From Shewanella sp. TC10 (lineage in GTDB: Bacteria; Pseudomonadota; Gammaproteobacteria; Enterobacterales; Shewanellaceae): DNA of 64,000 nucleotides. The stretch covers positions 62,004-126,003 of the forward strand of contig NZ_VKHR01000003.1 in the NCBI RefSeq assembly GCF_009663145.1, read 5' to 3'. The stretch's first letter is position 1, and every line of letters starts with the position of its first letter. The notes beneath the pieces were generated by a model that worked only from the letters and a program-made list of their open reading frames with translations, had not been told where the DNA came from and searched no databases. Below are positions 1 to 64,000 of this stretch, piece by piece. Made by a program: the position numbers and the translations under genes.

Positions 1-359
1 GTGTTTTGCTGAGAATTATTGGCAGCAAGTGCAATTCTAAATTGAGTCCATTGGATACCTAGTTTTTCGCCCGACTGTGTCTGCATATTGGCGGTTAAAT
101 ACCACCACTCTTGGCGAAAGTTATCATGGCTTAAGTGATCATCAGGAAAAGAAAACTGGTAGCCCGAAGTGACACTGTCATAGTCATCTAATTGAGATGA
201 TGGTTCGCCGAGCAGCCCACCCATACTGAGGGGGGAGGTTGACTCAGGTTGCTGACAAGCTCCAACAGCTATAAGTGCTAACAACACAAGCCATAGATGG
301 TTTACTGTCCGCTTCATTTTAAATGCAGGCAAATTCAATTGACGAAATAATGGCTTCAT
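1..359 (-). CDS. AttH/carotenoid-hydratase-like lipoprotein, partial (C-terminus beyond window)
   Basis: This is the 5' part of a gene that runs off the left edge; about 119 residues are visible and there is no stop. A lipoprotein signal follows the second Met (residue 15, ATG at 317), with hydrophobic residues ending at a V-G-A-C lipobox. The segment FPDDHLSHDNFRQEWWYLT is typical of the AttH/CrtC lipocalin-like family, whose members accompany ABC exporters of the AttEFGH type. The first ATG at 359 overlaps the TGA of the permease upstream by four bases (ATGA), which implies translational coupling. The ATG at 317 gives the cleaner signal peptide, so the start is not settled. The substrate is unknown. 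The family assignment is good; the role as partner of the exporter is inferred from the neighbours. Confidence 0.8.
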   Translation of the reverse strand, partial: MKPLFRQLNLPAFKMKRTVNHLWLVLLALIAVGACQQPESTSPLSMGGLLGEPSSQLDDYDSVTSGYQFSFPDDHLSHDNFRQEWWYLTANMQTQSGEKLGIQWTQFRIALAANNSQQN

Positions 360-3001
360 ATTGCCTCCTGCTGCAGACTTTTTATTAATGGTTTTCTAGT
401 CTGCCAGTAAAGTGGAATACCGATTGCGGCTGCACTGGTTGTTAAAGCAATAACCACAACACGAATATAGGCAGGCCAATCCCATAACATAGCAATACTC
501 CAACCAAACGCCTGTAGGGTAACCTTGTTGATCAATAGATAACCCAACACTGCACCAGTAGGCAAAGCCACTAAACAAGTCAGTAGTACTATCAACTGCA
601 TCTGCACGAATGTCATCAGTCTTAACTGGCCTTTAGTGATGCCTAATGCATAAAGCCTTGCTAGTGGTGCTTGTCTTGCTTGGGTAAGCATTAAACAAGC
701 ACTGAATAAGCCTATAGCTGCGACGATTAAAGTTAAGCTGTTTAGTACCATAGTGATTGAAAATGTTTGTTTAAACATGGCTATAGCTTGCTGCTTTATC
801 TTGGCCTGATTGTACATTTGGGCGCTTGAAATAAGCTTGCTGTCGACTAATATTTGCTCCAGTTCACTGATATCACCTTGGTAACTGGCTGCAATGCTTT
901 TAGGCATTTCGGGTAAACCGACTTGTTGCCATAAAGTCTGGTCGATGACGACTTGCCCTTTGGGATTACCATAATCAAAAAATATTCCGCCAATGGTTTT
1001 AGGGGATGTACCTTGCTGTGTTTCTTTTTCCGCTGATTTTTCAAAAGCTGCAATGCTAAAGCTATCTCCAATATTTAAGTCGTACTTAATGGCGATAGGC
1101 TCACTGATGAGAATTTGATTACCTGCTCTGAACTCTGACCATAAATCATTGGTTTGAGATTTTAATGAACTGGTGACTTGGGTTGAGTATAGGTCTCTGG
1201 TGACTAACTCAATTGGCATGTTTTGGTATTGTGACTGAACTGTCCATTGAGTATATACGCCACTGACTTTGTCTTTATCATTCAAAAAATCTTGAATTTG
1301 GAGGATTTTGTCACTTGATGGACGCATGTATAAATCAGCATGAAGCCGACTCTCAAGCCAAGTTTTTAGTGTTACCTCAAAACTACCCACTAAAGTATTC
1401 ATCGATATATTGGCCGTTAATGCTAGCAGCATAGCCATCATGGCTAATGACAAAGGGCCTATTAGCTCTTTGGTCTCAGCAATCATGTAATGCCATATCC
1501 CAGCAGGAAATAACCGAGCTAGCCATTGGCTTATCTTATAGATAGTCAGAGGTAATAAAAGTGGAATAGCAATGATAACAATGCCCATGAGGCCTAAACT
1601 GACTTGATATTGTTTTGCAAAAGGAAAAGCCAACGCGCAGCCAATCAAGCCAATGACAGCAACGGAAAATTGAATACGGTGGATACGAATAAGCTGTCCC
1701 ACTTGACTGACTTTAGTGCTTATTCTCGCTAGAGGTTGATTGGTGAGTTGTCTATATAAAGGCAGGCAAGCCAGTAAACCTGCAAATAATGTCAGTCCCA
1801 TCGCCTGTGCAAGCCATTGCCATTGCCAGGAGCCGGGCATGAGTCTAGCGCCATATAGCTGTTCTAATGTCATGGCAACCATAGGCTGTAACCACAAACT
1901 GAGCTGTAACCCTAATATAAAACCTAGGATTGAACCGATTATAACCAGTAATGCTAACTCGCATATTAATGCCAGCATCAGGTAATTTTTTTGAATGCCA
2001 AGCTGAAGTAATTGAACCAATAACCTTTGGCGCTTCATTAAGCTATATCGGACGCCGTTATAGGCAATAAATAGCCCTACAACAAAGGCCAGCATGCTCA
2101 TGGCGTTAAGATTAAGATGAAAACTACGGGTTAACTCTTGTAGTGCTTGGCCTTGATCTTGTTCTGTGATGTCGGCTTGTTGCTGTAATAAGTCTGCTTG
2201 ATTTATACGGGTAATTAATTGGTCAGGTTTATCAAATAGAGCGATATAAGAAAGTTGATGGGGTTGGTTTAATAATTTTTGCGCTAAGGAAATATCAGCG
2301 ACGATGGCGTTACCGAGTCCAAAGTCATCGTCTAAACCGATGACTTCAAGCTTGATATCGGGAGCTTGTTCGTTGCTAGGGTCTTGTAAAAAGAACTCGC
2401 CATTAGGTGCGACTTTATTTGCCAATGATTGGCTCATTAATAATATATTTTCAGCTGCCACCAGTTTGGCAATCGGAATATTCGGATTGACCAAGTTACT
2501 GTTGCTATTGCTATTGCTATTGCTATGGCTATTGCCGCTATCTGCCTTGTTATCACTTGAGGATACTTGAGTGGTTTGTAGATTAATCGCAGCAAATAAA
2601 TCACTGCCTTGAATTTGCCAGCGTCTGCCTTGTGGGTCAACAACCAAGCCATTCACAATGGCTAGGGCATTGCTAATGCCTGATTGTCGTAATCGAAAAT
2701 AAACCGCTTCATCAAGGTAGCGCGCTCCTGCGTTTGGAGTGATTAATAAGCTCGCCCGTTGGCTGAGAAGTTCTGTGGCTTCACTGTAACTTCTAACTGC
2801 ATTTTCGTTGGTTGATTTAACCCCTATTAACAAAGTAACGGCTAATACTATGCCTAATAAAATAGCGCCTGCTTGCAAAGGAGCGTGTCGGTAATGAGCG
2901 AAGAAAATACCTAAACTCAAACCCACTTCAGATAATGTGGTTATCCTTGAGTGGCGATTGTTATCAAGAGCGTCATTCGCTTGAGACGATTGATTACTCA
3001 T
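356..3001 (-). CDS. ABC transporter permease, double FtsX/MacB-type domains
   Basis: An 881-residue inner-membrane permease. It has an N-terminal transmembrane segment near residues 30-60, a large extracytoplasmic part, a block of membrane segments near 300-490, a second periplasmic part, and three final membrane segments near 750-870. This is the arrangement of fused FtsX-type permeases, equivalent to AttF plus AttG in one chain. It lies between its ATPase (8-bp overlap at 2994-3001) and an AttH-like lipoprotein (4-bp overlap), so the three genes form a tightly coupled operon. Residues near 155-172 are a Ser-Asn repeat encoded by a hexanucleotide microsatellite. The complex probably moves a lipid or hydrophobic compound or acts on lipoproteins; the substrate cannot be read from the sequence. 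Confidence 0.85.
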   Translation of the reverse strand: MSNQSSQANDALDNNRHSRITTLSEVGLSLGIFFAHYRHAPLQAGAILLGIVLAVTLLIGVKSTNENAVRSYSEATELLSQRASLLITPNAGARYLDEAVYFRLRQSGISNALAIVNGLVVDPQGRRWQIQGSDLFAAINLQTTQVSSSDNKADSGNSHSNSNSNSNSNLVNPNIPIAKLVAAENILLMSQSLANKVAPNGEFFLQDPSNEQAPDIKLEVIGLDDDFGLGNAIVADISLAQKLLNQPHQLSYIALFDKPDQLITRINQADLLQQQADITEQDQGQALQELTRSFHLNLNAMSMLAFVVGLFIAYNGVRYSLMKRQRLLVQLLQLGIQKNYLMLALICELALLVIIGSILGFILGLQLSLWLQPMVAMTLEQLYGARLMPGSWQWQWLAQAMGLTLFAGLLACLPLYRQLTNQPLARISTKVSQVGQLIRIHRIQFSVAVIGLIGCALAFPFAKQYQVSLGLMGIVIIAIPLLLPLTIYKISQWLARLFPAGIWHYMIAETKELIGPLSLAMMAMLLALTANISMNTLVGSFEVTLKTWLESRLHADLYMRPSSDKILQIQDFLNDKDKVSGVYTQWTVQSQYQNMPIELVTRDLYSTQVTSSLKSQTNDLWSEFRAGNQILISEPIAIKYDLNIGDSFSIAAFEKSAEKETQQGTSPKTIGGIFFDYGNPKGQVVIDQTLWQQVGLPEMPKSIAASYQGDISELEQILVDSKLISSAQMYNQAKIKQQAIAMFKQTFSITMVLNSLTLIVAAIGLFSACLMLTQARQAPLARLYALGITKGQLRLMTFVQMQLIVLLTCLVALPTGAVLGYLLINKVTLQAFGWSIAMLWDWPAYIRVVVIALTTSAAAIGIPLYWQTRKPLIKSLQQEAI
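2501..2537 (-). repeat. Hexanucleotide microsatellite (Ser-Asn codons) inside permease gene
   Basis: On the minus strand the unit AGCAAT is repeated about four times perfectly, with degenerate flanking units, and encodes a run of Ser-Asn pairs in the first periplasmic region of the permease. A six-base unit keeps the reading frame, so length changes would alter linker length but not switch the gene off. Confidence 0.75.
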
Positions 3002-3674
3002 GAATTTTACCTTGCTCTAAATGCCAACGTCTTTGCATGTAATTCGCGCAGGAGTCGCTATGTGTCACCATTAATACCGTGGTATTAGCGGCTTTGGCTA
3101 GCTCGCAAAGTAATTGCATTACTTGCTGACCGGCTTTTTCATCGAGATTACCTGTGGGTTCATCCGCAAGTAGTAACGCGGGTTTGTGGACTAGTGCTCT
3201 TGCAATTGCAACGCGTTGTTGTTGGCCGCCAGAAAGGGTTTCTACAGGCCTAGTCAATACATCATTTAGCTCAAGCATATTAATCAGCTCGTCACACCAT
3301 GAGCTCCATTTAAGCTTGTTCAACTGCAAAGGGAAGCGGATGTTGTCGATGACATTGAGGGGCGTCAATAAGTTAAATTGCTGGAATACAATGCCTAGTT
3401 GCTGACGGCGAAAGTGGCTCCAATGACTGTCCTGCCATTCTTTGGCTGGCTGATTTAGAAGTCGAAGTTCACCAGTATCGATTTTTTCAAACCCAGCAAT
3501 GATATTCAGTAAGGTGCTTTTACCAGTACCACTTGGTCCTGTTAGTGCAATAGTATCACCAGTGTTTAAAACTAAATCGACACAATCGAGTACTTGATGA
3601 TAGTGGTCGCCATCAGTAAAGCCCTTTGAGACTTGTGATAATTGGCTAACAACATGGCGAACATCTGATTGCAT
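2994..3674 (-). CDS. ABC transporter ATP-binding protein (LolD/MacB/AttE type)
   Basis: A 226-residue cytoplasmic ATPase that energises the permease encoded just downstream. Walker A is GPSGTGKST (near residue 42), the Q-loop is in the region of QQLGIVFQQFN, the signature is LSGGQQQRVAIARAL, Walker B is LLLADEPTGNLD, and the switch His is in MVTHS. The sequence and length fit the LolD/MacB/FtsE class, which pairs with FtsX-type permeases. It is the first gene of the operon; its 3' end overlaps the permease start by eight bases. The upstream region (3675-4076) is shared with the divergent kinase gene. Confidence 0.9.
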   Translation of the reverse strand: MQSDVRHVVSQLSQVSKGFTDGDHYHQVLDCVDLVLNTGDTIALTGPSGTGKSTLLNIIAGFEKIDTGELRLLNQPAKEWQDSHWSHFRRQQLGIVFQQFNLLTPLNVIDNIRFPLQLNKLKWSSWCDELINMLELNDVLTRPVETLSGGQQQRVAIARALVHKPALLLADEPTGNLDEKAGQQVMQLLCELAKAANTTVLMVTHSDSCANYMQRRWHLEQGKIHE

Positions 3675-4076
3675 GACAAGTTCCAGTAAGTCTATTAATT
3701 ACATCATCATACGTTAGTTTTTAAGTTATAGATCGATCTTAAAATGTAATTATATTTTTTATAACCAGGCTGGTTGATTGAACTAGAGGTTTTAATTGCA
3801 ACTTTAGTTGTAACTGTCGCGAACACTGACTAGGCTTTAAAACAGCAGGAATTTAGGGCTAAGTGTATTGTTTAAACTATATTTGTAATTGCAATCATAA
3901 GCTTAAGAGTTATAGTGGTAGAGTGTTTTTTGAGCAGTTTAATCCTTCTTATGATGTATTGGTAAATGTCAGTCCATAACGTAGTGTGAATATATGCTTA
4001 GTCGGTCAAGTTACGGATAACAGCTGGGTTAAATTGATATCAACCAAATTTTGACTTGTTAACGAGACTTGTATTT
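3675..4076. other. Divergent intergenic region, ABC operon / hybrid kinase
   Basis: About 400 bases separate the divergent ATPase and kinase genes. The region is AT-rich, contains a small palindrome AGATCGATCT near 3730, and must hold both promoters. I could not assign convincing -35/-10 pairs or an operator. No coding potential was seen. Confidence 0.5.
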
Positions 4077-7000
4077 ATGGACAAAAATAAGCAAAGGTTA
4101 CACAGTTTTAGAAGTCGAATTTTGGCCTATATAGCATTGCCGCTTATCTTAATTATGGCATTGGTGTATGGGTTTAATGGTTGGATTAATTACCAAGAAC
4201 ATGAAAAAGATGTCTATCAACGTCTAGAACAGCAAGCCGTTCTTTCTGCTAATCACCTTAGTTTTGTTTTGGATTCAGTTCAAAATACCACCCGCGGTTT
4301 GTCTGATTACTTAACCTATGTTGATAGTGACAATTTATACGATGACATTGATAAAATTGAAAATTTATTAGTTAATCGCCTTAAACGTAACCCTAGTATT
4401 TTTGGAAGCGCAATTGCTTACCGCCCTAATTTTCTAACTCAAAAACTTCGTTATGCTCCTTACGCTTACCGTGAAGGTAATAACATCAATATCCTCGATA
4501 TTGGCGCAGAAGCTTATGACTATACTGATGGCAGCTGGAGCTGGTGGACAGATGCGATAGCAAGTCCAACAGGCGTGTGGTCTGAACCTTATTTTGATGA
4601 AGGTGCGGGTAACATTCTTATGATGACGTACTCAAAAGCATTTGGTGATGCAGGCGATCGTTACGGAGTGGTCACAGCAGATCTGGCTTTGAACAAAATA
4701 CCGCAATTAATGAAAATCCCCAGTAAAAACTTGGTGCTTTTAGATGGTAATGACAAGGTCATTTTTTATGATTCAAGCAACAGTGATTTAAAAGGTAGCA
4801 GTGATAAATGGTTATCTGATGATCCACAAAATGATCAACTTAAATCGTTCCTTACTAATAATATTGCAGGCCAAACTGAGGCGGTAACGGTTTCTGGAGA
4901 TCGTTTTCTCGTTAGTGTGGCTAATATTTCGTCGTTAAAGTGGCAAGTGGTTATCGCGACGAGTGATAACGAGCTTAACCAATATTTCTTATCTAACTTC
5001 TCAAGATTAGCTTTTGTTCTATTACTGCTATCCATAGCGTTGTTATTAACCAGTGTTTTGGCATCGAAACGGTTAAGTCGACCCTTAGAAAATCTTGAAA
5101 TCGGCATTATGGATTTCGGCGAAGGAAAAATTGAACGATTGGATGCTAATAGCACCAATATTTCAGAAGTGTCCACTTTAACAAACAAGTTTAATCAGCT
5201 AGCGGATTTACTCGCTGAAAGAGAGTTGGCGTTAAAGGACTCTACTGGTAGTCGATTTGCAAGCTTGATTGACGGTATGAGTGATAAGTCATTTTATTGC
5301 TCGTTAGATCCTCAAGGACAATTGGCGCAAGTCAGTGATGGCGTGATAAAAGTACTTGGAGTAGATGCCGATACGCTCAAGCGTAAATATCAGCGCATGT
5401 TCACTATTGATCCCATTAATGAGCTGAATTGGAATTATATGGAGCAAGCACTTGCTGGGAGTGGAGTTCCTGCTCATCAGGTTGAAATGCTAGCTGCCGA
5501 TGGTGCCATTAGGCGACTTGATGTATTTATGCAGCCTTTGATGACTGATTCTGGTGAATTAATTTCTGTCGAAATGCTATTTACTGATGTCACTGAGCAA
5601 TTTTCAGCTGCGCTTTGGTCGAATGCAGTTATTGAGTCATCACCTCAAGCAATGCTGATTGTGGATGAGCAAGGCGGGATTATTTTCACCAATAGCCGTT
5701 GCCAAGAGTTGTTCGGTTATCAAGCTGATGAGCTATTAGCACTCAATGTTGAGTTACTCTTTCCTGAGCGTTTTAGGAAAAAGCATGATGCGGTCAGATC
5801 AGTTTTTTTAGAACAAGGATTAACTCGGTTTACGACACCTAAAGAAGGGTGGGTGGTATTAAAATCAGATGCAACTGAAATACTGGTGGAAATTAATTTA
5901 GCTTTATTGCCAATAGCCCATGATGGCAAAAAACAAATTGCAGCCACTATTCGTGATTTAACGAGCCAAATGGCAATTGAGCGCAAGATTAAAGACAGCG
6001 AAAACCGCTTTAGAGGATTAGTTGCCAATATTCCTGGTGCGATATACCGAACTCGAATCGATGACCATTGGGTCATGGAGTATGTCAGTAACAATATTGC
6101 TGATATCACTGGTTATCCAGCCACCGATCTGATTGAAAGCCAAAAACTGAAATTCAATACTATTATTCACCCCGATGACGATGCCGATTGTTTCACGGCA
6201 ATATCTCAGGCAATTGAAACTCAGCAAAACTTTGATGTTGAGTATCGTATTTTTCATCGTGATGGTAGCGTCAGATGGATACATGAGAAGGGGAAAGCCA
6301 GCTATGACGAGCAAGGAACGCCCTTATGGTTTGACGGGAGTATCAATGATGTCACTGAGAGCAAACAGGCTCTAGAAGCGATTCAAAACTCACAAAAGCA
6401 GCTAGAAAATATCACCGAATCATTACCTAATTTAGTGTATCAAATGATATGGCATTCTGAGACTGAGCGGGAGTTCAGCTTTTTGTCGGAAGCCTGTATT
6501 AGCATCATTGGTTTTCCGCGTGACATGTTGATGCAAGATTTTGATTTACTGGTAGGAAGAATTATTGATTCAGAAAGGCAGACGATAATTGATGACTTAT
6601 CGGGCAAAAGTGAACAAGGGTTACATTGGGTAACTGAGTTTAGGTATCAACATCCCTCTGGTGAAATTATTTGGCTGCAAGCAGGCGCAAAAGGTCAAGC
6701 ATTGGCAAATGATTCAGTACTCTGGAATGGGTACTTAATGGATATTACTGATCGTAAGAATGCCGAGAAACGTTTAGCTGATAGAGAAAGGCACTTACGC
6801 ACTCTGCTTAACACTGCAGAAATGGGTATTGTGAATATTGATAATCACGGTGTGATCATTAACTGCAACGAGCACTTTGGCCGCAATATCGGCATAAACT
6901 CGAACGAATTAGAAGGGAAACTCTTTTTCGAGTTTATGGTTGTAGACGATAGGGGATTAGCCAGAGAGCGGTTTGAGTTATTGATAAATAGTGCATTTGA

Positions 7001-9368
7001 AAACTTTAATATTGAACCGAGAATGCTTAGCCAAAGTGGTGATGTGATTTGGATGGATATGACCTTTGCTGCCATAAAGAATGATCAAGGTGAGGTGACC
7101 TCTAGCGTGGTTTCAATGGCAGATATTACCACGCTAATGACGGTCTCAAATGAGTTAAAGTTAGCTAAAGATGAAGCCGATGCAGCAAGCAAAGCTAAAA
7201 GTGATTTCTTAGCCAATATGTCCCATGAAATAAGAACGCCAATGAATGCGATCATTGGTATGTCTCATCTTTGTTTGCAAACGGATTTGAATAAGAAACA
7301 ACATAATTTTGTTGAGAAAATAGAGCGAGCATCTAAATCCTTACTCGGAATTATTAACGATATTTTAGATTTTTCAAAAATTGAAGCTGGCAAAATGGAA
7401 ATTGAAATTGTGCCGTTTCAGCTTGACACCATGTTGGAAGATCTTAGCGATATGTTTGCAGTGAAAGCTGCCGATAAACAACTTGAATTGCTGTTCTCCG
7501 TTTCTCCCAATATCCCAAGCCATTTAATGGGCGACCCACTAAGACTGAGCCAAGTGCTGATTAATTTGATGAATAATGCCATCAAGTTCACCGAGCGTGG
7601 AGAAGTGATTTTAGCGATCGATTCTATTGCACAGCAAGGTGATGAACTTGAGCTCAAGTTCAGTGTACGAGACAGTGGTATAGGCTTGACGCCTGAGCAA
7701 TGCAATAAGCTGTTTAAGTCATTTAGCCAAGCCGATAGCTCAACAACCCGAAAATATGGTGGCACGGGGTTAGGGTTAGCGATTTGTAAGCAGTTAGTGG
7801 AGCTGATGGGCGGAGATATTGGCGTAGAAAGTAAACGAGGTGTCGGCAGTACCTTTTACTTTACCGCAAATGTTAGTCAAGCAGATGACTTACAACTTAA
7901 AGTGACCCAAGAGCTGGAGGGTATGGAGATCTTAGTTGTCGACGATAACCAAACCGCACGAGATATTTTACATACTATGCTTAAGAGCATGGGCTTTAAT
8001 GTTGCGCTAGCTAAGGATGGTACCGAAGCAATATCCATGTGCCATTCTAATGATTATCAACTAGCTTTAATAGATTGGAAAATGCCTGGTTTAGATGGAT
8101 TGCAAACCGCTGATACTATAATTAATCAAAGCGCAAACCCTCCTTTGACCATTATGGTATCAGCCCATGCTACGGCAGAATTTACTGATTCTATAAATGA
8201 AAAGGGCATTAATGGATATATCACCAAACCGGTAAGTGCTTCTCGTTTGCTGGATGCCATTATGTCTGCATTAGGCAAGCAAGGTCATATGCCTGTGCGA
8301 GCGAAAGCAAGTGAACTAAATGAAACCTTGTTACAACAGTTAAGTGGCAAAAAAGTCTTGTTAGTCGAAGACAACGACATGAACCAAGAAGTGGCATCAG
8401 AATTTTTAGAACAAGTCGGTATCGAATTAACTATTGCTGATAACGGCCAAATTGCATTGGATAAACTTACACAGCAAGACTTTGATTTAGTATTAATGGA
8501 TTGTCAGATGCCCGTAATGGATGGGTACACGGCAACTGAACAAATTCGTAAAAATAGTACTTATGAAACACTCCCCATTATTGCTATGACTGCCAATGCT
8601 ATGGCAGGTGATAAAGAAAAATGCCTAAGTGTTGGGATGAACGATCATGTTGCTAAACCAATAGAAGTTTCATTGCTGTATCAAACCTTGCTTAAATATT
8701 TAGGTGAAAATGTTGCCAATATTGAATTGGAGAGCGCTCAAAACCTATCTTCAAATAAGGTAGAAACTTGGCCGCAGCATCCTGATATTGATGTCGATCG
8801 TGGTTTGCAGTTAGTACAAAACTCAGCAAGGTTATATCGGAAAATATTGACACGTTTTGTTGAGGGGAAACGTAATATTGCTTCACAAATATCAGCGGCC
8901 GTTGATGCTAACAATCAAGAAGACGCGGTTCGTTATGCTCATACTTTAAAAGGATTATCAGGCAACTTAGCCAGTAATAAACTCTCAGAACTAGCAAAAG
9001 ATCTTGAAAAAAACTTGATTGACGAAGTGGCATTTTCAGTTGAACTTAATGCCACTGATGAATTGGTTAAATCAATATGCGAAGCGATCGATTTATGGTT
9101 AAACGATAATCAACCCATTACGGAAACTGAGACGGTTGAGCTTATAAGTAATTCTGAGTTTCTTGAATCATTAGATAAGCTTTTATTGTTACTTGATGAC
9201 GGTGATGCGAGTTCAATTGATGTAATGGATGACATGCAGCAACAAGTTAATCCACAAACCTGGGAGCTGCTTAAGCCTGTAGGGGTAATGATTAAAGGTT
9301 ATCAATTTGAAGAGGCTGTAGAGTTTATTCAAAAGATTCGCAAAAATTTTGAGTCATCGGCAGATTAA
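4077..9368 (+). CDS. Hybrid sensor histidine kinase: dCache-HAMP-5xPAS-HisKA-HATPase-REC-REC-HPt
   Basis: A membrane sensor of about 1763 residues. The chosen ATG is at 4077; an in-frame TTG at 4056 would add seven residues. Order of parts: transmembrane segment at about 14-36; periplasmic dCache-type domain to about 300; second transmembrane segment at about 308-330; HAMP; five PAS-like domains starting near 394, 515, 645, 775 and 907; HisKA with the phospho-acceptor His1050 in MSHEIRTPMNAI; HATPase with N-box NNAIKF, DSGIGL and GTGLGLAI; a first receiver with Asp1333 (LIDWKMPG); a second receiver with Asp1475 (LMDCQMP); and an HPt domain with His1622 (YAHTLKG). This is a complete internal His-Asp-Asp-His relay. 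A receiver/HD-GYP protein follows 26 bases downstream, so the likely output is c-di-GMP turnover (inference). The periplasmic ligand is unknown. Confidence 0.92.
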   Translation: MDKNKQRLHSFRSRILAYIALPLILIMALVYGFNGWINYQEHEKDVYQRLEQQAVLSANHLSFVLDSVQNTTRGLSDYLTYVDSDNLYDDIDKIENLLVNRLKRNPSIFGSAIAYRPNFLTQKLRYAPYAYREGNNINILDIGAEAYDYTDGSWSWWTDAIASPTGVWSEPYFDEGAGNILMMTYSKAFGDAGDRYGVVTADLALNKIPQLMKIPSKNLVLLDGNDKVIFYDSSNSDLKGSSDKWLSDDPQNDQLKSFLTNNIAGQTEAVTVSGDRFLVSVANISSLKWQVVIATSDNELNQYFLSNFSRLAFVLLLLSIALLLTSVLASKRLSRPLENLEIGIMDFGEGKIERLDANSTNISEVSTLTNKFNQLADLLAERELALKDSTGSRFASLIDGMSDKSFYCSLDPQGQLAQVSDGVIKVLGVDADTLKRKYQRMFTIDPINELNWNYMEQALAGSGVPAHQVEMLAADGAIRRLDVFMQPLMTDSGELISVEMLFTDVTEQFSAALWSNAVIESSPQAMLIVDEQGGIIFTNSRCQELFGYQADELLALNVELLFPERFRKKHDAVRSVFLEQGLTRFTTPKEGWVVLKSDATEILVEINLALLPIAHDGKKQIAATIRDLTSQMAIERKIKDSENRFRGLVANIPGAIYRTRIDDHWVMEYVSNNIADITGYPATDLIESQKLKFNTIIHPDDDADCFTAISQAIETQQNFDVEYRIFHRDGSVRWIHEKGKASYDEQGTPLWFDGSINDVTESKQALEAIQNSQKQLENITESLPNLVYQMIWHSETEREFSFLSEACISIIGFPRDMLMQDFDLLVGRIIDSERQTIIDDLSGKSEQGLHWVTEFRYQHPSGEIIWLQAGAKGQALANDSVLWNGYLMDITDRKNAEKRLADRERHLRTLLNTAEMGIVNIDNHGVIINCNEHFGRNIGINSNELEGKLFFEFMVVDDRGLARERFELLINSAFENFNIEPRMLSQSGDVIWMDMTFAAIKNDQGEVTSSVVSMADITTLMTVSNELKLAKDEADAASKAKSDFLANMSHEIRTPMNAIIGMSHLCLQTDLNKKQHNFVEKIERASKSLLGIINDILDFSKIEAGKMEIEIVPFQLDTMLEDLSDMFAVKAADKQLELLFSVSPNIPSHLMGDPLRLSQVLINLMNNAIKFTERGEVILAIDSIAQQGDELELKFSVRDSGIGLTPEQCNKLFKSFSQADSSTTRKYGGTGLGLAICKQLVELMGGDIGVESKRGVGSTFYFTANVSQADDLQLKVTQELEGMEILVVDDNQTARDILHTMLKSMGFNVALAKDGTEAISMCHSNDYQLALIDWKMPGLDGLQTADTIINQSANPPLTIMVSAHATAEFTDSINEKGINGYITKPVSASRLLDAIMSALGKQGHMPVRAKASELNETLLQQLSGKKVLLVEDNDMNQEVASEFLEQVGIELTIADNGQIALDKLTQQDFDLVLMDCQMPVMDGYTATEQIRKNSTYETLPIIAMTANAMAGDKEKCLSVGMNDHVAKPIEVSLLYQTLLKYLGENVANIELESAQNLSSNKVETWPQHPDIDVDRGLQLVQNSARLYRKILTRFVEGKRNIASQISAAVDANNQEDAVRYAHTLKGLSGNLASNKLSELAKDLEKNLIDEVAFSVELNATDELVKSICEAIDLWLNDNQPITETETVELISNSEFLESLDKLLLLLDDGDASSIDVMDDMQQQVNPQTWELLKPVGVMIKGYQFEEAVEFIQKIRKNFESSAD

Positions 9369-9394
9369 TATTAAACAGGAAATAGGTAATTAAC

Positions 9395-10414
9395 ATGGAA
9401 AAAGCAACCGTGCTGATAGTTGATGACACTCCTGAGAATATCGATATCTTAGTGGGTATTCTCGGCGGAGACTATAAGATTAAAGTGGCAATTGATGGGC
9501 CTAAAGCGCTCGCATTAGCTCAAAAATCTTCACCTGATTTAATATTGCTTGATGTGATGATGCCTGGCATGAATGGTCACGAAGTCTGTCAAAAACTGAA
9601 AAGTGAACCGCTTACTTGCCACATTCCAGTCATTTTTGTCACTGCACTTTCTGATACTGAAGACGAAACTCAAGGCTTTGCCCTCGGCGCTGTTGACTAT
9701 ATTACTAAACCTGTAAGCCCTGCTGTGGTTAAAGCAAGAGTGAAAACCCATTTAAGCCTATATGATCAACAGCGTTTGCTGGAGTCAGAGGTCGAACTAC
9801 GAACTAAAGAGCTTAAAGAAACACGTTTTGAAATTATTAGAAGATTAGGGCGAGCTGCTGAATACAAGGATAATGAAACAGGATTACATGTTATCCGAAT
9901 GAGTCATTACGCGAGGTTACTGGCAAATGCAGCTGGACATTCTTCTCGATTTTGTGAGCTGTTATATAACGCCGCGCCTATGCATGACATTGGTAAAATT
10001 GGCACCCCAGATGCGATTTTAAAAAAACCAGGAAAGCTCGATGCTGACGAGTGGAAAGAGATGCAAGCACATGCTGCCATAGGAGCGGCTATTATTGGTG
10101 ATCATGATGACCCTTTATTACAAATGGCGAAGAGAATCGCCATTAGTCACCATGAAAAATGGGATGGCAGCGGTTACCCAAATGGGCTTTCTGGTGAAGA
10201 TATTCCTATTGAGGGAAGAATAATTGCCATTGCTGATGTATTTGATGCGTTAACCTCCGCAAGGCCCTATAAAAAAGCATGGACTGTAGAAGACACCATA
10301 GGACTCATAGAAAAAGAGTCGGGGAAACACTTTGATCCACAGTTGGTGGAACAATTTAAGTCGGTGTTAGATGATGTTAAATCAATTAAAGCGGAGCATG
10401 AAGAAACATTTTAA
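9395..10414 (+). CDS. Response regulator with HD-GYP phosphodiesterase domain
   Basis: A 339-residue cytoplasmic protein. An N-terminal receiver carries the acidic pair DD10-11, phospho-acceptor Asp53 (LLDVMMPG) and Lys105 (TKPVS). A helical linker at about 115-150 is followed by an HD-GYP domain with HD at 197-198 (MHDIGKIG), HH at 252-253 (SHHEKWDGSG) and GYP at 260-262. All usual metal and c-di-GMP ligands appear present, so it should be an active c-di-GMP phosphodiesterase. It is almost certainly co-transcribed with the hybrid kinase 26 bases upstream, which would phosphorylate Asp53 through its HPt domain. The transcript ends at the hairpin just after the gene. Confidence 0.93.
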   Translation: MEKATVLIVDDTPENIDILVGILGGDYKIKVAIDGPKALALAQKSSPDLILLDVMMPGMNGHEVCQKLKSEPLTCHIPVIFVTALSDTEDETQGFALGAVDYITKPVSPAVVKARVKTHLSLYDQQRLLESEVELRTKELKETRFEIIRRLGRAAEYKDNETGLHVIRMSHYARLLANAAGHSSRFCELLYNAAPMHDIGKIGTPDAILKKPGKLDADEWKEMQAHAAIGAAIIGDHDDPLLQMAKRIAISHHEKWDGSGYPNGLSGEDIPIEGRIIAIADVFDALTSARPYKKAWTVEDTIGLIEKESGKHFDPQLVEQFKSVLDDVKSIKAEHEETF

Positions 10415-10441
10415 CTGCCATTGAATAAGTTTGCCTTTAAT

Positions 10442-10479
10442 AAAAAAAGGATAAATACATAAGGTATTTATCCTTTTTT
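10442..10479. terminator. Bidirectional hairpin terminator between HD-GYP gene and ygfZ
   Basis: Inverted repeat AAAAGGATAAATAC / GTATTTATCCTTTT with a five-base loop, A-run on the left and T-run on the right. It lies between two convergent genes and can serve both. Confidence 0.85.
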
Positions 10480-10533
10480 GTTAGCGTATTTGAGCTTAAA
10501 TTACGCTAGATAACCACTGACTCAATTTAGTTT

Positions 10534-11493
10534 TTAATCTTCTAAAGAATAAGGCAGTGGAATAACACTCAGCTCACTTGTCTCATCATCTTTAATACGC
10601 AGTTTTGCATCATTTTCTGTGTCGTTAGCAAGAACCGCAGTGAGTAATACTTTACCTTTATGATTTACAGACTCAATGACTTTACCTGCACGGCGAAACC
10701 CATCTTCATCAGCTATTTCAATTTGAGTTTCGCTGGTAACAGTTTCTGAAGCCGTACCACTAAGAATGTATAAAGCGCGCTTATTGCCACCACGAAACTT
10801 CATTCTTGCGATTGTTTCTTGGCCCATGTAGCAGCCTTTTTCAAAGCTGATACCATTAACGGCTTGCACGTTACACATCTGAGGGACAAATTCCCCGCTG
10901 TGGTTCGCATCAATATTGGCGTAACCAGATTTGATTTCAAGCGCTTGCCAAGTGCTAGCTGCTTGTAATGATTTTGCTGAAGCGTTAACTAATTGAGTTG
11001 CTTTGTCAGCGTTGGTGATCACGATATAACGTGCACCATCTTTCAAAATAACCGTATCATCAAACTTGGTTAACTCAGCCGAGATTTCACCGAATTGCTC
11101 GCTAAGAAACGTTTCAGCATTGGCGCCTGCAAATCCAAGAATAGCTTTATTAGCTGTGATATCAGTTAATTCAGCTTTACTGAATACGGCATATTTTTGC
11201 CATTGAGCAAGGCTCAGCGGCAAAACTGATGCGGGTAATAAGGCGAAAAGTTGTTCATCAATGGTAAAGGTTCTAAAACTTGAGATCATTTTGCCTTTAG
11301 CATCACAGTGTGCGCCCCAGCGCCATTGATCATCTTTTAAAGACACTATGTCAGTTGTCACTTGGCCGTGAATAAAGGTTTTACCTTGTTCACCAGTAAT
11401 TTCAATTAAGCCTAAATGAGTTAGATTGGCGACCAATAAGTCAGGGGAAGAGTTTAAGAAATCCCAATCAGGCTGAGCAGTTGCAAGTGTCAT
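10534..11493 (-). CDS. ygfZ: tRNA-modifying/folate-binding protein YgfZ
   Basis: A 319-residue cytoplasmic protein of the GcvT-like folate-binding family. YgfZ takes part in maintenance of certain Fe-S enzymes, including the tRNA methylthiotransferase MiaB. The diagnostic motif KGCYMGQE with its conserved Cys is present about two thirds along (near residue 220), followed by RMKFRGG. The N-terminal part LTHLGLIEITGEQGKTFIHG is typical. Length matches the family. The start ATG at 11493 gives a normal N-terminus. It stands alone, convergent with the HD-GYP gene. Confidence 0.93.
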   Translation of the reverse strand: MTLATAQPDWDFLNSSPDLLVANLTHLGLIEITGEQGKTFIHGQVTTDIVSLKDDQWRWGAHCDAKGKMISSFRTFTIDEQLFALLPASVLPLSLAQWQKYAVFSKAELTDITANKAILGFAGANAETFLSEQFGEISAELTKFDDTVILKDGARYIVITNADKATQLVNASAKSLQAASTWQALEIKSGYANIDANHSGEFVPQMCNVQAVNGISFEKGCYMGQETIARMKFRGGNKRALYILSGTASETVTSETQIEIADEDGFRRAGKVIESVNHKGKVLLTAVLANDTENDAKLRIKDDETSELSVIPLPYSLED

Positions 11494-11561
11494 ATACTAA
11501 TTCCTAAGATGACCAACAAAGATATCGCTTGAGTGTAACGGAATTAAGTAACGCTCAAAAG

Positions 11562-11595
11562 AAAAAGCTACCTTCAATTGAATGAAGATAGCTTT
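11562..11595 (-). terminator. Rho-independent terminator of serA
   Basis: Read on the minus strand, the hairpin AAAGCTATCTTCA...TGAAGGTAGCTTT is followed by a T-rich run. It lies about 50 bases after the serA stop. Confidence 0.85.
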
Positions 11596-11644
11596 AATTC
11601 ACAAATTCAGCGTAGAAAAACGTCCGCTATATCAGTCGTTGAGA

Positions 11645-12874
11645 TTAAAACAACACTCGAGTACGAATAGTGCCTTCAATCGCTTTTAACTCGCCTAAGG
11701 CTTGTTCTGCTTGGTTTGAATCAACTTCCATTACTACATAACCAATCTCTGCTGTTGTTTGCAGATATTGTGCAGCGATGTTAATGCCTTTTTCTGAAAA
11801 GGCTTGGTTAATTTTAATCAGCACACCTGGGCGGTTATGGTGAATATGCAGTAAACGCGAAGTGCCTTTATGCTGTGGTAGAGTAACTTCAGGGAAGTTA
11901 ACTGCAGACACAGTTGAGCCGTTATCTGAATATTTAGCTAGTTTGCCAGCGACTTCAATACCAATGTTTTCTTGGGCCTCAGCAGTACTTCCACCAATAT
12001 GCGGTGTGATAATGACATTATCTTGGCCACGTAATGGACTAATGAATTCGTCATCATTTGACTTAGGTTCAACAGGGAATACATCAATAGCTGCCCCGGC
12101 AAGATGACCTGATTTTAATGCACTTGAAAGGGCATCAATATCTACAACTGTGCCGCGAGAAGCATTAATGAAAATGCTTTTTTCACGCATTTGTGCAAAT
12201 TCTTTCTCGCCAAACATATCTTTGGTTTGAGGTGTTTCTGGGACATGTAAGCTAATCACGTCAGCTTCGCCCAATAAGGCTTCTAATGAATGAATTTGGC
12301 TTGCATTACCCAGTGGAAGTTTGTCTTCGATGTCGTAAAACACCACTCGCATACCTAAGGTTTCGGCTAAAATACCTAGTTGAGTACCAATGTGCCCATA
12401 GCCAATAACCCCAAGGGTTTTGCCACGAACTTCATAACTACCACTTGCACTTTTTAACCAACCGCCTCGGTGAGCATGGGCATTTCGTTGAGGGATCCCA
12501 CGCATCAGCATGATGATCTCGCCCAAGACTAATTCAGCGACAGATCGAGTATTGGAGAAAGGTGCGTTAAACACTGGCACGCCAAGCTTTTCAGCTGCGG
12601 CAATATCGACTTGGTTGGTACCAATACAGAAACAGCCGATGGCGACTAATTTCTCAGCATGGTTTAACACGTCTGCAGTTAATTGAGTACGGGAACGCAA
12701 ACCAACAAAGTGCGCATCCTTAATGGATTGCAGTAGCTCATCTTCTGGTAAAGATGCTTTATGGTATTCAATGTTCGTGTAACCTGCACGCTCTAGTACA
12801 TCGACCGCAGTTTGGTGGACGCCCTCCAACAGCAGGATTTTTATCTTATCCTTGTCAAGCGAGTGTTTCGCCAT
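11645..12874 (-). CDS. serA: D-3-phosphoglycerate dehydrogenase
   Basis: A 409-residue enzyme that oxidises 3-phosphoglycerate to 3-phosphohydroxypyruvate, the first step of serine synthesis. The N-terminal substrate domain is followed by the NAD-binding motif GVIGYGHIGTQLG, catalytic Arg in NASRGTVVDIDAL, Glu in FPVEPK and His in ITPHIGGS, then a C-terminal ACT domain (about 335-409, beginning LLHIHHNRPGVL) for serine feedback inhibition. Length and N-terminus (KHSLDKDKIKILLLEGVH) match the short E. coli-type SerA. A dedicated terminator follows. The 150-base region upstream is shared with the divergent yjdF-like gene. Confidence 0.96.
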   Translation of the reverse strand: MAKHSLDKDKIKILLLEGVHQTAVDVLERAGYTNIEYHKASLPEDELLQSIKDAHFVGLRSRTQLTADVLNHAEKLVAIGCFCIGTNQVDIAAAEKLGVPVFNAPFSNTRSVAELVLGEIIMLMRGIPQRNAHAHRGGWLKSASGSYEVRGKTLGVIGYGHIGTQLGILAETLGMRVVFYDIEDKLPLGNASQIHSLEALLGEADVISLHVPETPQTKDMFGEKEFAQMREKSIFINASRGTVVDIDALSSALKSGHLAGAAIDVFPVEPKSNDDEFISPLRGQDNVIITPHIGGSTAEAQENIGIEVAGKLAKYSDNGSTVSAVNFPEVTLPQHKGTSRLLHIHHNRPGVLIKINQAFSEKGINIAAQYLQTTAEIGYVVMEVDSNQAEQALGELKAIEGTIRTRVLF

Positions 12875-13026
12875 GATATGGGTACCCTCTTATCAATAGT
12901 TATGCTTATGTTATGCTGACTTTAAACGCCCGACCAAAATAGCACTTTTTTAAACACTTGTAGAGGGCTAGATGGCTAAAGTTAATATTCTAATTCTAGA
13001 ACAATATCATCTAAGAGGGATTTAGT

Positions 13027-13632
13027 TTGAATAAGAAAGTTATATGGATTGTGATTTATTGTGCGGTGTTAGTGTGGTCGGTTATTTCACCCAAGGATAT
13101 GTTCACTTGGTGGTTAGAAGCCTTACCTGCTTTATTGGCTTTGCCTATCTTATTTTTTACCCGTAAGCGCTTTCCTTTAACTCAGCTGTCTTATGGTTTA
13201 ATACTCATACATTGCTGTATTTTACTTGTTGGAGCTAAATATACCTACGCCGAAGTACCATTATTCGATTGGATTGCACAATGGATGGGGAGCGATAGAA
13301 ACAATTACGACAAAATAGGGCATTTAGCTCAAGGGTTTATTCCCGCAATTTTAGCCCGTGAAGTCTTTTTGAGAAACCAAGTATTACAACCTGGCTATTG
13401 GTGTCAGTTTTTATCAGTGTGTTTTGTATTAGCATTTTCAGCTTTCTATGAATTAATAGAATGGTGGGTTGCGATTGGAACGGGTGAGGACGCTGAAGCT
13501 TTTCTAGGAACCCAAGGGTATGTCTGGGATACACAATCGGATATGTTTATGGCCTTATTAGGAGGTATTAGTGCATTAGTACTGCTTACTCATTGGCATA
13601 ATAAGCAGTTAGCATCACTCAATAAAAAATAA
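13027..13632 (+). CDS. DUF2238 (YjdF-like) inner-membrane protein
   Basis: A 201-residue integral membrane protein with about five or six hydrophobic segments. The pattern DKIGHLAQGFIPAILAREVF and SAFYELIEWW, with GTQGYVWDTQSDMFMALLG near the C-terminus, is typical of DUF2238/YjdF. The start is TTG at 13027, preceded by AGAGGGA at a good distance; no better ATG is available. The function of the family is unknown. It is divergent from serA and followed by an AT-rich region before the CsgD-type regulator. Confidence 0.85.
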   Translation: MNKKVIWIVIYCAVLVWSVISPKDMFTWWLEALPALLALPILFFTRKRFPLTQLSYGLILIHCCILLVGAKYTYAEVPLFDWIAQWMGSDRNNYDKIGHLAQGFIPAILAREVFLRNQVLQPGYWCQFLSVCFVLAFSAFYELIEWWVAIGTGEDAEAFLGTQGYVWDTQSDMFMALLGGISALVLLTHWHNKQLASLNKK

Positions 13633-13861
13633 AAAGTAGTGATTTATGCTAGATTAGATAAGAGGATAAAGTTTATTTATGCTATTAATAAGGTACTTTA
13701 GAAGGACTTAGAATCTTAATTAATGCGTTAGTATGATAAAAATACCTTATGGACTAGTTAAAATATACTATCATTGAGTATTGTTATTACTTTGTTATCA
13801 AGATTTCAGGAAGAAACTCGTTAAGTCGAGATGTTAGGGATGCTTTTCAGGGAGAAAAGTG

Positions 13862-14527
13862 ATGAGCTCAAATATTGATGAATTAGTTTTTTTACACCAA
13901 GTTGCGGCGCCATGTAATTTAGCCATTCTTGCGGAATCAATAGGTCTTAAAACAAGAATTGTTAAGCATGCAAGTGACTTGGAAGTCGACAAAAATACCA
14001 ACAGTTTTTATTTAGTTGCACAAAAAGGTGCCGCTTTAGACAGCAAAGGGATACCTTTGCTCGTTTCTCGATTAGTTAACCACGTACCTGTAGCACTTTA
14101 TCAAGTTGAGCGAGGTTCTTTAGATCAAGAGTCAGCATTATTACTTGGTGTGAGAGGGTTACTTTATTCAGACCAGCGTATGGATTTGATGCTGACTGGA
14201 CTGCGTAAAATGGTTGCCGATGAATTGTGGTATGACAGGCCATTAATCAGTAAAATTTTCCGCAGACTAGTACAAAAACTCGATGCGAATACTGAAATTC
14301 CGCCAGATACTGTGGCTATGCTACAAATGCTGACGAGTCGTGAAAGAACCATTATTCAGCTGGTTTCAAGTGGTGCAAGAAATAAAGAGATTGCGCATCG
14401 CTTATGCATTAGCGAGCATACTGTAAAAGCACATATATCTTCTATTTTTCGTAAAACCCAATCCAGAAACCGAGTTGAATTATTACGCTGGGCACAGACT
14501 TACCAAGCTCATTTTGAGTTTGCCTAG
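13862..14527 (+). CDS. LuxR-family (CsgD-type) transcriptional regulator
   Basis: About 221 residues. The C-terminal LuxR-type helix-turn-helix (about 155-215) reads LTSRERTIIQLVSSGARNKEIA and continues SEHTVKAHISSIFRKT. The N-terminal half is receiver-sized but does not show the usual acidic pocket, as in CsgD/VpsT proteins. The start is ATG 13862 behind AGGGAG; a GTG at 13859 is in frame and closer to the ribosome site. It is convergent with the curlin-repeat gene and shares a terminator with it. It is therefore a likely local activator of that gene or of biofilm matrix in general (inference). Confidence 0.85.
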   Translation: MSSNIDELVFLHQVAAPCNLAILAESIGLKTRIVKHASDLEVDKNTNSFYLVAQKGAALDSKGIPLLVSRLVNHVPVALYQVERGSLDQESALLLGVRGLLYSDQRMDLMLTGLRKMVADELWYDRPLISKIFRRLVQKLDANTEIPPDTVAMLQMLTSRERTIIQLVSSGARNKEIAHRLCISEHTVKAHISSIFRKTQSRNRVELLRWAQTYQAHFEFA

Positions 14528-14557
14528 TTAAAAATGAACTCTGAATTAAACAACAAT

Positions 14558-14587
14558 AAAAAAGGGAGCCTAATGGCTCCCTTTTTA
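14558..14587. terminator. Bidirectional terminator, CsgD-type regulator / curlin-repeat gene
   Basis: Stem AAAAGGGAGCC / GGCTCCCTTTT with loop TAAT between convergent genes. A- and T-runs on both sides make it usable in both directions. Confidence 0.88.
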
Positions 14588-14602
14588 ACTTATATAACAG
14601 GA

Positions 14603-16141
14603 TTAATTTTGGTAAACAGTTGCTGTGTTAAAGTCACCTGTTTGAGAAACATTAATCATGCCGTTGTCGCCAATTTGCGAACCAAGGACTAAGTTATCGT
14701 TACCCATTTGTGAGATGGTTAAGTTATTACTGTAACCATCGACTAAGAAGTAACCGTCATCACCGCCAATCCAGTTTCCGCTGCCTTCTTGAGTTATATC
14801 AATGGCGTGCTCATCGCCAAAAGCAACCACGTCTGTGAGGTTAAACTCACCGTCTTGGGCAATATCGATAACTTGGGCAATACCCACATTCGTGAGTGAA
14901 GCTTCATTGTCATCACCAATTTGCTCGACAGAGACTTCATTTACAAATCCAAAGGTATCAACATAAGCAAAGTTAGTGTTACCCGATTGCTCAACAGTAA
15001 CCGAGTTTTCATCAAGCTCAACGAATACTGCCACTTCATTGTTGATGCCCACTGAACTGACGCTGACTTCATTATCAAAACCATATGTTCCAGAGGCAAC
15101 GTAGTTTGTTTCACCCTCTTGCAACACTGTAACCGAGTTTCCGTCACCTATGGTTTCAAATTCAGTTAAGTTAGCTGTACCAGATTGATCAATATCGATA
15201 ATATTGTCGTTACCAGAGATGACTGCAATGTTAGTATCACCGACTTGGTTACTAGTACCATCTTGGTAAATAAACACTTCATTGCCATCGCCGTTAGCAA
15301 ATTCAATGACGGCACCATTCAAATCACCGCTTTGATCAATCACTATGTCATTGTTTGAACCTGTTAAGCTTGCTACAACCCCAGTATTGCTAAAACCTGA
15401 CTGGTTAATTTCAAAACTATTATCATTGCCGTATACACCAATCACAGCGCCAAAGTTCTCGTCACCAGATTGGTCAACAAACAAACTATTACCATCGCCT
15501 ACATTAGGTGACCCGCCTGGAGCGACAAGTCCAGCTTGGTTATTGTTACCATCCTGAGTGATAGTCCCATCATTACCATTACCTTCAACACGAAATACCG
15601 CTAAGTTAGTTGCGCCATATTGTGTTGTTTGGGTCAGGTTATCGTTACCAATGTGCTGAATGATACTATTATTCTGGTTGCCATTTTGTAGAGTGTCAGC
15701 GATATTATTATTACCTACAGCAGTGGTTTCACTGGTATTCCAAAAGCCTGATTGATCTACAGTCACTTGGTTGTCATTGCCATTTACTCCCACATTTGCA
15801 ATATGCCAATCATCGACCTGATTAGTGGTAATAAAGTTTCCGTCACCTTCAGAAGTGATATAAGACTCTTGCCAATCACCCGATTGAGTGACTTCGGCAA
15901 TTTGATCATTACCGATTTGAGTTATTTCAGATACATGTCGTGTGCCTGTTTGAGAAACTTCTGCTTCTTGTCCGACACCAGTTTGGTTGACAGTTGATTG
16001 GTTGTTTACCGCAGCTGTGACTTCCGCTGATTTTTCTACAGCTGTAATAGTAGGTAATGAAAGGTCGGTAGCGCTGACCGGTAAAGCTAGACTTGCTGTA
16101 ATAGCGAGAGAAATTAACGATAATTTTGTTTGCGACTTCAT
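14603..16141 (-). CDS. Curlin-repeat (CsgA/CsgB-like) secreted amyloid-type protein
   Basis: A 512-residue protein with a clear Sec signal peptide (cleavage after SLALPVSA, near residue 24). The rest is built of about twenty units of roughly 21-23 residues with the curlin pattern Q-x-G-x-x-N-x-x-x-(V/I)-x-Q. Examples are VDQSGFWNTSETTAVGNNN and VSQTGDFNTATVYQN, the latter at the very C-terminus. Gln, Gly, Asn and acidic residues dominate, with almost no Lys or Arg in the repeats. CsgA has five such units, so this protein is several times longer. Each unit should form one strand-turn-strand rung of a beta-solenoid. No csgE/F/G-type secretion genes lie next to it. A TTTCAATATTGAAA palindrome sits 52 bases before the start. 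Confidence 0.88.
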   Translation of the reverse strand: MKSQTKLSLISLAITASLALPVSATDLSLPTITAVEKSAEVTAAVNNQSTVNQTGVGQEAEVSQTGTRHVSEITQIGNDQIAEVTQSGDWQESYITSEGDGNFITTNQVDDWHIANVGVNGNDNQVTVDQSGFWNTSETTAVGNNNIADTLQNGNQNNSIIQHIGNDNLTQTTQYGATNLAVFRVEGNGNDGTITQDGNNNQAGLVAPGGSPNVGDGNSLFVDQSGDENFGAVIGVYGNDNSFEINQSGFSNTGVVASLTGSNNDIVIDQSGDLNGAVIEFANGDGNEVFIYQDGTSNQVGDTNIAVISGNDNIIDIDQSGTANLTEFETIGDGNSVTVLQEGETNYVASGTYGFDNEVSVSSVGINNEVAVFVELDENSVTVEQSGNTNFAYVDTFGFVNEVSVEQIGDDNEASLTNVGIAQVIDIAQDGEFNLTDVVAFGDEHAIDITQEGSGNWIGGDDGYFLVDGYSNNLTISQMGNDNLVLGSQIGDNGMINVSQTGDFNTATVYQN

Positions 16142-16799
16142 TTGACGCTCCCTGTTTGGATATTGAGTGACTTGATAGTTGTTTTAGCTATCTTTCAATA
16201 TTGAAATTCGCCTTCTATTTACAAACAAATTCAGCTGTATATCACAAGTGATTTGTTTGATATTACAGAGGGCGAGCAATAAGTAATCTTGCCACCAACT
16301 TTTTACTAATAAGAAATAGCTAGGGTTTTAATTATCAAGAATAAAATATTAAACAAACTTGCAGTGCTTAATATTATTTAAGTGCTCGAACGATATTCTT
16401 GAATTTTATTTAACCGCATCCTTTAGCTTATTTTGACAAGTTACAGGCTTAACTTACGGATTGAGGTCTGATAGCTCAATCGGAAGAATGGCTACTTTTT
16501 ATAGGTAAAAAAATAACAGAACTTTCGTATTACTTGTTTTTAAGTTCCTGATTTTAAATGTTTAAAATGTGCATTGAAGAGATGATGGTTAATTGCCTAC
16601 ACTGATAGGATTAGTAGTTTATTACTATTTAAAGTTTAGCTACTTTTATTCTGCTTTCATTATGACAACAATCAAATGGCTACAATAATTCCGGGTTTCA
16701 CTCCGTGGAAAACCAACTCGCTTAATAGGCTAATGGAAAAGCTACCAGTGTTGAGGTACCGGTTCTGGGAATTAATAATGGAATATAGGAAAGCCAGAA
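16142..16799. other. Intergenic region between divergent curlin-repeat and subtilase genes
   Basis: About 660 AT-rich bases. It contains the 14-bp perfect palindrome TTTCAATATTGAAA (16193-16206) and ATCACAAGTGAT (near 16236), both on the curlin-gene side. A 66-codon ORF at its right end overlaps the subtilase start in another frame and is not believed. The length suggests complex regulation of one or both genes. Confidence 0.5.
16193..16206. promoter_or_regulatory. 14-bp perfect palindrome upstream of curlin-repeat gene
   Basis: TTTCAATATTGAAA, centred about 58 bases upstream of the ATG. Its symmetry and position fit an operator; the binding protein is unknown, and the nearby CsgD-type regulator is one possibility. 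Confidence 0.4.
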
Positions 16800-19301
16800 A
16801 TGATAAAAACAATGTCTCCAATTGCAATCGCAATTGCTTCTACTATGGCACTAAACGTTGCCCCTGCAATCGCTAAAAACAAAGTTGAATACAAGAAAGA
16901 TCAAATTCTTGTGGTTTATAAAGATAATGTCACAAAGTTTGAAAGACTTTCAGCTCAGCGTTTAGTGAATGGTACGTTAACCGATAAGGATTTAGATGGT
17001 ATTGATGATAAATTTCAGCATTTATTATCAGGTCGTCTTGCAAAACTTGAACTTAGAAGTGGCAGTGATTTAGATGCTGCGATCAAAATGATCAGTAAAC
17101 ATCCGGCGGTTAAATATGCGGAGCCTAACTACACATATAGAGCATTAGGAATACCAGATGACCCTAGCTTTGTTGATCTGTGGGGCTTGCATAATACTGG
17201 CCAATCAGGAGGAACCTCTGGAGCTGACATTGATGCAGTGGCAGCTTGGGATATCACCACAGGTAGCAGTAACGTGGTGATTGGTGTTATTGATACAGGT
17301 GTTGATTATAACCACCCTGATCTTGTCAGTAATATGTGGGTTAACCCAGGTGAAATTGCAGGTAATGGAATCGATGATGATGGCAATGGTGTTATCGATG
17401 ATATTCATGGTTATAACCCAATCACTGGTACGGGTGACCCTATGGATGGAAACGGCCATGGTACTCATGTTGCTGGTACTATCGGCGCAACAGGTAACAA
17501 TGGTGTCGGTGTCGTCGGAGTGAACTGGGATGTCACCATGATTGGTTGTAAATTCCTTTCTGATGGTGGAACAGGTTCAACTGAAGATGCGATTGCTTGT
17601 ATCGATTATTTCACCGACCTAAAAGTTAACCATGGTGTGGATGTTAAAGCGACGAATAACTCATGGGGTGGTGGTGGTTTTAGCCAAGCGTTAAAAGATT
17701 CAATTGAATCTGCAGGCGATCAGGGGATTTTGTTTGTCGCTGCAGCTGGTAATGATGCGATAGACAATGACGTTAATCCTCACTATCCATCAAGTTATGA
17801 CTCTGATGTTGTTTTATCTATCGCAAGTACAGATAGAAATGACAATATGTCTAGTTTTTCTCAATGGGGTTTAACTAGTGTTGATATGGGAGCGCCAGGC
17901 TCATCAATCTTATCGACATTCCCTAATGATTCATATGGCACAATCTCAGGCACATCAATGGCAACCCCACATGTCACAGGTGCTGCTGCACTAGTTTGGT
18001 CTGTGGAGCCAGATATTGCAGCTGTAGAAATGAAACAACTGCTAATGGATTCAGGTGAAGTCAATGCTGGTTTAACGGGCTTAACTGTTGCAGGTACCCG
18101 ATTAAATGTCGCAAATGCTTTAGATTCAGCAGATCCTGATCCTTCATTTAATTTAACAGCTTCACCAAGTTCACAGTCGGTAGAAGCGGGTAGCGCTGTT
18201 AGCTATGACTTCTCTGTTGGAAGTATTGCCGGTTGGAATGATCAGGTCAGCCTTTCTGCTGCTGTTTCACCAGCACTTGATGGAGTCAGCCTTTCAGCTG
18301 CTACAGCTATGGCTGGTGATAGTTTTACACTTGATGTTGCTACGTTAGATTCAGCGGCGTGGGGAGATTATGTTATTACTGTTTCTGCTGATGATGGCAT
18401 GACAGTGAAAGATAAAGCGGTTTCATTAAGTGTGTATCCTGCTGGTTTAAATGACTTTAGTTACGGAAATGATACCCCAGTTGATATTTCAGACAATACG
18501 ACTATCACAAGTACTATTGAAATCGCCGATCCTGTTCAAATTTTTGATTTAGCAGTTAATGTCGATATTTCACATACTTGGATCGGTGATCTGATCGTAA
18601 CCTTAATCTCTCCAAATGGTACAGAGGTTGTGTTACACGATCGTGCAGGCGGTAATACTGATGACTTAGTTCAGACTTGGAGTTTATCTGAGTTTGATGG
18701 TGAAGTTGCAGCGGGTACGTGGACGTTGTCGATTTCGGATAATGCTGGTGGTGATACCGGTGCACTTAATAGCTGGGGACTCGATATTTCTGCGCTAGGT
18801 GAAGCAGCTCCAGCCGCGCCAGTAGCAGATTTTGCATATGCTGTTGACGGGTTAACTGTTGATTTCACTAACACAAGTTCAGACATTAATGATGATATTG
18901 TTAGTTACGCTTGGGACTTTGGTGATGGCAGCATGTCTAGTGACGTAAATCCTACGTATGTTTATGCCATGGGTGGTGCGTATACTGTTTCACTGGTGGT
19001 AACAGACAGTGAAGGTCAGTCTGATACTCAATCTATGACAGTAGAAGTATTTGAATATAGTATCGATGCAGCAGTTACACGTACAATGAAGTCTCGTCGT
19101 GGCAGTGCACTTGTTGATTTAACTTGGAGTGGGGCAGTTGGTGATAATGTAGCGATATACCGTGATGATGTCATGGTGTCTACCACAGCCAATGATGGTC
19201 GATATCGTGATCGTTTCACTAATGCACCTGCAGAAGTAACTTATAAAATTTGTGAAACAGAATCGAGCTTATGTTCGGATCCGATTGTTGCAACTTTTTA
19301 A
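16800..19301 (+). CDS. Secreted subtilisin-like serine protease (S8) with P-domain and PKD domain
   Basis: An 833-residue exported protease. The signal peptide ends near IASTMALNVAPAIA (residue 25), followed by an inhibitor-I9-type propeptide (about 27-115). The S8 domain holds Asp165 (VIDTGVDYNHPDL), His220 (GHGTHVAGT), oxyanion Asn318 (AAGND) and Ser386 (GTSMATPH). A proprotein-convertase P-domain (about 551-665, with HTWIGDL and SWGLDIS), a PKD domain (about 674-758, AWDFGDGS) and a last beta-rich segment with two Cys follow. It should degrade extracellular protein. It is divergent from the curlin-repeat gene, which could be a substrate or simply a neighbour in a surface-related block (inference). 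Confidence 0.93.
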   Translation: MIKTMSPIAIAIASTMALNVAPAIAKNKVEYKKDQILVVYKDNVTKFERLSAQRLVNGTLTDKDLDGIDDKFQHLLSGRLAKLELRSGSDLDAAIKMISKHPAVKYAEPNYTYRALGIPDDPSFVDLWGLHNTGQSGGTSGADIDAVAAWDITTGSSNVVIGVIDTGVDYNHPDLVSNMWVNPGEIAGNGIDDDGNGVIDDIHGYNPITGTGDPMDGNGHGTHVAGTIGATGNNGVGVVGVNWDVTMIGCKFLSDGGTGSTEDAIACIDYFTDLKVNHGVDVKATNNSWGGGGFSQALKDSIESAGDQGILFVAAAGNDAIDNDVNPHYPSSYDSDVVLSIASTDRNDNMSSFSQWGLTSVDMGAPGSSILSTFPNDSYGTISGTSMATPHVTGAAALVWSVEPDIAAVEMKQLLMDSGEVNAGLTGLTVAGTRLNVANALDSADPDPSFNLTASPSSQSVEAGSAVSYDFSVGSIAGWNDQVSLSAAVSPALDGVSLSAATAMAGDSFTLDVATLDSAAWGDYVITVSADDGMTVKDKAVSLSVYPAGLNDFSYGNDTPVDISDNTTITSTIEIADPVQIFDLAVNVDISHTWIGDLIVTLISPNGTEVVLHDRAGGNTDDLVQTWSLSEFDGEVAAGTWTLSISDNAGGDTGALNSWGLDISALGEAAPAAPVADFAYAVDGLTVDFTNTSSDINDDIVSYAWDFGDGSMSSDVNPTYVYAMGGAYTVSLVVTDSEGQSDTQSMTVEVFEYSIDAAVTRTMKSRRGSALVDLTWSGAVGDNVAIYRDDVMVSTTANDGRYRDRFTNAPAEVTYKICETESSLCSDPIVATF

Positions 19302-19334
19302 GGTTACATAATAGAGCTATTTAGTTCGCACTAG

Positions 19335-19363
19335 AAAGGGATGGTATAACCATCCCTTTTTTT
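19335..19363 (+). terminator. Terminator of the subtilase gene
   Basis: Hairpin AAAGGGATGG-TATA-ACCATCCCTTT followed by a T-run, 34 bases after the stop codon. Confidence 0.9.
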
Positions 19364-19432
19364 ATGTAAATGCTTTGATATTAAAAGGTCAGTCAGTAGA
19401 CTAATGATAATTTTTAGTCTTGGATGGACATC

Positions 19433-19882
19433 ATGAGTATTTGGTTTAGAGAAGTAACATTAGAAGATTGTGCCAAAATGGATATTGGTATGCATGGAAA
19501 AGGTACCCTAATGAAAACATTAGGGATAAAAGTGACTGAAATTGGTGATGATTATATGGTGGCAACAATGCCAGCTGATCCTTCAGTGCATAACCCTTTA
19601 GGCATTGTTCATGGTGGTGCTAATGTGGCACTAGCTGAAACTGTTGCTAGTTACGCAGCTAATTTTGTTGTCGATTTCGAGAACTTTTATTGTGTAGGCC
19701 AAGAAATCAACGCAAACCATTTAAAGGCATCTCGTAAAGGTGAGTTAATTGCTACTACAAAGCCGGTTCATATCGGTAAGCGCAGCTCTGTATGGGAAGT
19801 ACTTATAACCAACAGCGCTGGCGAGCTATGTTGTATATCAAGAATGACGGCGGCAGTTGTTGCTCGCAAAGCCACTTCTTAA
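19433..19882 (+). CDS. Hotdog-fold acyl-CoA thioesterase, MenI/YdiI-like
   Basis: About 149 residues. The start ATG 19433 (MSIWFREVTLEDC) aligns with the N-terminus of E. coli MenI/YdiI; the ATG at 19424 would add three residues. Family hallmarks are NPLGIVHGGANVALAE with the catalytic Glu, EINANHLKASRKG, and a C-terminal strand ending CCISRMTAAVV. MenI hydrolyses 1,4-dihydroxy-2-naphthoyl-CoA in menaquinone synthesis; other members hydrolyse varied acyl-CoAs or, as EntH, proofread siderophore synthesis. The resemblance is closest to MenI from memory, but no men genes are adjacent, so the substrate is uncertain. Confidence 0.85.
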   Translation: MSIWFREVTLEDCAKMDIGMHGKGTLMKTLGIKVTEIGDDYMVATMPADPSVHNPLGIVHGGANVALAETVASYAANFVVDFENFYCVGQEINANHLKASRKGELIATTKPVHIGKRSSVWEVLITNSAGELCCISRMTAAVVARKATS

Positions 19883-19934
19883 TAATGATAATATTAACAA
19901 TACGTCGCGTTATTTAAGTTAACTACACGCATAC

Positions 19935-19994
19935 TAATAACTCTTGTATTAACTACTTTTGTATTGACTACTTTTGTATTAAGTACTTTTGTTT
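19935..19994 (+). repeat. Four tandem 15-bp repeats upstream of small membrane protein gene
   Basis: Units start at 19935, 19950, 19965 and 19980; the best unit is TAACTACTTTTGTAT, with 1-4 changes in the others. The array ends about 40 bases before the ATG of the next gene, so it lies in or near its promoter. Confidence 0.8.
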
Positions 19995-20036
19995 TAACTA
20001 TAATGATTATTTGACGTATTGAAAAAGGAATGTTGA

Positions 20037-20282
20037 ATGGAAGCTGCAACAATATGGGAATGGGTCGGCTATCTTGCTTCGGTTGTAGTGGCAATTTCAT
20101 TGATGATGTCCAATATCAAAAAGTTACGCTGGTGGAATTTAATTGGTGCTGCATTGTTTGTGGCGTATGGCCTTGCTATTGACGCTATTCCTGTCGCGTT
20201 AGTTAACTTTTTCATCGTGCTTATAGATATTTATTATTTAGTGAAGCTATATCGCGAGCCAGAATCTCCTTCAAGTAAATGA
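20037..20282 (+). CDS. Small inner-membrane protein (YgjV-like)
   Basis: An 81-residue protein with three predicted membrane segments (about 8-25, 32-50 and 52-70). The pattern WVGYLASVVVAISLMMSNIKKLRWWN followed by LFVAYGLAI resembles YgjV-type and other small SWEET-like membrane proteins. The start is ATG 20037 after AAAAAGGAATG. It is followed by its own terminator. Function is unknown; the family call is from overall pattern only. Confidence 0.7.
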   Translation: MEAATIWEWVGYLASVVVAISLMMSNIKKLRWWNLIGAALFVAYGLAIDAIPVALVNFFIVLIDIYYLVKLYREPESPSSK

Positions 20283-20325
20283 TTTTCCATTTGAACCTAC
20301 CGTTAGATATCTGCCTATAAATATG

Positions 20326-20365
20326 AAAAATAGTTATCTTTATCATTAAGGTAGCTATTTTTTTT
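20326..20365 (+). terminator. Terminator after the small membrane protein gene
   Basis: Stem AAAAATAGTTATCTT / AAGGTAGCTATTTTT (one or two G-U/mismatch positions) followed by more T residues. Confidence 0.75.
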
Positions 20366-20467
20366 GGCCGTCTATTACACAATAAAATCTTAATTACTTT
20401 GGCTTAAATAGGCGAAAGCTTTAGCTGTAAAGCCAGTTGTGTACTCACCTTCATTGATAGAGGTGTC

Positions 20468-20665
20468 ATGAAATCAAGTCAAGTAACTTTCTTTTTGGGA
20501 GATTATTTTTAATACCTGGAGCTATTATATTTGGCTTTTTCAGCATTAAGCCTGCTATTGAAATGTTGTAAATGCAGTTTTGGCATCAAGTTTCTGTGAG
20601 CTTAACTATTAGATCTATGCGAACTATACGGAAGTGGCGACACATCAAAGTCGTAATGATTCCAG
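20468..20665 (+). pseudogene. Possible relic of a DUF3592-type membrane protein gene
   Basis: The stretch starts with ATG AAA TCA AGT. After a frame change it reads LIPGAIIFGFFSIKPAIEML, then a stop, then MQFWHQVSVSLT, and in another frame ELYGSGDTSKS. This order resembles DUF3592 proteins: a membrane segment, a W-x-x-V-x-A-x-(I/L) strand, then a Gly-Asp-(S/T)-T motif. Several frame breaks and stops mean it cannot make a protein. The resemblance is short and was judged by eye, so the call is weak. The surrounding 20380-20880 holds no other gene. Confidence 0.3.
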
Positions 20666-20891
20666 TTTGTTCATATTAGTAATTTTTGCTGCCTATTTTT
20701 AAAAAACCTTCATTTTTAAATCAAAAAACACCACCTTACTAGACTATTTACAGTTATTTACCTTCAAATTCAATAACTAGTGTTGAATTTGTTTTTTAGA
20801 TTGCAATTATCTATTTTAATCGTTTTTATTTATTCTATTGTTCACCTATTATTGATTCAACGCAATATTTATGGAATCGGGAGATAGCATT

Positions 20892-20939
20892 ATGGCAACC
20901 GTCCACGATTTAATTGAAATGTGGTTACAGGATCACTAA
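20892..20939 (+). CDS. Candidate 15-codon leader peptide upstream of catalase
   Basis: ATG GCA ACC ... CAC TAA encodes MATVHDLIEMWLQDH. It has a good ribosome site (GGGAG, eight bases before the ATG), and its stop lies 12 bases before the catalase ATG, whose own ribosome site AAAGGA begins at the leader stop. It could couple or tune catalase translation. It may also be chance; there is no codon-run or hairpin pattern that reveals a mechanism. Confidence 0.4.
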   Translation: MATVHDLIEMWLQDH

Positions 20940-20951
20940 AAGGAATAAACT

Positions 20952-22415
20952 ATGAATCAGTCTCAATATTTAACTAGCCAAAATGGTGCCCCGATTGCTG
21001 ATGATCAAAACTCATTATCAGCGGGTGAAAGAGGTCCTTTACTACTTCAAGATTGGCATTTAATCGAAAAGCTAGCTCATTTTAATCGCGAAAGAATTCC
21101 TGAGCGTGTTGTGCATGCTAAAGGTACTGGTGTTTACGGTAAGTTCACATTAACTAAAGATTTAAGTGAATACACAATTGCAGAACACTTTAATGGTGTT
21201 GGCAAAGAAACCGAGACATTCATCCGTTTCTCTACTGTTGGTGGCGAAATGGGGTCTGCTGATGCAGAGCGTGATCCTCGCGGTTTTGGTCTGCGTTTTT
21301 ATACTAAACAGGGTAATCACGATATTGTTGGTAACAACACACCGACTTTCTTTTTAAGAGATGGTATTAAGTTCCCTGACTTTATTCATACTCAAAAACG
21401 TAATCCACTGACTAACTTGAAAGATCCGCAAGCTATGTGGGACTTTTGGTCATTAAACCCAGAAGCTATGCATCAAGTGACGATTTTAATGTCAGATCGT
21501 GGTATTCCGGCAAATTACCGCCAAATGCATGGTTATGGCTCGCATACTTTTTCTTTCTGGAATGCAAAAGGTGAGCGTTTTTGGGTTAAGTTCCACTTTA
21601 AGTCACAGCAAGGTGTTGTAAATTTAACTGCAGAACAAGCTGATATTTTAAAAGGGATTGATCCTGACTCTTCACAGCGTGATATGGTTGCGGCAATTGC
21701 AGATAACAACTTCCCTAAGTGGACTGTCAATGTGCAAATCATGCCTGAAGCAGAAGCTAATACGTATGCAATTAATCCATTTGATTTGACAAAAGTGTGG
21801 CCACATTCAGATTATCCATTGATTGAAATTGGTGAACTTGAGCTAAACCGTATGCCAGAAAACTACTTTGCTGAAGTTGAGCAAGTTGCATTGGCGCCAA
21901 GTAACTTTGTACCAGGTGTTGGTGCATCGCCAGACAAAATGCTACAAGCACGTTTGTTCTCGTATGCAGATGCTCAGCGTTACCGTATTGGAACTAACTA
22001 TAATCAACTACCGGTGAACTGCCCGCATGCAGCAAAAGCTAATCATCATCAACGTGCTGGTGCTATGGCTGGGACTCAATGTCCGTATAATGGCAGTCAA
22101 ACTGGGGCTGACTCAAGTGCAAATTATGGCCCTAATACAGTAGATGGTGGTCTTAAAGATACCAGTCAGTTCGCTGAGCCACCATTACGATTAGACGGAG
22201 AAGCAGATAGATATAGTCGTTACAACCAAGATGATTATACTCAAGCGGGTAACCTTTACCGTATTTTCAGTGAAGAAGAGAAACAACGTTTAGTTGAAAC
22301 AATTGCGGGAACTTTGAGTCAAGTGACTGCAGACGTACAAGAGAAAATGGTTGCTCACTTTACCCAAGCCGACGCTGATTATGGTCAACGAGTTAAAGCG
22401 CTTTTAGAAGCTTAA
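20952..22415 (+). CDS. Monofunctional haem catalase (small-subunit, clade 3 type)
   Basis: A 487-residue catalase that dismutates hydrogen peroxide. The distal haem His55 is in [10 protein letters not shown], the conserved distal Asn is in the GNNTPTFF region, and the proximal haem ligand Tyr338 is in [14 protein letters not shown]. Length fits the small-subunit class. There is no signal peptide, so it is cytoplasmic or exported only if another start is used. It is a single gene with its own terminator. The 15-codon ORF directly upstream may be its leader. OxyR control is likely for such genes, but no operator was identified by eye. Confidence 0.95.
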
Positions 22416-22435
22416 TTATTTGACTACAGCTAAAT

Positions 22436-22464
22436 AAAAAGGAAGGCATATGCCTTCCTTTTTT
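22436..22464 (+). terminator. Catalase terminator
   Basis: Near-perfect palindrome AAGGAAGGCATATGCCTTCC followed by TTTTTT. Confidence 0.9.
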
Positions 22465-22825
22465 GTATATGATTTTTTGTAATTACCTGCTAGCCTAACT
22501 CACTTAGCTTGGCTAGCGATATACTGCTATCAAGATTCATTTCTTGCCCGTCTTATATTTGTATTTTCTTCTTGTTTAAGCCACTTCTCTAATAAAATTT
22601 TAATGTAGTGTTGTAATGCTACGCCATTGCAAAATTGTGTCGTTAAAGTTTTTAATGATTTGTTGCGTAATTGTTTATTAACGCGCTTGTAAGCCTTTAT
22701 ATCTCTATACCTATTGCTTGTTACAAGAAGCATCTGATACTGTCGAATTCGTAGTATGGATCATCAATAAGACTTCAGCTGCGCACTATAACGACCAATA
22801 AATAAAATTAAATGGGACTCATGTT
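22465..22825. other. Intergenic region between catalase and aromatic permease
   Basis: About 360 bases. A 67-codon minus-strand ORF (22530-22733) has no ribosome site and no recognisable motif, so I left it out. The right end must hold the permease promoter. Nothing else was recognised. Confidence 0.4.
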
Positions 22826-24031
22826 TTGAATTTAAAAATGCTTGGCTCAATAGCCATTGTGGCTGGAACTGCGATTGGTGGGGGCATGTTAGCTTTACCC
22901 CTGGCTACAGCGGCATTAGGTATTATGCCGGCAATTTTGTTGCTGGTAGTGATTTGGGGATTATCAGCTTATACCTCATTACTGATGCTAGAGATTAATT
23001 TACGTGCAGGTGTAGGTGATAACGTACATGGCATTACGGGTAAAACCCTAGGTAAAGTGGGTCAGTTAATCCAAGGTGCTTCTTTTCTGAGTTTATTATT
23101 TGCACTGACGATGGTGTATTTAATGGGCGGTTCTTCATTACTTGAATCCCGTTTAGAGCCTTTGCTGGGTGTTGACTTAAATAACCAAGTGTCAGTGCTA
23201 TTATTTACCCTCGTATTTGGTGGCGTAATTGCAGTTGGCGTAAGATGGATTGATAAAATATCCCGAGTTTTATTTACTTCAATGATCGTGTTGTTGGTGT
23301 TAGTGGTGGCTTTCTTATTACCTGAAGTGAATATTGTTGCTTCATTGACTAACTTTTCTGCCAACGTTGCAGAAGGTGACAAGTTAGACCAACTATGGCT
23401 TGCTGCTATCCCTGTTGTGTTTACTTCATTTGGTTTTCATGTGTGTATTGCAACAATCGTGCGCTACCTTGATGGCGACGCGATGTCACTGCGAAAAATC
23501 TTACTGATTGGTTCTACAATTCCGCTATTTTGCTACATCTTGTGGATACTCGTGACGCTAGGAACATTGGGTGGCGAGACTGTTCATGGGTTTGCTGGTT
23601 CATTACCTGAGCTAGTAACCGCATTACAAGGTGTTGCCCAGTCTGCGATTGTTAGCCAGTTTATTGATTTATTCGCAAACCTTGCCTTAGTGACGTCATT
23701 TTTAGGTGTGACCATGAGTTTATTTGACTATGTTGCAGAGTTAACCCATGCAAAAGATGACACTGCAGGTCGTGCTAAAACATGGTTAATTACCTTTGTA
23801 CCACCATTACTTTGTGCGCTTTACTACCCAGATGGCTTCTTTCAGGTACTTGGTTTTGCTGCAATCCCATTAGTTGTGATGATTATATTTTTGCCAATAG
23901 CGATGGCACTTAAGCAACGTAAAGCGCAAATGGGTGGCTATGAAGTCAGTGGTGGTAATTTCGCTTTAGGTATCACAGGTTTACTTGGTGTATTAATTGT
24001 TCTGGCTCAGTTAATGGTCGCTTTAGGCTAA
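22826..24031 (+). CDS. Aromatic amino acid permease, TyrP/Mtr family
   Basis: A 401-residue inner-membrane transporter with about eleven hydrophobic segments. The N-terminus LGSIAIVAGTAIGGGMLALPL is the characteristic first helix with the GxGxGMLxLP substrate-binding bend. The match to E. coli TyrP ([21 protein letters not shown]) is closer than to Mtr or TnaB. The start is TTG 22826, eight bases after TGGGA; ATG 22838 would lie too far from a ribosome site and would shorten the usual N-terminus. It probably imports tyrosine with protons. It is a single gene with its own terminator. Confidence 0.88.
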   Translation: MNLKMLGSIAIVAGTAIGGGMLALPLATAALGIMPAILLLVVIWGLSAYTSLLMLEINLRAGVGDNVHGITGKTLGKVGQLIQGASFLSLLFALTMVYLMGGSSLLESRLEPLLGVDLNNQVSVLLFTLVFGGVIAVGVRWIDKISRVLFTSMIVLLVLVVAFLLPEVNIVASLTNFSANVAEGDKLDQLWLAAIPVVFTSFGFHVCIATIVRYLDGDAMSLRKILLIGSTIPLFCYILWILVTLGTLGGETVHGFAGSLPELVTALQGVAQSAIVSQFIDLFANLALVTSFLGVTMSLFDYVAELTHAKDDTAGRAKTWLITFVPPLLCALYYPDGFFQVLGFAAIPLVVMIIFLPIAMALKQRKAQMGGYEVSGGNFALGITGLLGVLIVLAQLMVALG

Positions 24032-24125
24032 ATTGACACAGAAAATGAACAGTTTAGGTTAGAATATAGCAATAAGAATGTAACGGAGTTTTACAACCGC
24101 TATTTTTAATTTGTTTCTATATGAT

Positions 24126-24153
24126 AAAGTCAGGCTATATGCCTGACTTTTTT
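24126..24153 (+). terminator. Terminator after the aromatic permease
   Basis: Hairpin AAAGTCAGGC-TATAT-GCCTGACTTT with T-run, about 95 bases after the stop. Confidence 0.9.
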
Positions 24154-24291
24154 ATGGGATAAACCAACTTGGTTAACTTTACTTCAGCAAATGACACCTT
24201 GTCTTTATTGCGTGTATTAAAAGGGTTGCTGTAATAGGTATAAAAGAATATTGAATAAAATGTGTGCTCACTAAAAAATGGAATTATTACA

Positions 24292-26448
24292 ATGAAAACA
24301 TGGTTATTAAGTGCTGCTATTTTGGCATCATTTGCTTCTCAAGCAGATGAAGGAATGTGGCAACCATATCAGTTACCTGCGATGGCTGATGAGTTAAAAG
24401 CTAAAGGGTTAGAAATTGACGTTAACTCAATTTCAAAATTAACTGAGTATCCGATGAATGCAGTGATCAGCCTTGGTGGTTGTACAGCATCATTTGTCTC
24501 TCCAAAAGGGTTAGTTGTCACTAACCATCATTGTGCCTACGGTGCTATTCAGTACAACTCAACACCTGAAAAGAACTTACTAAAAGACGGTTTTTTAGCA
24601 AAAACCTATGCTGAAGAATTACCAGCTACACCGGGTTCACGTATTTTTGTCACTGAAGCAGTGACTGATGTGACTGAACAAGTTAAATCTGGCGAAATGA
24701 GTAAAGTCGGTAATGACTTCTATAAAGGCATCGAGCAAAAAGAAAAAGCACTGGTTGCTGAATGTGAAGCTGAAGACGGTTACCGTTGTAAAGTGTATAG
24801 CTTCCACGGTGGACTAGAGTATTACCTCGTTAAACAAATGGAAATTCGTGATGTTCGTTTAACTTACAACCCAGCAGGAAGTGTTGGTAAGTACGGTGGC
24901 GATATCGATAACTGGATGTGGCCACGTCATACCGGTGACTTTTCTTTTTACCGCGCATATGTGGGTAAAGATGGTAAGCCAGCTGATTTTAGTAAAGACA
25001 ATGTTCCTTACGAACCGAAAAGTTTCTTAAAGGTATCTGCTAAAGGTGTGAATGATGGCGATTTTGTCATGGTTGCGGGTTACCCTGGCCGTACAAACCG
25101 TTACCGCACAGCAAATGAAGTACAGAATCAATTTGAGTGGGCTTACCCAGAAGGCAAAATTCTTCGTGAAAGCTTAATCGATATTATTAAAACGACTGCT
25201 CCAGAAGGCAGCGATGAGCGTATTAAGTATGAAAGCTCTATTGCTGGCCTTGCTAACTATGCTAAAAACTTTACCTCTATGATTGAGTTTTACGGCAAAT
25301 CACCAATGCTTGAAGAGCGTAAAAATCTTGAGCAAAAGTTATCTAAATGGATTAAAGCTGAAAAGGAGCGTCAGTCTCAATATGGCGAAACGCTTGCTGA
25401 ATTAGACAAGTTAATTGCCAAGAGCCAACAAGATCAAGAACGCGATTTATTGATGAGTTATATGGGCTATAGCACTATGTTGAGCACTGCTAGTCGTTTA
25501 TATCGCCTAGCTAACGAGAAAGCTTTACCTGACATGGAACGTGAGCCTGGTTATCAAGAGCGTGATATGACTAACTTCACCTCAGGTATGGAGCGTATTG
25601 AACGTCGTTACGCTGCAAGTGTAGATAAGGCCATGCTTGCGGATTTAATTAAACGTTATGCCGCTTTGCCAGCTGAGCAGCGTTTACCAGCCTTTGATAA
25701 AGCGTTCGCTATTGGTAAAAAGTTTGATGAAGCTAAGTTCACCAAGAACCTTGATAAAATGTACGCTAAAACGACATTATCTGATAAAGAAACCCGCTTA
25801 GCTTGGATGGATAAGTCTGTAGCAGAATTTAAAAAGTCGAAAGACCCATTCATTCAGTACGCTGTGAGTACTTATGATGAAAGAATGAAGCGTGAACTCG
25901 ATAAAAAGCAACTTGCTGGTGACTTAATGAAAGTTCGTCCTCAGTACATGGACGCAATCATTGCTTATAACCGTGAATTAGATAAGCCTGTTTATGCCGA
26001 TGCTAACTCAAGCTTGCGCGTGACAGTGGGTAATGTAAAAGGTTATAGCCCACAAGATGGTTTAGTGGCAGTACCATTTACGCGTTTAGAAGGCATCGTA
26101 GCTAAAGATACTGGTGTTGACCCATTTGATGCTCCGGCTAAGCAGCTTGAGCTGATTAATCAAAAACAGTATGGCGATTACTATGTTAAATCGCTTGATT
26201 CTGTACCAGTTAACTTCTTATCAACCCTTGATACAACTGGTGGTAATTCAGGTTCTCCGACACTAAATGGCCGTGCGGAACTGGTTGGACTGCTGTTTGA
26301 TGGTGTTTACGAGAGTATTATTGGTGATTGGGGTTATGATCCTGAAACGAACCGTTCAATTCAAGTGGATAGCCGTTATATGCTTTGGGTTATGAAGTAT
26401 TTAGATAATGCCGATAACTTACTTGAAGAGATGGAAATCGTTAAATAA
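24292..26448 (+). CDS. S46 family dipeptidyl-peptidase, DPP7-like
   Basis: About 718 residues from ATG 24292, which opens a signal peptide (MKTWLLSAAILASFASQA); an in-frame GTG at 24262 would precede it and is unlikely. It is a periplasmic serine exopeptidase that removes dipeptides from N-termini. Catalytic His80 is in VVTNHHCAYG, Asp in GGDIDNWMWPRHTGDF, and Ser653 in GGNSGSP. The residue 18 positions after the Ser decides the specificity: Gly in DPP7 (hydrophobic P1), Arg in DPP11 (acidic P1). Here it is Gly671 in LLFDGVYES, so hydrophobic P1 preference is expected. A central helical domain (about 250-530) has many charged residues, as usual. It is a single gene. Confidence 0.92.
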   Translation: MKTWLLSAAILASFASQADEGMWQPYQLPAMADELKAKGLEIDVNSISKLTEYPMNAVISLGGCTASFVSPKGLVVTNHHCAYGAIQYNSTPEKNLLKDGFLAKTYAEELPATPGSRIFVTEAVTDVTEQVKSGEMSKVGNDFYKGIEQKEKALVAECEAEDGYRCKVYSFHGGLEYYLVKQMEIRDVRLTYNPAGSVGKYGGDIDNWMWPRHTGDFSFYRAYVGKDGKPADFSKDNVPYEPKSFLKVSAKGVNDGDFVMVAGYPGRTNRYRTANEVQNQFEWAYPEGKILRESLIDIIKTTAPEGSDERIKYESSIAGLANYAKNFTSMIEFYGKSPMLEERKNLEQKLSKWIKAEKERQSQYGETLAELDKLIAKSQQDQERDLLMSYMGYSTMLSTASRLYRLANEKALPDMEREPGYQERDMTNFTSGMERIERRYAASVDKAMLADLIKRYAALPAEQRLPAFDKAFAIGKKFDEAKFTKNLDKMYAKTTLSDKETRLAWMDKSVAEFKKSKDPFIQYAVSTYDERMKRELDKKQLAGDLMKVRPQYMDAIIAYNRELDKPVYADANSSLRVTVGNVKGYSPQDGLVAVPFTRLEGIVAKDTGVDPFDAPAKQLELINQKQYGDYYVKSLDSVPVNFLSTLDTTGGNSGSPTLNGRAELVGLLFDGVYESIIGDWGYDPETNRSIQVDSRYMLWVMKYLDNADNLLEEMEIVK

Positions 26449-26464
26449 CCTTATATCAATATTA

Positions 26465-26494
26465 AAGGCATCTACAGTTTAAGTTGATGCCTTA
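26465..26494. terminator. Hairpin at convergent ends of S46 peptidase and pseudouridine synthase genes
   Basis: AAGGCATC / GATGCCTT stem overlapping the last codons of the minus-strand gene. T-runs are short, so efficiency is uncertain. Confidence 0.5.
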
Positions 26495-27173
26495 AAGTTG
26501 AAATTTCTGCGGCCTCTAGGGGCCGCATTTGTTTTTCTGGTAAGTTTAAAAGTTGGCAATTCATCATGCTCATACGCACTAAATCAATCACGTTATAACC
26601 TAAGGCTTTTGTCATTCTACGGATTTGCCTATTCAATCCTTGAGTTAGGGTAATTCTGAATTGAACATCACTCACGGCTTCTACTTTGCAAGGTTTAGTC
26701 GTGACATCTCGGTAGCTAACCCCTTGACTCATTTGTTCAATAAATTCGTTAGAAAAGCTGCGATCTACTGTGACTAGGTAGACCTTCTCATGACCGAAAT
26801 CTGGGTGCATTAATCTGTGAGTGAGTTCACCATCATTGGTGAGTAGCAATAACCCCCGAGAGTCTTTATCTAATCGCCCAGCAGGGTATAGCCGTGGCGC
26901 TGGAGGAAGAATATGGATAAGGCTTGAAGGTAAGTCAGGCAGTAAGCGGCAATCAATTCCAACAGGCTTGTGATAAAGCCAGTATTGCTTGCTTTCAATT
27001 GGTGCAATGGGAGCGCCGTCTAATAAAATATTAGGGTTAACAGCGGCTTCGCTCACTCTATCTAATGCGGTAGCAAGTTGTCCGTTAAAGCTCACTCTTC
27101 CAGCAGCGATTAGACGCTGTGCTTGGCGGCGTGAACTCACTCCACAATGAGCAAGGTACTGTTCGAGTCTCAT
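26472..27173 (-). CDS. rluF: Pseudouridine synthase, RsuA/RluF family
   Basis: About 233 residues from ATG 27173; a TTG at 27185 is in frame. An N-terminal S4 RNA-binding domain (about 1-60, EQYLAHCGVSSRRQAQRLI) precedes the catalytic domain with Asp in GRLDKDSRGLLLLTNDG. HEKVYLVTVDR, TKPCKVEAV and FRITLTQGLNRQIRRM are closer to RluF (23S rRNA U2604 and tRNA-Tyr) than to RluB/RluE, judged from memory of the E. coli sequences. The gene begins right behind the stop of the DUF998 gene, so the two are co-transcribed. Confidence 0.85.
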   Translation of the reverse strand: MRLEQYLAHCGVSSRRQAQRLIAAGRVSFNGQLATALDRVSEAAVNPNILLDGAPIAPIESKQYWLYHKPVGIDCRLLPDLPSSLIHILPPAPRLYPAGRLDKDSRGLLLLTNDGELTHRLMHPDFGHEKVYLVTVDRSFSNEFIEQMSQGVSYRDVTTKPCKVEAVSDVQFRITLTQGLNRQIRRMTKALGYNVIDLVRMSMMNCQLLNLPEKQMRPLEAAEISTLRHQLKL

Positions 27174-27187
27174 TTTTACTGGCAAGA

Positions 27188-27892
27188 TTATTGGCTCGCA
27201 AAGGCAAGGTTTGAAAGTTGTTGCTGCTGAGTTTTAATTAATTTTTTCATGTTCAGCCCGAGTAATACACACCATAAAATATTGGCTTGGGTCAGTACCC
27301 ACATCACTAATGATACCCAACAGACGTCATTGGGGCCATGGGGGCATGGGTCAAAGTCTAATGTAGACCAATTCAGCAGGTACATTAATGCAATAGAGAA
27401 AACTAAGCCGATAATATTGAAGCTAAATAAGGACGTTGAAATAGAGCTGTTTTTCCTGAAGTAATCAATAAAGCAAAAACTGTGCAGCACAAAAGTACAA
27501 ATGAGGTAGCCTGTTGAGAAGAAGCGGTGCTGCTCAAGAAAGTTAATTGGAAAAATGCCAATCAAGACGATCAAAATGCCTAATAAAGCGCCTGTAACAG
27601 TAATTGTTCTACTATAAAAATCTTCAAAGACATAGTATCGAGCAAGCATAGATAGCATAAGGCAAGCGCCGCCAATCACTAATCCCATGTTGTAAACTAT
27701 GGCTAAAGGCGAAGTCATATAATCGCCTAACGTATCTGCACGAATACTTAAGGGGCTAACGCCTAAACGAGAAACTTCTGCGATTAAGGCTGTAGTAATT
27801 CCAAGGCCACTGATTAATGCCGTGGCTAAAGACATGAAAATAATCATTAAATGTAGATCGTAATGTTTATTGGCTTCAATAGACTGTGGCAT
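27188..27892 (-). CDS. DUF998 family integral membrane protein
   Basis: A 234-residue protein with about six membrane segments. ISPLSI-like N-terminal region (VSPLSIRADTLGDYM), GIFPINFLEQHRFFSTGYL with its conserved His, and the general spacing match DUF998. A Cys-rich loop before the last helix (DFDPCPHGPNDVCW) is notable. Function of the family is unknown. It is the first gene of a two-gene unit with the pseudouridine synthase. Confidence 0.75.
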   Translation of the reverse strand: MPQSIEANKHYDLHLMIIFMSLATALISGLGITTALIAEVSRLGVSPLSIRADTLGDYMTSPLAIVYNMGLVIGGACLMLSMLARYYVFEDFYSRTITVTGALLGILIVLIGIFPINFLEQHRFFSTGYLICTFVLHSFCFIDYFRKNSSISTSLFSFNIIGLVFSIALMYLLNWSTLDFDPCPHGPNDVCWVSLVMWVLTQANILWCVLLGLNMKKLIKTQQQQLSNLAFASQ

Positions 27893-28056
27893 GAGTTACT
27901 GGGTTATCAACTTTTGTTAACGTTATGTTGGCTACAGATTATCACTAAATCAGTTATTTTATTAAATAATAAAAACAAAAAAACTGATATTAATTGCCAG
28001 GTGGCTCATCAATATCAGGTTTTAAATGATATAAAACTATGTTCTAACGAGTTTGA

Positions 28057-29388
28057 TTAGTGACGCTTACGAAGAATGACAATAGCGACAGCAACCACGG
28101 CTAAAATCATGCAATACCAAGCATTTGAAATTGCAGCAAGAGGGCTAATAGCAAACGTTGAAGCAATTAATAGTGCCTGTGCGCCGTGTGGTATAAGACC
28201 TTGAACGATACAAGCGAAGATATCTAATACACTTGCAGCACGCTTTGGTTCTACTCCGTGTTTTTGGGCTAAATCTTTAGCGATATCACCGGCGACAACA
28301 ATCGATACAGTATTGTTAGCGACACAGGTATTGGTTGCTGCAACAATGCCGGCCATCCCTAATTCAGCTGCGCGGGTTGAAGTGCTACCTTTAGCTTTTG
28401 AAAAACGCTTAATCAAAGCTTCAATTTTTTGACTAACAAATTTCAAACCACCTTGCTGCTGCATTAACGCTGCAAGACCACCGACTAACATTGAAAGAAT
28501 GAAGATTTCTTGCATGTTGGTGAAACCTGCATAAATATCTTGTCCGAACTGAATAACGCTGTAGTCGGCAATGAATAGCCCTGTTGCACCAGCCAATAAA
28601 ATACCTACAGTCAATACTACAAATACGTTTACGCCAGCGACAGCTAAAAACAGGATAGTTAGATAAGGAATAACATTGATAATATCAATTTCTTGCGCAG
28701 CAACTTCAGCTTGACCTTGGCCGATGACGGCAAACAAAACAAGGGTAATAAGCGAAGCTGGTAGTGCAAAGATTAAGTTCTCTTTGAACTTATCCTTCAT
28801 TTCACAGCCTTGGGTTCGAGTTGCTGCAATTGTGGTATCAGAGATAATGGATAAGTTATCACCAAAAAGTGCACCAGACATTACAGCACCAGCCATTAAC
28901 GCATAGTCAATTTGTGCTTGATCTGCGACACCTAAAGCGATTGGGGCAACAGCAGCAATAGTACCCATTGAAGTCCCCATAGCAGTAGCAATAAAGGCTG
29001 CAATAACAAAAAAGCCAGGTAACAGCATGCTTGAAGGGATCATTGAAAGACCTAAAGCAACAGTCGCATCAACACCGCCAGTTGCTTTAGCAACAGATGC
29101 AAATGCACCTGCTAATAAATAGATTAAACACATCGCTATGATGTTGCTGTGGCCAATACCTGCAATAAAAGTATCAATGGATTGATTTAGTTTTTGCTTC
29201 GATAATAGCAGAGCTAAAATAATCGCTGGTAAAATGGCAATAACGCTAGGTAATTGGTAGAAAGCAAAGTCTACGCCCTGGCTTTGAAAGTAAACGCCAG
29301 CACCAATAAATAACGCTAAAAAGGCGAATAGCGGCAATAAAGCGATAAAAGAGGCTGGGCTCGTCGTGGTGGTATTTTGTGTCGTCAA
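28057..29388 (-). CDS. NhaC-family Na+/H+ antiporter-like transporter
   Basis: A 443-residue membrane transporter with about eleven hydrophobic segments. Features of the NhaC family are ATAMGTSMGTIAAVAPIALGVADQ, GALFGDNLSIISDTTIAATRTQG, and the C-terminal NNTVSIVVAGDIAKDLAQ with PHGAQAL. Members exchange Na+ for H+ or couple organic acids such as malate/lactate. The start is TTG 29388; the ribosome site is a weak GA-rich stretch. A small 14-bp tandem repeat lies right upstream. It is a single gene. Confidence 0.88.
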   Translation of the reverse strand: MTTQNTTTTSPASFIALLPLFAFLALFIGAGVYFQSQGVDFAFYQLPSVIAILPAIILALLLSKQKLNQSIDTFIAGIGHSNIIAMCLIYLLAGAFASVAKATGGVDATVALGLSMIPSSMLLPGFFVIAAFIATAMGTSMGTIAAVAPIALGVADQAQIDYALMAGAVMSGALFGDNLSIISDTTIAATRTQGCEMKDKFKENLIFALPASLITLVLFAVIGQGQAEVAAQEIDIINVIPYLTILFLAVAGVNVFVVLTVGILLAGATGLFIADYSVIQFGQDIYAGFTNMQEIFILSMLVGGLAALMQQQGGLKFVSQKIEALIKRFSKAKGSTSTRAAELGMAGIVAATNTCVANNTVSIVVAGDIAKDLAQKHGVEPKRAASVLDIFACIVQGLIPHGAQALLIASTFAISPLAAISNAWYCMILAVVAVAIVILRKRH

Positions 29389-29399
29389 GGTCGTCTCTC

Positions 29400-29441
29400 T
29401 TTTTGTCTTTTAGTTTTTGTCTTTTAGTTTTGGTCTTATCG
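29400..29441 (-). repeat. Three tandem 14-bp repeats upstream of nhaC-like gene
   Basis: Units at 29400-29413 and 29414-29427 are identical (TTTTTGTCTTTTAG); the third (29428-29441) is degenerate. They lie immediately 5' of the ribosome-binding region. Confidence 0.75.
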
Positions 29442-29856
29442 AGTTAAGTAAAATTGATTAAACGTCTTGGTATGCAATCAACTACTTTAGCAAACTCTTT
29501 ATTATTAACTAGTCATTATGATGACTTCTTAAGTTCTGGCAAGCATATGAGATCTACAAATTAGTGTCAATCTAGACGTCTAGACTTCTTTGCTTCTGAG
29601 TTAACTTTTACAAAGTAAGCTATATTTTGTGTTGTTAAATTAACATTTGCGTTTAAAAAGTGTTGTGTGGCGGGATTAATAAGCATGTTATGGGGCAAAA
29701 ACTATTAGTTCGTTAACCCGTTGATTTAATATTGGTTCAGATTACAGCTGTTTTCGATGCACGTGTAATGGCCAATTGGATACAGACAGGACGATCAAAG
29801 CACATTATAAAAACGCAAATGCCAGTTTTGATCTTGTCTTGGAGCCCACAATTAAA
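29442..29856. other. Intergenic region upstream of nhaC-like gene
   Basis: About 415 bases between the NhaC-type gene and the terminator of the SH3-domain gene. Two overlapping ORFs on opposite strands (29732-29950 and 29737-29970) run through the terminator and have no ribosome sites, so they are rejected. Apart from promoter sequences I see nothing specific. Confidence 0.4.
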
Positions 29857-29887
29857 CAAAAAAGCCAATGCAATGCATTGGCTTTTT
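29857..29887 (-). terminator. Terminator of the SH3-domain gene
   Basis: Perfect palindrome AAAAAGCCAATGCA / TGCATTGGCTTTTT, 20 bases after the stop. Confidence 0.9.
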
Positions 29888-29908
29888 AGTGAGGTAAGAC
29901 CGCTTAGG

Positions 29909-30499
29909 TTACATCCAACGGCTTTTTTGCTTACGCTGTGGTCTTGGTAAGTAGACCAAAATAATACCAATTAATGCGCCTAGGCCTGCAATCAATGCAC
30001 CTTGCTGCCACATTTTTGATTGGGCATTATCTTTAATCGATTGTAGTTGTTGATTGGCAGTATCACGTTCATTAGTGACCTTGGCTAACTCAGATTGCAA
30101 TGAAGCAATTTGGTTATTTGAAGAAGTTAGCTCACGTGCAACAGACTCAGAGCTTTGATCCAATTGGGCTAAGCTTGCTTTGGTTTGTGCTAATTCAGCT
30201 TCAACAATCGGTAAGCGAGTTCGTAAACTTGATCCTGTTTCAATCAAGTCAGATTTTACCCAACCTTCACGATCTTTATGATCACGAATTTTACTGTAAT
30301 CGTTTTGAGTCTCGTTTAATAAAGTAATCGTTTGGCCAGCTTCGATACTGCCTAAAATTCGATATTGAGTGCCTGGACCACCGTGGATGTAAATAAACAC
30401 ATCGTCAGTAATGTAATGCGTTTGAGCCATTAAACCTTTTGAGAGCAGTAGCAGGGCTACTATTGTAAGCATTCTGAACACGTTATTTTTCCATACCAT
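29909..30499 (-). CDS. TIGR04211-type SH3b membrane protein (YgiM-like)
   Basis: A 196-residue protein. The signal peptide (to about residue 25, ending GLMAQ) precedes a bacterial SH3 domain at about 27-90 (YITDDVFIYIHGGPGTQYRILG ... GWVKSDLI), a coiled coil at about 100-165, a membrane segment at about 170-187 and a basic tail. This is the architecture of YgiM. Members sit in the inner membrane facing the periplasm; function is not established. It is a single gene with a strong terminator. Confidence 0.88.
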   Translation of the reverse strand: MVWKNNVFRMLTIVALLLLSKGLMAQTHYITDDVFIYIHGGPGTQYRILGSIEAGQTITLLNETQNDYSKIRDHKDREGWVKSDLIETGSSLRTRLPIVEAELAQTKASLAQLDQSSESVARELTSSNNQIASLQSELAKVTNERDTANQQLQSIKDNAQSKMWQQGALIAGLGALIGIILVYLPRPQRKQKSRWM

Positions 30500-30673
30500 T
30501 AGAACTATCCGTCATGCTATTTATTTAGTGACTTGATTGCAAGGAAGAACGTCAAAGACTTATTTAAATAAGCGGTATTACTGATGTAAATGTGCATTAT
30601 TAGTCAAAAACGCTGCAATAATAGCTTTTATTACAGCCTTTCTTAGACATTTTAACACTCAAAAAAGAGCCAC

Positions 30674-30706
30674 AAAAAAGCCGGACATTTTCATGACCGG
30701 CCTTTT
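30674..30706 (-). terminator. Terminator of the DUF47-pitA operon
   Basis: On the minus strand GGCCGGTCATG / CATGTCCGGC-type hairpin (one mismatch) followed by TTTTTT, just after the pitA stop. Confidence 0.85.
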
Positions 30707-30728
30707 AAGCAATATAGCCATCGCCATC

Positions 30729-31997
30729 TTAGCTAAATACACCCTTAATGGTGAAGAAGAATAAGATAGATAATGCGGCACCTGCAGGAAGTGTTACTAC
30801 CCAAGAGATGACGATATTACGGACTACACCGATATTAATTGCAGCAATACCTCGTGCCATTCCCACACCCAATACAGCACCAACAAGCGTTTGTGTTGTT
30901 GAGATAGGAAGACCAGTACCAGAAGCAATTACAACAGTAGACGCAGCAGCTAATTCAGCAGCAAAACCACGGCTTGGCGTTAGGTGAGTAATGTTCTTAC
31001 CAATGGTTTGCATAACGCGCTTACCAAAGATAGCTAGACCCATTACGATACCTACTGCACCTAAAGGTAGAATCCACCAGGCTAATGCCGCTTTAGACTC
31101 AATTTCACCGCCACTGTTTACAACAGAAACAACTGCAGCTAATGGGCCAATTGCGTTAGCAACATCGTTTGAACCATGGGCGAACGCCATACAACAAGCG
31201 GTTACAACCATTAGGATAGCAAACACTTTTTCAACGTTGGCGTATTCGGTTTGGCGGTTAACATCTGTAGGCATTTTCAAGCGACCAATAGCCACTTTAC
31301 CGAAGATCCCCACACCAATAGCAACAGCAAGTGCTAAGCCGTATGCTTCAACAGTAGAGAAGTGAAGACCAACGTGCTTAAGTCCTTTTGTGATGGTCAC
31401 AAGAGACATAACAAAAGCGGCTAAACCCATGTAGAAAGGAACGTAACGCTTTGCGTTCGCTAAAGGGTCATCAGTGTTGAAAATTAACTTCTGTACACTT
31501 TGGAACAGCATGAAAGCAATGAAGCCGGAAATCGCAGGCGTCACCACCCATGAGCCGATAATGCCAACAACTTTACCCCATTCAACCGCTTCAGTACCAA
31601 CACCTACTGCAGCGAAACCAACAATGGCGCCAATGATAGAGTGAGTTGTTGATACAGGCCAGCCTAATGCTGACGCTGCGATTAACCATAAACCAGCCGC
31701 TAATAAAGAGCCGATCATTCCGTATACCAGTAATTCAGGCGAATCAACAAAGAAACTTGCGTCAATAATACCTTTACGAATTGTACTGGTAACTTCACCA
31801 CCTGCTAAATAAGCACCGGCAAATTCGAAGATCATTGCAATAATAATTGCTTGTTTGATTGTGATGGCGTTGGAACCTACTGAGGTACCCATAGCATTAG
31901 CAACGTCATTCGCGCCAATACCCCATGCCATCAAAAATCCAAATACAGCCGCAATACCAATTAGCATTGGGCCATTGGTGACTAATACATCAACCAT
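30729..31997 (-). CDS. pitA: Inorganic phosphate transporter, Pit family
   Basis: A 422-residue membrane transporter that takes up metal-phosphate with protons. The two inverted PHO4-type repeats are visible: GANDVANAMGTSVGSNAIT near residue 27 and AHGSNDVANAIGPLAAV near 275, each with a matching P-(V/I)-S-T-T-(H/Q) half (WPVSTTHSIIG, LPISTTQTLVG). It follows the DUF47 gene by 25 bases. The operon lies downstream of an array of PHO-type half-sites, so phosphate control is likely. A terminator closes the unit. Confidence 0.94.
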   Translation of the reverse strand: MVDVLVTNGPMLIGIAAVFGFLMAWGIGANDVANAMGTSVGSNAITIKQAIIIAMIFEFAGAYLAGGEVTSTIRKGIIDASFFVDSPELLVYGMIGSLLAAGLWLIAASALGWPVSTTHSIIGAIVGFAAVGVGTEAVEWGKVVGIIGSWVVTPAISGFIAFMLFQSVQKLIFNTDDPLANAKRYVPFYMGLAAFVMSLVTITKGLKHVGLHFSTVEAYGLALAVAIGVGIFGKVAIGRLKMPTDVNRQTEYANVEKVFAILMVVTACCMAFAHGSNDVANAIGPLAAVVSVVNSGGEIESKAALAWWILPLGAVGIVMGLAIFGKRVMQTIGKNITHLTPSRGFAAELAAASTVVIASGTGLPISTTQTLVGAVLGVGMARGIAAINIGVVRNIVISWVVTLPAGAALSILFFFTIKGVFS

Positions 31998-32022
31998 GTT
32001 GTTTCCTTGATAACTTTTTTAG

Positions 32023-32706
32023 TTATGAACTGCGAGCTAACATTAGCTCTAGGCGAGAGCCTACACGCTCAGCTAGATCAGCCAAGCCTCCAACCCATTC
32101 GATGATTTTGTACATGAACATTACATCGACAGGATTCAAATCTGCTTCCAAGCTTAGTAGTAAACGACGTACTTGGATCTGCAAATCATCAGAATCAGCT
32201 TCAATCAGATCTAATTCATTGATCATTTTTGCGACTAATTCGACTTCACGACCACGGAAACCTGTTTCAAGAAGGTCATCGAGTTCGTTAATTGCTTGCT
32301 TAGCAAGAGAGACAGCATCTAAACAACGTTTGAGGTAAGCATTAAACGGTGCTTGAACTGGTTGAGGGAAAACTAATTGGCGACCGATAATTCGGCCTGA
32401 GATGTCTTTAGCTTTGTTGGCAATTTTGTCTTGCTGAGTTAATAACTCAAGCAAGTCAGTACGCTCAACAGGCATAAACAACCCACTAGGAAGGGTAAGA
32501 CGGATCTCACGCTTTAGCGCGTCTGCGTCATTTTCTAATAAGCTAATTTGCTTACGAACACTTACAGCTTCGTCCCAATCACCTGAAGTCGTTGCTTCGA
32601 AGAATGGTACGAGTAAAGATGCACATTCGTGAACTTTATCTATATGCTGTTCTAATGGTTTAAGGGGTGATTTTGCAAACACGCCTAAAATAGAGTTTAC
32701 TGGCAT
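32023..32706 (-). CDS. DUF47/TIGR00153 family PhoU-like protein
   Basis: About 227 residues from ATG 32706 (MPVNSILGVFAKSPLKPL), behind AGGTT; a TTG at 32733 is in frame but has no advantage. The protein is all-helical and resembles PhoU, with NDADALKREIR and the C-terminal KIIEWVGGLADLAERVGSRLELML typical of TIGR00153. Such proteins are nearly always encoded beside Pit transporters and are thought to regulate them. It is the first gene of the operon with pitA. Confidence 0.92.
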   Translation of the reverse strand: MPVNSILGVFAKSPLKPLEQHIDKVHECASLLVPFFEATTSGDWDEAVSVRKQISLLENDADALKREIRLTLPSGLFMPVERTDLLELLTQQDKIANKAKDISGRIIGRQLVFPQPVQAPFNAYLKRCLDAVSLAKQAINELDDLLETGFRGREVELVAKMINELDLIEADSDDLQIQVRRLLLSLEADLNPVDVMFMYKIIEWVGGLADLAERVGSRLELMLARSS

Positions 32707-32855
32707 TGCGGTTAACCTATTTAATGATTCCAAAGTTGGAAAAACGGGCGCATGTTACCTCAAGCGTCCGCATATTGAAACTGTGTTTTTAATTTAATCT
32801 ACAGTTATTATCGCTCAGTATATAGAACTGAGTTGCGCAATCCTAAGGGATTTTT

Positions 32856-32913
32856 ATGACAGAAATGTGACATTATGAACTTATCATGACGCATTTATGA
32901 AGATTTAATGACA
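32856..32913 (-). promoter_or_regulatory. Array of PHO-box-type half-sites
   Basis: On the plus strand TGAC/TGAA pentamers begin at 32857, 32868, 32876, 32887, 32898 and 32909 (TGACA, TGACA, TGAAC, TGACG, TGAAG, TGACA). Read on the minus strand they are (T/G)TCA(T/C)-type half-sites as in the PhoB consensus CTGTCATA. Spacing is 11, 8, 11, 11 and 11 bases; 11 is the PHO box repeat. The array lies 150-207 bases upstream of the DUF47-pitA operon and directly before the CYTH-CHAD ribosome site, so it could govern both. Confidence 0.6.
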
Positions 32914-32930
32914 AGGTGAGTAAGAAGTCA

Positions 32931-34415
32931 ATGGACGCTGAGATAGAACTTAAGCTGTTTATGCAGTCGCAATATCATGATTTATTAGTAAATTTACTTA
33001 ATGGAATGAGTGAATCTACACCACAAGAAACGCGTAAATTATCAAACAAATATTTTGATACAGGCGCATTACAATTGCGTCATTGGAAAATGGGTTTACG
33101 AGTGAGAAGTGGTGAAAACTTCACCGAGCAGACCATAAAAACGGCCGGTTCAGTCATCGGCGGTATTCATACTCGTCCTGAGTACAATATTGCCATTGAT
33201 GAAAAAACACCTTTGCTGGATTTGTTTCCAAAAGATATCTGGCCTAATGAAGCAGATATAGACGCAATACAAGATGATTTGCATTGTGTGTTCGAAACCA
33301 ACTTTACTCGTCAAGCCTGGCATATCTATATCGAGGGTAGCTTAGTTGAAGTTGCGTTTGATTTAGGTGATGTGATTGCCAATGGTCAAACTGAGTCTAT
33401 TTGCGAAATTGAGTTTGAGTTACTTGCAGGTGAGGCATCAGCCTTATTGCACTTAGCCATTGAAGTGGCTAAAGCCATTCCTGTCCGCTTAGGTAAAGCC
33501 AGTAAAGCACAGCGTGGCTATCAGTTATCGGGGCATCAGCATTCTGCTCCCTTAGAAAACATCGATTATATTTGTTTACCCACTGATAAGAGTCTATCGA
33601 AAACTTTGCAGGTATTATTGGAAACTGGCATAGAACGTTGGCAGGTTATTGAATCCTTACTGATAGAAACACAAGATATTCCCCATCAAGCTAAACTTTG
33701 GATGCAACTTAGAGCCTGTGTCAGGTTACTAAGACTAACTTTGAGTCAGTTTGGCTTGCTAAACAAACAAGTGCTTCAATACTTTGAGTCAATCGAACAA
33801 CAAATGCAGTTTATCGAACCATTACAAAGTTTGAGCCTCATTTTGGATGAACAAAAAAAGCTATTAGGTAAGCGCTCGGATAAAGCGGAGATTACTGAAC
33901 AGGTTATGGGCAGTGTGACTGAGTTAGTTTCGAGTCACAAACTGGCTTACCTATGGCAAGTACCTGAATATGGGCAACTACAATTATCCCTGGTTGATTT
34001 ATTGCTGCAAACGACCAATGGTAGCCATCAAATGGTGGACTATCCTGAGCTTGGTTTGTTTGCCAACCATTTGCAGCAAGATTCTTGGCAAAGAATTGTT
34101 GATTTGATGCCTGTGAGCGCAGCGATGGATAGCTTAGATTATCAAAAGGTGGCTCAAGCGTTAGACGAGAGTATTTTGGTAGGTTTTGCATATGGTGAAC
34201 TTTATCAATCAGAAGATAGAGAAGCTTTTCGCGCACCATGGCAGGACTTAGCGTTAGGGATCCAAACATTAGGTTGCTATCAACTGTTAGCAAAACTGAC
34301 TCAAGACAGTGATGTGGATATTGCCAGCTGGTTAGAAGCTAAAGAGCAAAGCTTATTATTTGCTATGGAGCACTCTAGAAAAAGTGCTCTTGGTAATCAA
34401 CCTTATTGGAAATGA
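32931..34415 (+). CDS. CYTH-CHAD domain protein (inorganic triphosphatase, YgiF-like)
   Basis: About 494 residues from ATG 32931, ten bases after AAGGTGAG; a GTG at 32916 would add five residues but spoils the normal YgiF-like N-terminus M-x-x-EIELK. The CYTH domain (about 1-200) shows EIELK, RVRSG, and an acidic C-terminal strand (CEIEFELLAG), the triphosphate/metal site of the ThiT/YgiF group. The CHAD domain (about 210-490) is helical with conserved basic residues; CHAD domains bind polyphosphate. The gene is divergent from DUF47-pitA with a PHO-type array between them, so it probably belongs to phosphate metabolism. Confidence 0.88.
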   Translation: MDAEIELKLFMQSQYHDLLVNLLNGMSESTPQETRKLSNKYFDTGALQLRHWKMGLRVRSGENFTEQTIKTAGSVIGGIHTRPEYNIAIDEKTPLLDLFPKDIWPNEADIDAIQDDLHCVFETNFTRQAWHIYIEGSLVEVAFDLGDVIANGQTESICEIEFELLAGEASALLHLAIEVAKAIPVRLGKASKAQRGYQLSGHQHSAPLENIDYICLPTDKSLSKTLQVLLETGIERWQVIESLLIETQDIPHQAKLWMQLRACVRLLRLTLSQFGLLNKQVLQYFESIEQQMQFIEPLQSLSLILDEQKKLLGKRSDKAEITEQVMGSVTELVSSHKLAYLWQVPEYGQLQLSLVDLLLQTTNGSHQMVDYPELGLFANHLQQDSWQRIVDLMPVSAAMDSLDYQKVAQALDESILVGFAYGELYQSEDREAFRAPWQDLALGIQTLGCYQLLAKLTQDSDVDIASWLEAKEQSLLFAMEHSRKSALGNQPYWK

Positions 34416-34426
34416 TACACACCTGG

Positions 34427-34496
34427 CAACTCGTACCTAACAACTTGTATCTAACAACTTGTATCTAACCATTGGTATCTAATAACTGGTATCTAA
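34427..34496 (+). repeat. Five tandem 14-bp repeats after the CYTH-CHAD gene
   Basis: Units start at 34427, 34441, 34455, 34469 and 34483. Units two and three are identical (CAACTTGTATCTAA), the others differ at 2-4 positions. The array begins 11 bases after the stop codon and ends before the terminator. Confidence 0.85.
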
Positions 34497-34542
34497 TAAG
34501 AGTCAGTGCTAGATAACTCATTTAAGCCATCGATTAATATAT

Positions 34543-34573
34543 AAAAAAACCTATCAAATGATAGGTTTTTTTG
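34543..34573 (+). terminator. Terminator after the CYTH-CHAD gene
   Basis: Stem AAAAAACCTATCA / TGATAGGTTTTTT with an AA loop and T-run. Confidence 0.88.
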
Positions 34574-34742
34574 GTTATGTACGACCATAACAATGTTTGA
34601 TAAAAATTTAAGGTGCTATGAATGATAAATATGCAATAGTTTGATAATTTATCTAAGAATGAAAGGCACTTCCTTATAATAAAGTTTAATCATTTTTAAA
34701 CTCACTTTTGGACTGAAACGTTTTAAGAGCAACAATTTTATA

Positions 34743-35401
34743 CCTCATATAAATTGGGCTAGTTACTCAAGACCATTATTTCAATCTAACCCATTGCCTG
34801 CCGCTGGGATGTTCAGGATGAACTGAATGTCGCGATCACATGGATGTGAAAGAGCGACCTTATGTGCAGATACATCCAAGACACGCCTACTCTTGATTTC
34901 AATATAAGCATCCCTGTAAGCTCTGCCAAAACATCCATGTTTTGGTCATATTTGTTCCCGACAAATAATGACATTCCCTCCATCCTTGGCAGTCAGAAGC
35001 TCGCTGCTGCATCTATACTGGGATTATTGTCTCTTCGATTTAAACTTTATTCGCGTCAACTTAAAGATAAAAAAGATACAAATCTAAAAGGCACCATTTG
35101 AATTGAGGACGTTGAAGAAAATAGCGTGAGCCTGACAGGACGTCAGGCTAGCTTTCGTCGGGCCATGGACGGCCCATCGGAAGCGTTAGCATTTTCGAAT
35201 AAGTCAGAAGTTAGCATCAAACGAAGTTAAAAGCTGGATGATTCTCCGTTGGAAATTTTGCTTTTTAAATTTCGCCGGAGCTGCGGGGTGTTCTAAGAGG
35301 GAGTCGCAGTTCACTCCCTTTTAGTCTGGTGTGGGCGAAGCGTCACGACTTTGATTTTTTTCAAACGATAACTTCAAAATTTGAAACAAGTTTTGGGGCA
35401 G
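34743..35401 (+). repeat. Dispersed intergenic element, copy 1
   Basis: About 660 bases that recur in inverted orientation at 50901-51511. Shared blocks in the same order include ATTGCCTGCCG, TTATGTGCAGATACA, GTAAGCTCTGCCAAAACATC (34916), GCTCGCTGCTGCATCTA, AAAGATACAAATCTAAAAG, TTTGAATTGAGGACGT, GGAAGCGTTAGCATTTT (35179), AAAGCTGGAT, AATTTCGCCGG, TGTGGGCGAAGCG (35330) and AACAAGTTTTGGGGCAG at the end. Reading frames are not conserved between copies, so it is non-coding. A hairpin CCAAAACAT-CC-ATGTTTTGG is inside. Confidence 0.85.
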
Positions 35402-35532
35402 GAATGTGTTACTCCTAACCCGTTTCATTTTCAAAAATACTAGAAATTATCAAACTATATTATAAATGCTCAGACTTTATTATGGTTATCAAACATTAAT
35501 ATGAAAGCACAGGTTAATTTACTCTGCGCCGA

Positions 35533-36342
35533 CTATTTATTATTGATCTCTTTACGCAAGCGAGTGATTTCTTCTAGCATCTGCTGTTGGTTCTTTTCCA
35601 TTTGAGCTTGATTCTGCTCCATTCTGGAAATCGCTTTTTCAAGCTCAAACTTGATTTCCTTTTTATTGGTTTCGCTGCGATCGTTCTCATCTGGTGCCAC
35701 AAATACTGACGCCATATAACCTGATATAACACCAAAAAAGCTGACTCCACTCATAATGACAAGGGCACCAATGACATGGCCAACACTACTGACCGGGTAG
35801 TAATCGCCATAACCTACAGTTGAGATAGTCACTAGAGTCCACCATATCGCTTGTTCAGCGGTTTCGATATTGGCGCCTTCAACTCCGGCCTCAACCAATA
35901 AAATCACGATGGAAGCAGTGGTCAATATAAACACCATTGCAAGTAGCAAACTGGCTAAGGTGGTCTGTTTACGTTGTTTTATTAATGGAATAATTAAAGT
36001 GCGACTGACTCTTATCAGCCTTATGACTCTAAGGATTTGGAAAACCCTAGCGATACGCAGTGCTTCGATGGCCGGTATACTGGCAACAAAATCAATCCAA
36101 TGATGGCGAAGGTAAAATTTCTTATTGCTGGCTTTAACTAAACCATAGAAAAATCGCGACATGAAAATGATACATATACTGAGATCAATAAAGAGCAGTA
36201 AGCGCCTAGTTTCAGCATCCACATGACTAAAAGTTAGCACTAACACCACTATAACTGAAAAGAGTGATAGTACCATCATGGCTAAATCAAATGGACTTGG
36301 GCCATTTAATGCCTTCAGTGACCAGCGTTTTTTATCAATCAT
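35533..36342 (-). CDS. Voltage-gated-type potassium channel (ion transport domain)
   Basis: About 269 residues from ATG 36342 behind GGA; a TTG at 36387 is in frame. Six membrane segments are expected: S1-S3, an S4 with regular basic residues (ALRIARVFQILRVIRLIRVSR), then S5, a pore loop with the K+ filter TVGYGD and S6. A cytoplasmic coiled-coil tail (about 220-269, Gln/Glu/Met-rich) probably helps tetramer assembly. It lies at the end of the DUF350/spermidine-synthase/YjfIJK block, separated by a terminator, so it is transcribed separately or by read-through. Confidence 0.9.
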   Translation of the reverse strand: MIDKKRWSLKALNGPSPFDLAMMVLSLFSVIVVLVLTFSHVDAETRRLLLFIDLSICIIFMSRFFYGLVKASNKKFYLRHHWIDFVASIPAIEALRIARVFQILRVIRLIRVSRTLIIPLIKQRKQTTLASLLLAMVFILTTASIVILLVEAGVEGANIETAEQAIWWTLVTISTVGYGDYYPVSSVGHVIGALVIMSGVSFFGVISGYMASVFVAPDENDRSETNKKEIKFELEKAISRMEQNQAQMEKNQQQMLEEITRLRKEINNK

Positions 36343-36416
36343 TTTAAAATCCGTTTCTACAGAATATCTCTGCAATGATGCTATCAATGTAACTGTAACG
36401 AGACAATCTCAAGGTA

Positions 36417-36445
36417 TAAAAAAACACGCTCAAAGGCGTGTTTTA
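36417..36445 (-). terminator. Terminator of the yjfIJK-type operon
   Basis: Minus strand AAAACACGCC-TTTGA-GCGTGTTTT followed by TTT; 60 bases after the last gene of the operon. Confidence 0.88.
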
Positions 36446-36505
36446 TGTCCGATAGATAACATTGTGATATTAAATAACCGCTAAATGTAATTGAAGGCTA
36501 ACAAG

Positions 36506-36829
36506 TTATACATCAACAAACTGGACTAAATCATCTAATACACGTTTTTTGATTTCTAACTGTGCATCTGATTCTAGTCCATACCGTTGAGCTAAAATCG
36601 CATAGTCATCTTGGCTCAGCGAAACAGTTAATCTTGGTCTTTTAGGACGTTTAGTGACTTCTAAACCTAAGATCGAGCGTATTTGATCTGAAGGGCTAAC
36701 ACCTGCATCAAGCGCTGCTTTTCGAATTAAGTATTGAAACTTTTCGTCGAGGTCAAAAGCCACTTGCGTTGCTTTTGCTGCTTGCTGATTTTTAATCCAT
36801 GTATCTGGTAATGATTTACCTTTACTCAT
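36506..36829 (-). CDS. Small protein with two ribbon-helix-helix-like segments
   Basis: A 107-residue protein I cannot assign to a named family. Two segments each look like a strand followed by two helices: ATQVAFDLDEKFQYLIRKAA plus VSPSDQIRSILG (about 20-54), and RLTVSLSQDDYAILAQRYG plus EIKKRVLDDL (about 65-102). This strand-helix-helix pattern with basic residues is that of Arc/CopG DNA-binding proteins. It is the last gene of the yjfIJK-type operon, preceded by AAGGAG 12 bases before the ATG. It is a candidate for the regulator that reads the palindromes in this block (inference). Confidence 0.7.
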   Translation of the reverse strand: MSKGKSLPDTWIKNQQAAKATQVAFDLDEKFQYLIRKAALDAGVSPSDQIRSILGLEVTKRPKRPRLTVSLSQDDYAILAQRYGLESDAQLEIKKRVLDDLVQFVDV

Positions 36830-36858
36830 GACAGGTGTTACTCCTTAAACAACTCAAG

Positions 36859-37515
36859 CTAACTTGCTGGCCAAAACTCACGAATATCAGTGACAGGTCG
36901 ATACAGAGTTAACATCACATCGGTATCGCCACCTTCGTACACTTCAATATCGACTGCTTGGGAATCTTCATTATTAACCAAAGAGTAGCTTTCAAAAGCA
37001 TGTCCACGGTGTTGACTGCTATCATCTTGAGGCGGCTTTTGGCCACGATAATCTTCACGGTGGAAGTATCCAAAACAGCCAAACTCAACTTGATGATATG
37101 CGCTAGCAAGCCAACGGCCGTATTCGCTATCTAATTCATTTGATAATGAAAGGGTAGTGAGCTCTGCATTACCTGGTTCTTCAAAAATTTGACCAAATTG
37201 ATCTAGGTCGAATAGTTGCTCTACAACTGCTCGATTGACTTTGATTGAAAAACTTAAATAGGCTTCATCTTCTTGATGATAAGAGAGGTAAATGGCAGTA
37301 CCACTGTGTCCTCTAAGTAACCACTCACATTGCTGAGAGCGTTCATACTCGTAAGTATGGACTTCTTCAACTTTAAGTTGCTGCCCACGTAGTTGCTCAG
37401 GTAAGGCAAAGCTATCATCAAGGGAGATCATATCTCCCTTGAGAAGCTTATTCACATGATCAAGCTGACGTTTTGGGGCTTCTTTTTTGCCGAATAGGCC
37501 ACTTAGAAATCCCAT
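36859..37515 (-). CDS. yjfK: YjfK-like DUF2491 protein
   Basis: A 218-residue soluble protein that begins MGFLSGLFGKKE, a short amphipathic start, and is acidic and beta-rich afterwards (YLSYHQEDEAYLSFSIKV, YRPVTDIREFWPAS). Its length and place directly after a PspA-like gene and before/after a DUF2170 gene are those of E. coli YjfK. Function is not known; these proteins are linked to PspA-like membrane maintenance by gene neighbourhood. The stop-to-start gap from the PspA-like gene is seven bases. Confidence 0.75.
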   Translation of the reverse strand: MGFLSGLFGKKEAPKRQLDHVNKLLKGDMISLDDSFALPEQLRGQQLKVEEVHTYEYERSQQCEWLLRGHSGTAIYLSYHQEDEAYLSFSIKVNRAVVEQLFDLDQFGQIFEEPGNAELTTLSLSNELDSEYGRWLASAYHQVEFGCFGYFHREDYRGQKPPQDDSSQHRGHAFESYSLVNNEDSQAVDIEVYEGGDTDVMLTLYRPVTDIREFWPAS

Positions 37516-37522
37516 AGCTTAA

Positions 37523-38212
37523 TTAACCTTTCTTCGCTTTAAGGCGATCTAATACTGCATTAGCATTCGACTTTTGCTCACCAATGCCAGCTTCAGCTAA
37601 TTTAGCATGTAAAGACTTGTCACTGTTTTCTTCAGCTAACGCTTCAGAAGCTTGCAAGCGGTCATCAAAAGACTGCTGACGTGCTTTAATGCGCTCTAAA
37701 GAATCTTTCGCATTCATTAGCTTAGAGTTGCTTGAAGCGAATGAGTCAGTGATGGTAGCAGTGGCTTTTTGAACACTTTCAGTAGTCTTTACCATGCTAA
37801 GTTGACGCTGATAATCAGTTAACTGACGTTCAGTTTTCTTCACTAACTCTTTTAAGCGAACCGCGTGTGCAGAGAAGCTAGTGTTTGCTGCTTCTTGGTC
37901 TGCAAGCTCTTGGTCAAGTTGGGCAATTTTTTCAGCCACTTCGATAGCTAATGCTTCGTTGTCTTTTTCAAGTGCTTGAGTTGCGTAACCTTCATGCTCA
38001 GTAATGCTGCGCTTTAGGCGGTCAACTTCACGGCTGGCTTGCATTTCTTTGGCCATAACGTCTGTAAGTTCACGTTTAGCTTTGGTTAAATGCTTTTCAG
38101 CGTCGCGAATTTCTTGTTCAAAAATACGGGTAGAATTTGCATCGACAATGTTTTGGCCGACTTCATTAGCACCACCGCGAAATGCCGTTAAAATTTTATT
38201 TAAAATGCCCAT
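37523..38212 (-). CDS. yjfJ: PspA/IM30 family protein (YjfJ-like)
   Basis: A 229-residue coiled-coil protein. The N-terminus MGILNKILTAFRGGANEVGQNIVDAN is an amphipathic membrane-binding helix, and the rest is long helices with heptads (about 30-190), as in PspA/Vipp1 ESCRT-III-like proteins that polymerise on stressed membranes. The adjacent DUF2170 and DUF2491 genes make this the YjfJ subtype, not the PspF-controlled PspA. A good ribosome site (AGGAG) precedes the start, and the DUF2170 gene ends 11 bases upstream. Confidence 0.88.
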   Translation of the reverse strand: MGILNKILTAFRGGANEVGQNIVDANSTRIFEQEIRDAEKHLTKAKRELTDVMAKEMQASREVDRLKRSITEHEGYATQALEKDNEALAIEVAEKIAQLDQELADQEAANTSFSAHAVRLKELVKKTERQLTDYQRQLSMVKTTESVQKATATITDSFASSNSKLMNAKDSLERIKARQQSFDDRLQASEALAEENSDKSLHAKLAEAGIGEQKSNANAVLDRLKAKKG

Positions 38213-38223
38213 GATATGGCTCC

Positions 38224-38637
38224 TTACTTCAAAAATTCGACAAGTTCGTCGATGACTTCTAAACAGTTATCAGACAATACTGATAATTCTTGTTCAATCT
38301 CTTCCATGCTTGAGGTGACTGATAGTGCACCGTAAACCACATATTTATCATCAATTTTTGCAAATGATGAAAGTGGCATTGGAATGTTTAGCTCCAACAT
38401 GGTTTCAAACATTTGAGTGCGAGTTTCTTCTTTCACTTCGCCCTCATCCCATAAGTAACTGATGCATAAAATTTGGTTGTCAGTTACAGATACGAATACT
38501 GGTAACTCTTCTCGTCCAGCAACGTTGACTTGTAATACTTCGACATCACCGTCAATTGGGAAACAGTCAAACTTTAAACCGGTATGACTTTCATCACCGA
38601 GTTCAGTTAAGTGGTTTGCAATCTTATGGATATTCAT
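38224..38637 (-). CDS. yjfI: YjfI-like DUF2170 protein
   Basis: About 137 residues from ATG 38637 (MNIHKIANHLTELGDESH), six bases behind AAGGA; the in-frame ATG at 38655 lies inside a palindromic operator and has no ribosome site. The protein is acidic, without membrane segments. DUF2170 is the YjfI family, always near a PspA-like gene. Function is unknown; a chaperone or adaptor role for the PspA-like protein is conceivable. It is the first gene of an operon whose promoter is flanked by two GACATATTATGTC sites. Confidence 0.8.
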   Translation of the reverse strand: MNIHKIANHLTELGDESHTGLKFDCFPIDGDVEVLQVNVAGREELPVFVSVTDNQILCISYLWDEGEVKEETRTQMFETMLELNIPMPLSSFAKIDDKYVVYGALSVTSSMEEIEQELSVLSDNCLEVIDELVEFLK

Positions 38638-38650
38638 ATTTTTCCTTGTT

Positions 38651-38663
38651 GACATATTATGTC
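38651..38663. promoter_or_regulatory. Operator A, palindrome GACATATTATGTC
   Basis: A perfect 13-bp palindrome just upstream of the yjfI ribosome site and downstream of the promoter -10, where a bound repressor would block initiation. It is identical to operators B and C. Confidence 0.75.
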
Positions 38664-38673
38664 TTAGGTTTCA

Positions 38674-38701
38674 AAGATAGCACTTAGACATATTATGTCA
38701 A
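38674..38701 (-). promoter_or_regulatory. Promoter of the yjfIJK-type operon
   Basis: Minus-strand TTGACA (38701-38696) and TATCTT (38679-38674) separated by 16 bases. The -35 is a perfect sigma-70 hexamer, and most of it lies inside operator B. Confidence 0.6.
38687..38699. promoter_or_regulatory. Operator B, palindrome GACATATTATGTC
   Basis: Identical to operator A, 36 bases away, and overlapping the -35 hexamer of the yjfI promoter. Confidence 0.75.
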
Positions 38702-38717
38702 GGCTATTTTTGGTAGA

Positions 38718-40466
38718 TTAAAAAAGATTCATCCCTTGATTATCTGACCAAGATGACAAGTGATAATGGTACAGCTGCAATGAGCCAATTCTATTAATCT
38801 CAATATTTTCTTTATCGGCATAAAAATTTCCTGGAAATTCAAATGCACCTTTCATCAAGCCGGGGGTAAGCCAATCTTCGTCGATAGGCAACACTTCATC
38901 ATGAGCAAGGCGCGCTTTGCCATCTAGGCCAGAGCGAGTTGCAATGGTCCAGCCCCATTCGCCAAAGCTAGGCACATTATGGTGGTATTGCTGCACTGCA
39001 AAACCAGCAGACTCAATGGTTTTTCCAACTGATATAAAGGCTTTTTGGGCATGATAAGGTGATGTGGACTGCACAGTCATCGCACCATCAGCACTGAGTA
39101 ACTCAGCTAGCTTGCGATAAAATAAATCTGAGTACAGTTTATTTAAATCAGGATGACTAGGATCTGGCAAATCAACAATGATGACATCAAATTTTTGATT
39201 GTCTTTAATCAGCTTTTCTACGCCATTAAAGGCGTCGTCATAAACCAGATTTACTCTTGGGTCGTTAAGGGCATCTCCATTTAAAGCGAGCATGGCTTTA
39301 CTGACATGAGTTGGCATCTTGATATGAGGTTCACGGAATAAATCCACTAACTTTTCATCTAAGTCCATTAAAGTGACTGACTTAGGTTGCCATTTAAAGA
39401 CTTGTTTGAGTCCAAGACCGTCACCGCCACCAATGATCAATACATTATCTTGTCTCGCGCTCGCAGCCATCGTCGGGTGAACTAAAAAGCTATGGTAGAT
39501 ATGCTCATCAATGCTTGAGAACTGTAATCGTCCATTAATATAGAGTGAGTAAACAGGTGCTTGACCGTTACCACGCAATCTTTCTGTAAAGGTCAGTTGT
39601 TGAAAGCGAGTAGCCTCGGCATAAACCACTTTGTCTTTATAAAGCAGGTTATTAAAATTTTGCTCCCAACTAGGACCATGCATCGCTAATAAAACCAACA
39701 CGCCACTAGCCACAAAGTGGCCGACAAGAATTAATTTTGCCCATCGAATTTGGTGCCAAAAACGCCAAATAAACACAAAGCCAGCGAGTAAGTTAACACT
39801 TGCGGTTAATGCTGCTGCTAATTGAATATCCAGCGACAACATAAACAATACCCAAATCGCAGCTCCCGCACCTGCACCAATGTAATCAGCACCATAAATG
39901 GTACCTGCATTGTGCATGAGGTGTTCTTCAGAAAGTGATTGACGTACACGGGCGATAAGCGGGATTTCCATACCGATCATCAAGCCTAAAATAACCCCCC
40001 AAACATAAGGTAAATATTCACTCATATTTTGTAGGGTGCCAATAAAGCCGCCATCGGGCATATGATCAGGTGGCAAGCCTAATGTATTGGCAATAATTAA
40101 CGGAAGTTGTTGGCCAAAACCAATAACAGCCGCGGTAATTAAAATGGCTAACGAACCGCAAAAAGCGACGATAAGTTCGAGTAAGGCAAATCCCGTAAAG
40201 GCACAACGAATTTTACGTGCGGCAAAAGCGCCAATCCCCATCGACACAATCATAATACCAATCATGGTATAAATTGCGGCTTCAAGTGCGCCTAAGATAC
40301 GACCCGCGTAATGGGATAAAAGGTATTCGTAGATAAGACCGCAGCCAGCAAGGAGTGCCATAATGCCCAGTAAAAGGACATCGTCAAACCAAGCTAAACT
40401 GCGTTTAGAAGGGCTGCTTTGCTTGTTGCTGCCCTCCTGGCCCTTTTCAAGCAAAGTATTATTCAT
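38718..40466 (-). CDS. Membrane-anchored spermidine synthase-like protein
   Basis: About 582 residues from ATG 40466. The N-terminal 230 residues form about seven membrane segments; the C-terminal part is a SpeE-like aminopropyltransferase fold with YSLYINGRLQFSS, the SAM-binding loop VLIIGGGDGLGL, the acidic LMDLDEKLVDL, and VIIVDLPDPSHP with the catalytic-type Asp. The usual GGGDGGxxRE is changed to GGGDGLGLKQ, so activity or substrate may differ from plain spermidine synthase. Its start sits four bases after the DUF350 stop, so the genes are coupled. No SpeD lies in the window. Confidence 0.88.
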   Translation of the reverse strand: MNNTLLEKGQEGSNKQSSPSKRSLAWFDDVLLLGIMALLAGCGLIYEYLLSHYAGRILGALEAAIYTMIGIMIVSMGIGAFAARKIRCAFTGFALLELIVAFCGSLAILITAAVIGFGQQLPLIIANTLGLPPDHMPDGGFIGTLQNMSEYLPYVWGVILGLMIGMEIPLIARVRQSLSEEHLMHNAGTIYGADYIGAGAGAAIWVLFMLSLDIQLAAALTASVNLLAGFVFIWRFWHQIRWAKLILVGHFVASGVLVLLAMHGPSWEQNFNNLLYKDKVVYAEATRFQQLTFTERLRGNGQAPVYSLYINGRLQFSSIDEHIYHSFLVHPTMAASARQDNVLIIGGGDGLGLKQVFKWQPKSVTLMDLDEKLVDLFREPHIKMPTHVSKAMLALNGDALNDPRVNLVYDDAFNGVEKLIKDNQKFDVIIVDLPDPSHPDLNKLYSDLFYRKLAELLSADGAMTVQSTSPYHAQKAFISVGKTIESAGFAVQQYHHNVPSFGEWGWTIATRSGLDGKARLAHDEVLPIDEDWLTPGLMKGAFEFPGNFYADKENIEINRIGSLQLYHYHLSSWSDNQGMNLF

Positions 40467-40470
40467 CAAA

Positions 40471-41370
40471 TTACGCCATTAATGCCGCAAGAATAAGTGC
40501 GATACCGATACTAATAGCAAGCTCAACGGCTGCAACACCAACGTTATGTTGCTTTTCAACTTCATCAGTTAAGTTAATCTGCGCTAACACTAACTTCTTC
40601 ACAATGGCTAACAGCACAGAAAGGGCGATTAACATAATGATAGAGAAGGTTAACCAGCCAATGATATTAACCATGTAAGCTGTTGGGTTATAAATGATGA
40701 AGTGGCTTGCCGCATTAAAGGTAAATGCCATCGCAATCATGTAACCACTATGGCGCACAGCAATAGCAACTTGGCCTTGCTCTAATGCTTTTTGCATTGA
40801 GTCGCCTTGATTGCGTTTAGCGTATTGGTGTTCACGGAATCGAGTTAATACCACTAGCATTAACTGTGAAATTAAGAATGCGGTGAAAATAGCGATAAAG
40901 GTATCAACAGTGATATCTTCAGCCCACATCAATACTGAACGAATAATGATAGCTGTGGCGATTGCTGCGGCTGCATCAACGATGGCTACAGACATATTGC
41001 CATTAACGATTTGGCTGTTCTTGTCTACTTCATTAAGTGCAACTTTGTCATGCAAAAAGCGTCCAAACTTAATCAGCACTAAACCAAATACGCCGTAGCA
41101 AGTCATGCCAATGGCTTCCATTGCATATGAATTTGCAGCTTCACCGGTGATTGCCCCTGTAAGTACAATCCCAAGTGCTAAGACTGCACCCGCAGTACTT
41201 ACACCAAATGCAAAGTTATCGCGATCTGCAAGCTCAGCGCGGCTGTTCACCCTAACGCTCCAACCTTGTAAATAACGCATTAGCGCCAACAAAATGACTG
41301 CGATAGTGATATCGATTGCTAAAATAATAGCGAGGTCTAATGTGAGCCCGAAGTCAGTTAAAAATGTCAT
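40471..41370 (-). CDS. DUF350 membrane protein, two tandem domains (YjfL-like)
   Basis: A 299-residue integral membrane protein with about eight hydrophobic segments in two halves (about 1-140 and 150-299), each resembling the single DUF350 domain of YjfL. The second half starts near AEDITVDTFIAIFTAFL. AAGGAA stands six bases before the ATG. Function is unknown; its partners here are a membrane aminopropyltransferase-like enzyme and a lipoprotein. Confidence 0.82.
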   Translation of the reverse strand: MTFLTDFGLTLDLAIILAIDITIAVILLALMRYLQGWSVRVNSRAELADRDNFAFGVSTAGAVLALGIVLTGAITGEAANSYAMEAIGMTCYGVFGLVLIKFGRFLHDKVALNEVDKNSQIVNGNMSVAIVDAAAAIATAIIIRSVLMWAEDITVDTFIAIFTAFLISQLMLVVLTRFREHQYAKRNQGDSMQKALEQGQVAIAVRHSGYMIAMAFTFNAASHFIIYNPTAYMVNIIGWLTFSIIMLIALSVLLAIVKKLVLAQINLTDEVEKQHNVGVAAVELAISIGIALILAALMA

Positions 41371-41379
41371 GATTTTTCC

Positions 41380-42348
41380 TTATTTGCCTCGGCGTACACC
41401 GCGAGTAGTGCGGCTTGATGAATTACGGAAACTGCTGTCTTTAGAATAGGTAGAACGAAACTTACTTGCGCTTGAGCTTCGGGTACCTGTAGTACTGGCT
41501 TTAGGTGTAGAAGTACTTTGTCTTGATAAACCAGTAGAGCCAGTACGCGATTTCGCATAAGGGCTATTAAATTGTCGACCTTGAGAGTTAAAGGCTTTTT
41601 TGGTGTTCTCATAGGTACGATTTTGTGCCGTAGCTTGTTTTGGTGATGTGTACCGTGACCGACCAACATCATTATAGTAACTGTAACCACGATTATTCGA
41701 CCAGCGATCGTAACGAACGGGGTTCATGACGTTGGAAAACATCGAGTACATGCCATACCAAGCCCAAAAAGACATACCGCTTGAGTTAGATTGCCAGCTA
41801 CCGTAAGAAGGGTTACCGACTAACTGGCTACCTGCGCCAAAGTCTTCATTGCCATTTGCCAGTGCAGCCGCTTCACGACTGATAGAGTTAACTCGGGCTA
41901 ATTGACCAGCAGATAAATCCGCAACCACATTGACAGGATCCGAAAGCATATCGTTATAGAGGCTAGGATCTGCAGCGTGGTAGATGTTCTGAGCTTCATC
42001 GAGCTGTTGATCTAAATCGACAAAGTTAGCTGAACTTGAAAGTTCACTCACACGTCTTTGTAAAGACTGAAACATAGGCCCAGAGGTACCAGCATCTTTT
42101 GCCAGTTCATCTAACAGCGGCACTAAATCAGGCTTACTTTGTTTGAGCAAATTGGTGTATTGGTTCAGCAATGTAGCATTACGCAACTCACCACCATTTA
42201 GCATCGAGCTTAATTGACCCAAACGTTGTTGAGACAATTGCTGATACTGAGCAATTTTTTCAGGTCTGTCGTCACCACAGCCTGTTAATGTAAAACACAA
42301 TATTATCGTTGAAAATACTGCGAGGACACGGGGAAGCATGCCAGCCAT
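41380..42348 (-). CDS. Lipoprotein with Ser/Arg/Thr-rich C-terminus
   Basis: A 322-residue exported lipoprotein: signal to LCFTLTGC (Cys24), then a helical region at about 28-160, a short Trp/Tyr-rich hydrophobic stretch (SFWAWYGMYSMFSNVM, near 195-212), and a low-complexity basic tail rich in Ser, Thr, Arg and Gly ending TTRGVRRGK. Start ATG 42348 follows GGAG. I know no named family for it; the basic tail loosely recalls DUF1190 lipoproteins of the yjf cluster. It heads the operon with DUF350 and the spermidine-synthase-like gene. The tail may bind an anionic surface such as lipopolysaccharide or peptidoglycan (speculative). Confidence 0.7.
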   Translation of the reverse strand: MAGMLPRVLAVFSTIILCFTLTGCGDDRPEKIAQYQQLSQQRLGQLSSMLNGGELRNATLLNQYTNLLKQSKPDLVPLLDELAKDAGTSGPMFQSLQRRVSELSSSANFVDLDQQLDEAQNIYHAADPSLYNDMLSDPVNVVADLSAGQLARVNSISREAAALANGNEDFGAGSQLVGNPSYGSWQSNSSGMSFWAWYGMYSMFSNVMNPVRYDRWSNNRGYSYYNDVGRSRYTSPKQATAQNRTYENTKKAFNSQGRQFNSPYAKSRTGSTGLSRQSTSTPKASTTGTRSSSASKFRSTYSKDSSFRNSSSRTTRGVRRGK

Positions 42349-42516
42349 GTTTTCTCCAAATGGTTAGAAATTAATCTATAAATATAATAACAAACCGCAT
42401 AAATATGTGCTCAATAACGACCAAATATTTATACGGTTAGGTATAACTACTATACAGGTTATAGTAATCTTAATGGCATATTCAATTAAGACTTACATTA
42501 AACTTTTGTTATGAAT

Positions 42517-42546
42517 GGTATAGCACATTTTGACATATTATGTCGA
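42517..42546 (-). promoter_or_regulatory. Possible promoter of the lipoprotein-DUF350-spermidine synthase operon
   Basis: Minus-strand TCGACA (42546-42541) and TATACC (42522-42517), 18 bases apart, with the -35 overlapping operator C exactly as in the yjfI promoter. Leaves a 5' leader of about 160 bases. Confidence 0.4.
42532..42544. promoter_or_regulatory. Operator C, palindrome GACATATTATGTC
   Basis: Third identical copy of the 13-bp palindrome, between the divergent lipoprotein operon and glnE. It is 3.8 kb from operators A and B. Confidence 0.75.
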
Positions 42547-42594
42547 TTAGAAAGTGTTACGCTGTGTGTAAATTGCTGAAGGGATCGAATAATA

Positions 42595-45453
42595 ATGCAA
42601 AACCAAAGTAACAGTGCCTTATCTGCCGAATTATCTGACATTGCAGAACGTTACTGGTTAAGGCTATGTGATGAGTCACCTGAGTTAGCCGATAATTTGA
42701 ATAAGGTTCAACAGCAAGAGTTAAAGTCAGTCTTTGGCTTGAGTGATTACATTGCTGAGCAGCTATGCCGAAATCCTCAATGGATTAGTTTATTATTCAA
42801 TGGATTAATCAATGACGTTGATAGACAACTGTTTGCCGACGAACTTGACGCTGAGTTATCTTCTTTAACCTCCGAGGAGGCGGTTAAATCTGCTTTGCGT
42901 CAATACCGAAACTTGCAAATGGTGCGACTCGCATGGCGAGATTTTAAAAATTATGCAGATGTCGAATCTTCATTATTAGACTTGTCGGCACTTGCTGAAG
43001 CCTTAGTCATTGCCGCCCGAGATTGGTTATATAAAGAAATGTGCCAGCAATTAGGTACGCCAACCGATGATGAAGGTAATCCGCAACCTTTATTGATCCT
43101 TGGCATGGGCAAGCTAGGCGGTCGTGAGCTCAACTTCTCATCTGATATCGATCTCATTTTTACCTTTCCAGAGCATGGCGAAACAAAAGGCGGACGTCGT
43201 GCCCAAGCTAATCAGCAGTTTTTCATCAGAATGGGTCAGCGTTTAGTCAATTTACTAGATCAAGTTACCGTTGATGGCTTTGTATTTCGGGTTGATATGC
43301 GGTTGCGTCCATACGGTGAAAGTGGTCCATTGGTAGTGAGCTTCAGTGGCCTGGAAGACTACTATCAAGAGCAAGGTCGTGATTGGGAACGCTATGCCAT
43401 GGTTAAGGCAAGAGTTCTTGGGCCTTGGACTCAATATAGTGATGATTTACATGATTTATTAAGGCCTTTCATTTACCGCAGATATATCGACTTTTCTGCA
43501 ATTGATTCCCTCAGAAAAATGAAACAATTGATTGCCCAAGAAGTACGTCGTCGTCAATTGACCGATAACATCAAACTAGGTGCTGGCGGGATCCGAGAAG
43601 TCGAGTTTGTGGTACAAAGTTTTCAACTCATTCGCGGAGGCAGGGAGCCGTCATTACGCCAGCAAAGTCTATTTGGTGCTATTGATACTTTATATAACCT
43701 CGGTCAGCTTGAATACCTTGCTGTAGATGATTTGAAACACAGTTATATTTTATTAAGACGCGTTGAAAACCTACTCCAAGCTATAGACGATAAACAGACG
43801 CAAACTTTGCCAGATAATCAAGTTGATTGGCAGCGTTTATGCTTTGCGATGCAAGTAGAAAATGAAGCTGAACTAAGGTTAAAAATTGCTGATGCAATGT
43901 CCCGAATTCACGGACACTTTAAAGAGACTGTGGGCGGAGAAGATGAGCAAGAACAAAGTGAGCACTGGACAAGTCAACTGTGGGTTATTGAAGACCCAGA
44001 TAATGCGGCTGCGCTATTAGATGAACATTTAGTTGATGATGTAAATTTTTGGCCTGAACTCATCGAGTGGCGTTCTATTACCACTAAACGCGCTATTGGT
44101 CCCAGAGGTCGCGAAACACTTGAAAAACTGATGCCAAGGTTGTTGTCTGAACTACTAGAACAACCTATCCCTAGTGCGGCATTAAAAGCAGTTTCGGGTG
44201 TATTGGAGCAAATTTTAACTCGTACCACTTATCTGGAGCTCTTATGTGAAAACCCAGGAGCTCGCCAACAGTTGATTAGCTTATGTTGTGCAAGCCCTTG
44301 GATTGCTCAAGAGCTGGCTAACTTCCCTATGCTATTGGATGAGTTAATCGATCCCTCACAACTATATGACACAACATCGGTAGATGATTACCCAAGTGAG
44401 TTAAGGCAGTACTTATTACGGGTGCCAGAAGATGACATGGAAATGCAAATGGAAGCGCTACGACAATTCAAATTGTCCCAGCAGCTCAAAATTGCCGCTG
44501 CTGATGTGACTGGCGTTTTACCTGTTATGGAGGTAAGTGATCATCTCACTTTCTTAGCGGAAGCAATTATTGAACAAGTTGTGTTACAAGCTTGGCATCA
44601 AGTGGCTGCTCGTCATGGCGTGCCAGAGGGAACTAGCCCAGATAAAATGGGCTTTGCAATTATCGGATACGGAAAATTAGGCGGTATTGAACTGGGCTAT
44701 GGTTCAGATTTAGATTTAGTGTTCCTGCGCAATAGTCTCAATACAGGTGAAACCGATGGCAGAAGACCTATCGGGATTGGACACTTCTACTTAAAGTTGG
44801 CACAACGAATTGTGCATCTATTTGCTACTCGTACAACCTCTGGCGAGCTTTATGAAGTGGATATGCGCCTTAGACCTTCAGGGGCGTCTGGGCTACTGGT
44901 CACCGAGGTTGAACAATTTAAAGAGTACTTGCAAACAGAAGCGTGGAACTGGGAGCATCAAGCATTAGTTCGTTCTCGTTTTGTTTATGGCGATAACCAA
45001 TTAGCTGCACGCTTTAGTGAAATAAGAACTGAAATTTTATCTCAGCCCCGTGACCTTCCGGAGTTAGCAAAGTTAGTCAGAGATATGCGAATAAAAATGC
45101 GCGATCACTTACTAAAAGTGAGCAATGACAAGTTTGATTTAAAGCAAAGTGCTGGTGGTATTGCCGATATTGAATTTATGGCTCAATACTTGGTCTTAGC
45201 AAATGCGAGCCAGTATAAAGAGTTAGCAATATGGTCTGATAATGTCAGGATTTTTCAAGTGTTAGCTGAACTCGAAATTTTACCAGTGATGACAGCGCAG
45301 CATTTAACGCAAACCTATTGCTGGTTGAGGGATGAAAATCACCGATTAACTCTACAACAACTCAAAGGCCAAATTGACGCTGATGTTGCTGATAGAAATG
45401 TTTCTCAGGTTATCGATATTTATCAACATATCTTGGGGACAGAAGCTGATTAA
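42595..45453 (+). CDS. glnE: Glutamine synthetase adenylyltransferase/deadenylylase
   Basis: A 952-residue bifunctional enzyme that adenylylates and deadenylylates glutamine synthetase in response to PII. It has two nucleotidyltransferase domains, each with the G-(M/Y)-G-K-L-G-G motif and a D-x-D pair: [21 protein letters not shown] near 165 and [21 protein letters not shown] near 690, with PII-UTase-like helical domains after each. Length matches E. coli GlnE (946). It is a single gene. Its upstream region contains operator C about 50 bases before the ATG, so the neighbouring regulon could touch it. GlnK-AmtB lies 9 kb away in the same window. Confidence 0.96.
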
Positions 45454-45698
45454 AATAGTTGTAAATCTATCAGTTAAGCTGTAGTTGACCGTTTTTAGTT
45501 CTATATCAAAACTTGTTGAGTGAGTTGTCAAAACTTGTAGATTGAGTGGTTTTTTATTGATAACAGTAACATTTTTAGCAGAGTGAAACTAAAGCTGCTA
45601 CGCTAAATGTTAATCAGTAACTTATTGAATTGCTATTTAAATAAGTTACTGCAAATTAGAAGAATAAAAATGACCTTTGATAACTTTGGGCTGGGAAT

Positions 45699-46667
45699 AT
45701 GTTAATTGCACCAATACACAGCAATGAAGAAGCGCGCTTAAAAACACTGCGAAACTTGAATGTGCTAGATACTGCAGCAGAAGAGCGCTTTGATCGTATT
45801 ACTCGTTTAGCAAAAAGGCTATTTTCGGTATCAATTTGTTTGGTGAGTTTGGTTGATGAAAACCGTCAATGGTTTAAGTCTTGCCAAGGGCTTGTTGCCA
45901 GTGAAACCCCGCGTGATATTTCATTTTGTGGTCATGCGATACATCAGCAAGAGCCATTTATTATTAATGACGCATCAAAAGATGAACGATTTTCTGACAA
46001 CCCTTTAGTCACTGAAGCGCCTCATATTCGTTTTTATACTGGTCACCCTCTCACCATGCCAAATGGAATGCGGGTGGGCACCTTATGTATCATTGACGAT
46101 AAGCCTCGTGAGTTTAGCAAAGACGATCAAATTGCCCTTAAAGATTTAGCAGAAATGGTCGTGTCAGAGCTAGTGTCTATTCAGCAAACCACCTTAGATG
46201 AACTCACAGGTATTTCTAACCGCCGCGGCTTTGAAGTATTAGCTAACCAAGCCATAGCGACTTGGGACAGAACGGCTACTGATAGCTGTTTAGTCTTTTT
46301 TGACTTGGACTATTTTAAAGAGATTAATGACAATCACGGTCATGAAGCTGGAGATAGAGCCTTAATCGATTTTGCCAATTTATTAACTCAAGAGTTTAGG
46401 GATTCTGATGTTATTGCTCGCTTCGGTGGAGATGAATTTCTAGTATTGTTTAGTGAATGTAATGATGGCCATGTCACGTTTGCTTTAGAACGCTTTAAGC
46501 GAGCGGTTAAAAAGCATAATGAAACGAGTAATGAGTCATTTGAACTGGCATATAGTGTTGGCGTTGCATCGAGAGAAGCTAAACAAGCATTAAGTATTTC
46601 TCAATATTTAGAATTAGCAGATCAAGAAATGTATCAAGTGAAAGCGAGACATCACTGCAAGCGCTGA
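45699..46667 (+). CDS. Diguanylate cyclase with N-terminal GAF domain
   Basis: A 322-residue cytoplasmic protein. The GAF domain (about 22-155) includes ISLV-type CLVSLVDENRQWFKSCQG, CGHAIH and HIRFYTGHPLTMPNG, the pattern common in GAF-GGDEF proteins. The GGDEF domain (about 160-322) has the active site GGDEF near residue 243 (ARFGGDEFLVLF) and an RDSD I-site five residues before it, so c-di-GMP product inhibition is expected. A functional cyclase is likely. It is transcribed alone. Confidence 0.94.
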   Translation: MLIAPIHSNEEARLKTLRNLNVLDTAAEERFDRITRLAKRLFSVSICLVSLVDENRQWFKSCQGLVASETPRDISFCGHAIHQQEPFIINDASKDERFSDNPLVTEAPHIRFYTGHPLTMPNGMRVGTLCIIDDKPREFSKDDQIALKDLAEMVVSELVSIQQTTLDELTGISNRRGFEVLANQAIATWDRTATDSCLVFFDLDYFKEINDNHGHEAGDRALIDFANLLTQEFRDSDVIARFGGDEFLVLFSECNDGHVTFALERFKRAVKKHNETSNESFELAYSVGVASREAKQALSISQYLELADQEMYQVKARHHCKR

Positions 46668-46862
46668 AGCAAATTGATACAAGATTAGACTAATTAGTTG
46701 ACGATTTTCTGAGCTTTATCACTGTTCTCTTTTACCACTCACCTAGACTGAATGTTTGATGAGTCGATGATCTTTTTCATCACTATTAGCGTATATACAG
46801 ATTGAGTATGCAACAGTTGAAGCGTCGCTGCAGCGTGTCAGATTAAGGTTAGGAGTCGTCCA

Positions 46863-47144
46863 ATGAAAAATGCCATAGATATTTATCAAGCACTTAAAGT
46901 GTTTAATAAAATAACCGAGTTTGGTGAAAAACATCCCGGTGAAAGCGGCTATAACTCTACCTACCATCTATGTGGTCTGCATGCAGAAACAGGTTATGAC
47001 GGTTACACCATTACGCTTAGTGATGGGCGCACTTCTTTGAATATCTATTTTCATAATAAATATCAGTTCGACTATCCAGACAATGAAGCCTTTGAGAACT
47101 TTATGCGACGCTTTAGTGAGGTCATAAAGCATACGGTTCAATAA
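46863..47144 (+). CDS. DUF3081-like small protein
   Basis: A 93-residue soluble protein without a signal peptide. The start ATG 46863 follows AGGAG. YQALKVFNKITEFGEKH, GLHAETGYDGYTITLSDG and a C-terminal FENFMRRFSEVI fit my memory of DUF3081, a small family of Vibrio and Shewanella. Function unknown. Confidence 0.7.
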   Translation: MKNAIDIYQALKVFNKITEFGEKHPGESGYNSTYHLCGLHAETGYDGYTITLSDGRTSLNIYFHNKYQFDYPDNEAFENFMRRFSEVIKHTVQ

Positions 47145-47161
47145 GGGTCGCAAGACCCTTT
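47143..47161 (+). terminator. Weak hairpin after DUF3081-like gene
   Basis: AAGGGTC-GCAA-GACCCTT immediately after the stop; the following T-run is short. Confidence 0.45.
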
Positions 47162-47211
47162 GTAAGGGTAAAACTGTTATAGATAGACGCTAGGTTTATC
47201 TACTCAGGTTA

Positions 47212-47244
47212 GTTGCGGGCTCATTGCGGGTTCGTTGCGGGTTC
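47212..47244 (-). repeat. Three tandem 11-bp repeats spanning the zapE stop codon
   Basis: Units at 47212, 47223 and 47234 (plus-strand GTTGCGGGTTC with one or two changes). On the minus strand they encode the last residues of ZapE (E-P-A-T-N-P-Q) and its stop, then continue beyond it. Confidence 0.75.
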
Positions 47245-48456
47245 ATGCCAACGTTTCATCTCTATCAAACGGCTGATGGTTCTTCGAAATTCGAAGGAAA
47301 GCGCACCGCCAGTATATAGCTGGTCAATATTAAAGGTTGAGCAAACAGTGAGTGATACTTTCTGATCATAAAGCTCATCGACTAAGCTAATGAAGCGTCT
47401 TGCAGGATCATCGTTGGTGGCATAGCTGAGTTGTCGTTCAGCGGTTTTAGTTCCAACCGCAGCATCTTCAGTTCCACGCGCCTTAATCCATGACCTCACT
47501 TCACCACCAAGTTGTGGTACTTCATCCACTACGACATGATCAAACATACTGGCAATTTCTATGTAATCTAGCTGGGATCTTGGCCCGTCACAGATGGCAT
47601 CAAAATTAAACCAGATGAGCTTATTGACCTTAGCTTGGTAAGGTATCGAGCGGTTACAGATAGTGATGTGGTTACGTGTTGTACATACAGCGGCTTGATG
47701 CGGATAGTAGCGCCCGGCGAGTGAGATGAACTCTTGATGATCCATTGCAGGGTTAAGAGAGATTTGCTCGCTACGAGTTGAGCTCGCTTGTTGATTGATG
47801 CGGTGGTCAATCTGGCCACTAAGTTCAACTTCTTGTACCTGCTTTTTAAGCAAGTCGATAAAGGGTAAAAATCGTTCCCTTTGTAACCCACCTTCATAAA
47901 GTCGATTTACTTCAATATTAGAGGTAGCAACGAGTATAACGCCCTGACTAAACAGGTGCTCAAATAAGCGTCCTAGTATAATGGCATCGCCAATATCAGA
48001 GACAAAGAATTCATCAAAACAAATTATTTGGTATTGCTCAGCATATAAGTGAGCAATATGAACTAATGGATCGCTGACACTTTTACAGGTGTTTAGCTGA
48101 TGATGCACTTCAGCCATAAACCGATGAAAATGCAATCTCAGCTTTCGGTCAGTACTGAGGTTTGTATAGAACAAGTCCATCAGAAAGGTTTTTCCGCGGC
48201 CAACATCTCCCCAGAGATAAACTCCCAATGTACGGTTTGTTTGATGCAATACCTTATTAACGGAAGTAGGGTGAGTATCGGCTGAATCTTGATGGTTCAG
48301 TTCAGTGAATAACTGATTAAGTATTTTTAGCGCTAGCGCTTGAGCGGGATCATCGACTAACACAGGCTGAGCGGGATCGAGCGAACTTGACTTCGACTGC
48401 ACTATTTTAGCGCGATATAAATGTAATAGATTTGTCGTCACGCTACAGCCACTCAA
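47221..48456 (-). CDS. zapE: Cell division ATPase ZapE (AFG1-like)
   Basis: A 411-residue P-loop ATPase of the AFG1/ZapE family, associated with the Z-ring under stress. Walker A is LWGDVGRGKTFLMDLF (near 80), Walker B is IICFDEFFVSDIGDA, followed by sensor LVATSNIEVNRLYEGGLQRERF, and the C-terminal TNDDPARRFISLVDELYD and RTISRLIEM are typical. It is about 35 residues longer than E. coli ZapE, partly by an insert near 205-235. No ATG is available near the 5' end; TTG 48456 or a GTG five codons on may be used. The 3' end lies in a tandem repeat. Confidence 0.9.
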   Translation of the reverse strand: MSGCSVTTNLLHLYRAKIVQSKSSSLDPAQPVLVDDPAQALALKILNQLFTELNHQDSADTHPTSVNKVLHQTNRTLGVYLWGDVGRGKTFLMDLFYTNLSTDRKLRLHFHRFMAEVHHQLNTCKSVSDPLVHIAHLYAEQYQIICFDEFFVSDIGDAIILGRLFEHLFSQGVILVATSNIEVNRLYEGGLQRERFLPFIDLLKKQVQEVELSGQIDHRINQQASSTRSEQISLNPAMDHQEFISLAGRYYPHQAAVCTTRNHITICNRSIPYQAKVNKLIWFNFDAICDGPRSQLDYIEIASMFDHVVVDEVPQLGGEVRSWIKARGTEDAAVGTKTAERQLSYATNDDPARRFISLVDELYDQKVSLTVCSTFNIDQLYTGGALSFEFRRTISRLIEMKRWHEPATNPQ

Positions 48457-48557
48457 TAGCTAAAAGATAGTTTGATAAAGCAAAATAACTTTTAGCTATT
48501 AATTTAGCAATTAAAATAGCCAATAGCGTCACTTCTAATCATATCTCTTTTACGTCT

Positions 48558-49178
48558 CTATACCTGTGTAAAGACGTAAGACAATTGCCCTCGACTGGAA
48601 ACATTGGTTTTCTTAAAAATATTCTGTATATGCATTTTGACTGTATTAATTGAAATACTTAGGTTTGCTGCAATTTGCTCATTGGATAAACCTTGGCAAA
48701 CAAGCGACAACACTTGTTGTTCTTTTTTTGTGGTTAACGACAGTAATTCTGTCTGGCGTTGGGTGATAGGCTGGCGCTTACGGGATTGAATATAGTGCGA
48801 CATCGCATCATGGCTAAAATAGAGTTTGTTGTTATCTATATTTTTTAATGCTTCGATGATTTCGATAATAGAAGCTGAAACTGCCAAGCCACCATGAAAA
48901 CCATTGGCGATGAGTAAGGTTTCAGTATCTGAGTTAAATGATGTGCAAAAAGCGAGGTGTTTACCTTCAGAGATAAGCTCTGCGGATAAATGGGGGATGT
49001 GTAGCTTCGGATCATCAACAAAGTGAAGGAGAATTTTTTTGTGCTGATCTGCCTGTTGCCAATGAAAGTCGAGAGGATCATGGCTGATGGTATTGCATTT
49101 GAGTAGTTCAGTAATTTGACAAAGTTGTTGCGTCAAAGGCTCAGGTATATCACCTAAGAAAATATCCGATAAAATCAT
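48558..49178 (-). CDS. LuxR/CsgD-type transcriptional regulator
   Basis: About 206 residues from ATG 49178, six bases after AAGGA; a TTG at 49223 is in frame but lacks a ribosome site. The C-terminal LuxR-type domain reads LTTKKEQQVLSLVCQGLSNE and SISINTVKMHIQNIFKKTNV. The N-terminal half is receiver-sized but has no obvious phosphorylation site, as in CsgD/VpsT. It is divergent from the bactofilin gene and may regulate it (inference). Confidence 0.85.
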   Translation of the reverse strand: MILSDIFLGDIPEPLTQQLCQITELLKCNTISHDPLDFHWQQADQHKKILLHFVDDPKLHIPHLSAELISEGKHLAFCTSFNSDTETLLIANGFHGGLAVSASIIEIIEALKNIDNNKLYFSHDAMSHYIQSRKRQPITQRQTELLSLTTKKEQQVLSLVCQGLSNEQIAANLSISINTVKMHIQNIFKKTNVSSRGQLSYVFTQV

Positions 49179-49407
49179 CTTACGTCCTTGTTTATAACAA
49201 TCAACTATTGAAGTCCTTAACAATAGTCTGCAAATCTAGCAGGCACAGATTATTACATATAATTAGAAAACACTGAAGTTATTAATGGATTGGATGAATT
49301 TACGTGGATCGCCAAGTGAACAGCTTGTAAATGTAATGTTATTGTTGTTTTTATTAAGTTAGTTTACTATAAGTCGAAAATTTATAATAAGAAGGATACT
49401 GCTGGGT

Positions 49408-50736
49408 ATGAATAACAAAGGAAACGGGGTGACTTTTATTGGTCCCGAAACTTCACTGGATGGGGAAATGACAGTAAAAGGGCCTGCTTTGATTGCTGGT
49501 CAAGTCAAAGGTGTTATTCGTTCAACAGACCAAGTTAAAATTGAAGTAGGTGGCGAAATTGACGGTGAGCTTTACTGTCAAGAATTACGAGTGTGTGGTG
49601 TATTTAAAGGTTCTTTGCACTGTAACAGTCTCGTCATCGTAAGCTCTGGTGTAGTTGAAGGTGATGTTTCAAGTCATAAGATGGAAATCTATGATGGTGG
49701 TCAGTTCTTAGGTGCGAGAACCAAAGGACCTGAGCAAGGTGTTTTACCTGAACTAGCTGCAGATGAACAATCTGTTGCTGCCTATAGTGCCCCTTTTAAT
49801 GAAGAACCGGCGTACGCCTCCCCAAAGGCTGAAGCGCCTATTGCAGAGGCGCCGATAGCTCAGGCTGCAAAAGTGAGTAATGTTAATGTTATGGCTGAGC
49901 CATTAACTAACGTTGCTGTTGACGCTCCTCAAGTGAAAACTGAGATTAAACCAGAAATAAAGCCGGAGCCTATCTCTGATATTAGGGAAAATTTACAGGG
50001 AGACATTCAAACGAGTGAACCTGTTATTAAGGCCGAGCCTAATCCTGTTGCGACGCAAGAACGACGTGCCGCGCCAGTGCAAAGCAGTGAAGCAGAGCCT
50101 GCTCCAAAGCCAAAATCTAAGCTAGAAATAAAGCCTCAACCTAATCCTCAAGCTCAATTAGCTGCTAAAGCTGCAGCTGAAAAAGCGCAAGAGAAAAAGT
50201 CAGGTTCAGGAACTAAGTTTGTTGTTGCAGGTGTTGTACTTGCCGCAGCAGCAGGCGTCGTTGTCATGAAGCCTGAATTGACAGAAGATCTAATGGCACA
50301 ATTTAGCCAACCAGCACCTGAAAAGGTAACATCTGAACCAGCAGTTAAAGATGTCGCCGTTGCAGAAGTGGTTGAAATGGCAACTCCGGAAACCGTTGAA
50401 GTGGTAGATGCTGAAACAGCATTAGCTCAGTTAGATGAGGCTGCAGCAGCCGACGCTATTGCTGATACTGACGAAGTAGTGGATTCAGTCGTAGATGAAC
50501 AACAAGCTTTATTAGCTGAAATTGAAGAGACTGGCGCTGAGCTTGAATCTGACATAGTAGCGGATATTACCGCTGAAGCTGACGAAGTTATCGCATCATC
50601 GGAAGCAGCTACAGAAGCTGACGCAGTCGATAAAACTAAAGTTGATAGTCTATTAGCTGATTTACTAGCAGAAGATCGTACTGAGCTAGTTGAACCATCA
50701 GATGAGATTGAAGAGACTTCTACAGGTAATCTTTAA
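49408..50736 (+). CDS. Bactofilin-domain protein with transmembrane segment and acidic tail
   Basis: A 442-residue protein. The bactofilin (polymer-forming, DUF583) beta-helix is at about 8-105: FIGPETSLDGEMTVKGPALI, repeated G-x-(I/V)-x-G-(E/D/S)-(L/V) turns and CNSLVIVSSGVVEGDV. A Pro/Ala/Lys/Glu-rich linker (105-260) leads to a single membrane segment (about 266-285, KFVVAGVVLAAAAGVVV) and a strongly acidic C-terminal tail of about 150 residues. Typical bactofilins end soon after the core, so the membrane anchor and tail are unusual. The filament side should be cytoplasmic. It has its own terminator. Confidence 0.85.
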   Translation: MNNKGNGVTFIGPETSLDGEMTVKGPALIAGQVKGVIRSTDQVKIEVGGEIDGELYCQELRVCGVFKGSLHCNSLVIVSSGVVEGDVSSHKMEIYDGGQFLGARTKGPEQGVLPELAADEQSVAAYSAPFNEEPAYASPKAEAPIAEAPIAQAAKVSNVNVMAEPLTNVAVDAPQVKTEIKPEIKPEPISDIRENLQGDIQTSEPVIKAEPNPVATQERRAAPVQSSEAEPAPKPKSKLEIKPQPNPQAQLAAKAAAEKAQEKKSGSGTKFVVAGVVLAAAAGVVVMKPELTEDLMAQFSQPAPEKVTSEPAVKDVAVAEVVEMATPETVEVVDAETALAQLDEAAAADAIADTDEVVDSVVDEQQALLAEIEETGAELESDIVADITAEADEVIASSEAATEADAVDKTKVDSLLADLLAEDRTELVEPSDEIEETSTGNL

Positions 50737-50780
50737 TTTCTTGAGCTGATTCTTTAGCCTAAGTACAGTGCTATCTATAT

Positions 50781-50806
50781 AAGGCCCTCAATGAGGGCCT
50801 TTTTTA
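50781..50806 (+). terminator. Bactofilin gene terminator
   Basis: AAGGCCCTCA-ATGAGGGCCTT followed by TTTTT. Confidence 0.9.
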
Positions 50807-50900
50807 TTGACTCAATTTTTTAATTTATATCAGTCGTTATTTAATCTGTCGGTTTCGTTTTCTCGATGTGACTAGAGCTGACAGGTTGCCTAAATCAGAT

Positions 50901-51511
50901 CTGCCCCAAAACTTGTTAACAGCTTTAGTCAGCTAATAATTTCTTGATTTGAATCGAATCTAAACCTAAATCAAGGTCGTGGCGCTTCGCCCACACCAGA
51001 GCAAGAAGGGTGAAACTGCTCACCCCTCTTGCATCTCCCCAGCAGCCCCGGCGAAATTTTCTGAAAAGCGAAAGATTTCCAACGGGGGATTGATCCAGCT
51101 TTAAACTTCGTTTGTTGATAGCTTCGGTCTTATTTTTATTGTAAAGAGTAAAAATGCTAACGCTTCCGATGGTGCATCTGAAGTAAATGGATTTACTAAT
51201 GTCACGATGGCATGGTTGCCAAGGAGTGACCATGCACCGCGAAAGCTAGCCTGACGTCCTCAATTCAAATTGAGTCTTTTAGATTTGTATCTTTTTGCTC
51301 TTTATGCCGTCGCGAATTCAGTCACATCGAAGAGATAATAATCCCAGTGTAGATGCAGCAGCGAGCTTCCAAAACATGGATGTTTTGGCAGAGCTTACAT
51401 GGACGTACTTGCAGCGTCTCGCAGTTGTATCTGCACATAAGCCTGCGGCAGGCAATGAATTAGATTGAAGTGATGGTATTAAGTAATTTAGCCAATATAG
51501 ATGAAGTACAA
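50901..51511 (-). repeat. Dispersed intergenic element, copy 2 (inverted relative to copy 1)
   Basis: On the minus strand it follows copy 1 (34743-35401) block by block, from ATTGGCTAAATTACTTAATA, TTCATTGCCTGCCG and TTATGTGCAGATACA to AACAAGTTTTGGGGCAG at 50917-50901. Matches are separated by short insertions and deletions. The hairpin CCAAAACAT-CC-ATGTTTTGG is kept at 51369-51388. An ORF at 50925-51233 within it is not conserved in copy 1. It lies between the bactofilin terminator and the glnK promoter. Confidence 0.85.
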
Positions 51512-51762
51512 AAGCTAGACGGGTAACTCGTCTCTGTCCAAATGTGAGTTACGATACCAACAGGTCGCCTTGTGCGATCTAGTCGTGACCAACCAGCGGG
51601 TGTAAGAGCGAGTATGAGTTACTACAGTTAAACAGATATTTTGTCTGAGATTTCAGCATTGTTAACAACTAACGCCAACGTAAATATTATCCTATTTTAG
51701 CCTTGCATTTCACCGCACTCATCTCGTTATCTCTATCTAAATTGGCTGCGCTAATCTTGTGC
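51512..51762. other. Intergenic region left of the glnK promoter
   Basis: About 250 bases between the repeat element and the NtrC-type sites. It has no convincing ORF; the 60-codon frame at 51703-51885 overlaps the regulatory sites and is rejected. Confidence 0.4.
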
Positions 51763-51793
51763 GCACCGAAATGGCGCTGCACTTCTTTGGTGC
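51763..51793 (+). promoter_or_regulatory. Two NtrC-type binding sites upstream of glnK
   Basis: Site 1 GCACCGAAATGGCGC (51763-51777) and site 2 GCACTTCTTTGGTGC (51779-51793) fit the NtrC consensus GCAC-C/T-N4-TGGTGC; site 1 has one mismatch. They lie about 130-155 bases before the glnK ATG. Confidence 0.7.
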
Positions 51794-51857
51794 GTTTTTG
51801 TGCTTTGATTTGTAACTGTTTTTATTTAAATCCTTTTAAAACAGTTTGTTACAAGTT

Positions 51858-51873
51858 TGGCCTAATGATTGAA
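51858..51873 (+). promoter_or_regulatory. Possible sigma-54 promoter of glnK-amtB
   Basis: TGGC-N7-TTGAA resembles the -24/-12 consensus TGGC-N7-TTGCA with the right spacing but A in place of the C of the -12 GC. It is 48 bases before the ATG and 65 bases after the last NtrC site, the usual arrangement. Confidence 0.5.
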
Positions 51874-51920
51874 TTGTATTTGTAAACAAATATATAACAA
51901 TCACACTTTTGGAGGTCGAG

Positions 51921-52259
51921 ATGAAACTCGTCAGCGCTATCATCAAGCCGTTTAAATTGGATGATGTCCGAGAAGCAATTGCTGGAATGGGCATTGAAGG
52001 AATGACTGTAACTGAAGTAAAAGGTTTCGGTCGTCAAAAAGGTCACACTGAGCTTTATCGTGGTGCAGAGTATCAAGTTGATTTTCTTCCTAAAGTAAAA
52101 TTAGAAATAGCAACTAAAGCAGAAAATTTAGATGTACTACTTGAAGCAATTACCACTGCAGCTCATACCGGCAAAATTGGTGATGGCAAAATTTTTGTAA
52201 CTGATCTCGAACAAGCAATCCGTATTCGTACGGGTGAGCTTGATAACGAAGCACTATAA
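51921..52259 (+). CDS. glnK: Nitrogen regulatory protein P-II
   Basis: A 112-residue PII protein. Start ATG 51921 (MKLVSAIIKPFKLDDVREAI) lies five bases after GGAGG. The T-loop carries the uridylylated Tyr51 (ELYRGAEYQVDF); the B-loop TGKIGDGKIFV and C-loop RIRTGE are intact. It senses ATP/ADP and 2-oxoglutarate and blocks the AmtB channel encoded ten bases downstream. The pairing with amtB and the NtrC-type sites make it GlnK rather than GlnB. Confidence 0.96.
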   Translation: MKLVSAIIKPFKLDDVREAIAGMGIEGMTVTEVKGFGRQKGHTELYRGAEYQVDFLPKVKLEIATKAENLDVLLEAITTAAHTGKIGDGKIFVTDLEQAIRIRTGELDNEAL

Positions 52260-52269
52260 GGGGGCTGGA

Positions 52270-53520
52270 ATGGAAGAGTTAGCAGCGTTAGGAACAACGG
52301 TCACTGAATTACGCTTTGCATTAGATACGTTTTATTTTCTAATCTCAGGTGCTTTAGTCATGTGGATGGCAGCAGGTTTTGCCATGTTAGAAGCGGGTTT
52401 AGTCCGCTCAAAAAATACCACAGAAATTTTAACTAAAAACGTATGTTTATATTCAATTGCATGTGTGATGTATTTATTAGTTGGTTACAACATCATGTAT
52501 GTCGATAATGTTGAAGCTGGGTGGTTGCCATCATTTGGTTCACTTATTGGTACACAAGCAGACGGTGCCGATCATGCACTTGAGTCTGACTTCTTTTTCC
52601 AAGTAGTATTCGTTGCTACAGCAATGTCGATTGTATCTGGCGCGGTTGCTGAGCGTATGAAACTTTGGTCTTTCTTACTTTTCTCTGTGGTACTAACAGC
52701 CGTTATCTATCCAATTGAAGGTTACTGGACTTGGGGTGGTGGTTTCCTTTCTGCTGCTGGTTTTGTTGACTTTGCTGGTAGTGGTATTGTTCATATGGCT
52801 GGTGCAGCTGCTGCGATTGCCGGTGTATTACTACTTGGTGCTCGTAAAGGTAAATATGGTGCAAACGGTGAAGTAAACCCAATTCCAGGTTCAAACTTAC
52901 CTATGGCTACGTTAGGTATGTTCATTTTATGGATGGGCTGGTTTGGATTTAATGGTGGTTCTCAGTTGCTAGTTTCTGATGCAGAAAATGCTACAGCAGT
53001 TGCGAAAATCTTCTTGAACACAAACTCTGCCGCTGCTTTTGGTGCTGTATCAGCACTCATCGTGTGTAAGGTTGTTTGGGGTAAAGCTGATTTAACCATG
53101 ATTTTAAATGGTGCATTAGCAGGCTTAGTTGCTATCACTGCTGACCCATTATCACCTTCATTATTAATGGCTGCGGTTACAGGTATTGTGGCTGGTGGTG
53201 TTGTTATCTTCTCAATCGTTGGTTTTGACCGTATTAAAATTGATGACCCAGTAGGTGCAATTTCAGTTCATGGTGTATGTGGTTTCCTAGGTTTGATGTT
53301 AGTTCCTCTATCAAACGCTGATGCTAACTTTGGTGCTCAACTTTATGGCGCATTCGTTATCTTCGCTTGGGTATTCGCTGCTTCATTTGCTGTATGGTTT
53401 GTACTGAAAGCAACTGTTGGTATCCGAGTAACGGAAGAAGAAGAGTATAACGGTATGGATGCATCAGATTGTGGTGTTGACGCATACCCAGAGTTTGTTT
53501 CAATTAAATCTGCTGGTTAA
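52270..53520 (+). CDS. amtB: Ammonium transporter
   Basis: About 416 residues from ATG 52270 (MEELAALGTTVTELRFALDTFYFL) behind GGGGGCTGGA; the longer upstream frame overlaps glnK and is not used. Eleven membrane segments are expected. Pore histidines are in GSGIVHMAGAAAA and in ISVHGVCGF; the signature GWFGFNGGSQL is present. A cytoplasmic C-terminal tail with EEEYNGMDASDCGVDAYPEF matches the GlnK-docking region. It is co-transcribed with glnK and ends at a strong terminator. Confidence 0.95.
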   Translation: MEELAALGTTVTELRFALDTFYFLISGALVMWMAAGFAMLEAGLVRSKNTTEILTKNVCLYSIACVMYLLVGYNIMYVDNVEAGWLPSFGSLIGTQADGADHALESDFFFQVVFVATAMSIVSGAVAERMKLWSFLLFSVVLTAVIYPIEGYWTWGGGFLSAAGFVDFAGSGIVHMAGAAAAIAGVLLLGARKGKYGANGEVNPIPGSNLPMATLGMFILWMGWFGFNGGSQLLVSDAENATAVAKIFLNTNSAAAFGAVSALIVCKVVWGKADLTMILNGALAGLVAITADPLSPSLLMAAVTGIVAGGVVIFSIVGFDRIKIDDPVGAISVHGVCGFLGLMLVPLSNADANFGAQLYGAFVIFAWVFAASFAVWFVLKATVGIRVTEEEEYNGMDASDCGVDAYPEFVSIKSAG

Positions 53521-53545
53521 TAAATGATTTAGTTTGAATTATGCT

Positions 53546-53580
53546 TAAAAAAGCAGAGCCGTTGAGCTCTGCTTTTTTTT
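53546..53580 (+). terminator. glnK-amtB terminator
   Basis: AAAAAAGCAGAGC-CGTTGA-GCTCTGCTTTTTTTT. Confidence 0.92.
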
Positions 53581-53621
53581 GTTATAATAATGACTCAATG
53601 GGGTATTGAATAGGTTGTAAT

Positions 53622-53987
53622 ATGAGCAAGCTCGTTAAGTTAACCGTTTTAATCAGTATGGCTTTGGTATTGAGCTTGTCAGTTCATGATGTGCAAGCAG
53701 GAAAAGTCGTTGTCCGTAAAGCCTCCGAGCCTTTTGATGCTTTTGCTGTCAGAGATCAAGTACAACAAGAACATCAATGGCAAGAAATGCTGCGGATGCA
53801 GCAGCAGATCCAAATATTACAAGCTTTACCTGTAGGTTGTTTGCCAATTGCAGTTCCTTACCGCTACTTTAATTGCTCTGGCAATGCTTATCGCCCATAT
53901 CCTTATCAAGGTGAAGAGGTATATATTCAAATTGATAACCCTCAAAGTTCAACAAAGAATCATCCAAAGGTAAAAGCTGTTCAATAA
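53622..53987 (+). CDS. Small exported protein of unknown function
   Basis: A 121-residue protein with a clear signal peptide (MSKLVKLTVLISMALVLSLS, cleavage after VQA near 26). The mature part has a Gln/Met-rich helix (about 45-72) and a Pro/Tyr-rich end with two Cys (LPVGCLPIA and YFNCSGN) that could form a disulfide. I recognise no family. It should be periplasmic. Confidence 0.65.
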   Translation: MSKLVKLTVLISMALVLSLSVHDVQAGKVVVRKASEPFDAFAVRDQVQQEHQWQEMLRMQQQIQILQALPVGCLPIAVPYRYFNCSGNAYRPYPYQGEEVYIQIDNPQSSTKNHPKVKAVQ

Positions 53988-54131
53988 CGAATATTAGCAG
54001 TCTATTTCATCTAAATTAACTTATCGCCAATAACGATTCATTCGTTTATTAGATAAGTTTTGTAACGTTTAAGTGTCTCATTTTCTGCGCTTGCAACTAT
54101 GCTTAATTAAGGTATTTGTTGGAGCATATAA

Positions 54132-55361
54132 ATGTTACAAGAAAATGAAAATCCAGAAAATATATTCTTTACTAGTAAGTATTCTTCTAGGTTATTGATT
54201 AATAGCTTTTATTTGTTAATGATCTCGTTCGTTTTTTCTTTCCTCACAGCTTGTAGTAGTACCACTCAGACCAAAAACACCGCAAGAGTCAGCACATTGT
54301 TCAGTGATAATGATTTTAACTCTGTGACTATTCCTGATACTGATACCATTTTTGAACTCCCAGAAGAGATGGCGAACGACATAAGAAAAGAGTATGCACG
54401 TTCTGCTGGAATTAACGGTGAGAAACAAGCCGCAAATAAATGGTTAGCTGAGTATATTGGTGCACAAGAAGGTGGATTTGAGTATCGAGACCACTACACC
54501 AGAATGGCCAGTGTCACGGCAGAGGAGCGGGCAGGGAATTGTATGTCGCTAGTGGTGTTGTCTACAGCTATTGCCGAAGTATTAGGTGTGCCAGTTAAAT
54601 TTCAAGATATAGATGTTGAACCAATATGGGATAGACGAGGTGGCTTTTATTTAGTTAATGGTCACGTCAATATGAAGTTACTTCATGTGGATCAGCCCAA
54701 TACTTATAGTATGCGAGGATCTGAAATATTAGTGGATTTTCTGCCTGAACGCTCGATCAGAGCTTACAAAATTCAGCAAATTAATAAACAGACTCTAGCT
54801 GGGATGTATTTTAATAATGTCGCAGCAGAAGCCTTAGTGAGAAACGAGTATGACTTAGCTTATGCGCTTGCTAAAAGAGCAATAGAGCTAGACCCGTTTT
54901 ATGTGAATAGCATTAACACTCTGGCCGTCATATATCGTCATAAAGGGATGGACGATTTAGCTGAGCAAGCATATCGACATGTATTGCAGTTAGAAGCTAA
55001 GAACATAACAACCTTATATAATTTAGCGATCATTCTTGGTGAGCAAGATAGATTAGAAGAATGGAAGCAGGTACATAAAGTGTTAGAGCTTGCGCGTATC
55101 AACAATCCCTTTTATTACTTTGACATGGCTCAGCAAGCCTACTTTGAAAAGCAATATCAAGAAGCATTAGTGTGGTACAAACGGGCGGTGGATAGGGCAG
55201 ATTATCGTCATGAGTTCTATTTTGGTTTGTCACGTGCATATTGGGTGACAGGGGATGAAAGAAGAGCGAAGAAGAATATGGAGAAAGCCCTAGATTTAAG
55301 TATTGATGAAACGAGTCAGCATAGGTATAGAGGTAAGCTTCAAGCAATGATGCGGCATTAA
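54132..55361 (+). CDS. Lipoprotein with transglutaminase-like fold and TPR repeats
   Basis: A 409-residue lipoprotein with an unusually long N-region before the lipobox FLTAC (Cys41); start ATG 54132 lies eight bases after GGAG, so the long form is likely real. Residues 105-205 look transglutaminase-like: Cys137 in RAGNCMSLVVLSTAIA, His178 in VNGHVNMKL, Asp near 202 in EILVDFLPE. From about 225 to 400 there are four or five TPR repeats, for example AEALVRNEYDLAYALAKRAI and YKRAVDRADYRHEFYFGLSR. It may be an outer-membrane-attached cysteine protease/transglutaminase or an adaptor; which is unknown. Confidence 0.75.
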   Translation: MLQENENPENIFFTSKYSSRLLINSFYLLMISFVFSFLTACSSTTQTKNTARVSTLFSDNDFNSVTIPDTDTIFELPEEMANDIRKEYARSAGINGEKQAANKWLAEYIGAQEGGFEYRDHYTRMASVTAEERAGNCMSLVVLSTAIAEVLGVPVKFQDIDVEPIWDRRGGFYLVNGHVNMKLLHVDQPNTYSMRGSEILVDFLPERSIRAYKIQQINKQTLAGMYFNNVAAEALVRNEYDLAYALAKRAIELDPFYVNSINTLAVIYRHKGMDDLAEQAYRHVLQLEAKNITTLYNLAIILGEQDRLEEWKQVHKVLELARINNPFYYFDMAQQAYFEKQYQEALVWYKRAVDRADYRHEFYFGLSRAYWVTGDERRAKKNMEKALDLSIDETSQHRYRGKLQAMMRH

Positions 55362-55405
55362 CAGCCCCTAGTGACTTTTATTTTCAGAGTGATGTTATGC
55401 AAAAG

Positions 55406-55441
55406 TAAGCTACGTTCAGTTTAGGTTGAGCGTAGCTTTTT
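55406..55441 (+). terminator. Terminator after the TPR lipoprotein gene
   Basis: AAGCTACGTTCA / TGAGCGTAGCTT stem (one mismatch) followed by TTT. Confidence 0.8.
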
Positions 55442-55693
55442 CGTTGCTAATAAAAAATTCACATTATGGGATACAGTGACGAATATAGCCGAAATTAATG
55501 AATTTATTAGATATTTTAAAATGTTAAATTTAAACTTATTTATTAACAGTGATTTATACTCATAAATTAGACAAAACCATAGATTGAGTGAATTATTGTA
55601 TGGTACTGTTTGAATTATAAAGCTGTGCGTTATGCTTTACTGCCAAGCTTGAAGTTTGGCATAAATAAACTGTTTGCTGGAGCTGTATAAACT
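55442..55693. other. aroG upstream region
   Basis: About 250 AT-rich bases. A GCCAAGCTT-GA-AGTTTGGC inverted repeat (about 55643-55661) lies 32 bases before aroG. It may affect translation or transcription; a TyrR box was not recognised. Confidence 0.4.
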
Positions 55694-56746
55694 ATGTATT
55701 ACCAAAATGATGACGTTAGAATTGATGAGATAAAAGAACTATTGCCTCCTATCGCTATTTTAGAGCGATTTCCGGCGTCAGAAACGGCATCAGCAACCGT
55801 GTTTAATGCTCGTGATGGAATCCACCGTATTCTGAACCGTCAAGATGACCGTTTACTTGTGGTCATTGGCCCATGCTCTATTCATGATCCTGTTGCTGCG
55901 TTAGATTATGGCAAGCGTTTAATTGCCCTGCGTGAACAATATAAAGATCAACTTGAAATTGTTATGCGTGTTTATTTTGAAAAACCGCGTACTACAGTGG
56001 GTTGGAAAGGCTTGATTAACGATCCATACATGGACAACAGTTTTAAGCTAAATGATGGCTTAAGAACAGCACGTAAATTACTGGTTGATTTGAATGAGTC
56101 AGGAATTCCTACCGCTGGTGAGTTCCTCGATATGATCACACCACAATATGTTGCTGACATGATGTGCTGGGGCGCAATTGGTGCGCGTACGACTGAATCA
56201 CAAGTTCACCGTGAACTTGCTTCAGGATTATCAAGTCCTGTTGGATTTAAAAATGGCACCGACGGTACAATTAAAGTGGCTATTGACGCCATAGGCGCAG
56301 CAAGTGCTCCGCATCACTTTTTATCGGTAACAAAGTTTGGCCATTCTGCAATCGTATCGACGAAAGGTAATCCTGATTGCCACATCATTTTACGCGGTGG
56401 TAAAGCGCCGAATTATAGCGAAAGCGATGTTACAGAGATTGAAGCTCAGTTAGAGAAAGCTAAATTACCTGCGAACATTATGATTGACTTTAGCCATGCA
56501 AATAGCAGCAAAGACTTTAAAAAACAGATGGTCGTTGCTGAAGATGTTGCAGGACAAATCAGTTCAGGTAATCAGAATATCTTTGGTGTGATGGTAGAAA
56601 GTAACATTGAAGAAGGCCGACAAGACTTAGTTGTTGGCAAAAAACTTTGTTATGGCCAAAGCATTACAGATGCTTGTATTGGTTGGAGCGATACTGAAAA
56701 GTTGCTTGCGACCTTAAGTGACAGCGTACTGAAAAGACGCGGTTAG
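55694..56746 (+). CDS. aroG: 3-deoxy-7-phosphoheptulonate synthase (class I)
   Basis: A 350-residue enzyme that joins phosphoenolpyruvate and erythrose 4-phosphate in the first step of the shikimate pathway. The sequence follows E. coli AroG almost throughout (MxYQNDD-R-I-EIKELLPP, LLVVIGPCSIHDP, EKPRTTVGWKGLINDP, GARTTESQVHRELASGLS, MIDFSHANSSK). AroG is the phenylalanine-sensitive isozyme; feedback type here is inferred from this resemblance. Cys in GPCSIH and the metal ligands His and Glu are present. Confidence 0.95.
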   Translation: MYYQNDDVRIDEIKELLPPIAILERFPASETASATVFNARDGIHRILNRQDDRLLVVIGPCSIHDPVAALDYGKRLIALREQYKDQLEIVMRVYFEKPRTTVGWKGLINDPYMDNSFKLNDGLRTARKLLVDLNESGIPTAGEFLDMITPQYVADMMCWGAIGARTTESQVHRELASGLSSPVGFKNGTDGTIKVAIDAIGAASAPHHFLSVTKFGHSAIVSTKGNPDCHIILRGGKAPNYSESDVTEIEAQLEKAKLPANIMIDFSHANSSKDFKKQMVVAEDVAGQISSGNQNIFGVMVESNIEEGRQDLVVGKKLCYGQSITDACIGWSDTEKLLATLSDSVLKRRG

Positions 56747-56770
56747 TCATTAATAGGCTATAAATAAATT

Positions 56771-56798
56771 AAAAAAGGCGCTGTTCAGCGCCTTTTTT
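56771..56798. terminator. Bidirectional terminator, aroG / 57-residue ORF
   Basis: AAAAAAGGCGCTG-TTC-AGCGCCTTTTTT; it serves aroG and begins at the stop codon of the convergent small gene. Confidence 0.9.
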
Positions 56799-56970
56799 AT
56801 TTGTTGGTGTTAGCTAAATATTCATTGGCTTTAGCTAGGCTTCCAAATGCCGAAATTAGATTGTTTCTTCCTTTATCTTGAAGCTCAGGGTTACCTGATT
56901 CAATCATCATCCATACCCATGTTTGTATTAATTGTAATGGTGGGTGCTGAACTTTTGTTGCGTCTAACAT
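56797..56970 (-). CDS. Small conserved-looking protein, 57 residues
   Basis: ATG at 56970, nine bases behind AAAGGAA, opens 57 codons starting MLDATKVQHPPLQLIQTW and ending EYLANTNK. It has Met/Trp-rich helix WVWMMIESG and a second helix LISAFGSLAKANEYL, no signal peptide. Good ribosome site, sensible composition and a terminator directly at the stop support a real gene. I know no family. It is too short for most ORF cut-offs. Confidence 0.65.
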   Translation of the reverse strand: MLDATKVQHPPLQLIQTWVWMMIESGNPELQDKGRNNLISAFGSLAKANEYLANTNK

Positions 56971-57359
56971 GTTGCTTCCTTTGAACGGGGAAAAAATGTT
57001 AATGGCTAGTATAATGCGCCAAAAAGTATCGATTAAAGAGTATCAAATTCTCTTTGGATGCTGAACTAGAAACAAGCTAATAATTGCATATTTAGCAAAT
57101 TATTTTATAAAAGCTAGCCTTTATAATTACTTAAAAACAGTTTTTGTAATTCAAAAGTTTTACGTATGGCGATTTTTTACAACCTAAAATCTAAAAAAGC
57201 GCGTGAAGGAAGTCAAAACTTCTCGAGATTTATTGATATGGAATAAATTTCAACTCCATATAATAGTGTTAACTTATTGTTGTGTTGATTGTGGTACTGG
57301 CTAAATTTTTAATGCTGGTGCTATTTTGAAAGTGAAATTAGTGTAATTGGTGAAAGTAA
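56971..57359. other. Intergenic region between small ORF and Atm1-type exporter
   Basis: About 390 AT-rich bases between divergent genes. It should hold both promoters. Nothing specific was recognised. Confidence 0.4.
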
Positions 57360-59147
57360 ATGAGACCGTCAGCATATTTTGATGGGCCAGTAGGAAAGCT
57401 AAACTGGCAAGTAGTGAGATTGTTATGGCCCTATTTATTTGAGTTCAAAGGGCGAATTTTTCTGGCGATGTTATGTCTTATTGTCGCCAAACTAGCCAGT
57501 GTCGGCTTACCTTTTATATTAAAAGACTTAGTCGATAGTTTAGATGGTCAAAAAACTGCAGCGATAGTGGCAGTTCCCGTCGCTTTAGTTATCGCCTACG
57601 GATCTGTTAGGTTCTTGAATGTCATTATTGGTGAAATAAGAGATACGCTGTTTGGGCGTGTCACAGAAAGAGCGATCAGGCGACTTGGTCTGGCTGTATT
57701 TGAGCACTTACATCGACTAGATCTTGATTTTCATTTAGACCGAAGAACAGGCGGGTTATCGCGAGACATTGAGCGTGGTACTAGTGGTATCAGCTTTTTG
57801 ATGCGATTTATGGTATTCAATATTGTGCCAACGCTACTTGAAATAAGCTTAGTGATCATCATTTTCTTCTTTAATTATGGTATTGGTTTTGCGTTGATTA
57901 CGCTGCTAGCTGTGGTTGCTTATATTGGTTATTCAATAATAGCAACGGAGTGGAGAACTGGTTTTGTTAGAGATGCTGCTAATGCAGATTCCCTATCAAA
58001 TACCCGCGCCGTTGACAGTTTATTGAACTATGAAACGGTGAAGTATTTTAATAATGAGCGTTATGAGTCAGACCGATATGATGCTGCGCTAGATCAATGG
58101 GAAGTGGCCAAACGTAAAAATAGGTTGTCATTATTTGCCCTTAATGCCGGGCAAGCGTTAATCATTGCTGTGGCAATGACCGCTATGATGTGGTTGGCAG
58201 CTTATGAAGTGACAGCTGGCAATATGACACTCGGTGATTTTGTGTTGATTAATGCCTTTATGATGCAGTTGTTTATACCGCTTAACTTTTTAGGTTTTGT
58301 ATATCGTGAAATTCGTGGTGCGTTAGCCAATATTGAACGTATGTTTGGCTTGCTAGACAAGATCCCAGCGATTAAAGATAGTCCAAGAGCATCTGATGTT
58401 GTCCCCACAAAAGGGGAGCTGAGTTTTAATCGTATTTGCTTTAACTATGACGAAAGAACCATTTTAAAAGACGTCAGCTTTACCATTCCAGCAGGCCAGA
58501 AAGTTGCCGTTGTGGGTGAAAGTGGTGCAGGTAAATCAACGCTGATTAAACTGCTATTTCGTTTTTATGATGTTGACAGTGGTGCAATAAAAATCGATGG
58601 GCAAGATATTCAACAATTGACGCAGCAAGCACTTCGTCAGTCCATCGCAATTGTTCCACAAGACACAGTGCTATTTAACGATACTATTTATAACAACATT
58701 CTGTATGGTAGGCCTACAGCGAGCGACGATGAATTAAGAGAGGCGGTTAAACTCGCTAATCTGACTGACTTTATTGAATCACTGCCTCAGCAGTGGGAAA
58801 CCAAAGTTGGTGAACGAGGTTTGAAACTCTCTGGTGGTGAAAAGCAACGGGTATCTATTGCACGGGCAATTTTAAAGTCAGCTCCTATTTTGGTGTTTGA
58901 TGAAGCTACGTCATCTTTAGATAGTAAATCTGAGCAGGCTATATTAACCGCATTAAAAGAGGCAGAAAAAGGTCATACAAGCTTGGTTGTAGCGCACCGT
59001 TTATCAACGATTATTGATGCTGATAAAATTGTCGTATTGAGTCAAGGAAGGATTGCTGAGCAAGGGACTCATCAGGCGTTACTTGTACAAAATGGCGTCT
59101 ATGCAAAACTGTGGCGGATCCAAAATGAGCAAACAATCACACTTTGA
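57360..59147 (+). CDS. ABC exporter, Atm1/HMT1 type (fused permease-ATPase)
   Basis: A 595-residue half-transporter. Six membrane segments lie in about residues 25-330, with DFHLDRRTGGLSRDIERGT and NYETVKYFNNE, which are Atm1 signatures. The nucleotide-binding domain (about 345-595) has Walker A GESGAGKST, signature LSGGEKQRVSIARA, Walker B ILVFDEATSSLD and the switch His in VVAHRLST. Bacterial Atm1 proteins export glutathione-linked metals or persulfides. No metal-related gene adjoins it, so the substrate is open. Confidence 0.92.
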   Translation: MRPSAYFDGPVGKLNWQVVRLLWPYLFEFKGRIFLAMLCLIVAKLASVGLPFILKDLVDSLDGQKTAAIVAVPVALVIAYGSVRFLNVIIGEIRDTLFGRVTERAIRRLGLAVFEHLHRLDLDFHLDRRTGGLSRDIERGTSGISFLMRFMVFNIVPTLLEISLVIIIFFFNYGIGFALITLLAVVAYIGYSIIATEWRTGFVRDAANADSLSNTRAVDSLLNYETVKYFNNERYESDRYDAALDQWEVAKRKNRLSLFALNAGQALIIAVAMTAMMWLAAYEVTAGNMTLGDFVLINAFMMQLFIPLNFLGFVYREIRGALANIERMFGLLDKIPAIKDSPRASDVVPTKGELSFNRICFNYDERTILKDVSFTIPAGQKVAVVGESGAGKSTLIKLLFRFYDVDSGAIKIDGQDIQQLTQQALRQSIAIVPQDTVLFNDTIYNNILYGRPTASDDELREAVKLANLTDFIESLPQQWETKVGERGLKLSGGEKQRVSIARAILKSAPILVFDEATSSLDSKSEQAILTALKEAEKGHTSLVVAHRLSTIIDADKIVVLSQGRIAEQGTHQALLVQNGVYAKLWRIQNEQTITL

Positions 59148-59285
59148 TGTGCAGCTTGTATACGTTTTCTCTCTTTGATAGTGCAGTTTTTGTGTATAAT
59201 TAACTTTAATTGCCTGGAAAGGATTGAGATCGTTTAGGTAAATAGGAAATTGTCAGGTAATTAAGCCTAAGTATGGAGGTAGTTA

Positions 59286-59534
59286 GTGCAAAACATTTCT
59301 TTAATAGCAGCCTTAGAGGGTACACAACACAAAGTGACCACTGATTGGTTTGCAATTATGGCGACGCTTGAGAAGCGAGAAATGAATCAAGATGAACTGC
59401 AGTCTGTCTATGATGAATTATGCGCAGGCTTGATTGTGACTACCCGTGGACTAACTCTAGCTAAAATAAACGATAACGAGAGTGAAGATAGTTTATTAAA
59501 AGCAGATGATAGTGCGGCAGATATTTTGGTATAA
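59286..59534 (+). CDS. Small acidic protein of unknown function
   Basis: An 82-residue protein with a GTG start seven bases after GGAGG. The N-terminal half is helical and winged-helix-like in feel (TDWFAIMATLEKREMNQDELQSVYDEL); the C-terminal end is acidic (ESEDSLLKADDSAADILV). No family recognised. Confidence 0.6.
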   Translation: MQNISLIAALEGTQHKVTTDWFAIMATLEKREMNQDELQSVYDELCAGLIVTTRGLTLAKINDNESEDSLLKADDSAADILV

Positions 59535-59608
59535 ACGCTCAAAGAACCTATTTAGCTGTAGGTTTGTGTAACAGCCTTAAAGTTAGTATTACAGTGATAA
59601 ATAGACAT

Positions 59609-59639
59609 AAAAAAAGCAATCATGATGATTGCTTTTTTA
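59609..59639. terminator. Bidirectional terminator between two small genes
   Basis: AAAAAAGCAATCA-TGATGATTGCTTTTTT; A- and T-runs on both sides, between convergent genes. Confidence 0.88.
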
Positions 59640-59667
59640 TTGCCTTTTGACTTGTCTAATCGTCAAT

Positions 59668-59868
59668 TTATCTATTTTTAGACCAGCTATGGCAGACCAT
59701 TTTAATCATTGAGTTTGCGCTACTGTCTTCAGTTAATCGAGTAATTTGTCCTTGTTCAAAACAAACCTTTTCACCTTCAATCTCAGATAGCTTTTCACAG
59801 TTGCTACAGGTCAGCGACAATGATTTATGAGTCCCACCGGAAGTCATAATCGAATTTGCAGTTTTCAA
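59668..59868 (-). CDS. Small four-cysteine protein
   Basis: A 66-residue protein with a TTG start, seven bases after AGGGA; ATG 59847 would shorten it by seven residues. It has four Cys: a CxxC in LTCSNCEKL, one in KVCFEQGQ and one in MVCHSWSK, together with a His. This looks like a small zinc-ribbon-like or redox protein. No known family was recognised. It is convergent with the 82-residue gene and shares its terminator. Confidence 0.6.
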   Translation of the reverse strand: MKTANSIMTSGGTHKSLSLTCSNCEKLSEIEGEKVCFEQGQITRLTEDSSANSMIKMVCHSWSKNR

Positions 59869-60016
59869 AAGTTAGTCCCTAAACAAATGTGCTCTATGTC
59901 ACAATTTTACACCTAATGTAAAAATAGTTCAAAGTAATGGTATGTCAATATATTAGCAATAGGTCTAATAGTTTTTACTAATTAACACTGTCAGGTGTTA
60001 AACAACTTATCAATTA

Positions 60017-61498
60017 CTAATATTGTCGGTAAAACTTATCTAAGGAGACTGAGATACCACTTTCAGTGACAATCTTTGCATGGTGACGAGTAAGCTGTCT
60101 TGGTTCACTTACGCCGCATGAATGAGCAATAATCTTTAAATCATGATGCAATGACATATTGTAGTTTGCGACTCTTGCCGATTTATTACGCGGATCTAAT
60201 CCCTGTTGTAAGTGTTTATTATGGGTAGTAATCCCAGTAGGGCAGGTATCTTTATTACACTGCAATGCTTGTATGCAGCCTAAGGCAAACATATTGCCTC
60301 TGGCTGATGCGATAAAGTCAGCACCTGTCGCCAGTGCCCATGCGACTTGGGAAGGCAACACCATTTTGCCACTAGCAATCACCTTGATTCTTTGTTTTAA
60401 GCCTTTTTGCCTGAATAAATTGATAACAATAGGTAGGCTTTCTTTTATTGGTAAACCAACATGATCCATTAATGCCTGAGGGGCGGCTCCTGTTCCACCT
60501 TCAGCACTATCTAAAGTGAAAAAGTCGGGAGCATGTTCAATACCTCGATGGTTTATTTCTTCACATAAATCAATTAACCATTGTTCATCACCTAGCACAG
60601 CCTTAATACCTGTCGGCTTACCAGTGACTTCGCGCACATGACAAATCATGTCTAGGATATCCACAACGCTATTAAATTCTGCATGGCCATTAGGGCTAAT
60701 TGAATCTTGCCCTACCGGGATCCCGCGAATGGCGGCAATTTCTTCGGTGACTTTCACACCCGGTAAAATGCCTCCTTTACCAGGTTTAGCCCCTTGGCTG
60801 AGCTTTATTTCAAACATTTTGATATTGTCATGCTCTGCAATAGCGCGAAGTTTGTCATCATCTAAATGGCCATCGTCATCACGAACCCCATATTTAGCAG
60901 TTCCGATTTGAAATACGAGATCGCAATTGCCCTTTAAATGGTGCTCACTTAGCCCCCCTTCACCAGTGTTTAGCCAACAACCAGCTTGTGCGGCGCCATG
61001 AGATAAAGCGGTAACAGCTGGACGAGACAAAGCACCGAAACTCATTGCTGAAATGTGGCAAATGGTCGATGTTTGATAAGGTATTTTGCATTCAGTACCG
61101 ATAGTGAGAACGTTATCTGTATGCTGATCTGAGTCGTATTTAGGAAATGCCGCATTCAAAAACATCACAGTGCCAGTTCTGTCGTGGGTTTGAGTTGAAC
61201 CGAATGAAATGGTCCGATCGATATTTTTAGCAGCGCGGTAAATCCAACTGCGTTCAGCGCGATTAAAGGGTAATTCTTCACGGTCTTGGGCAAAAAAGTA
61301 TTGTCTAAAAAACTCACCCTGCTTTTCAAATAGGTAACGAAAACGACCTATAACAGGGTAGTTGTGACGAATCGCTTGTTTGGTTTGTAATTTATCGGCG
61401 ATATACATATAAATTACAGCGATAAAACCGATAGCAATACAGGCTAGAAATAATCCAGTAAAGATTTCTAATCCGACAATAAACCAATGTGGTTGCAT
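60017..61498 (-). CDS. Membrane-anchored FMN-binding glutamate synthase-like protein
   Basis: A 493-residue protein: an N-terminal membrane segment (about 8-32), then a glutamate-synthase alpha-subunit-like FMN barrel (about 100-470). ISAMSFGALSRPAVTALSHGA, GEGGLSEHHLKG, KPGKGGILPGVKV, TLDSAEGGTGAAPQ and the 3Fe-4S-type cysteines CIQALQCNKDTCPTGI are all present. It lacks the amidotransferase domain of GltB. Homologues are common as single genes, with unproven reaction. Confidence 0.9.
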   Translation of the reverse strand: MQPHWFIVGLEIFTGLFLACIAIGFIAVIYMYIADKLQTKQAIRHNYPVIGRFRYLFEKQGEFFRQYFFAQDREELPFNRAERSWIYRAAKNIDRTISFGSTQTHDRTGTVMFLNAAFPKYDSDQHTDNVLTIGTECKIPYQTSTICHISAMSFGALSRPAVTALSHGAAQAGCWLNTGEGGLSEHHLKGNCDLVFQIGTAKYGVRDDDGHLDDDKLRAIAEHDNIKMFEIKLSQGAKPGKGGILPGVKVTEEIAAIRGIPVGQDSISPNGHAEFNSVVDILDMICHVREVTGKPTGIKAVLGDEQWLIDLCEEINHRGIEHAPDFFTLDSAEGGTGAAPQALMDHVGLPIKESLPIVINLFRQKGLKQRIKVIASGKMVLPSQVAWALATGADFIASARGNMFALGCIQALQCNKDTCPTGITTHNKHLQQGLDPRNKSARVANYNMSLHHDLKIIAHSCGVSEPRQLTRHHAKIVTESGISVSLDKFYRQY

Positions 61499-61728
61499 TT
61501 TTGTTCCTTAAAAATGTTCGATGGCAATCGTTGAAGTATGGTGCGCGTTAAATGAGTGATATCACTAAGCTGTTCAATTTTTGACTAAATTCATTATGGA
61601 TGAAGCCAAGCGATTGTTCTAGCCTAATCTTGTCAGTATTGCAGATGTCGTTTAACTCAAGGTTTTTACAAAATTGCCGATAAAGTAAGCTAACCTGAAT
61701 TGTTATTGATAAATTATTGGAGCTGATG

Positions 61729-62331
61729 ATGGAGCTATATAACCCGACGCAAATGAATGCCAAATCACACCGTCAAACTTCGTCAGATGAGATGCAGGCT
61801 AAATCTGATGCTAAGCCATTAACTGCTAATGATGGTGCCGCTGAAGTTAAAAAAACATCGGTTAGTGAGATGAGCCGAGATCTTAAAAACAGCAGCATCC
61901 TAGCAGCGCAAGAAAAAGTCAGCATCGCTGCTGGCGATCAGTCTATGGCATTGTTATACCGCGCCGCCATTGATGCGATTAATATTGAACTTGAGCCAAC
62001 AATGGGCGAAAACGCGATTCAGAAAACCGCTGATAGTGAAGTCGACTATTCGCCAGAAGCAACAGCTGAGCGTATAGTCAGCTTTGCGACTAATTTCTTT
62101 TCAGTGCATCAGCAGCAGAACAGCCAAATGGAATTTACTGAGCAATTAGATAGCTTTATGGAAAAAATTTCTGGTGCGATAGATCAAGGCTTTAAAGAAG
62201 CGACTGAGATACTATCGGGTTTGAAAGTGTTTGAAGGTGACATTGCAGCTGGAGTGGAACAAACCTATAGTTTAATTCAGGCGGGGCTTGAAACTTTTAA
62301 ACAAAATACAGCACCGCCGCAAGTTGACTAA
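61729..62331 (+). CDS. DUF5610 protein
   Basis: About 200 residues. The ribosome site GGAG (61719-61722) favours ATG 61729; ATG 61726 and TTG 61717 are also in frame. After a polar, low-complexity N-terminal 55 residues, a helical domain with YSPEATAERIVSFATNFFSVH and GFKEATEILSGLKVFEGDIA is the DUF5610 region. It has no signal peptide. Function unknown. The fpr gene follows 40 bases downstream and may be co-transcribed. Confidence 0.8.
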   Translation: MELYNPTQMNAKSHRQTSSDEMQAKSDAKPLTANDGAAEVKKTSVSEMSRDLKNSSILAAQEKVSIAAGDQSMALLYRAAIDAINIELEPTMGENAIQKTADSEVDYSPEATAERIVSFATNFFSVHQQQNSQMEFTEQLDSFMEKISGAIDQGFKEATEILSGLKVFEGDIAAGVEQTYSLIQAGLETFKQNTAPPQVD

Positions 62332-62371
62332 AAACATTGAATATCGTCATTTATGAGTCAAGGAATAGCTT

Positions 62372-63121
62372 ATGTGGACAACGGGTACCGTCATTGAACG
62401 TATTGAATGGAACGAGAAGTTATTCTCATTGCGTATTAAGGCCGATGTCGAGCCATTTATTGCTGGGCAATTTATCAAGCTGAGCCAAATTCGCGATGAC
62501 AAACGCATTGCACGAGCTTATTCAGTTGTGAACCCACCGGGTAAGGACTATGTTGAAATTTTAGCTGTTGCGGTAGAAGAAGGGCAATTATCTCCCGATC
62601 TTCAAGCGCTTAATGTTGGTGATAATATTGAAGTCAGCACTAAGGCCGCAGGTTTTATGACCTTAGATGAAATCCCTACAGGTGCATTGCAAGGTCCGCA
62701 CTTATGGTTCTTAGCGACAGGTACTGCAGTGGGTCCGTTTATCTCAATGATGGAAACTGAAGAGCCATGGTTAAGATTTGAAAAAGTCGTGTTGGTATAT
62801 GGGGTAAGGTTAATTGAAGATTTAGCTTATTTACCTCAGTTACAAGCACTACAGAAAAAGTATCCCACACAATTTATTTTCATTCCTTCAGTGACTAGGG
62901 AAGCCTTTGATGGCGGACTATCATGTCGTATTCCTGATGGGCTACAAAGTGGTATTCTGGAACAAACCGCAGGAGTGGCGTTAAACCAAGATAACGCTCA
63001 GGTGATGATTTGTGGCAACCCAGGCATGATTAGCGATGCACAGACTGTACTCACCGAAAAAGGTTTAGTTAAAAACTTACGTCGTGCACCAGGTCAAATC
63101 ACAGTCGAGAAATATTGGTAA
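62372..63121 (+). CDS. fpr: Ferredoxin/flavodoxin-NADP+ reductase
   Basis: A 249-residue flavoprotein that exchanges electrons between NADPH and ferredoxin or flavodoxin. It follows E. coli Fpr in length and motifs: FAD-binding RAYSVVNPPG, GQFIKL, NADP-binding LATGTAVGPFISMM and MICGNPGMISD, and the C-terminus ending in YW, the aromatic that stacks on the flavin. No signal peptide. Confidence 0.94.
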   Translation: MWTTGTVIERIEWNEKLFSLRIKADVEPFIAGQFIKLSQIRDDKRIARAYSVVNPPGKDYVEILAVAVEEGQLSPDLQALNVGDNIEVSTKAAGFMTLDEIPTGALQGPHLWFLATGTAVGPFISMMETEEPWLRFEKVVLVYGVRLIEDLAYLPQLQALQKKYPTQFIFIPSVTREAFDGGLSCRIPDGLQSGILEQTAGVALNQDNAQVMICGNPGMISDAQTVLTEKGLVKNLRRAPGQITVEKYW

Positions 63122-63260
63122 AACATTACTGCAAAGGTTGTGTGAGGTGAAACTCGCGCAGCTTTTAAGCTGTTTTCTTGCCGCTGTTTTTCCATGTAAT
63201 TCATAAATGTATATATAACAACACTTGCTCCTTTAGCAGCGATCTATTATCCTTTCCGCA

Positions 63261-63279
63261 ATTGATAATTGTTATCATT
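63261..63279 (+). promoter_or_regulatory. Fur box upstream of iron-binding protein gene
   Basis: ATTGATAATTGTTATCATT matches the 19-bp Fur consensus GATAATGATAATCATTATC as a near-perfect inverted repeat, about 70 bases before the ATG. Confidence 0.8.
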
Positions 63280-63348
63280 TCCATAAGCAATTACTTAACC
63301 GTCAGTTTACATCAGGGTTAAGTCGTGCCAAGCCAAGGAGAATTTGGA

Positions 63349-64000
63349 ATGAAATCGTTTAAAAGTTTAGCGCTGTTAGGTTTAGCTACAGTGACATCTA
63401 TGGGATCTATTGCTGCCACTGCTGCAGATGATCTTACTGTTTACTCTTACCGACAAGCTTTTCTTGTTGAACCGATTTTAGAACAATTCACCAAGGACAC
63501 AGGCATTAAAGTTAATGTCGTATTCGCTAAAGATGGTATTGCAGAGCGTATCGCTCGCGAAGGCCGTCTTTCTCCTGCTGATGTCGTGCTTACATCTGAC
63601 TTTTCTCGTTTAATGGAATTGGTTGATAAAGACCTGGTTGTTGATGTTAAAAGCGATACTTTGAATAACAATATTCCTGAGCAATACCGTTCACCAGAAA
63701 ATGATTGGTACGCATTAACTATGCGTGTTCGTAATGTTTACTCATCTAAAGATCGCACTGGTAAACTTGATCTTAACTACGAAGACCTAGCCTCTGAAGA
63801 GTATAAAGGTAAAATTTGTACTCGCAGTTTCAAGCATCCATATAACATTGCGCTAGTGGCATCAATGATTGCTCACCACGGTGAGGCTGAAACCAAAACT
63901 TGGCTTGAAGGTGTTAAAGCTAATTTAGCTCGTAAACCACAAGGTAACGATCGCGCACAAGTTAAAGCGGTTAAAGAAGGCCTATGTGATGTTGCGATTG
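63349..64000 (+). CDS. Iron(III) ABC transporter substrate-binding protein, partial (FbpA-like)
   Basis: The first 217 codons of a gene that leaves the window. Signal peptide to about SIAATAA (residue 25), then DLTVYSYRQAFLVEPILEQF, a typical start of FbpA/FutA-type periplasmic binding proteins, TGIKVNVVFAKDG, GRLSPADVVLTSDFSRL and later KICTRSFKHPYNIALVASMI. The start follows AAGGAG. It should capture ferric iron in the periplasm for an ABC importer whose other genes lie beyond the edge. A Fur box precedes it. Confidence 0.93.
   Translation, partial: MKSFKSLALLGLATVTSMGSIAATAADDLTVYSYRQAFLVEPILEQFTKDTGIKVNVVFAKDGIAERIAREGRLSPADVVLTSDFSRLMELVDKDLVVDVKSDTLNNNIPEQYRSPENDWYALTMRVRNVYSSKDRTGKLDLNYEDLASEEYKGKICTRSFKHPYNIALVASMIAHHGEAETKTWLEGVKANLARKPQGNDRAQVKAVKEGLCDVAI

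Follow-up and report, generated by a model that had tools for sequence, protein, structure and literature searches.

Two neighbouring operons on the minus strand of a 64,000-nucleotide stretch of Shewanella sp. TC10 DNA (the window) form the locus considered here. The first begins with yjfI (38224..38637), encoding a DUF2170 protein for which a CesT/Tir-like chaperone domain is described in PMC11237479, and continues with genes for a PspA/IM30-family protein of the YjfJ type (37523..38212), a DUF4178-like protein (36859..37515), whose Pfam match (E 0.027) falls short of the cut-off and whose domain that paper names for such operons, and a candidate regulator (36506..36829) of 107 aa, whose N-terminal half is ribbon-helix-helix-like (RHH-like) and whose C-terminal half, with two helices and a strand-like stretch, is of uncertain fold; an ion channel gene (Ion_trans, 35533..36387) is probably the last of the operon. 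The second operon starts with a lipoprotein gene (41380..42348), followed by genes for a DUF350 (YjfL) membrane protein (40471..41370) and an N-terminally extended spermidine synthase-like protein (38718..40469).

The palindrome and its promoters

The palindrome GACATATTATGTC is present in the window in three exact copies with zero mismatches (38651-38663, 38687-38699 and 42532-42544), and a scan of the window confirmed the positions and letters given in a preliminary description of this DNA. With the middle base left without a partner, every copy becomes GACATAATATGTC when read on the opposite strand; the core of the site is GACAT-N3-ATGTC. Perfect palindromes with 6-bp arms around a single central nucleotide number 30 in the window, and GACATANTATGTC alone among them recurs. 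A second-order Markov model trained on the window itself gives expectations of 0.0007 (GACATATTATGTC) and 0.0006 (GACATAATATGTC) for one strand of 64 kb, or about 0.05 and about 0.04 when scaled to 4.99 Mb, and with up to two mismatches the window yields 7 strand-matches as compared to a mean of 2.03 and a largest value of 6 in 100 shuffles. The whole genome (4.99 Mb) holds five exact copies where about 0.1 are expected, in line with the initial claim that such a recurrence is very unlikely by chance. The remaining two copies are found upstream of nfeD and htpX, both membrane genes, and the five copies are spread over four promoter regions, those of yjfI (two copies), lipoprotein/glnE, nfeD and htpX. 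Scattering over many unrelated places was not found, as all five lie beside membrane-protein genes or in this block. The same genome also has up to two sites with a single mismatch; one such copy is at C57:80842 (L007).

The yjfI promoter (38674..38701, minus strand) is of the sigma70 type, TTGACA-16-TATCTT with TG in front of the -10, and is conserved in 68 aligned loci. Its distal candidate operator (38687..38699, minus strand) reads GACATAATATGTC on the coding strand and covers the final four bases of the -35 together with much of the spacer, as had been proposed when two copies were said to flank this promoter with most of the -35 inside one of them; the proximal candidate operator (38651..38663, minus strand) starts 10 bases past the -10 hexamer and lies over the likely transcription start or early leader. 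In the alignment of the 68 loci the sites are invariant by construction, as they were taken by exact match, and the flanks around them are variable. The real test of conservation is a scan of 80 named loci that tolerated one mismatch: all 80 carry an exact pair around the yjfI promoter, and no mismatch was found.

The third candidate operator (42532..42544, minus strand) is located upstream of the lipoprotein-DUF350-speE operon and has glnE on its other side, the lipoprotein gene starting at 42348 and glnE at 42595. The -35-like hexamer already noticed at this copy is TCGACA (42546-42541), 18 bp before TATACC (42522-42517) and facing the lipoprotein gene; together with a TG these elements make up, as read from sequence, a probable promoter of the lipoprotein operon (42517..42546, minus strand, TCGACA-18-TATACC). 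Of the two sides, the one facing the lipoprotein gene favours TG and TATA in 77 loci, and no conserved -10 was seen towards glnE. We prefer the reading that the site serves the lipoprotein operon rather than glnE, where an action is conceivable as well. On the lipoprotein side the site is conserved in 77/80 named loci, and one of the three loci without it (L312) ends early at a contig end. The small number of genomic copies and the conservation upstream of orthologous operons support the view, first put forward in the preliminary description, that the palindrome is a regulon operator: the same site stands at several unlinked promoters and is kept across species, as would be expected of a regulon.

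Distribution of the site and the RHH gene

The site occurs in 76 of 77 Shewanella genomes with 4-10 copies each, as compared to 2/77 for the reversed-sequence control. The sole Shewanella genome without sites (G063) has no match to the RHH protein and none to the PspA paralogue; it retains htpX, without a site upstream. In a set of 295 genomes of the order, the site is found in 69/91 genomes with the RHH gene versus 13/204 without it, and at least two copies in 64 genomes with the gene versus 2 without; the Fisher values for site-gene co-occurrence ignore the relatedness of genomes, and this strict count leaves out G347 with its partial RHH match (E 0.002), inclusion of which gives a table of 69/23/13/190. 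The reversed control matches in 5/295 genomes, somewhat less often than the site in RHH-negative genomes. All RHH-positive genomes of the order set are also DUF2170-positive. Since among DUF2170-positive genomes the site is present in 69/91 with the RHH gene versus 3/35 without, the sites track the RHH gene rather than yjfI, and by the same numbers an assignment of the site to yjfI instead of the RHH protein is disfavoured.

RHH-positive genomes of the order set without an exact site belong in 21 of 22 cases to a single family, f11, and have a centre-variant site at yjfI. In 22/22 genomes of this family GACATTTAATGTC or its complement lies 26-35 bp from the DUF2170 match. Across the genome the variant is not clearly more frequent than the reversed control, which matches in 8/22 genomes, and only the position of the variant at yjfI is informative; stray centre-variant copies occur in 4/21 RHH-negative genomes. 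In a class-wide set of 369 genomes the site is found in 9/13 with the RHH gene versus 4/356 without, and the other four carriers of the gene (G433, G560, G590 and G640) have no exact site genome-wide. At the genus level the exact site occurs in 19/19 RHH genera versus 8/80 others; genus g12 of family f11, which has the centre variant at yjfI, is counted here only because G182 carries a single stray exact copy. Within genus g8, the RHH gene is found in 1/17 genomes (G194), and sites in this genome alone. In G098, whose RHH gene is located away from yjfI, sites are nevertheless present at nhaA, a PspA paralogue, a yqiJ-like gene and htpX.

Moreover, the same kinds of genes neighbour the sites in different families. 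In relatives these encode NhaA, SPFH, AIM24 and bPH_5 proteins, YqiJ-like proteins and, once, canonical pspA-pspC, namely in G232, where a candidate operator precedes pspA, which is followed by pspC.

The candidate regulator and alternative readings

What could read this site? The regulator was not known to the preliminary description, and the RHH-like gene of the yjfI-pspA operon is proposed here because of its co-occurrence with the site. AlphaFold models of the whole-protein monomer and of the C-terminal half alone contain helices and no strand. Residues 15-57 of the model match best Arc, CopG, PutA, AmrZ and NikA with Z scores of 3.8-4.4, which are weak by the tool's own note (38-43 residues at an rmsd of 2.2-3.2 Å for Arc, CopG, PutA and AmrZ), and all structural Z scores of the protein are below 5. 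The C-terminal half modelled alone has a conserved RPRLTVSL-like stretch followed by two helices, and its matches are mixed, comprising SAP, NikR, CopG, Arc and homeodomain entries (Z 2.0-3.3). A Foldseek search yielded no match at E ≤ 0.001. Sequence searches in Pfam, NCBIfam, PHROGs and the PDB gave weak matches or none: the protein of the window has no Pfam match, a match to RelB/DinJ has an E value of 0.065, and an Arc-like PHROG is matched by 3/37 relatives (best E 0.0016). An RHH fold is weakly supported by the models. Phage family PF25760 is weakly matched by 12/37 relatives of the regulator (best E 0.0024).

With good probability, judged from the sequence data, GACATA-W-TATGTC would be the operator of a dedicated factor, most likely the RHH-like protein encoded at 36506-36829, that represses a membrane-integrity regulon; the sites with their conservation, the geometry of the promoters, the co-occurrence and the genes beside the sites are observed, and binding by this protein, repression and an inducing signal are what we infer. 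The RHH-like protein would act as an autoregulated repressor that sits on the -35/spacer and start region of the strong extended -10 promoter of yjfI and would also occupy sites at a few unlinked promoters. It would hold low the PspA paralogue together with the YjfI chaperone, the ion channel, lipoprotein-DUF350-SpeE, NfeD and the neighbouring SPFH protein, and HtpX, to which the regulon of relatives would add NhaA, AIM24, bPH_5 proteins, YqiJ-like proteins and, in one case, the canonical pspA-pspC genes. On membrane damage the repressor would be released, and as PspA and YjfI are co-produced with the regulator, either may carry the signal.

Alternatively, a true operator could be read by another factor co-inherited with the yjfI-pspA-RHH operon, with the RHH protein doing something else, a reading we consider improbable. 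Co-occurrence is a correlation, and DUF2170 accompanies the RHH gene throughout the order set. In addition, G098 has no site, even when one mismatch is allowed, in the vicinity of its RHH gene (L117) or in the 2.2 kb ahead of its lipoprotein-DUF350-speE-yjfI-pspA operon (L379). However, among DUF2170-positive genomes it is the RHH gene that the sites follow, and since the pattern recurs in other families of the class and within genus g8, any other factor must have been gained and lost together with the RHH gene on every such occasion. RHH repressors are typically small proteins encoded in the operon that they control and read short symmetric operators, and the arrangement here would suit them.

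Somewhat less probable still is that the RHH protein binds the sites and acts mainly as an activator, or as a repressor at some targets and an activator at others. In many sampled Shewanella a TATAGT-like element follows the nfeD site at a greater distance, an arrangement with which activation would be compatible, and the htpX site in the genome of the window is 134 bp before the gene; in 14 other loci, however, the centre of the site lies 2-61 bp ahead of the listed htpX start, and the yjfI sites cover the -35/spacer and start region of a promoter whose consensus -35 and TG-extended -10 should need no activator. A chance repeat, mobile repeat, RNA hairpin or nucleoid-protein site devoid of regulatory meaning can be rejected, for although short AT-rich palindromes arise by chance and RHH-negative genomes of the order set carry copies (one in 11 genomes, two in G156, four in G183), the exact pair is kept amid variable flanks, the reversed control is nearly absent from Shewanella, the same kinds of genes recur as neighbours in different families, and the lack of an RHH gene in G183, whose contig stops about 150 bases past pspA, is probably an assembly gap.

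Relation to known systems and biological meaning

As a repressor the RHH-like protein would, by sequence and model, resemble the Arc/MetJ/CopG type in being small, in its Arc/CopG-like N-terminal half, in its short symmetric operator and in having a site at its own operon, but it is linked to a multi-locus membrane gene set and its second half is of uncertain fold. The Psp response governed by PspF/sigma54 shares with the locus the PspA-family protein and, in G232, the pspA-pspC genes behind a candidate operator. In contrast to that response, the promoter here looks sigma70-type with a TG-extended -10 in the 68 aligned loci, the site lies over the core promoter, and the proposed regulator is a repressor.

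The same gene set constitutes the CesT/Tir-PspA-spermidine synthase-DUF350 operon group (Ravi et al., 2024, PMC11237479), and that an RHH gene can occur in this operon type is already published there. The accessible part of that paper gives AAN56744-AAN56747 as example accessions and describes for the group neither an operator, a target outside the operon nor a promoter anatomy; unlike in that group, a channel gene comes after the RHH gene in the window. The word Shewanella is absent from its main text. In the Pseudomonas aeruginosa bac operon (PMC10948618) a YjfI-PspA pair is also found, BacA being the YjfI homologue, and loss of BacA raises its partners; the sigma54 site proposed there for bacA is unlike the operator here. 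The main text of PMC3223726 on Shewanella regulons contains none of the terms htpX, psp, GACAT, ribbon-helix-helix, CopG and envelope, and the accessible part of PMC13086221 has nothing on the candidate operator. A full-text search for both 13-mers returned one unrelated plant paper, and searches by gene names and topics found the operon paper, with the operator in no listing. A literature search with locus tags of S. oneidensis MR-1, the strain from which AAN56744-AAN56747 presumably stem, gave nothing. That the operator is undescribed, as first suggested, holds for the papers and full texts searched as set out above.

It is conceivable, if somewhat less likely than not, that an RHH repressor gated by the PspA paralogue and/or by YjfI sensing inner-membrane damage replaces the PspF/sigma54 logic across marine Gammaproteobacteria. 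Such Psp-like wiring would unite PspA, SPFH/NfeD, quality control by HtpX, a DUF350-SpeE polyamine branch, the ion channel and NhaA in one coherent membrane-repair regulon. PspA paralogues, NfeD/SPFH, HtpX, DUF350 and membrane-bound spermidine synthase are widespread and, to our knowledge, few of them have an established trigger or a purpose in common. One operator tying PspA paralogues, NfeD/SPFH, HtpX, DUF350 and SpeE together would make a shared purpose testable. Moreover, a small regulator without a Pfam match would gain a candidate function, and the strictness of the site would allow its probable targets to be listed from sequence alone.

The repeated palindrome and its promoters

The 13-bp palindrome that the preliminary description had placed three times in the window was confirmed there without mismatch, twice before yjfI (38651-38663 and 38687-38699) and once on the lipoprotein side of the gene block, with glnE on its other side (42532-42544). 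A scan of the whole genome (4,990,574 bases in 129 contigs) yielded only five exact copies, where about 0.05 + 0.04 are expected by a Markov estimate: these three, another at C3:6533 and a fifth at C40:41510. Single-mismatch copies are found 50 bp from the C40 copy and at C57:80842. The C3 copy precedes a gene for an NfeD-family protein of 156 aa (Pfam NfeD, E 3e-11), which is followed by a frame read as putative SPFH/stomatin-like. The C40 copies precede htpX (NCBIfam HtpX, E 1e-129), and a pepE-like gene flanks them on the opposite side.

The two yjfI copies were said to flank the promoter, and indeed a conserved promoter with a TG-extended -10 lies between them (TTGACA-16-TATCTT). Counted from the -10, the distal operator (38687-38699) covers about -32 to -20, over the end of the -35 and the spacer, and the proximal operator (38651-38663) begins at the start region; to judge from these positions, a protein on either operator would probably obstruct RNA polymerase. 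The lipoprotein side is built similarly but with a single operator and a weaker -35. An in-frame yjfI ATG at 38655 lies within the proximal operator; translation more likely begins at the ATG further on, at 38637, which an AAGGA-like ribosome site precedes.

Conservation before orthologous operons was borne out as well. GACATAWTATGTC occurs in 76 of 77 Shewanella genomes sampled evenly across the genus, at 4 to 10 copies per genome, and the pattern read backwards, our reversed control, in two. A named collection held 335 relatives of the candidate regulator, and the loci of the best 80 (Shewanella and Parashewanella) were scanned. All 80 carry two copies before yjfI at a spacing of 33-38 bp, which is 34 bp in 68 of them; a third copy further upstream is present in 77. 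All these sites were mismatch-free although one mismatch was permitted, and the reversed pattern with at most one mismatch occurred once in 1.29 Mb. In the 68 equally spaced promoters many flanking positions vary and the sites, chosen by exact match, are invariant.

A candidate regulator and its co-occurrence with the site

Which protein could bind these operators? The operon at 35533-38637 encodes YjfI (DUF2170), a PspA/IM30 protein, a DUF4178-like protein, a 107-aa protein (36506-36829, minus strand) and an ion channel. A Pfam search of the 107-aa protein gave no match; in structural comparison the N-terminal half shows similarity to Arc, CopG, PutA and AmrZ (Z 3.8-4.4), which would fit a possible ribbon-helix-helix (RHH) fold. 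According to Ravi et al. (2024, PMC11237479), some operons of this type end in a gene for an RHH transcription factor; both this arrangement of genes and the occurrence of an RHH gene in it have been published before.

In the order, 92 of 295 genomes hold a relative of this protein (E <= 0.01), leaving 91 carriers after omission of one partial match (G347). The exact site is present in 69 of the 91 carriers vs 13 of 204 genomes without the gene, and at least two copies in 64 vs 2 (reversed control, 5/295). Fisher's test gives p ~3e-34 for the site association, a value that ignores relatedness. Within DUF2170-positive genomes the site accompanies the RHH gene in 69/91 and is found without it in 3/35. 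The 22 carriers lacking the exact site are 21 members of one family, f11, and G316. A search with GACATWWWATGTC covered the 22 f11 genomes and G316, together with 21 of the 35 genomes that are DUF2170-positive but RHH-negative. In all 22 f11 genomes GACATTTAATGTC or its complement lies at a distance of 26-35 bp from the DUF2170 match; since the f11 count does not clearly exceed the reversed control (matches in 8/22 genomes), the evidence here is position. G316 has a single variant copy away from yjfI, and four of the 21 RHH-negative genomes have copies, none near DUF2170 by coordinates (reversed control, 5/21).

In the class set of 369 genomes, 13 carry the gene (profile, E <= 1e-6), and the site occurs in 9/13 vs 4/356 others, or in 7/11 carriers without the two from the window's own order (reversed control, 9/369). 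Close relatives offer contrasts: the gene is present in 1/17 genomes of genus g8 and 1/3 of g74, each time with sites in that genome alone. Among 25 Shewanella genomes with counted sites in which the gene was sought, 24 have both (21, plus G001, G022 and G060) and G063 neither. In G063 a search for a PspA paralogue gave no match, HtpX is present (76% identical), and the best site upstream of htpX has at least three arm mismatches, the same as random stretches. G105, of the same family, likewise has HtpX, and searches for RHH gene, site and PspA paralogue found none.

Two loci, L371 (G560) and L372 (G433), have yjfI-pspA-DUF4178-RHH-lipoprotein-DUF350 operons with no recognisable site; operator and regulator may have changed together there. 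At four loci of distant class members, L375 (G663), L378 (G597), L373 (G554) and L356 (G536), two operators stand 15-18 bp apart start to start and so nearly touch, compared with 30-39 bp elsewhere, which may reflect cooperative binding of neighbouring dimers.

The predicted regulon

Further sites were examined at 80 loci from 24 genomes (13 Shewanella, 11 others), representing part of each genome's sites; one without a site (L218) was left out. Genes starting within 420 bp of the site were assigned by BLAST comparison with a labelled set of representatives, in which several came from the counted loci themselves, and where a second gene was also near, the labelled one was counted. Next to the site were nfeD (17/79), htpX (14/79), genes for bPH_5 proteins (7/79), nhaA (6/79) and genes for SPFH (4/79), AIM24 (3/79), yqiJ-like (2/79) and PspA (2/79) proteins. 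These eight membrane-related families make up 55/79 loci, in a post hoc grouping of counts taken at site-bearing loci only. The remainder are genes for an exported protein of ~100 aa (4/79), two kinds of small membrane proteins (2/79 each), the glnE/lipoprotein region (1/79), yjfI (1/79), other genes (11/79) and loci with no gene start within 420 bp (3/79). Pfam confirmed one representative each of bPH_5, AIM24, SPFH, NhaA, PspA, PspC and NfeD; the yqiJ-like proteins gave no Pfam match. Their name rests on resemblance, as does that of a flotillin adjacent to one of them.

In one genome (G232) the site lies ahead of pspA, followed by pspC. In another (G098) the RHH gene and yjfI are on separate contigs. 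There the site occurs in two copies 36 bp apart ahead of a PspA paralogue, and also ahead of nhaA, htpX and a yqiJ-like gene; none was found close to the RHH gene or in the 2.2 kb preceding the lipoprotein-to-pspA operon. The bPH_5-domain membrane protein follows the operator at seven Shewanella loci (L157, L169, L176, L183, L188, L189 and L233; Pfam E 7e-9 for one of the seven proteins). In family f6 a short exported-looking protein of ~100 aa follows it at L192, L197, L199 and L203 and may be an additional regulon member.

A possible mode of action

Our literature searches, which reached part of the relevant sources, returned neither the operator, nor the target list, nor a link to nfeD, htpX, nhaA or AIM24; the motif could be listed in a Shewanella motif map or in regulon databases. 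In Pseudomonas aeruginosa the partners of BacA, the YjfI homologue, rise when BacA is lost (PMC10948618), and for this reason YjfI or PspA might, speculatively, act on the RHH regulator. We propose that an autoregulated RHH repressor would hold a membrane-integrity regulon low. The operator logic would be of the RHH type, here applied to a Psp-like envelope response.
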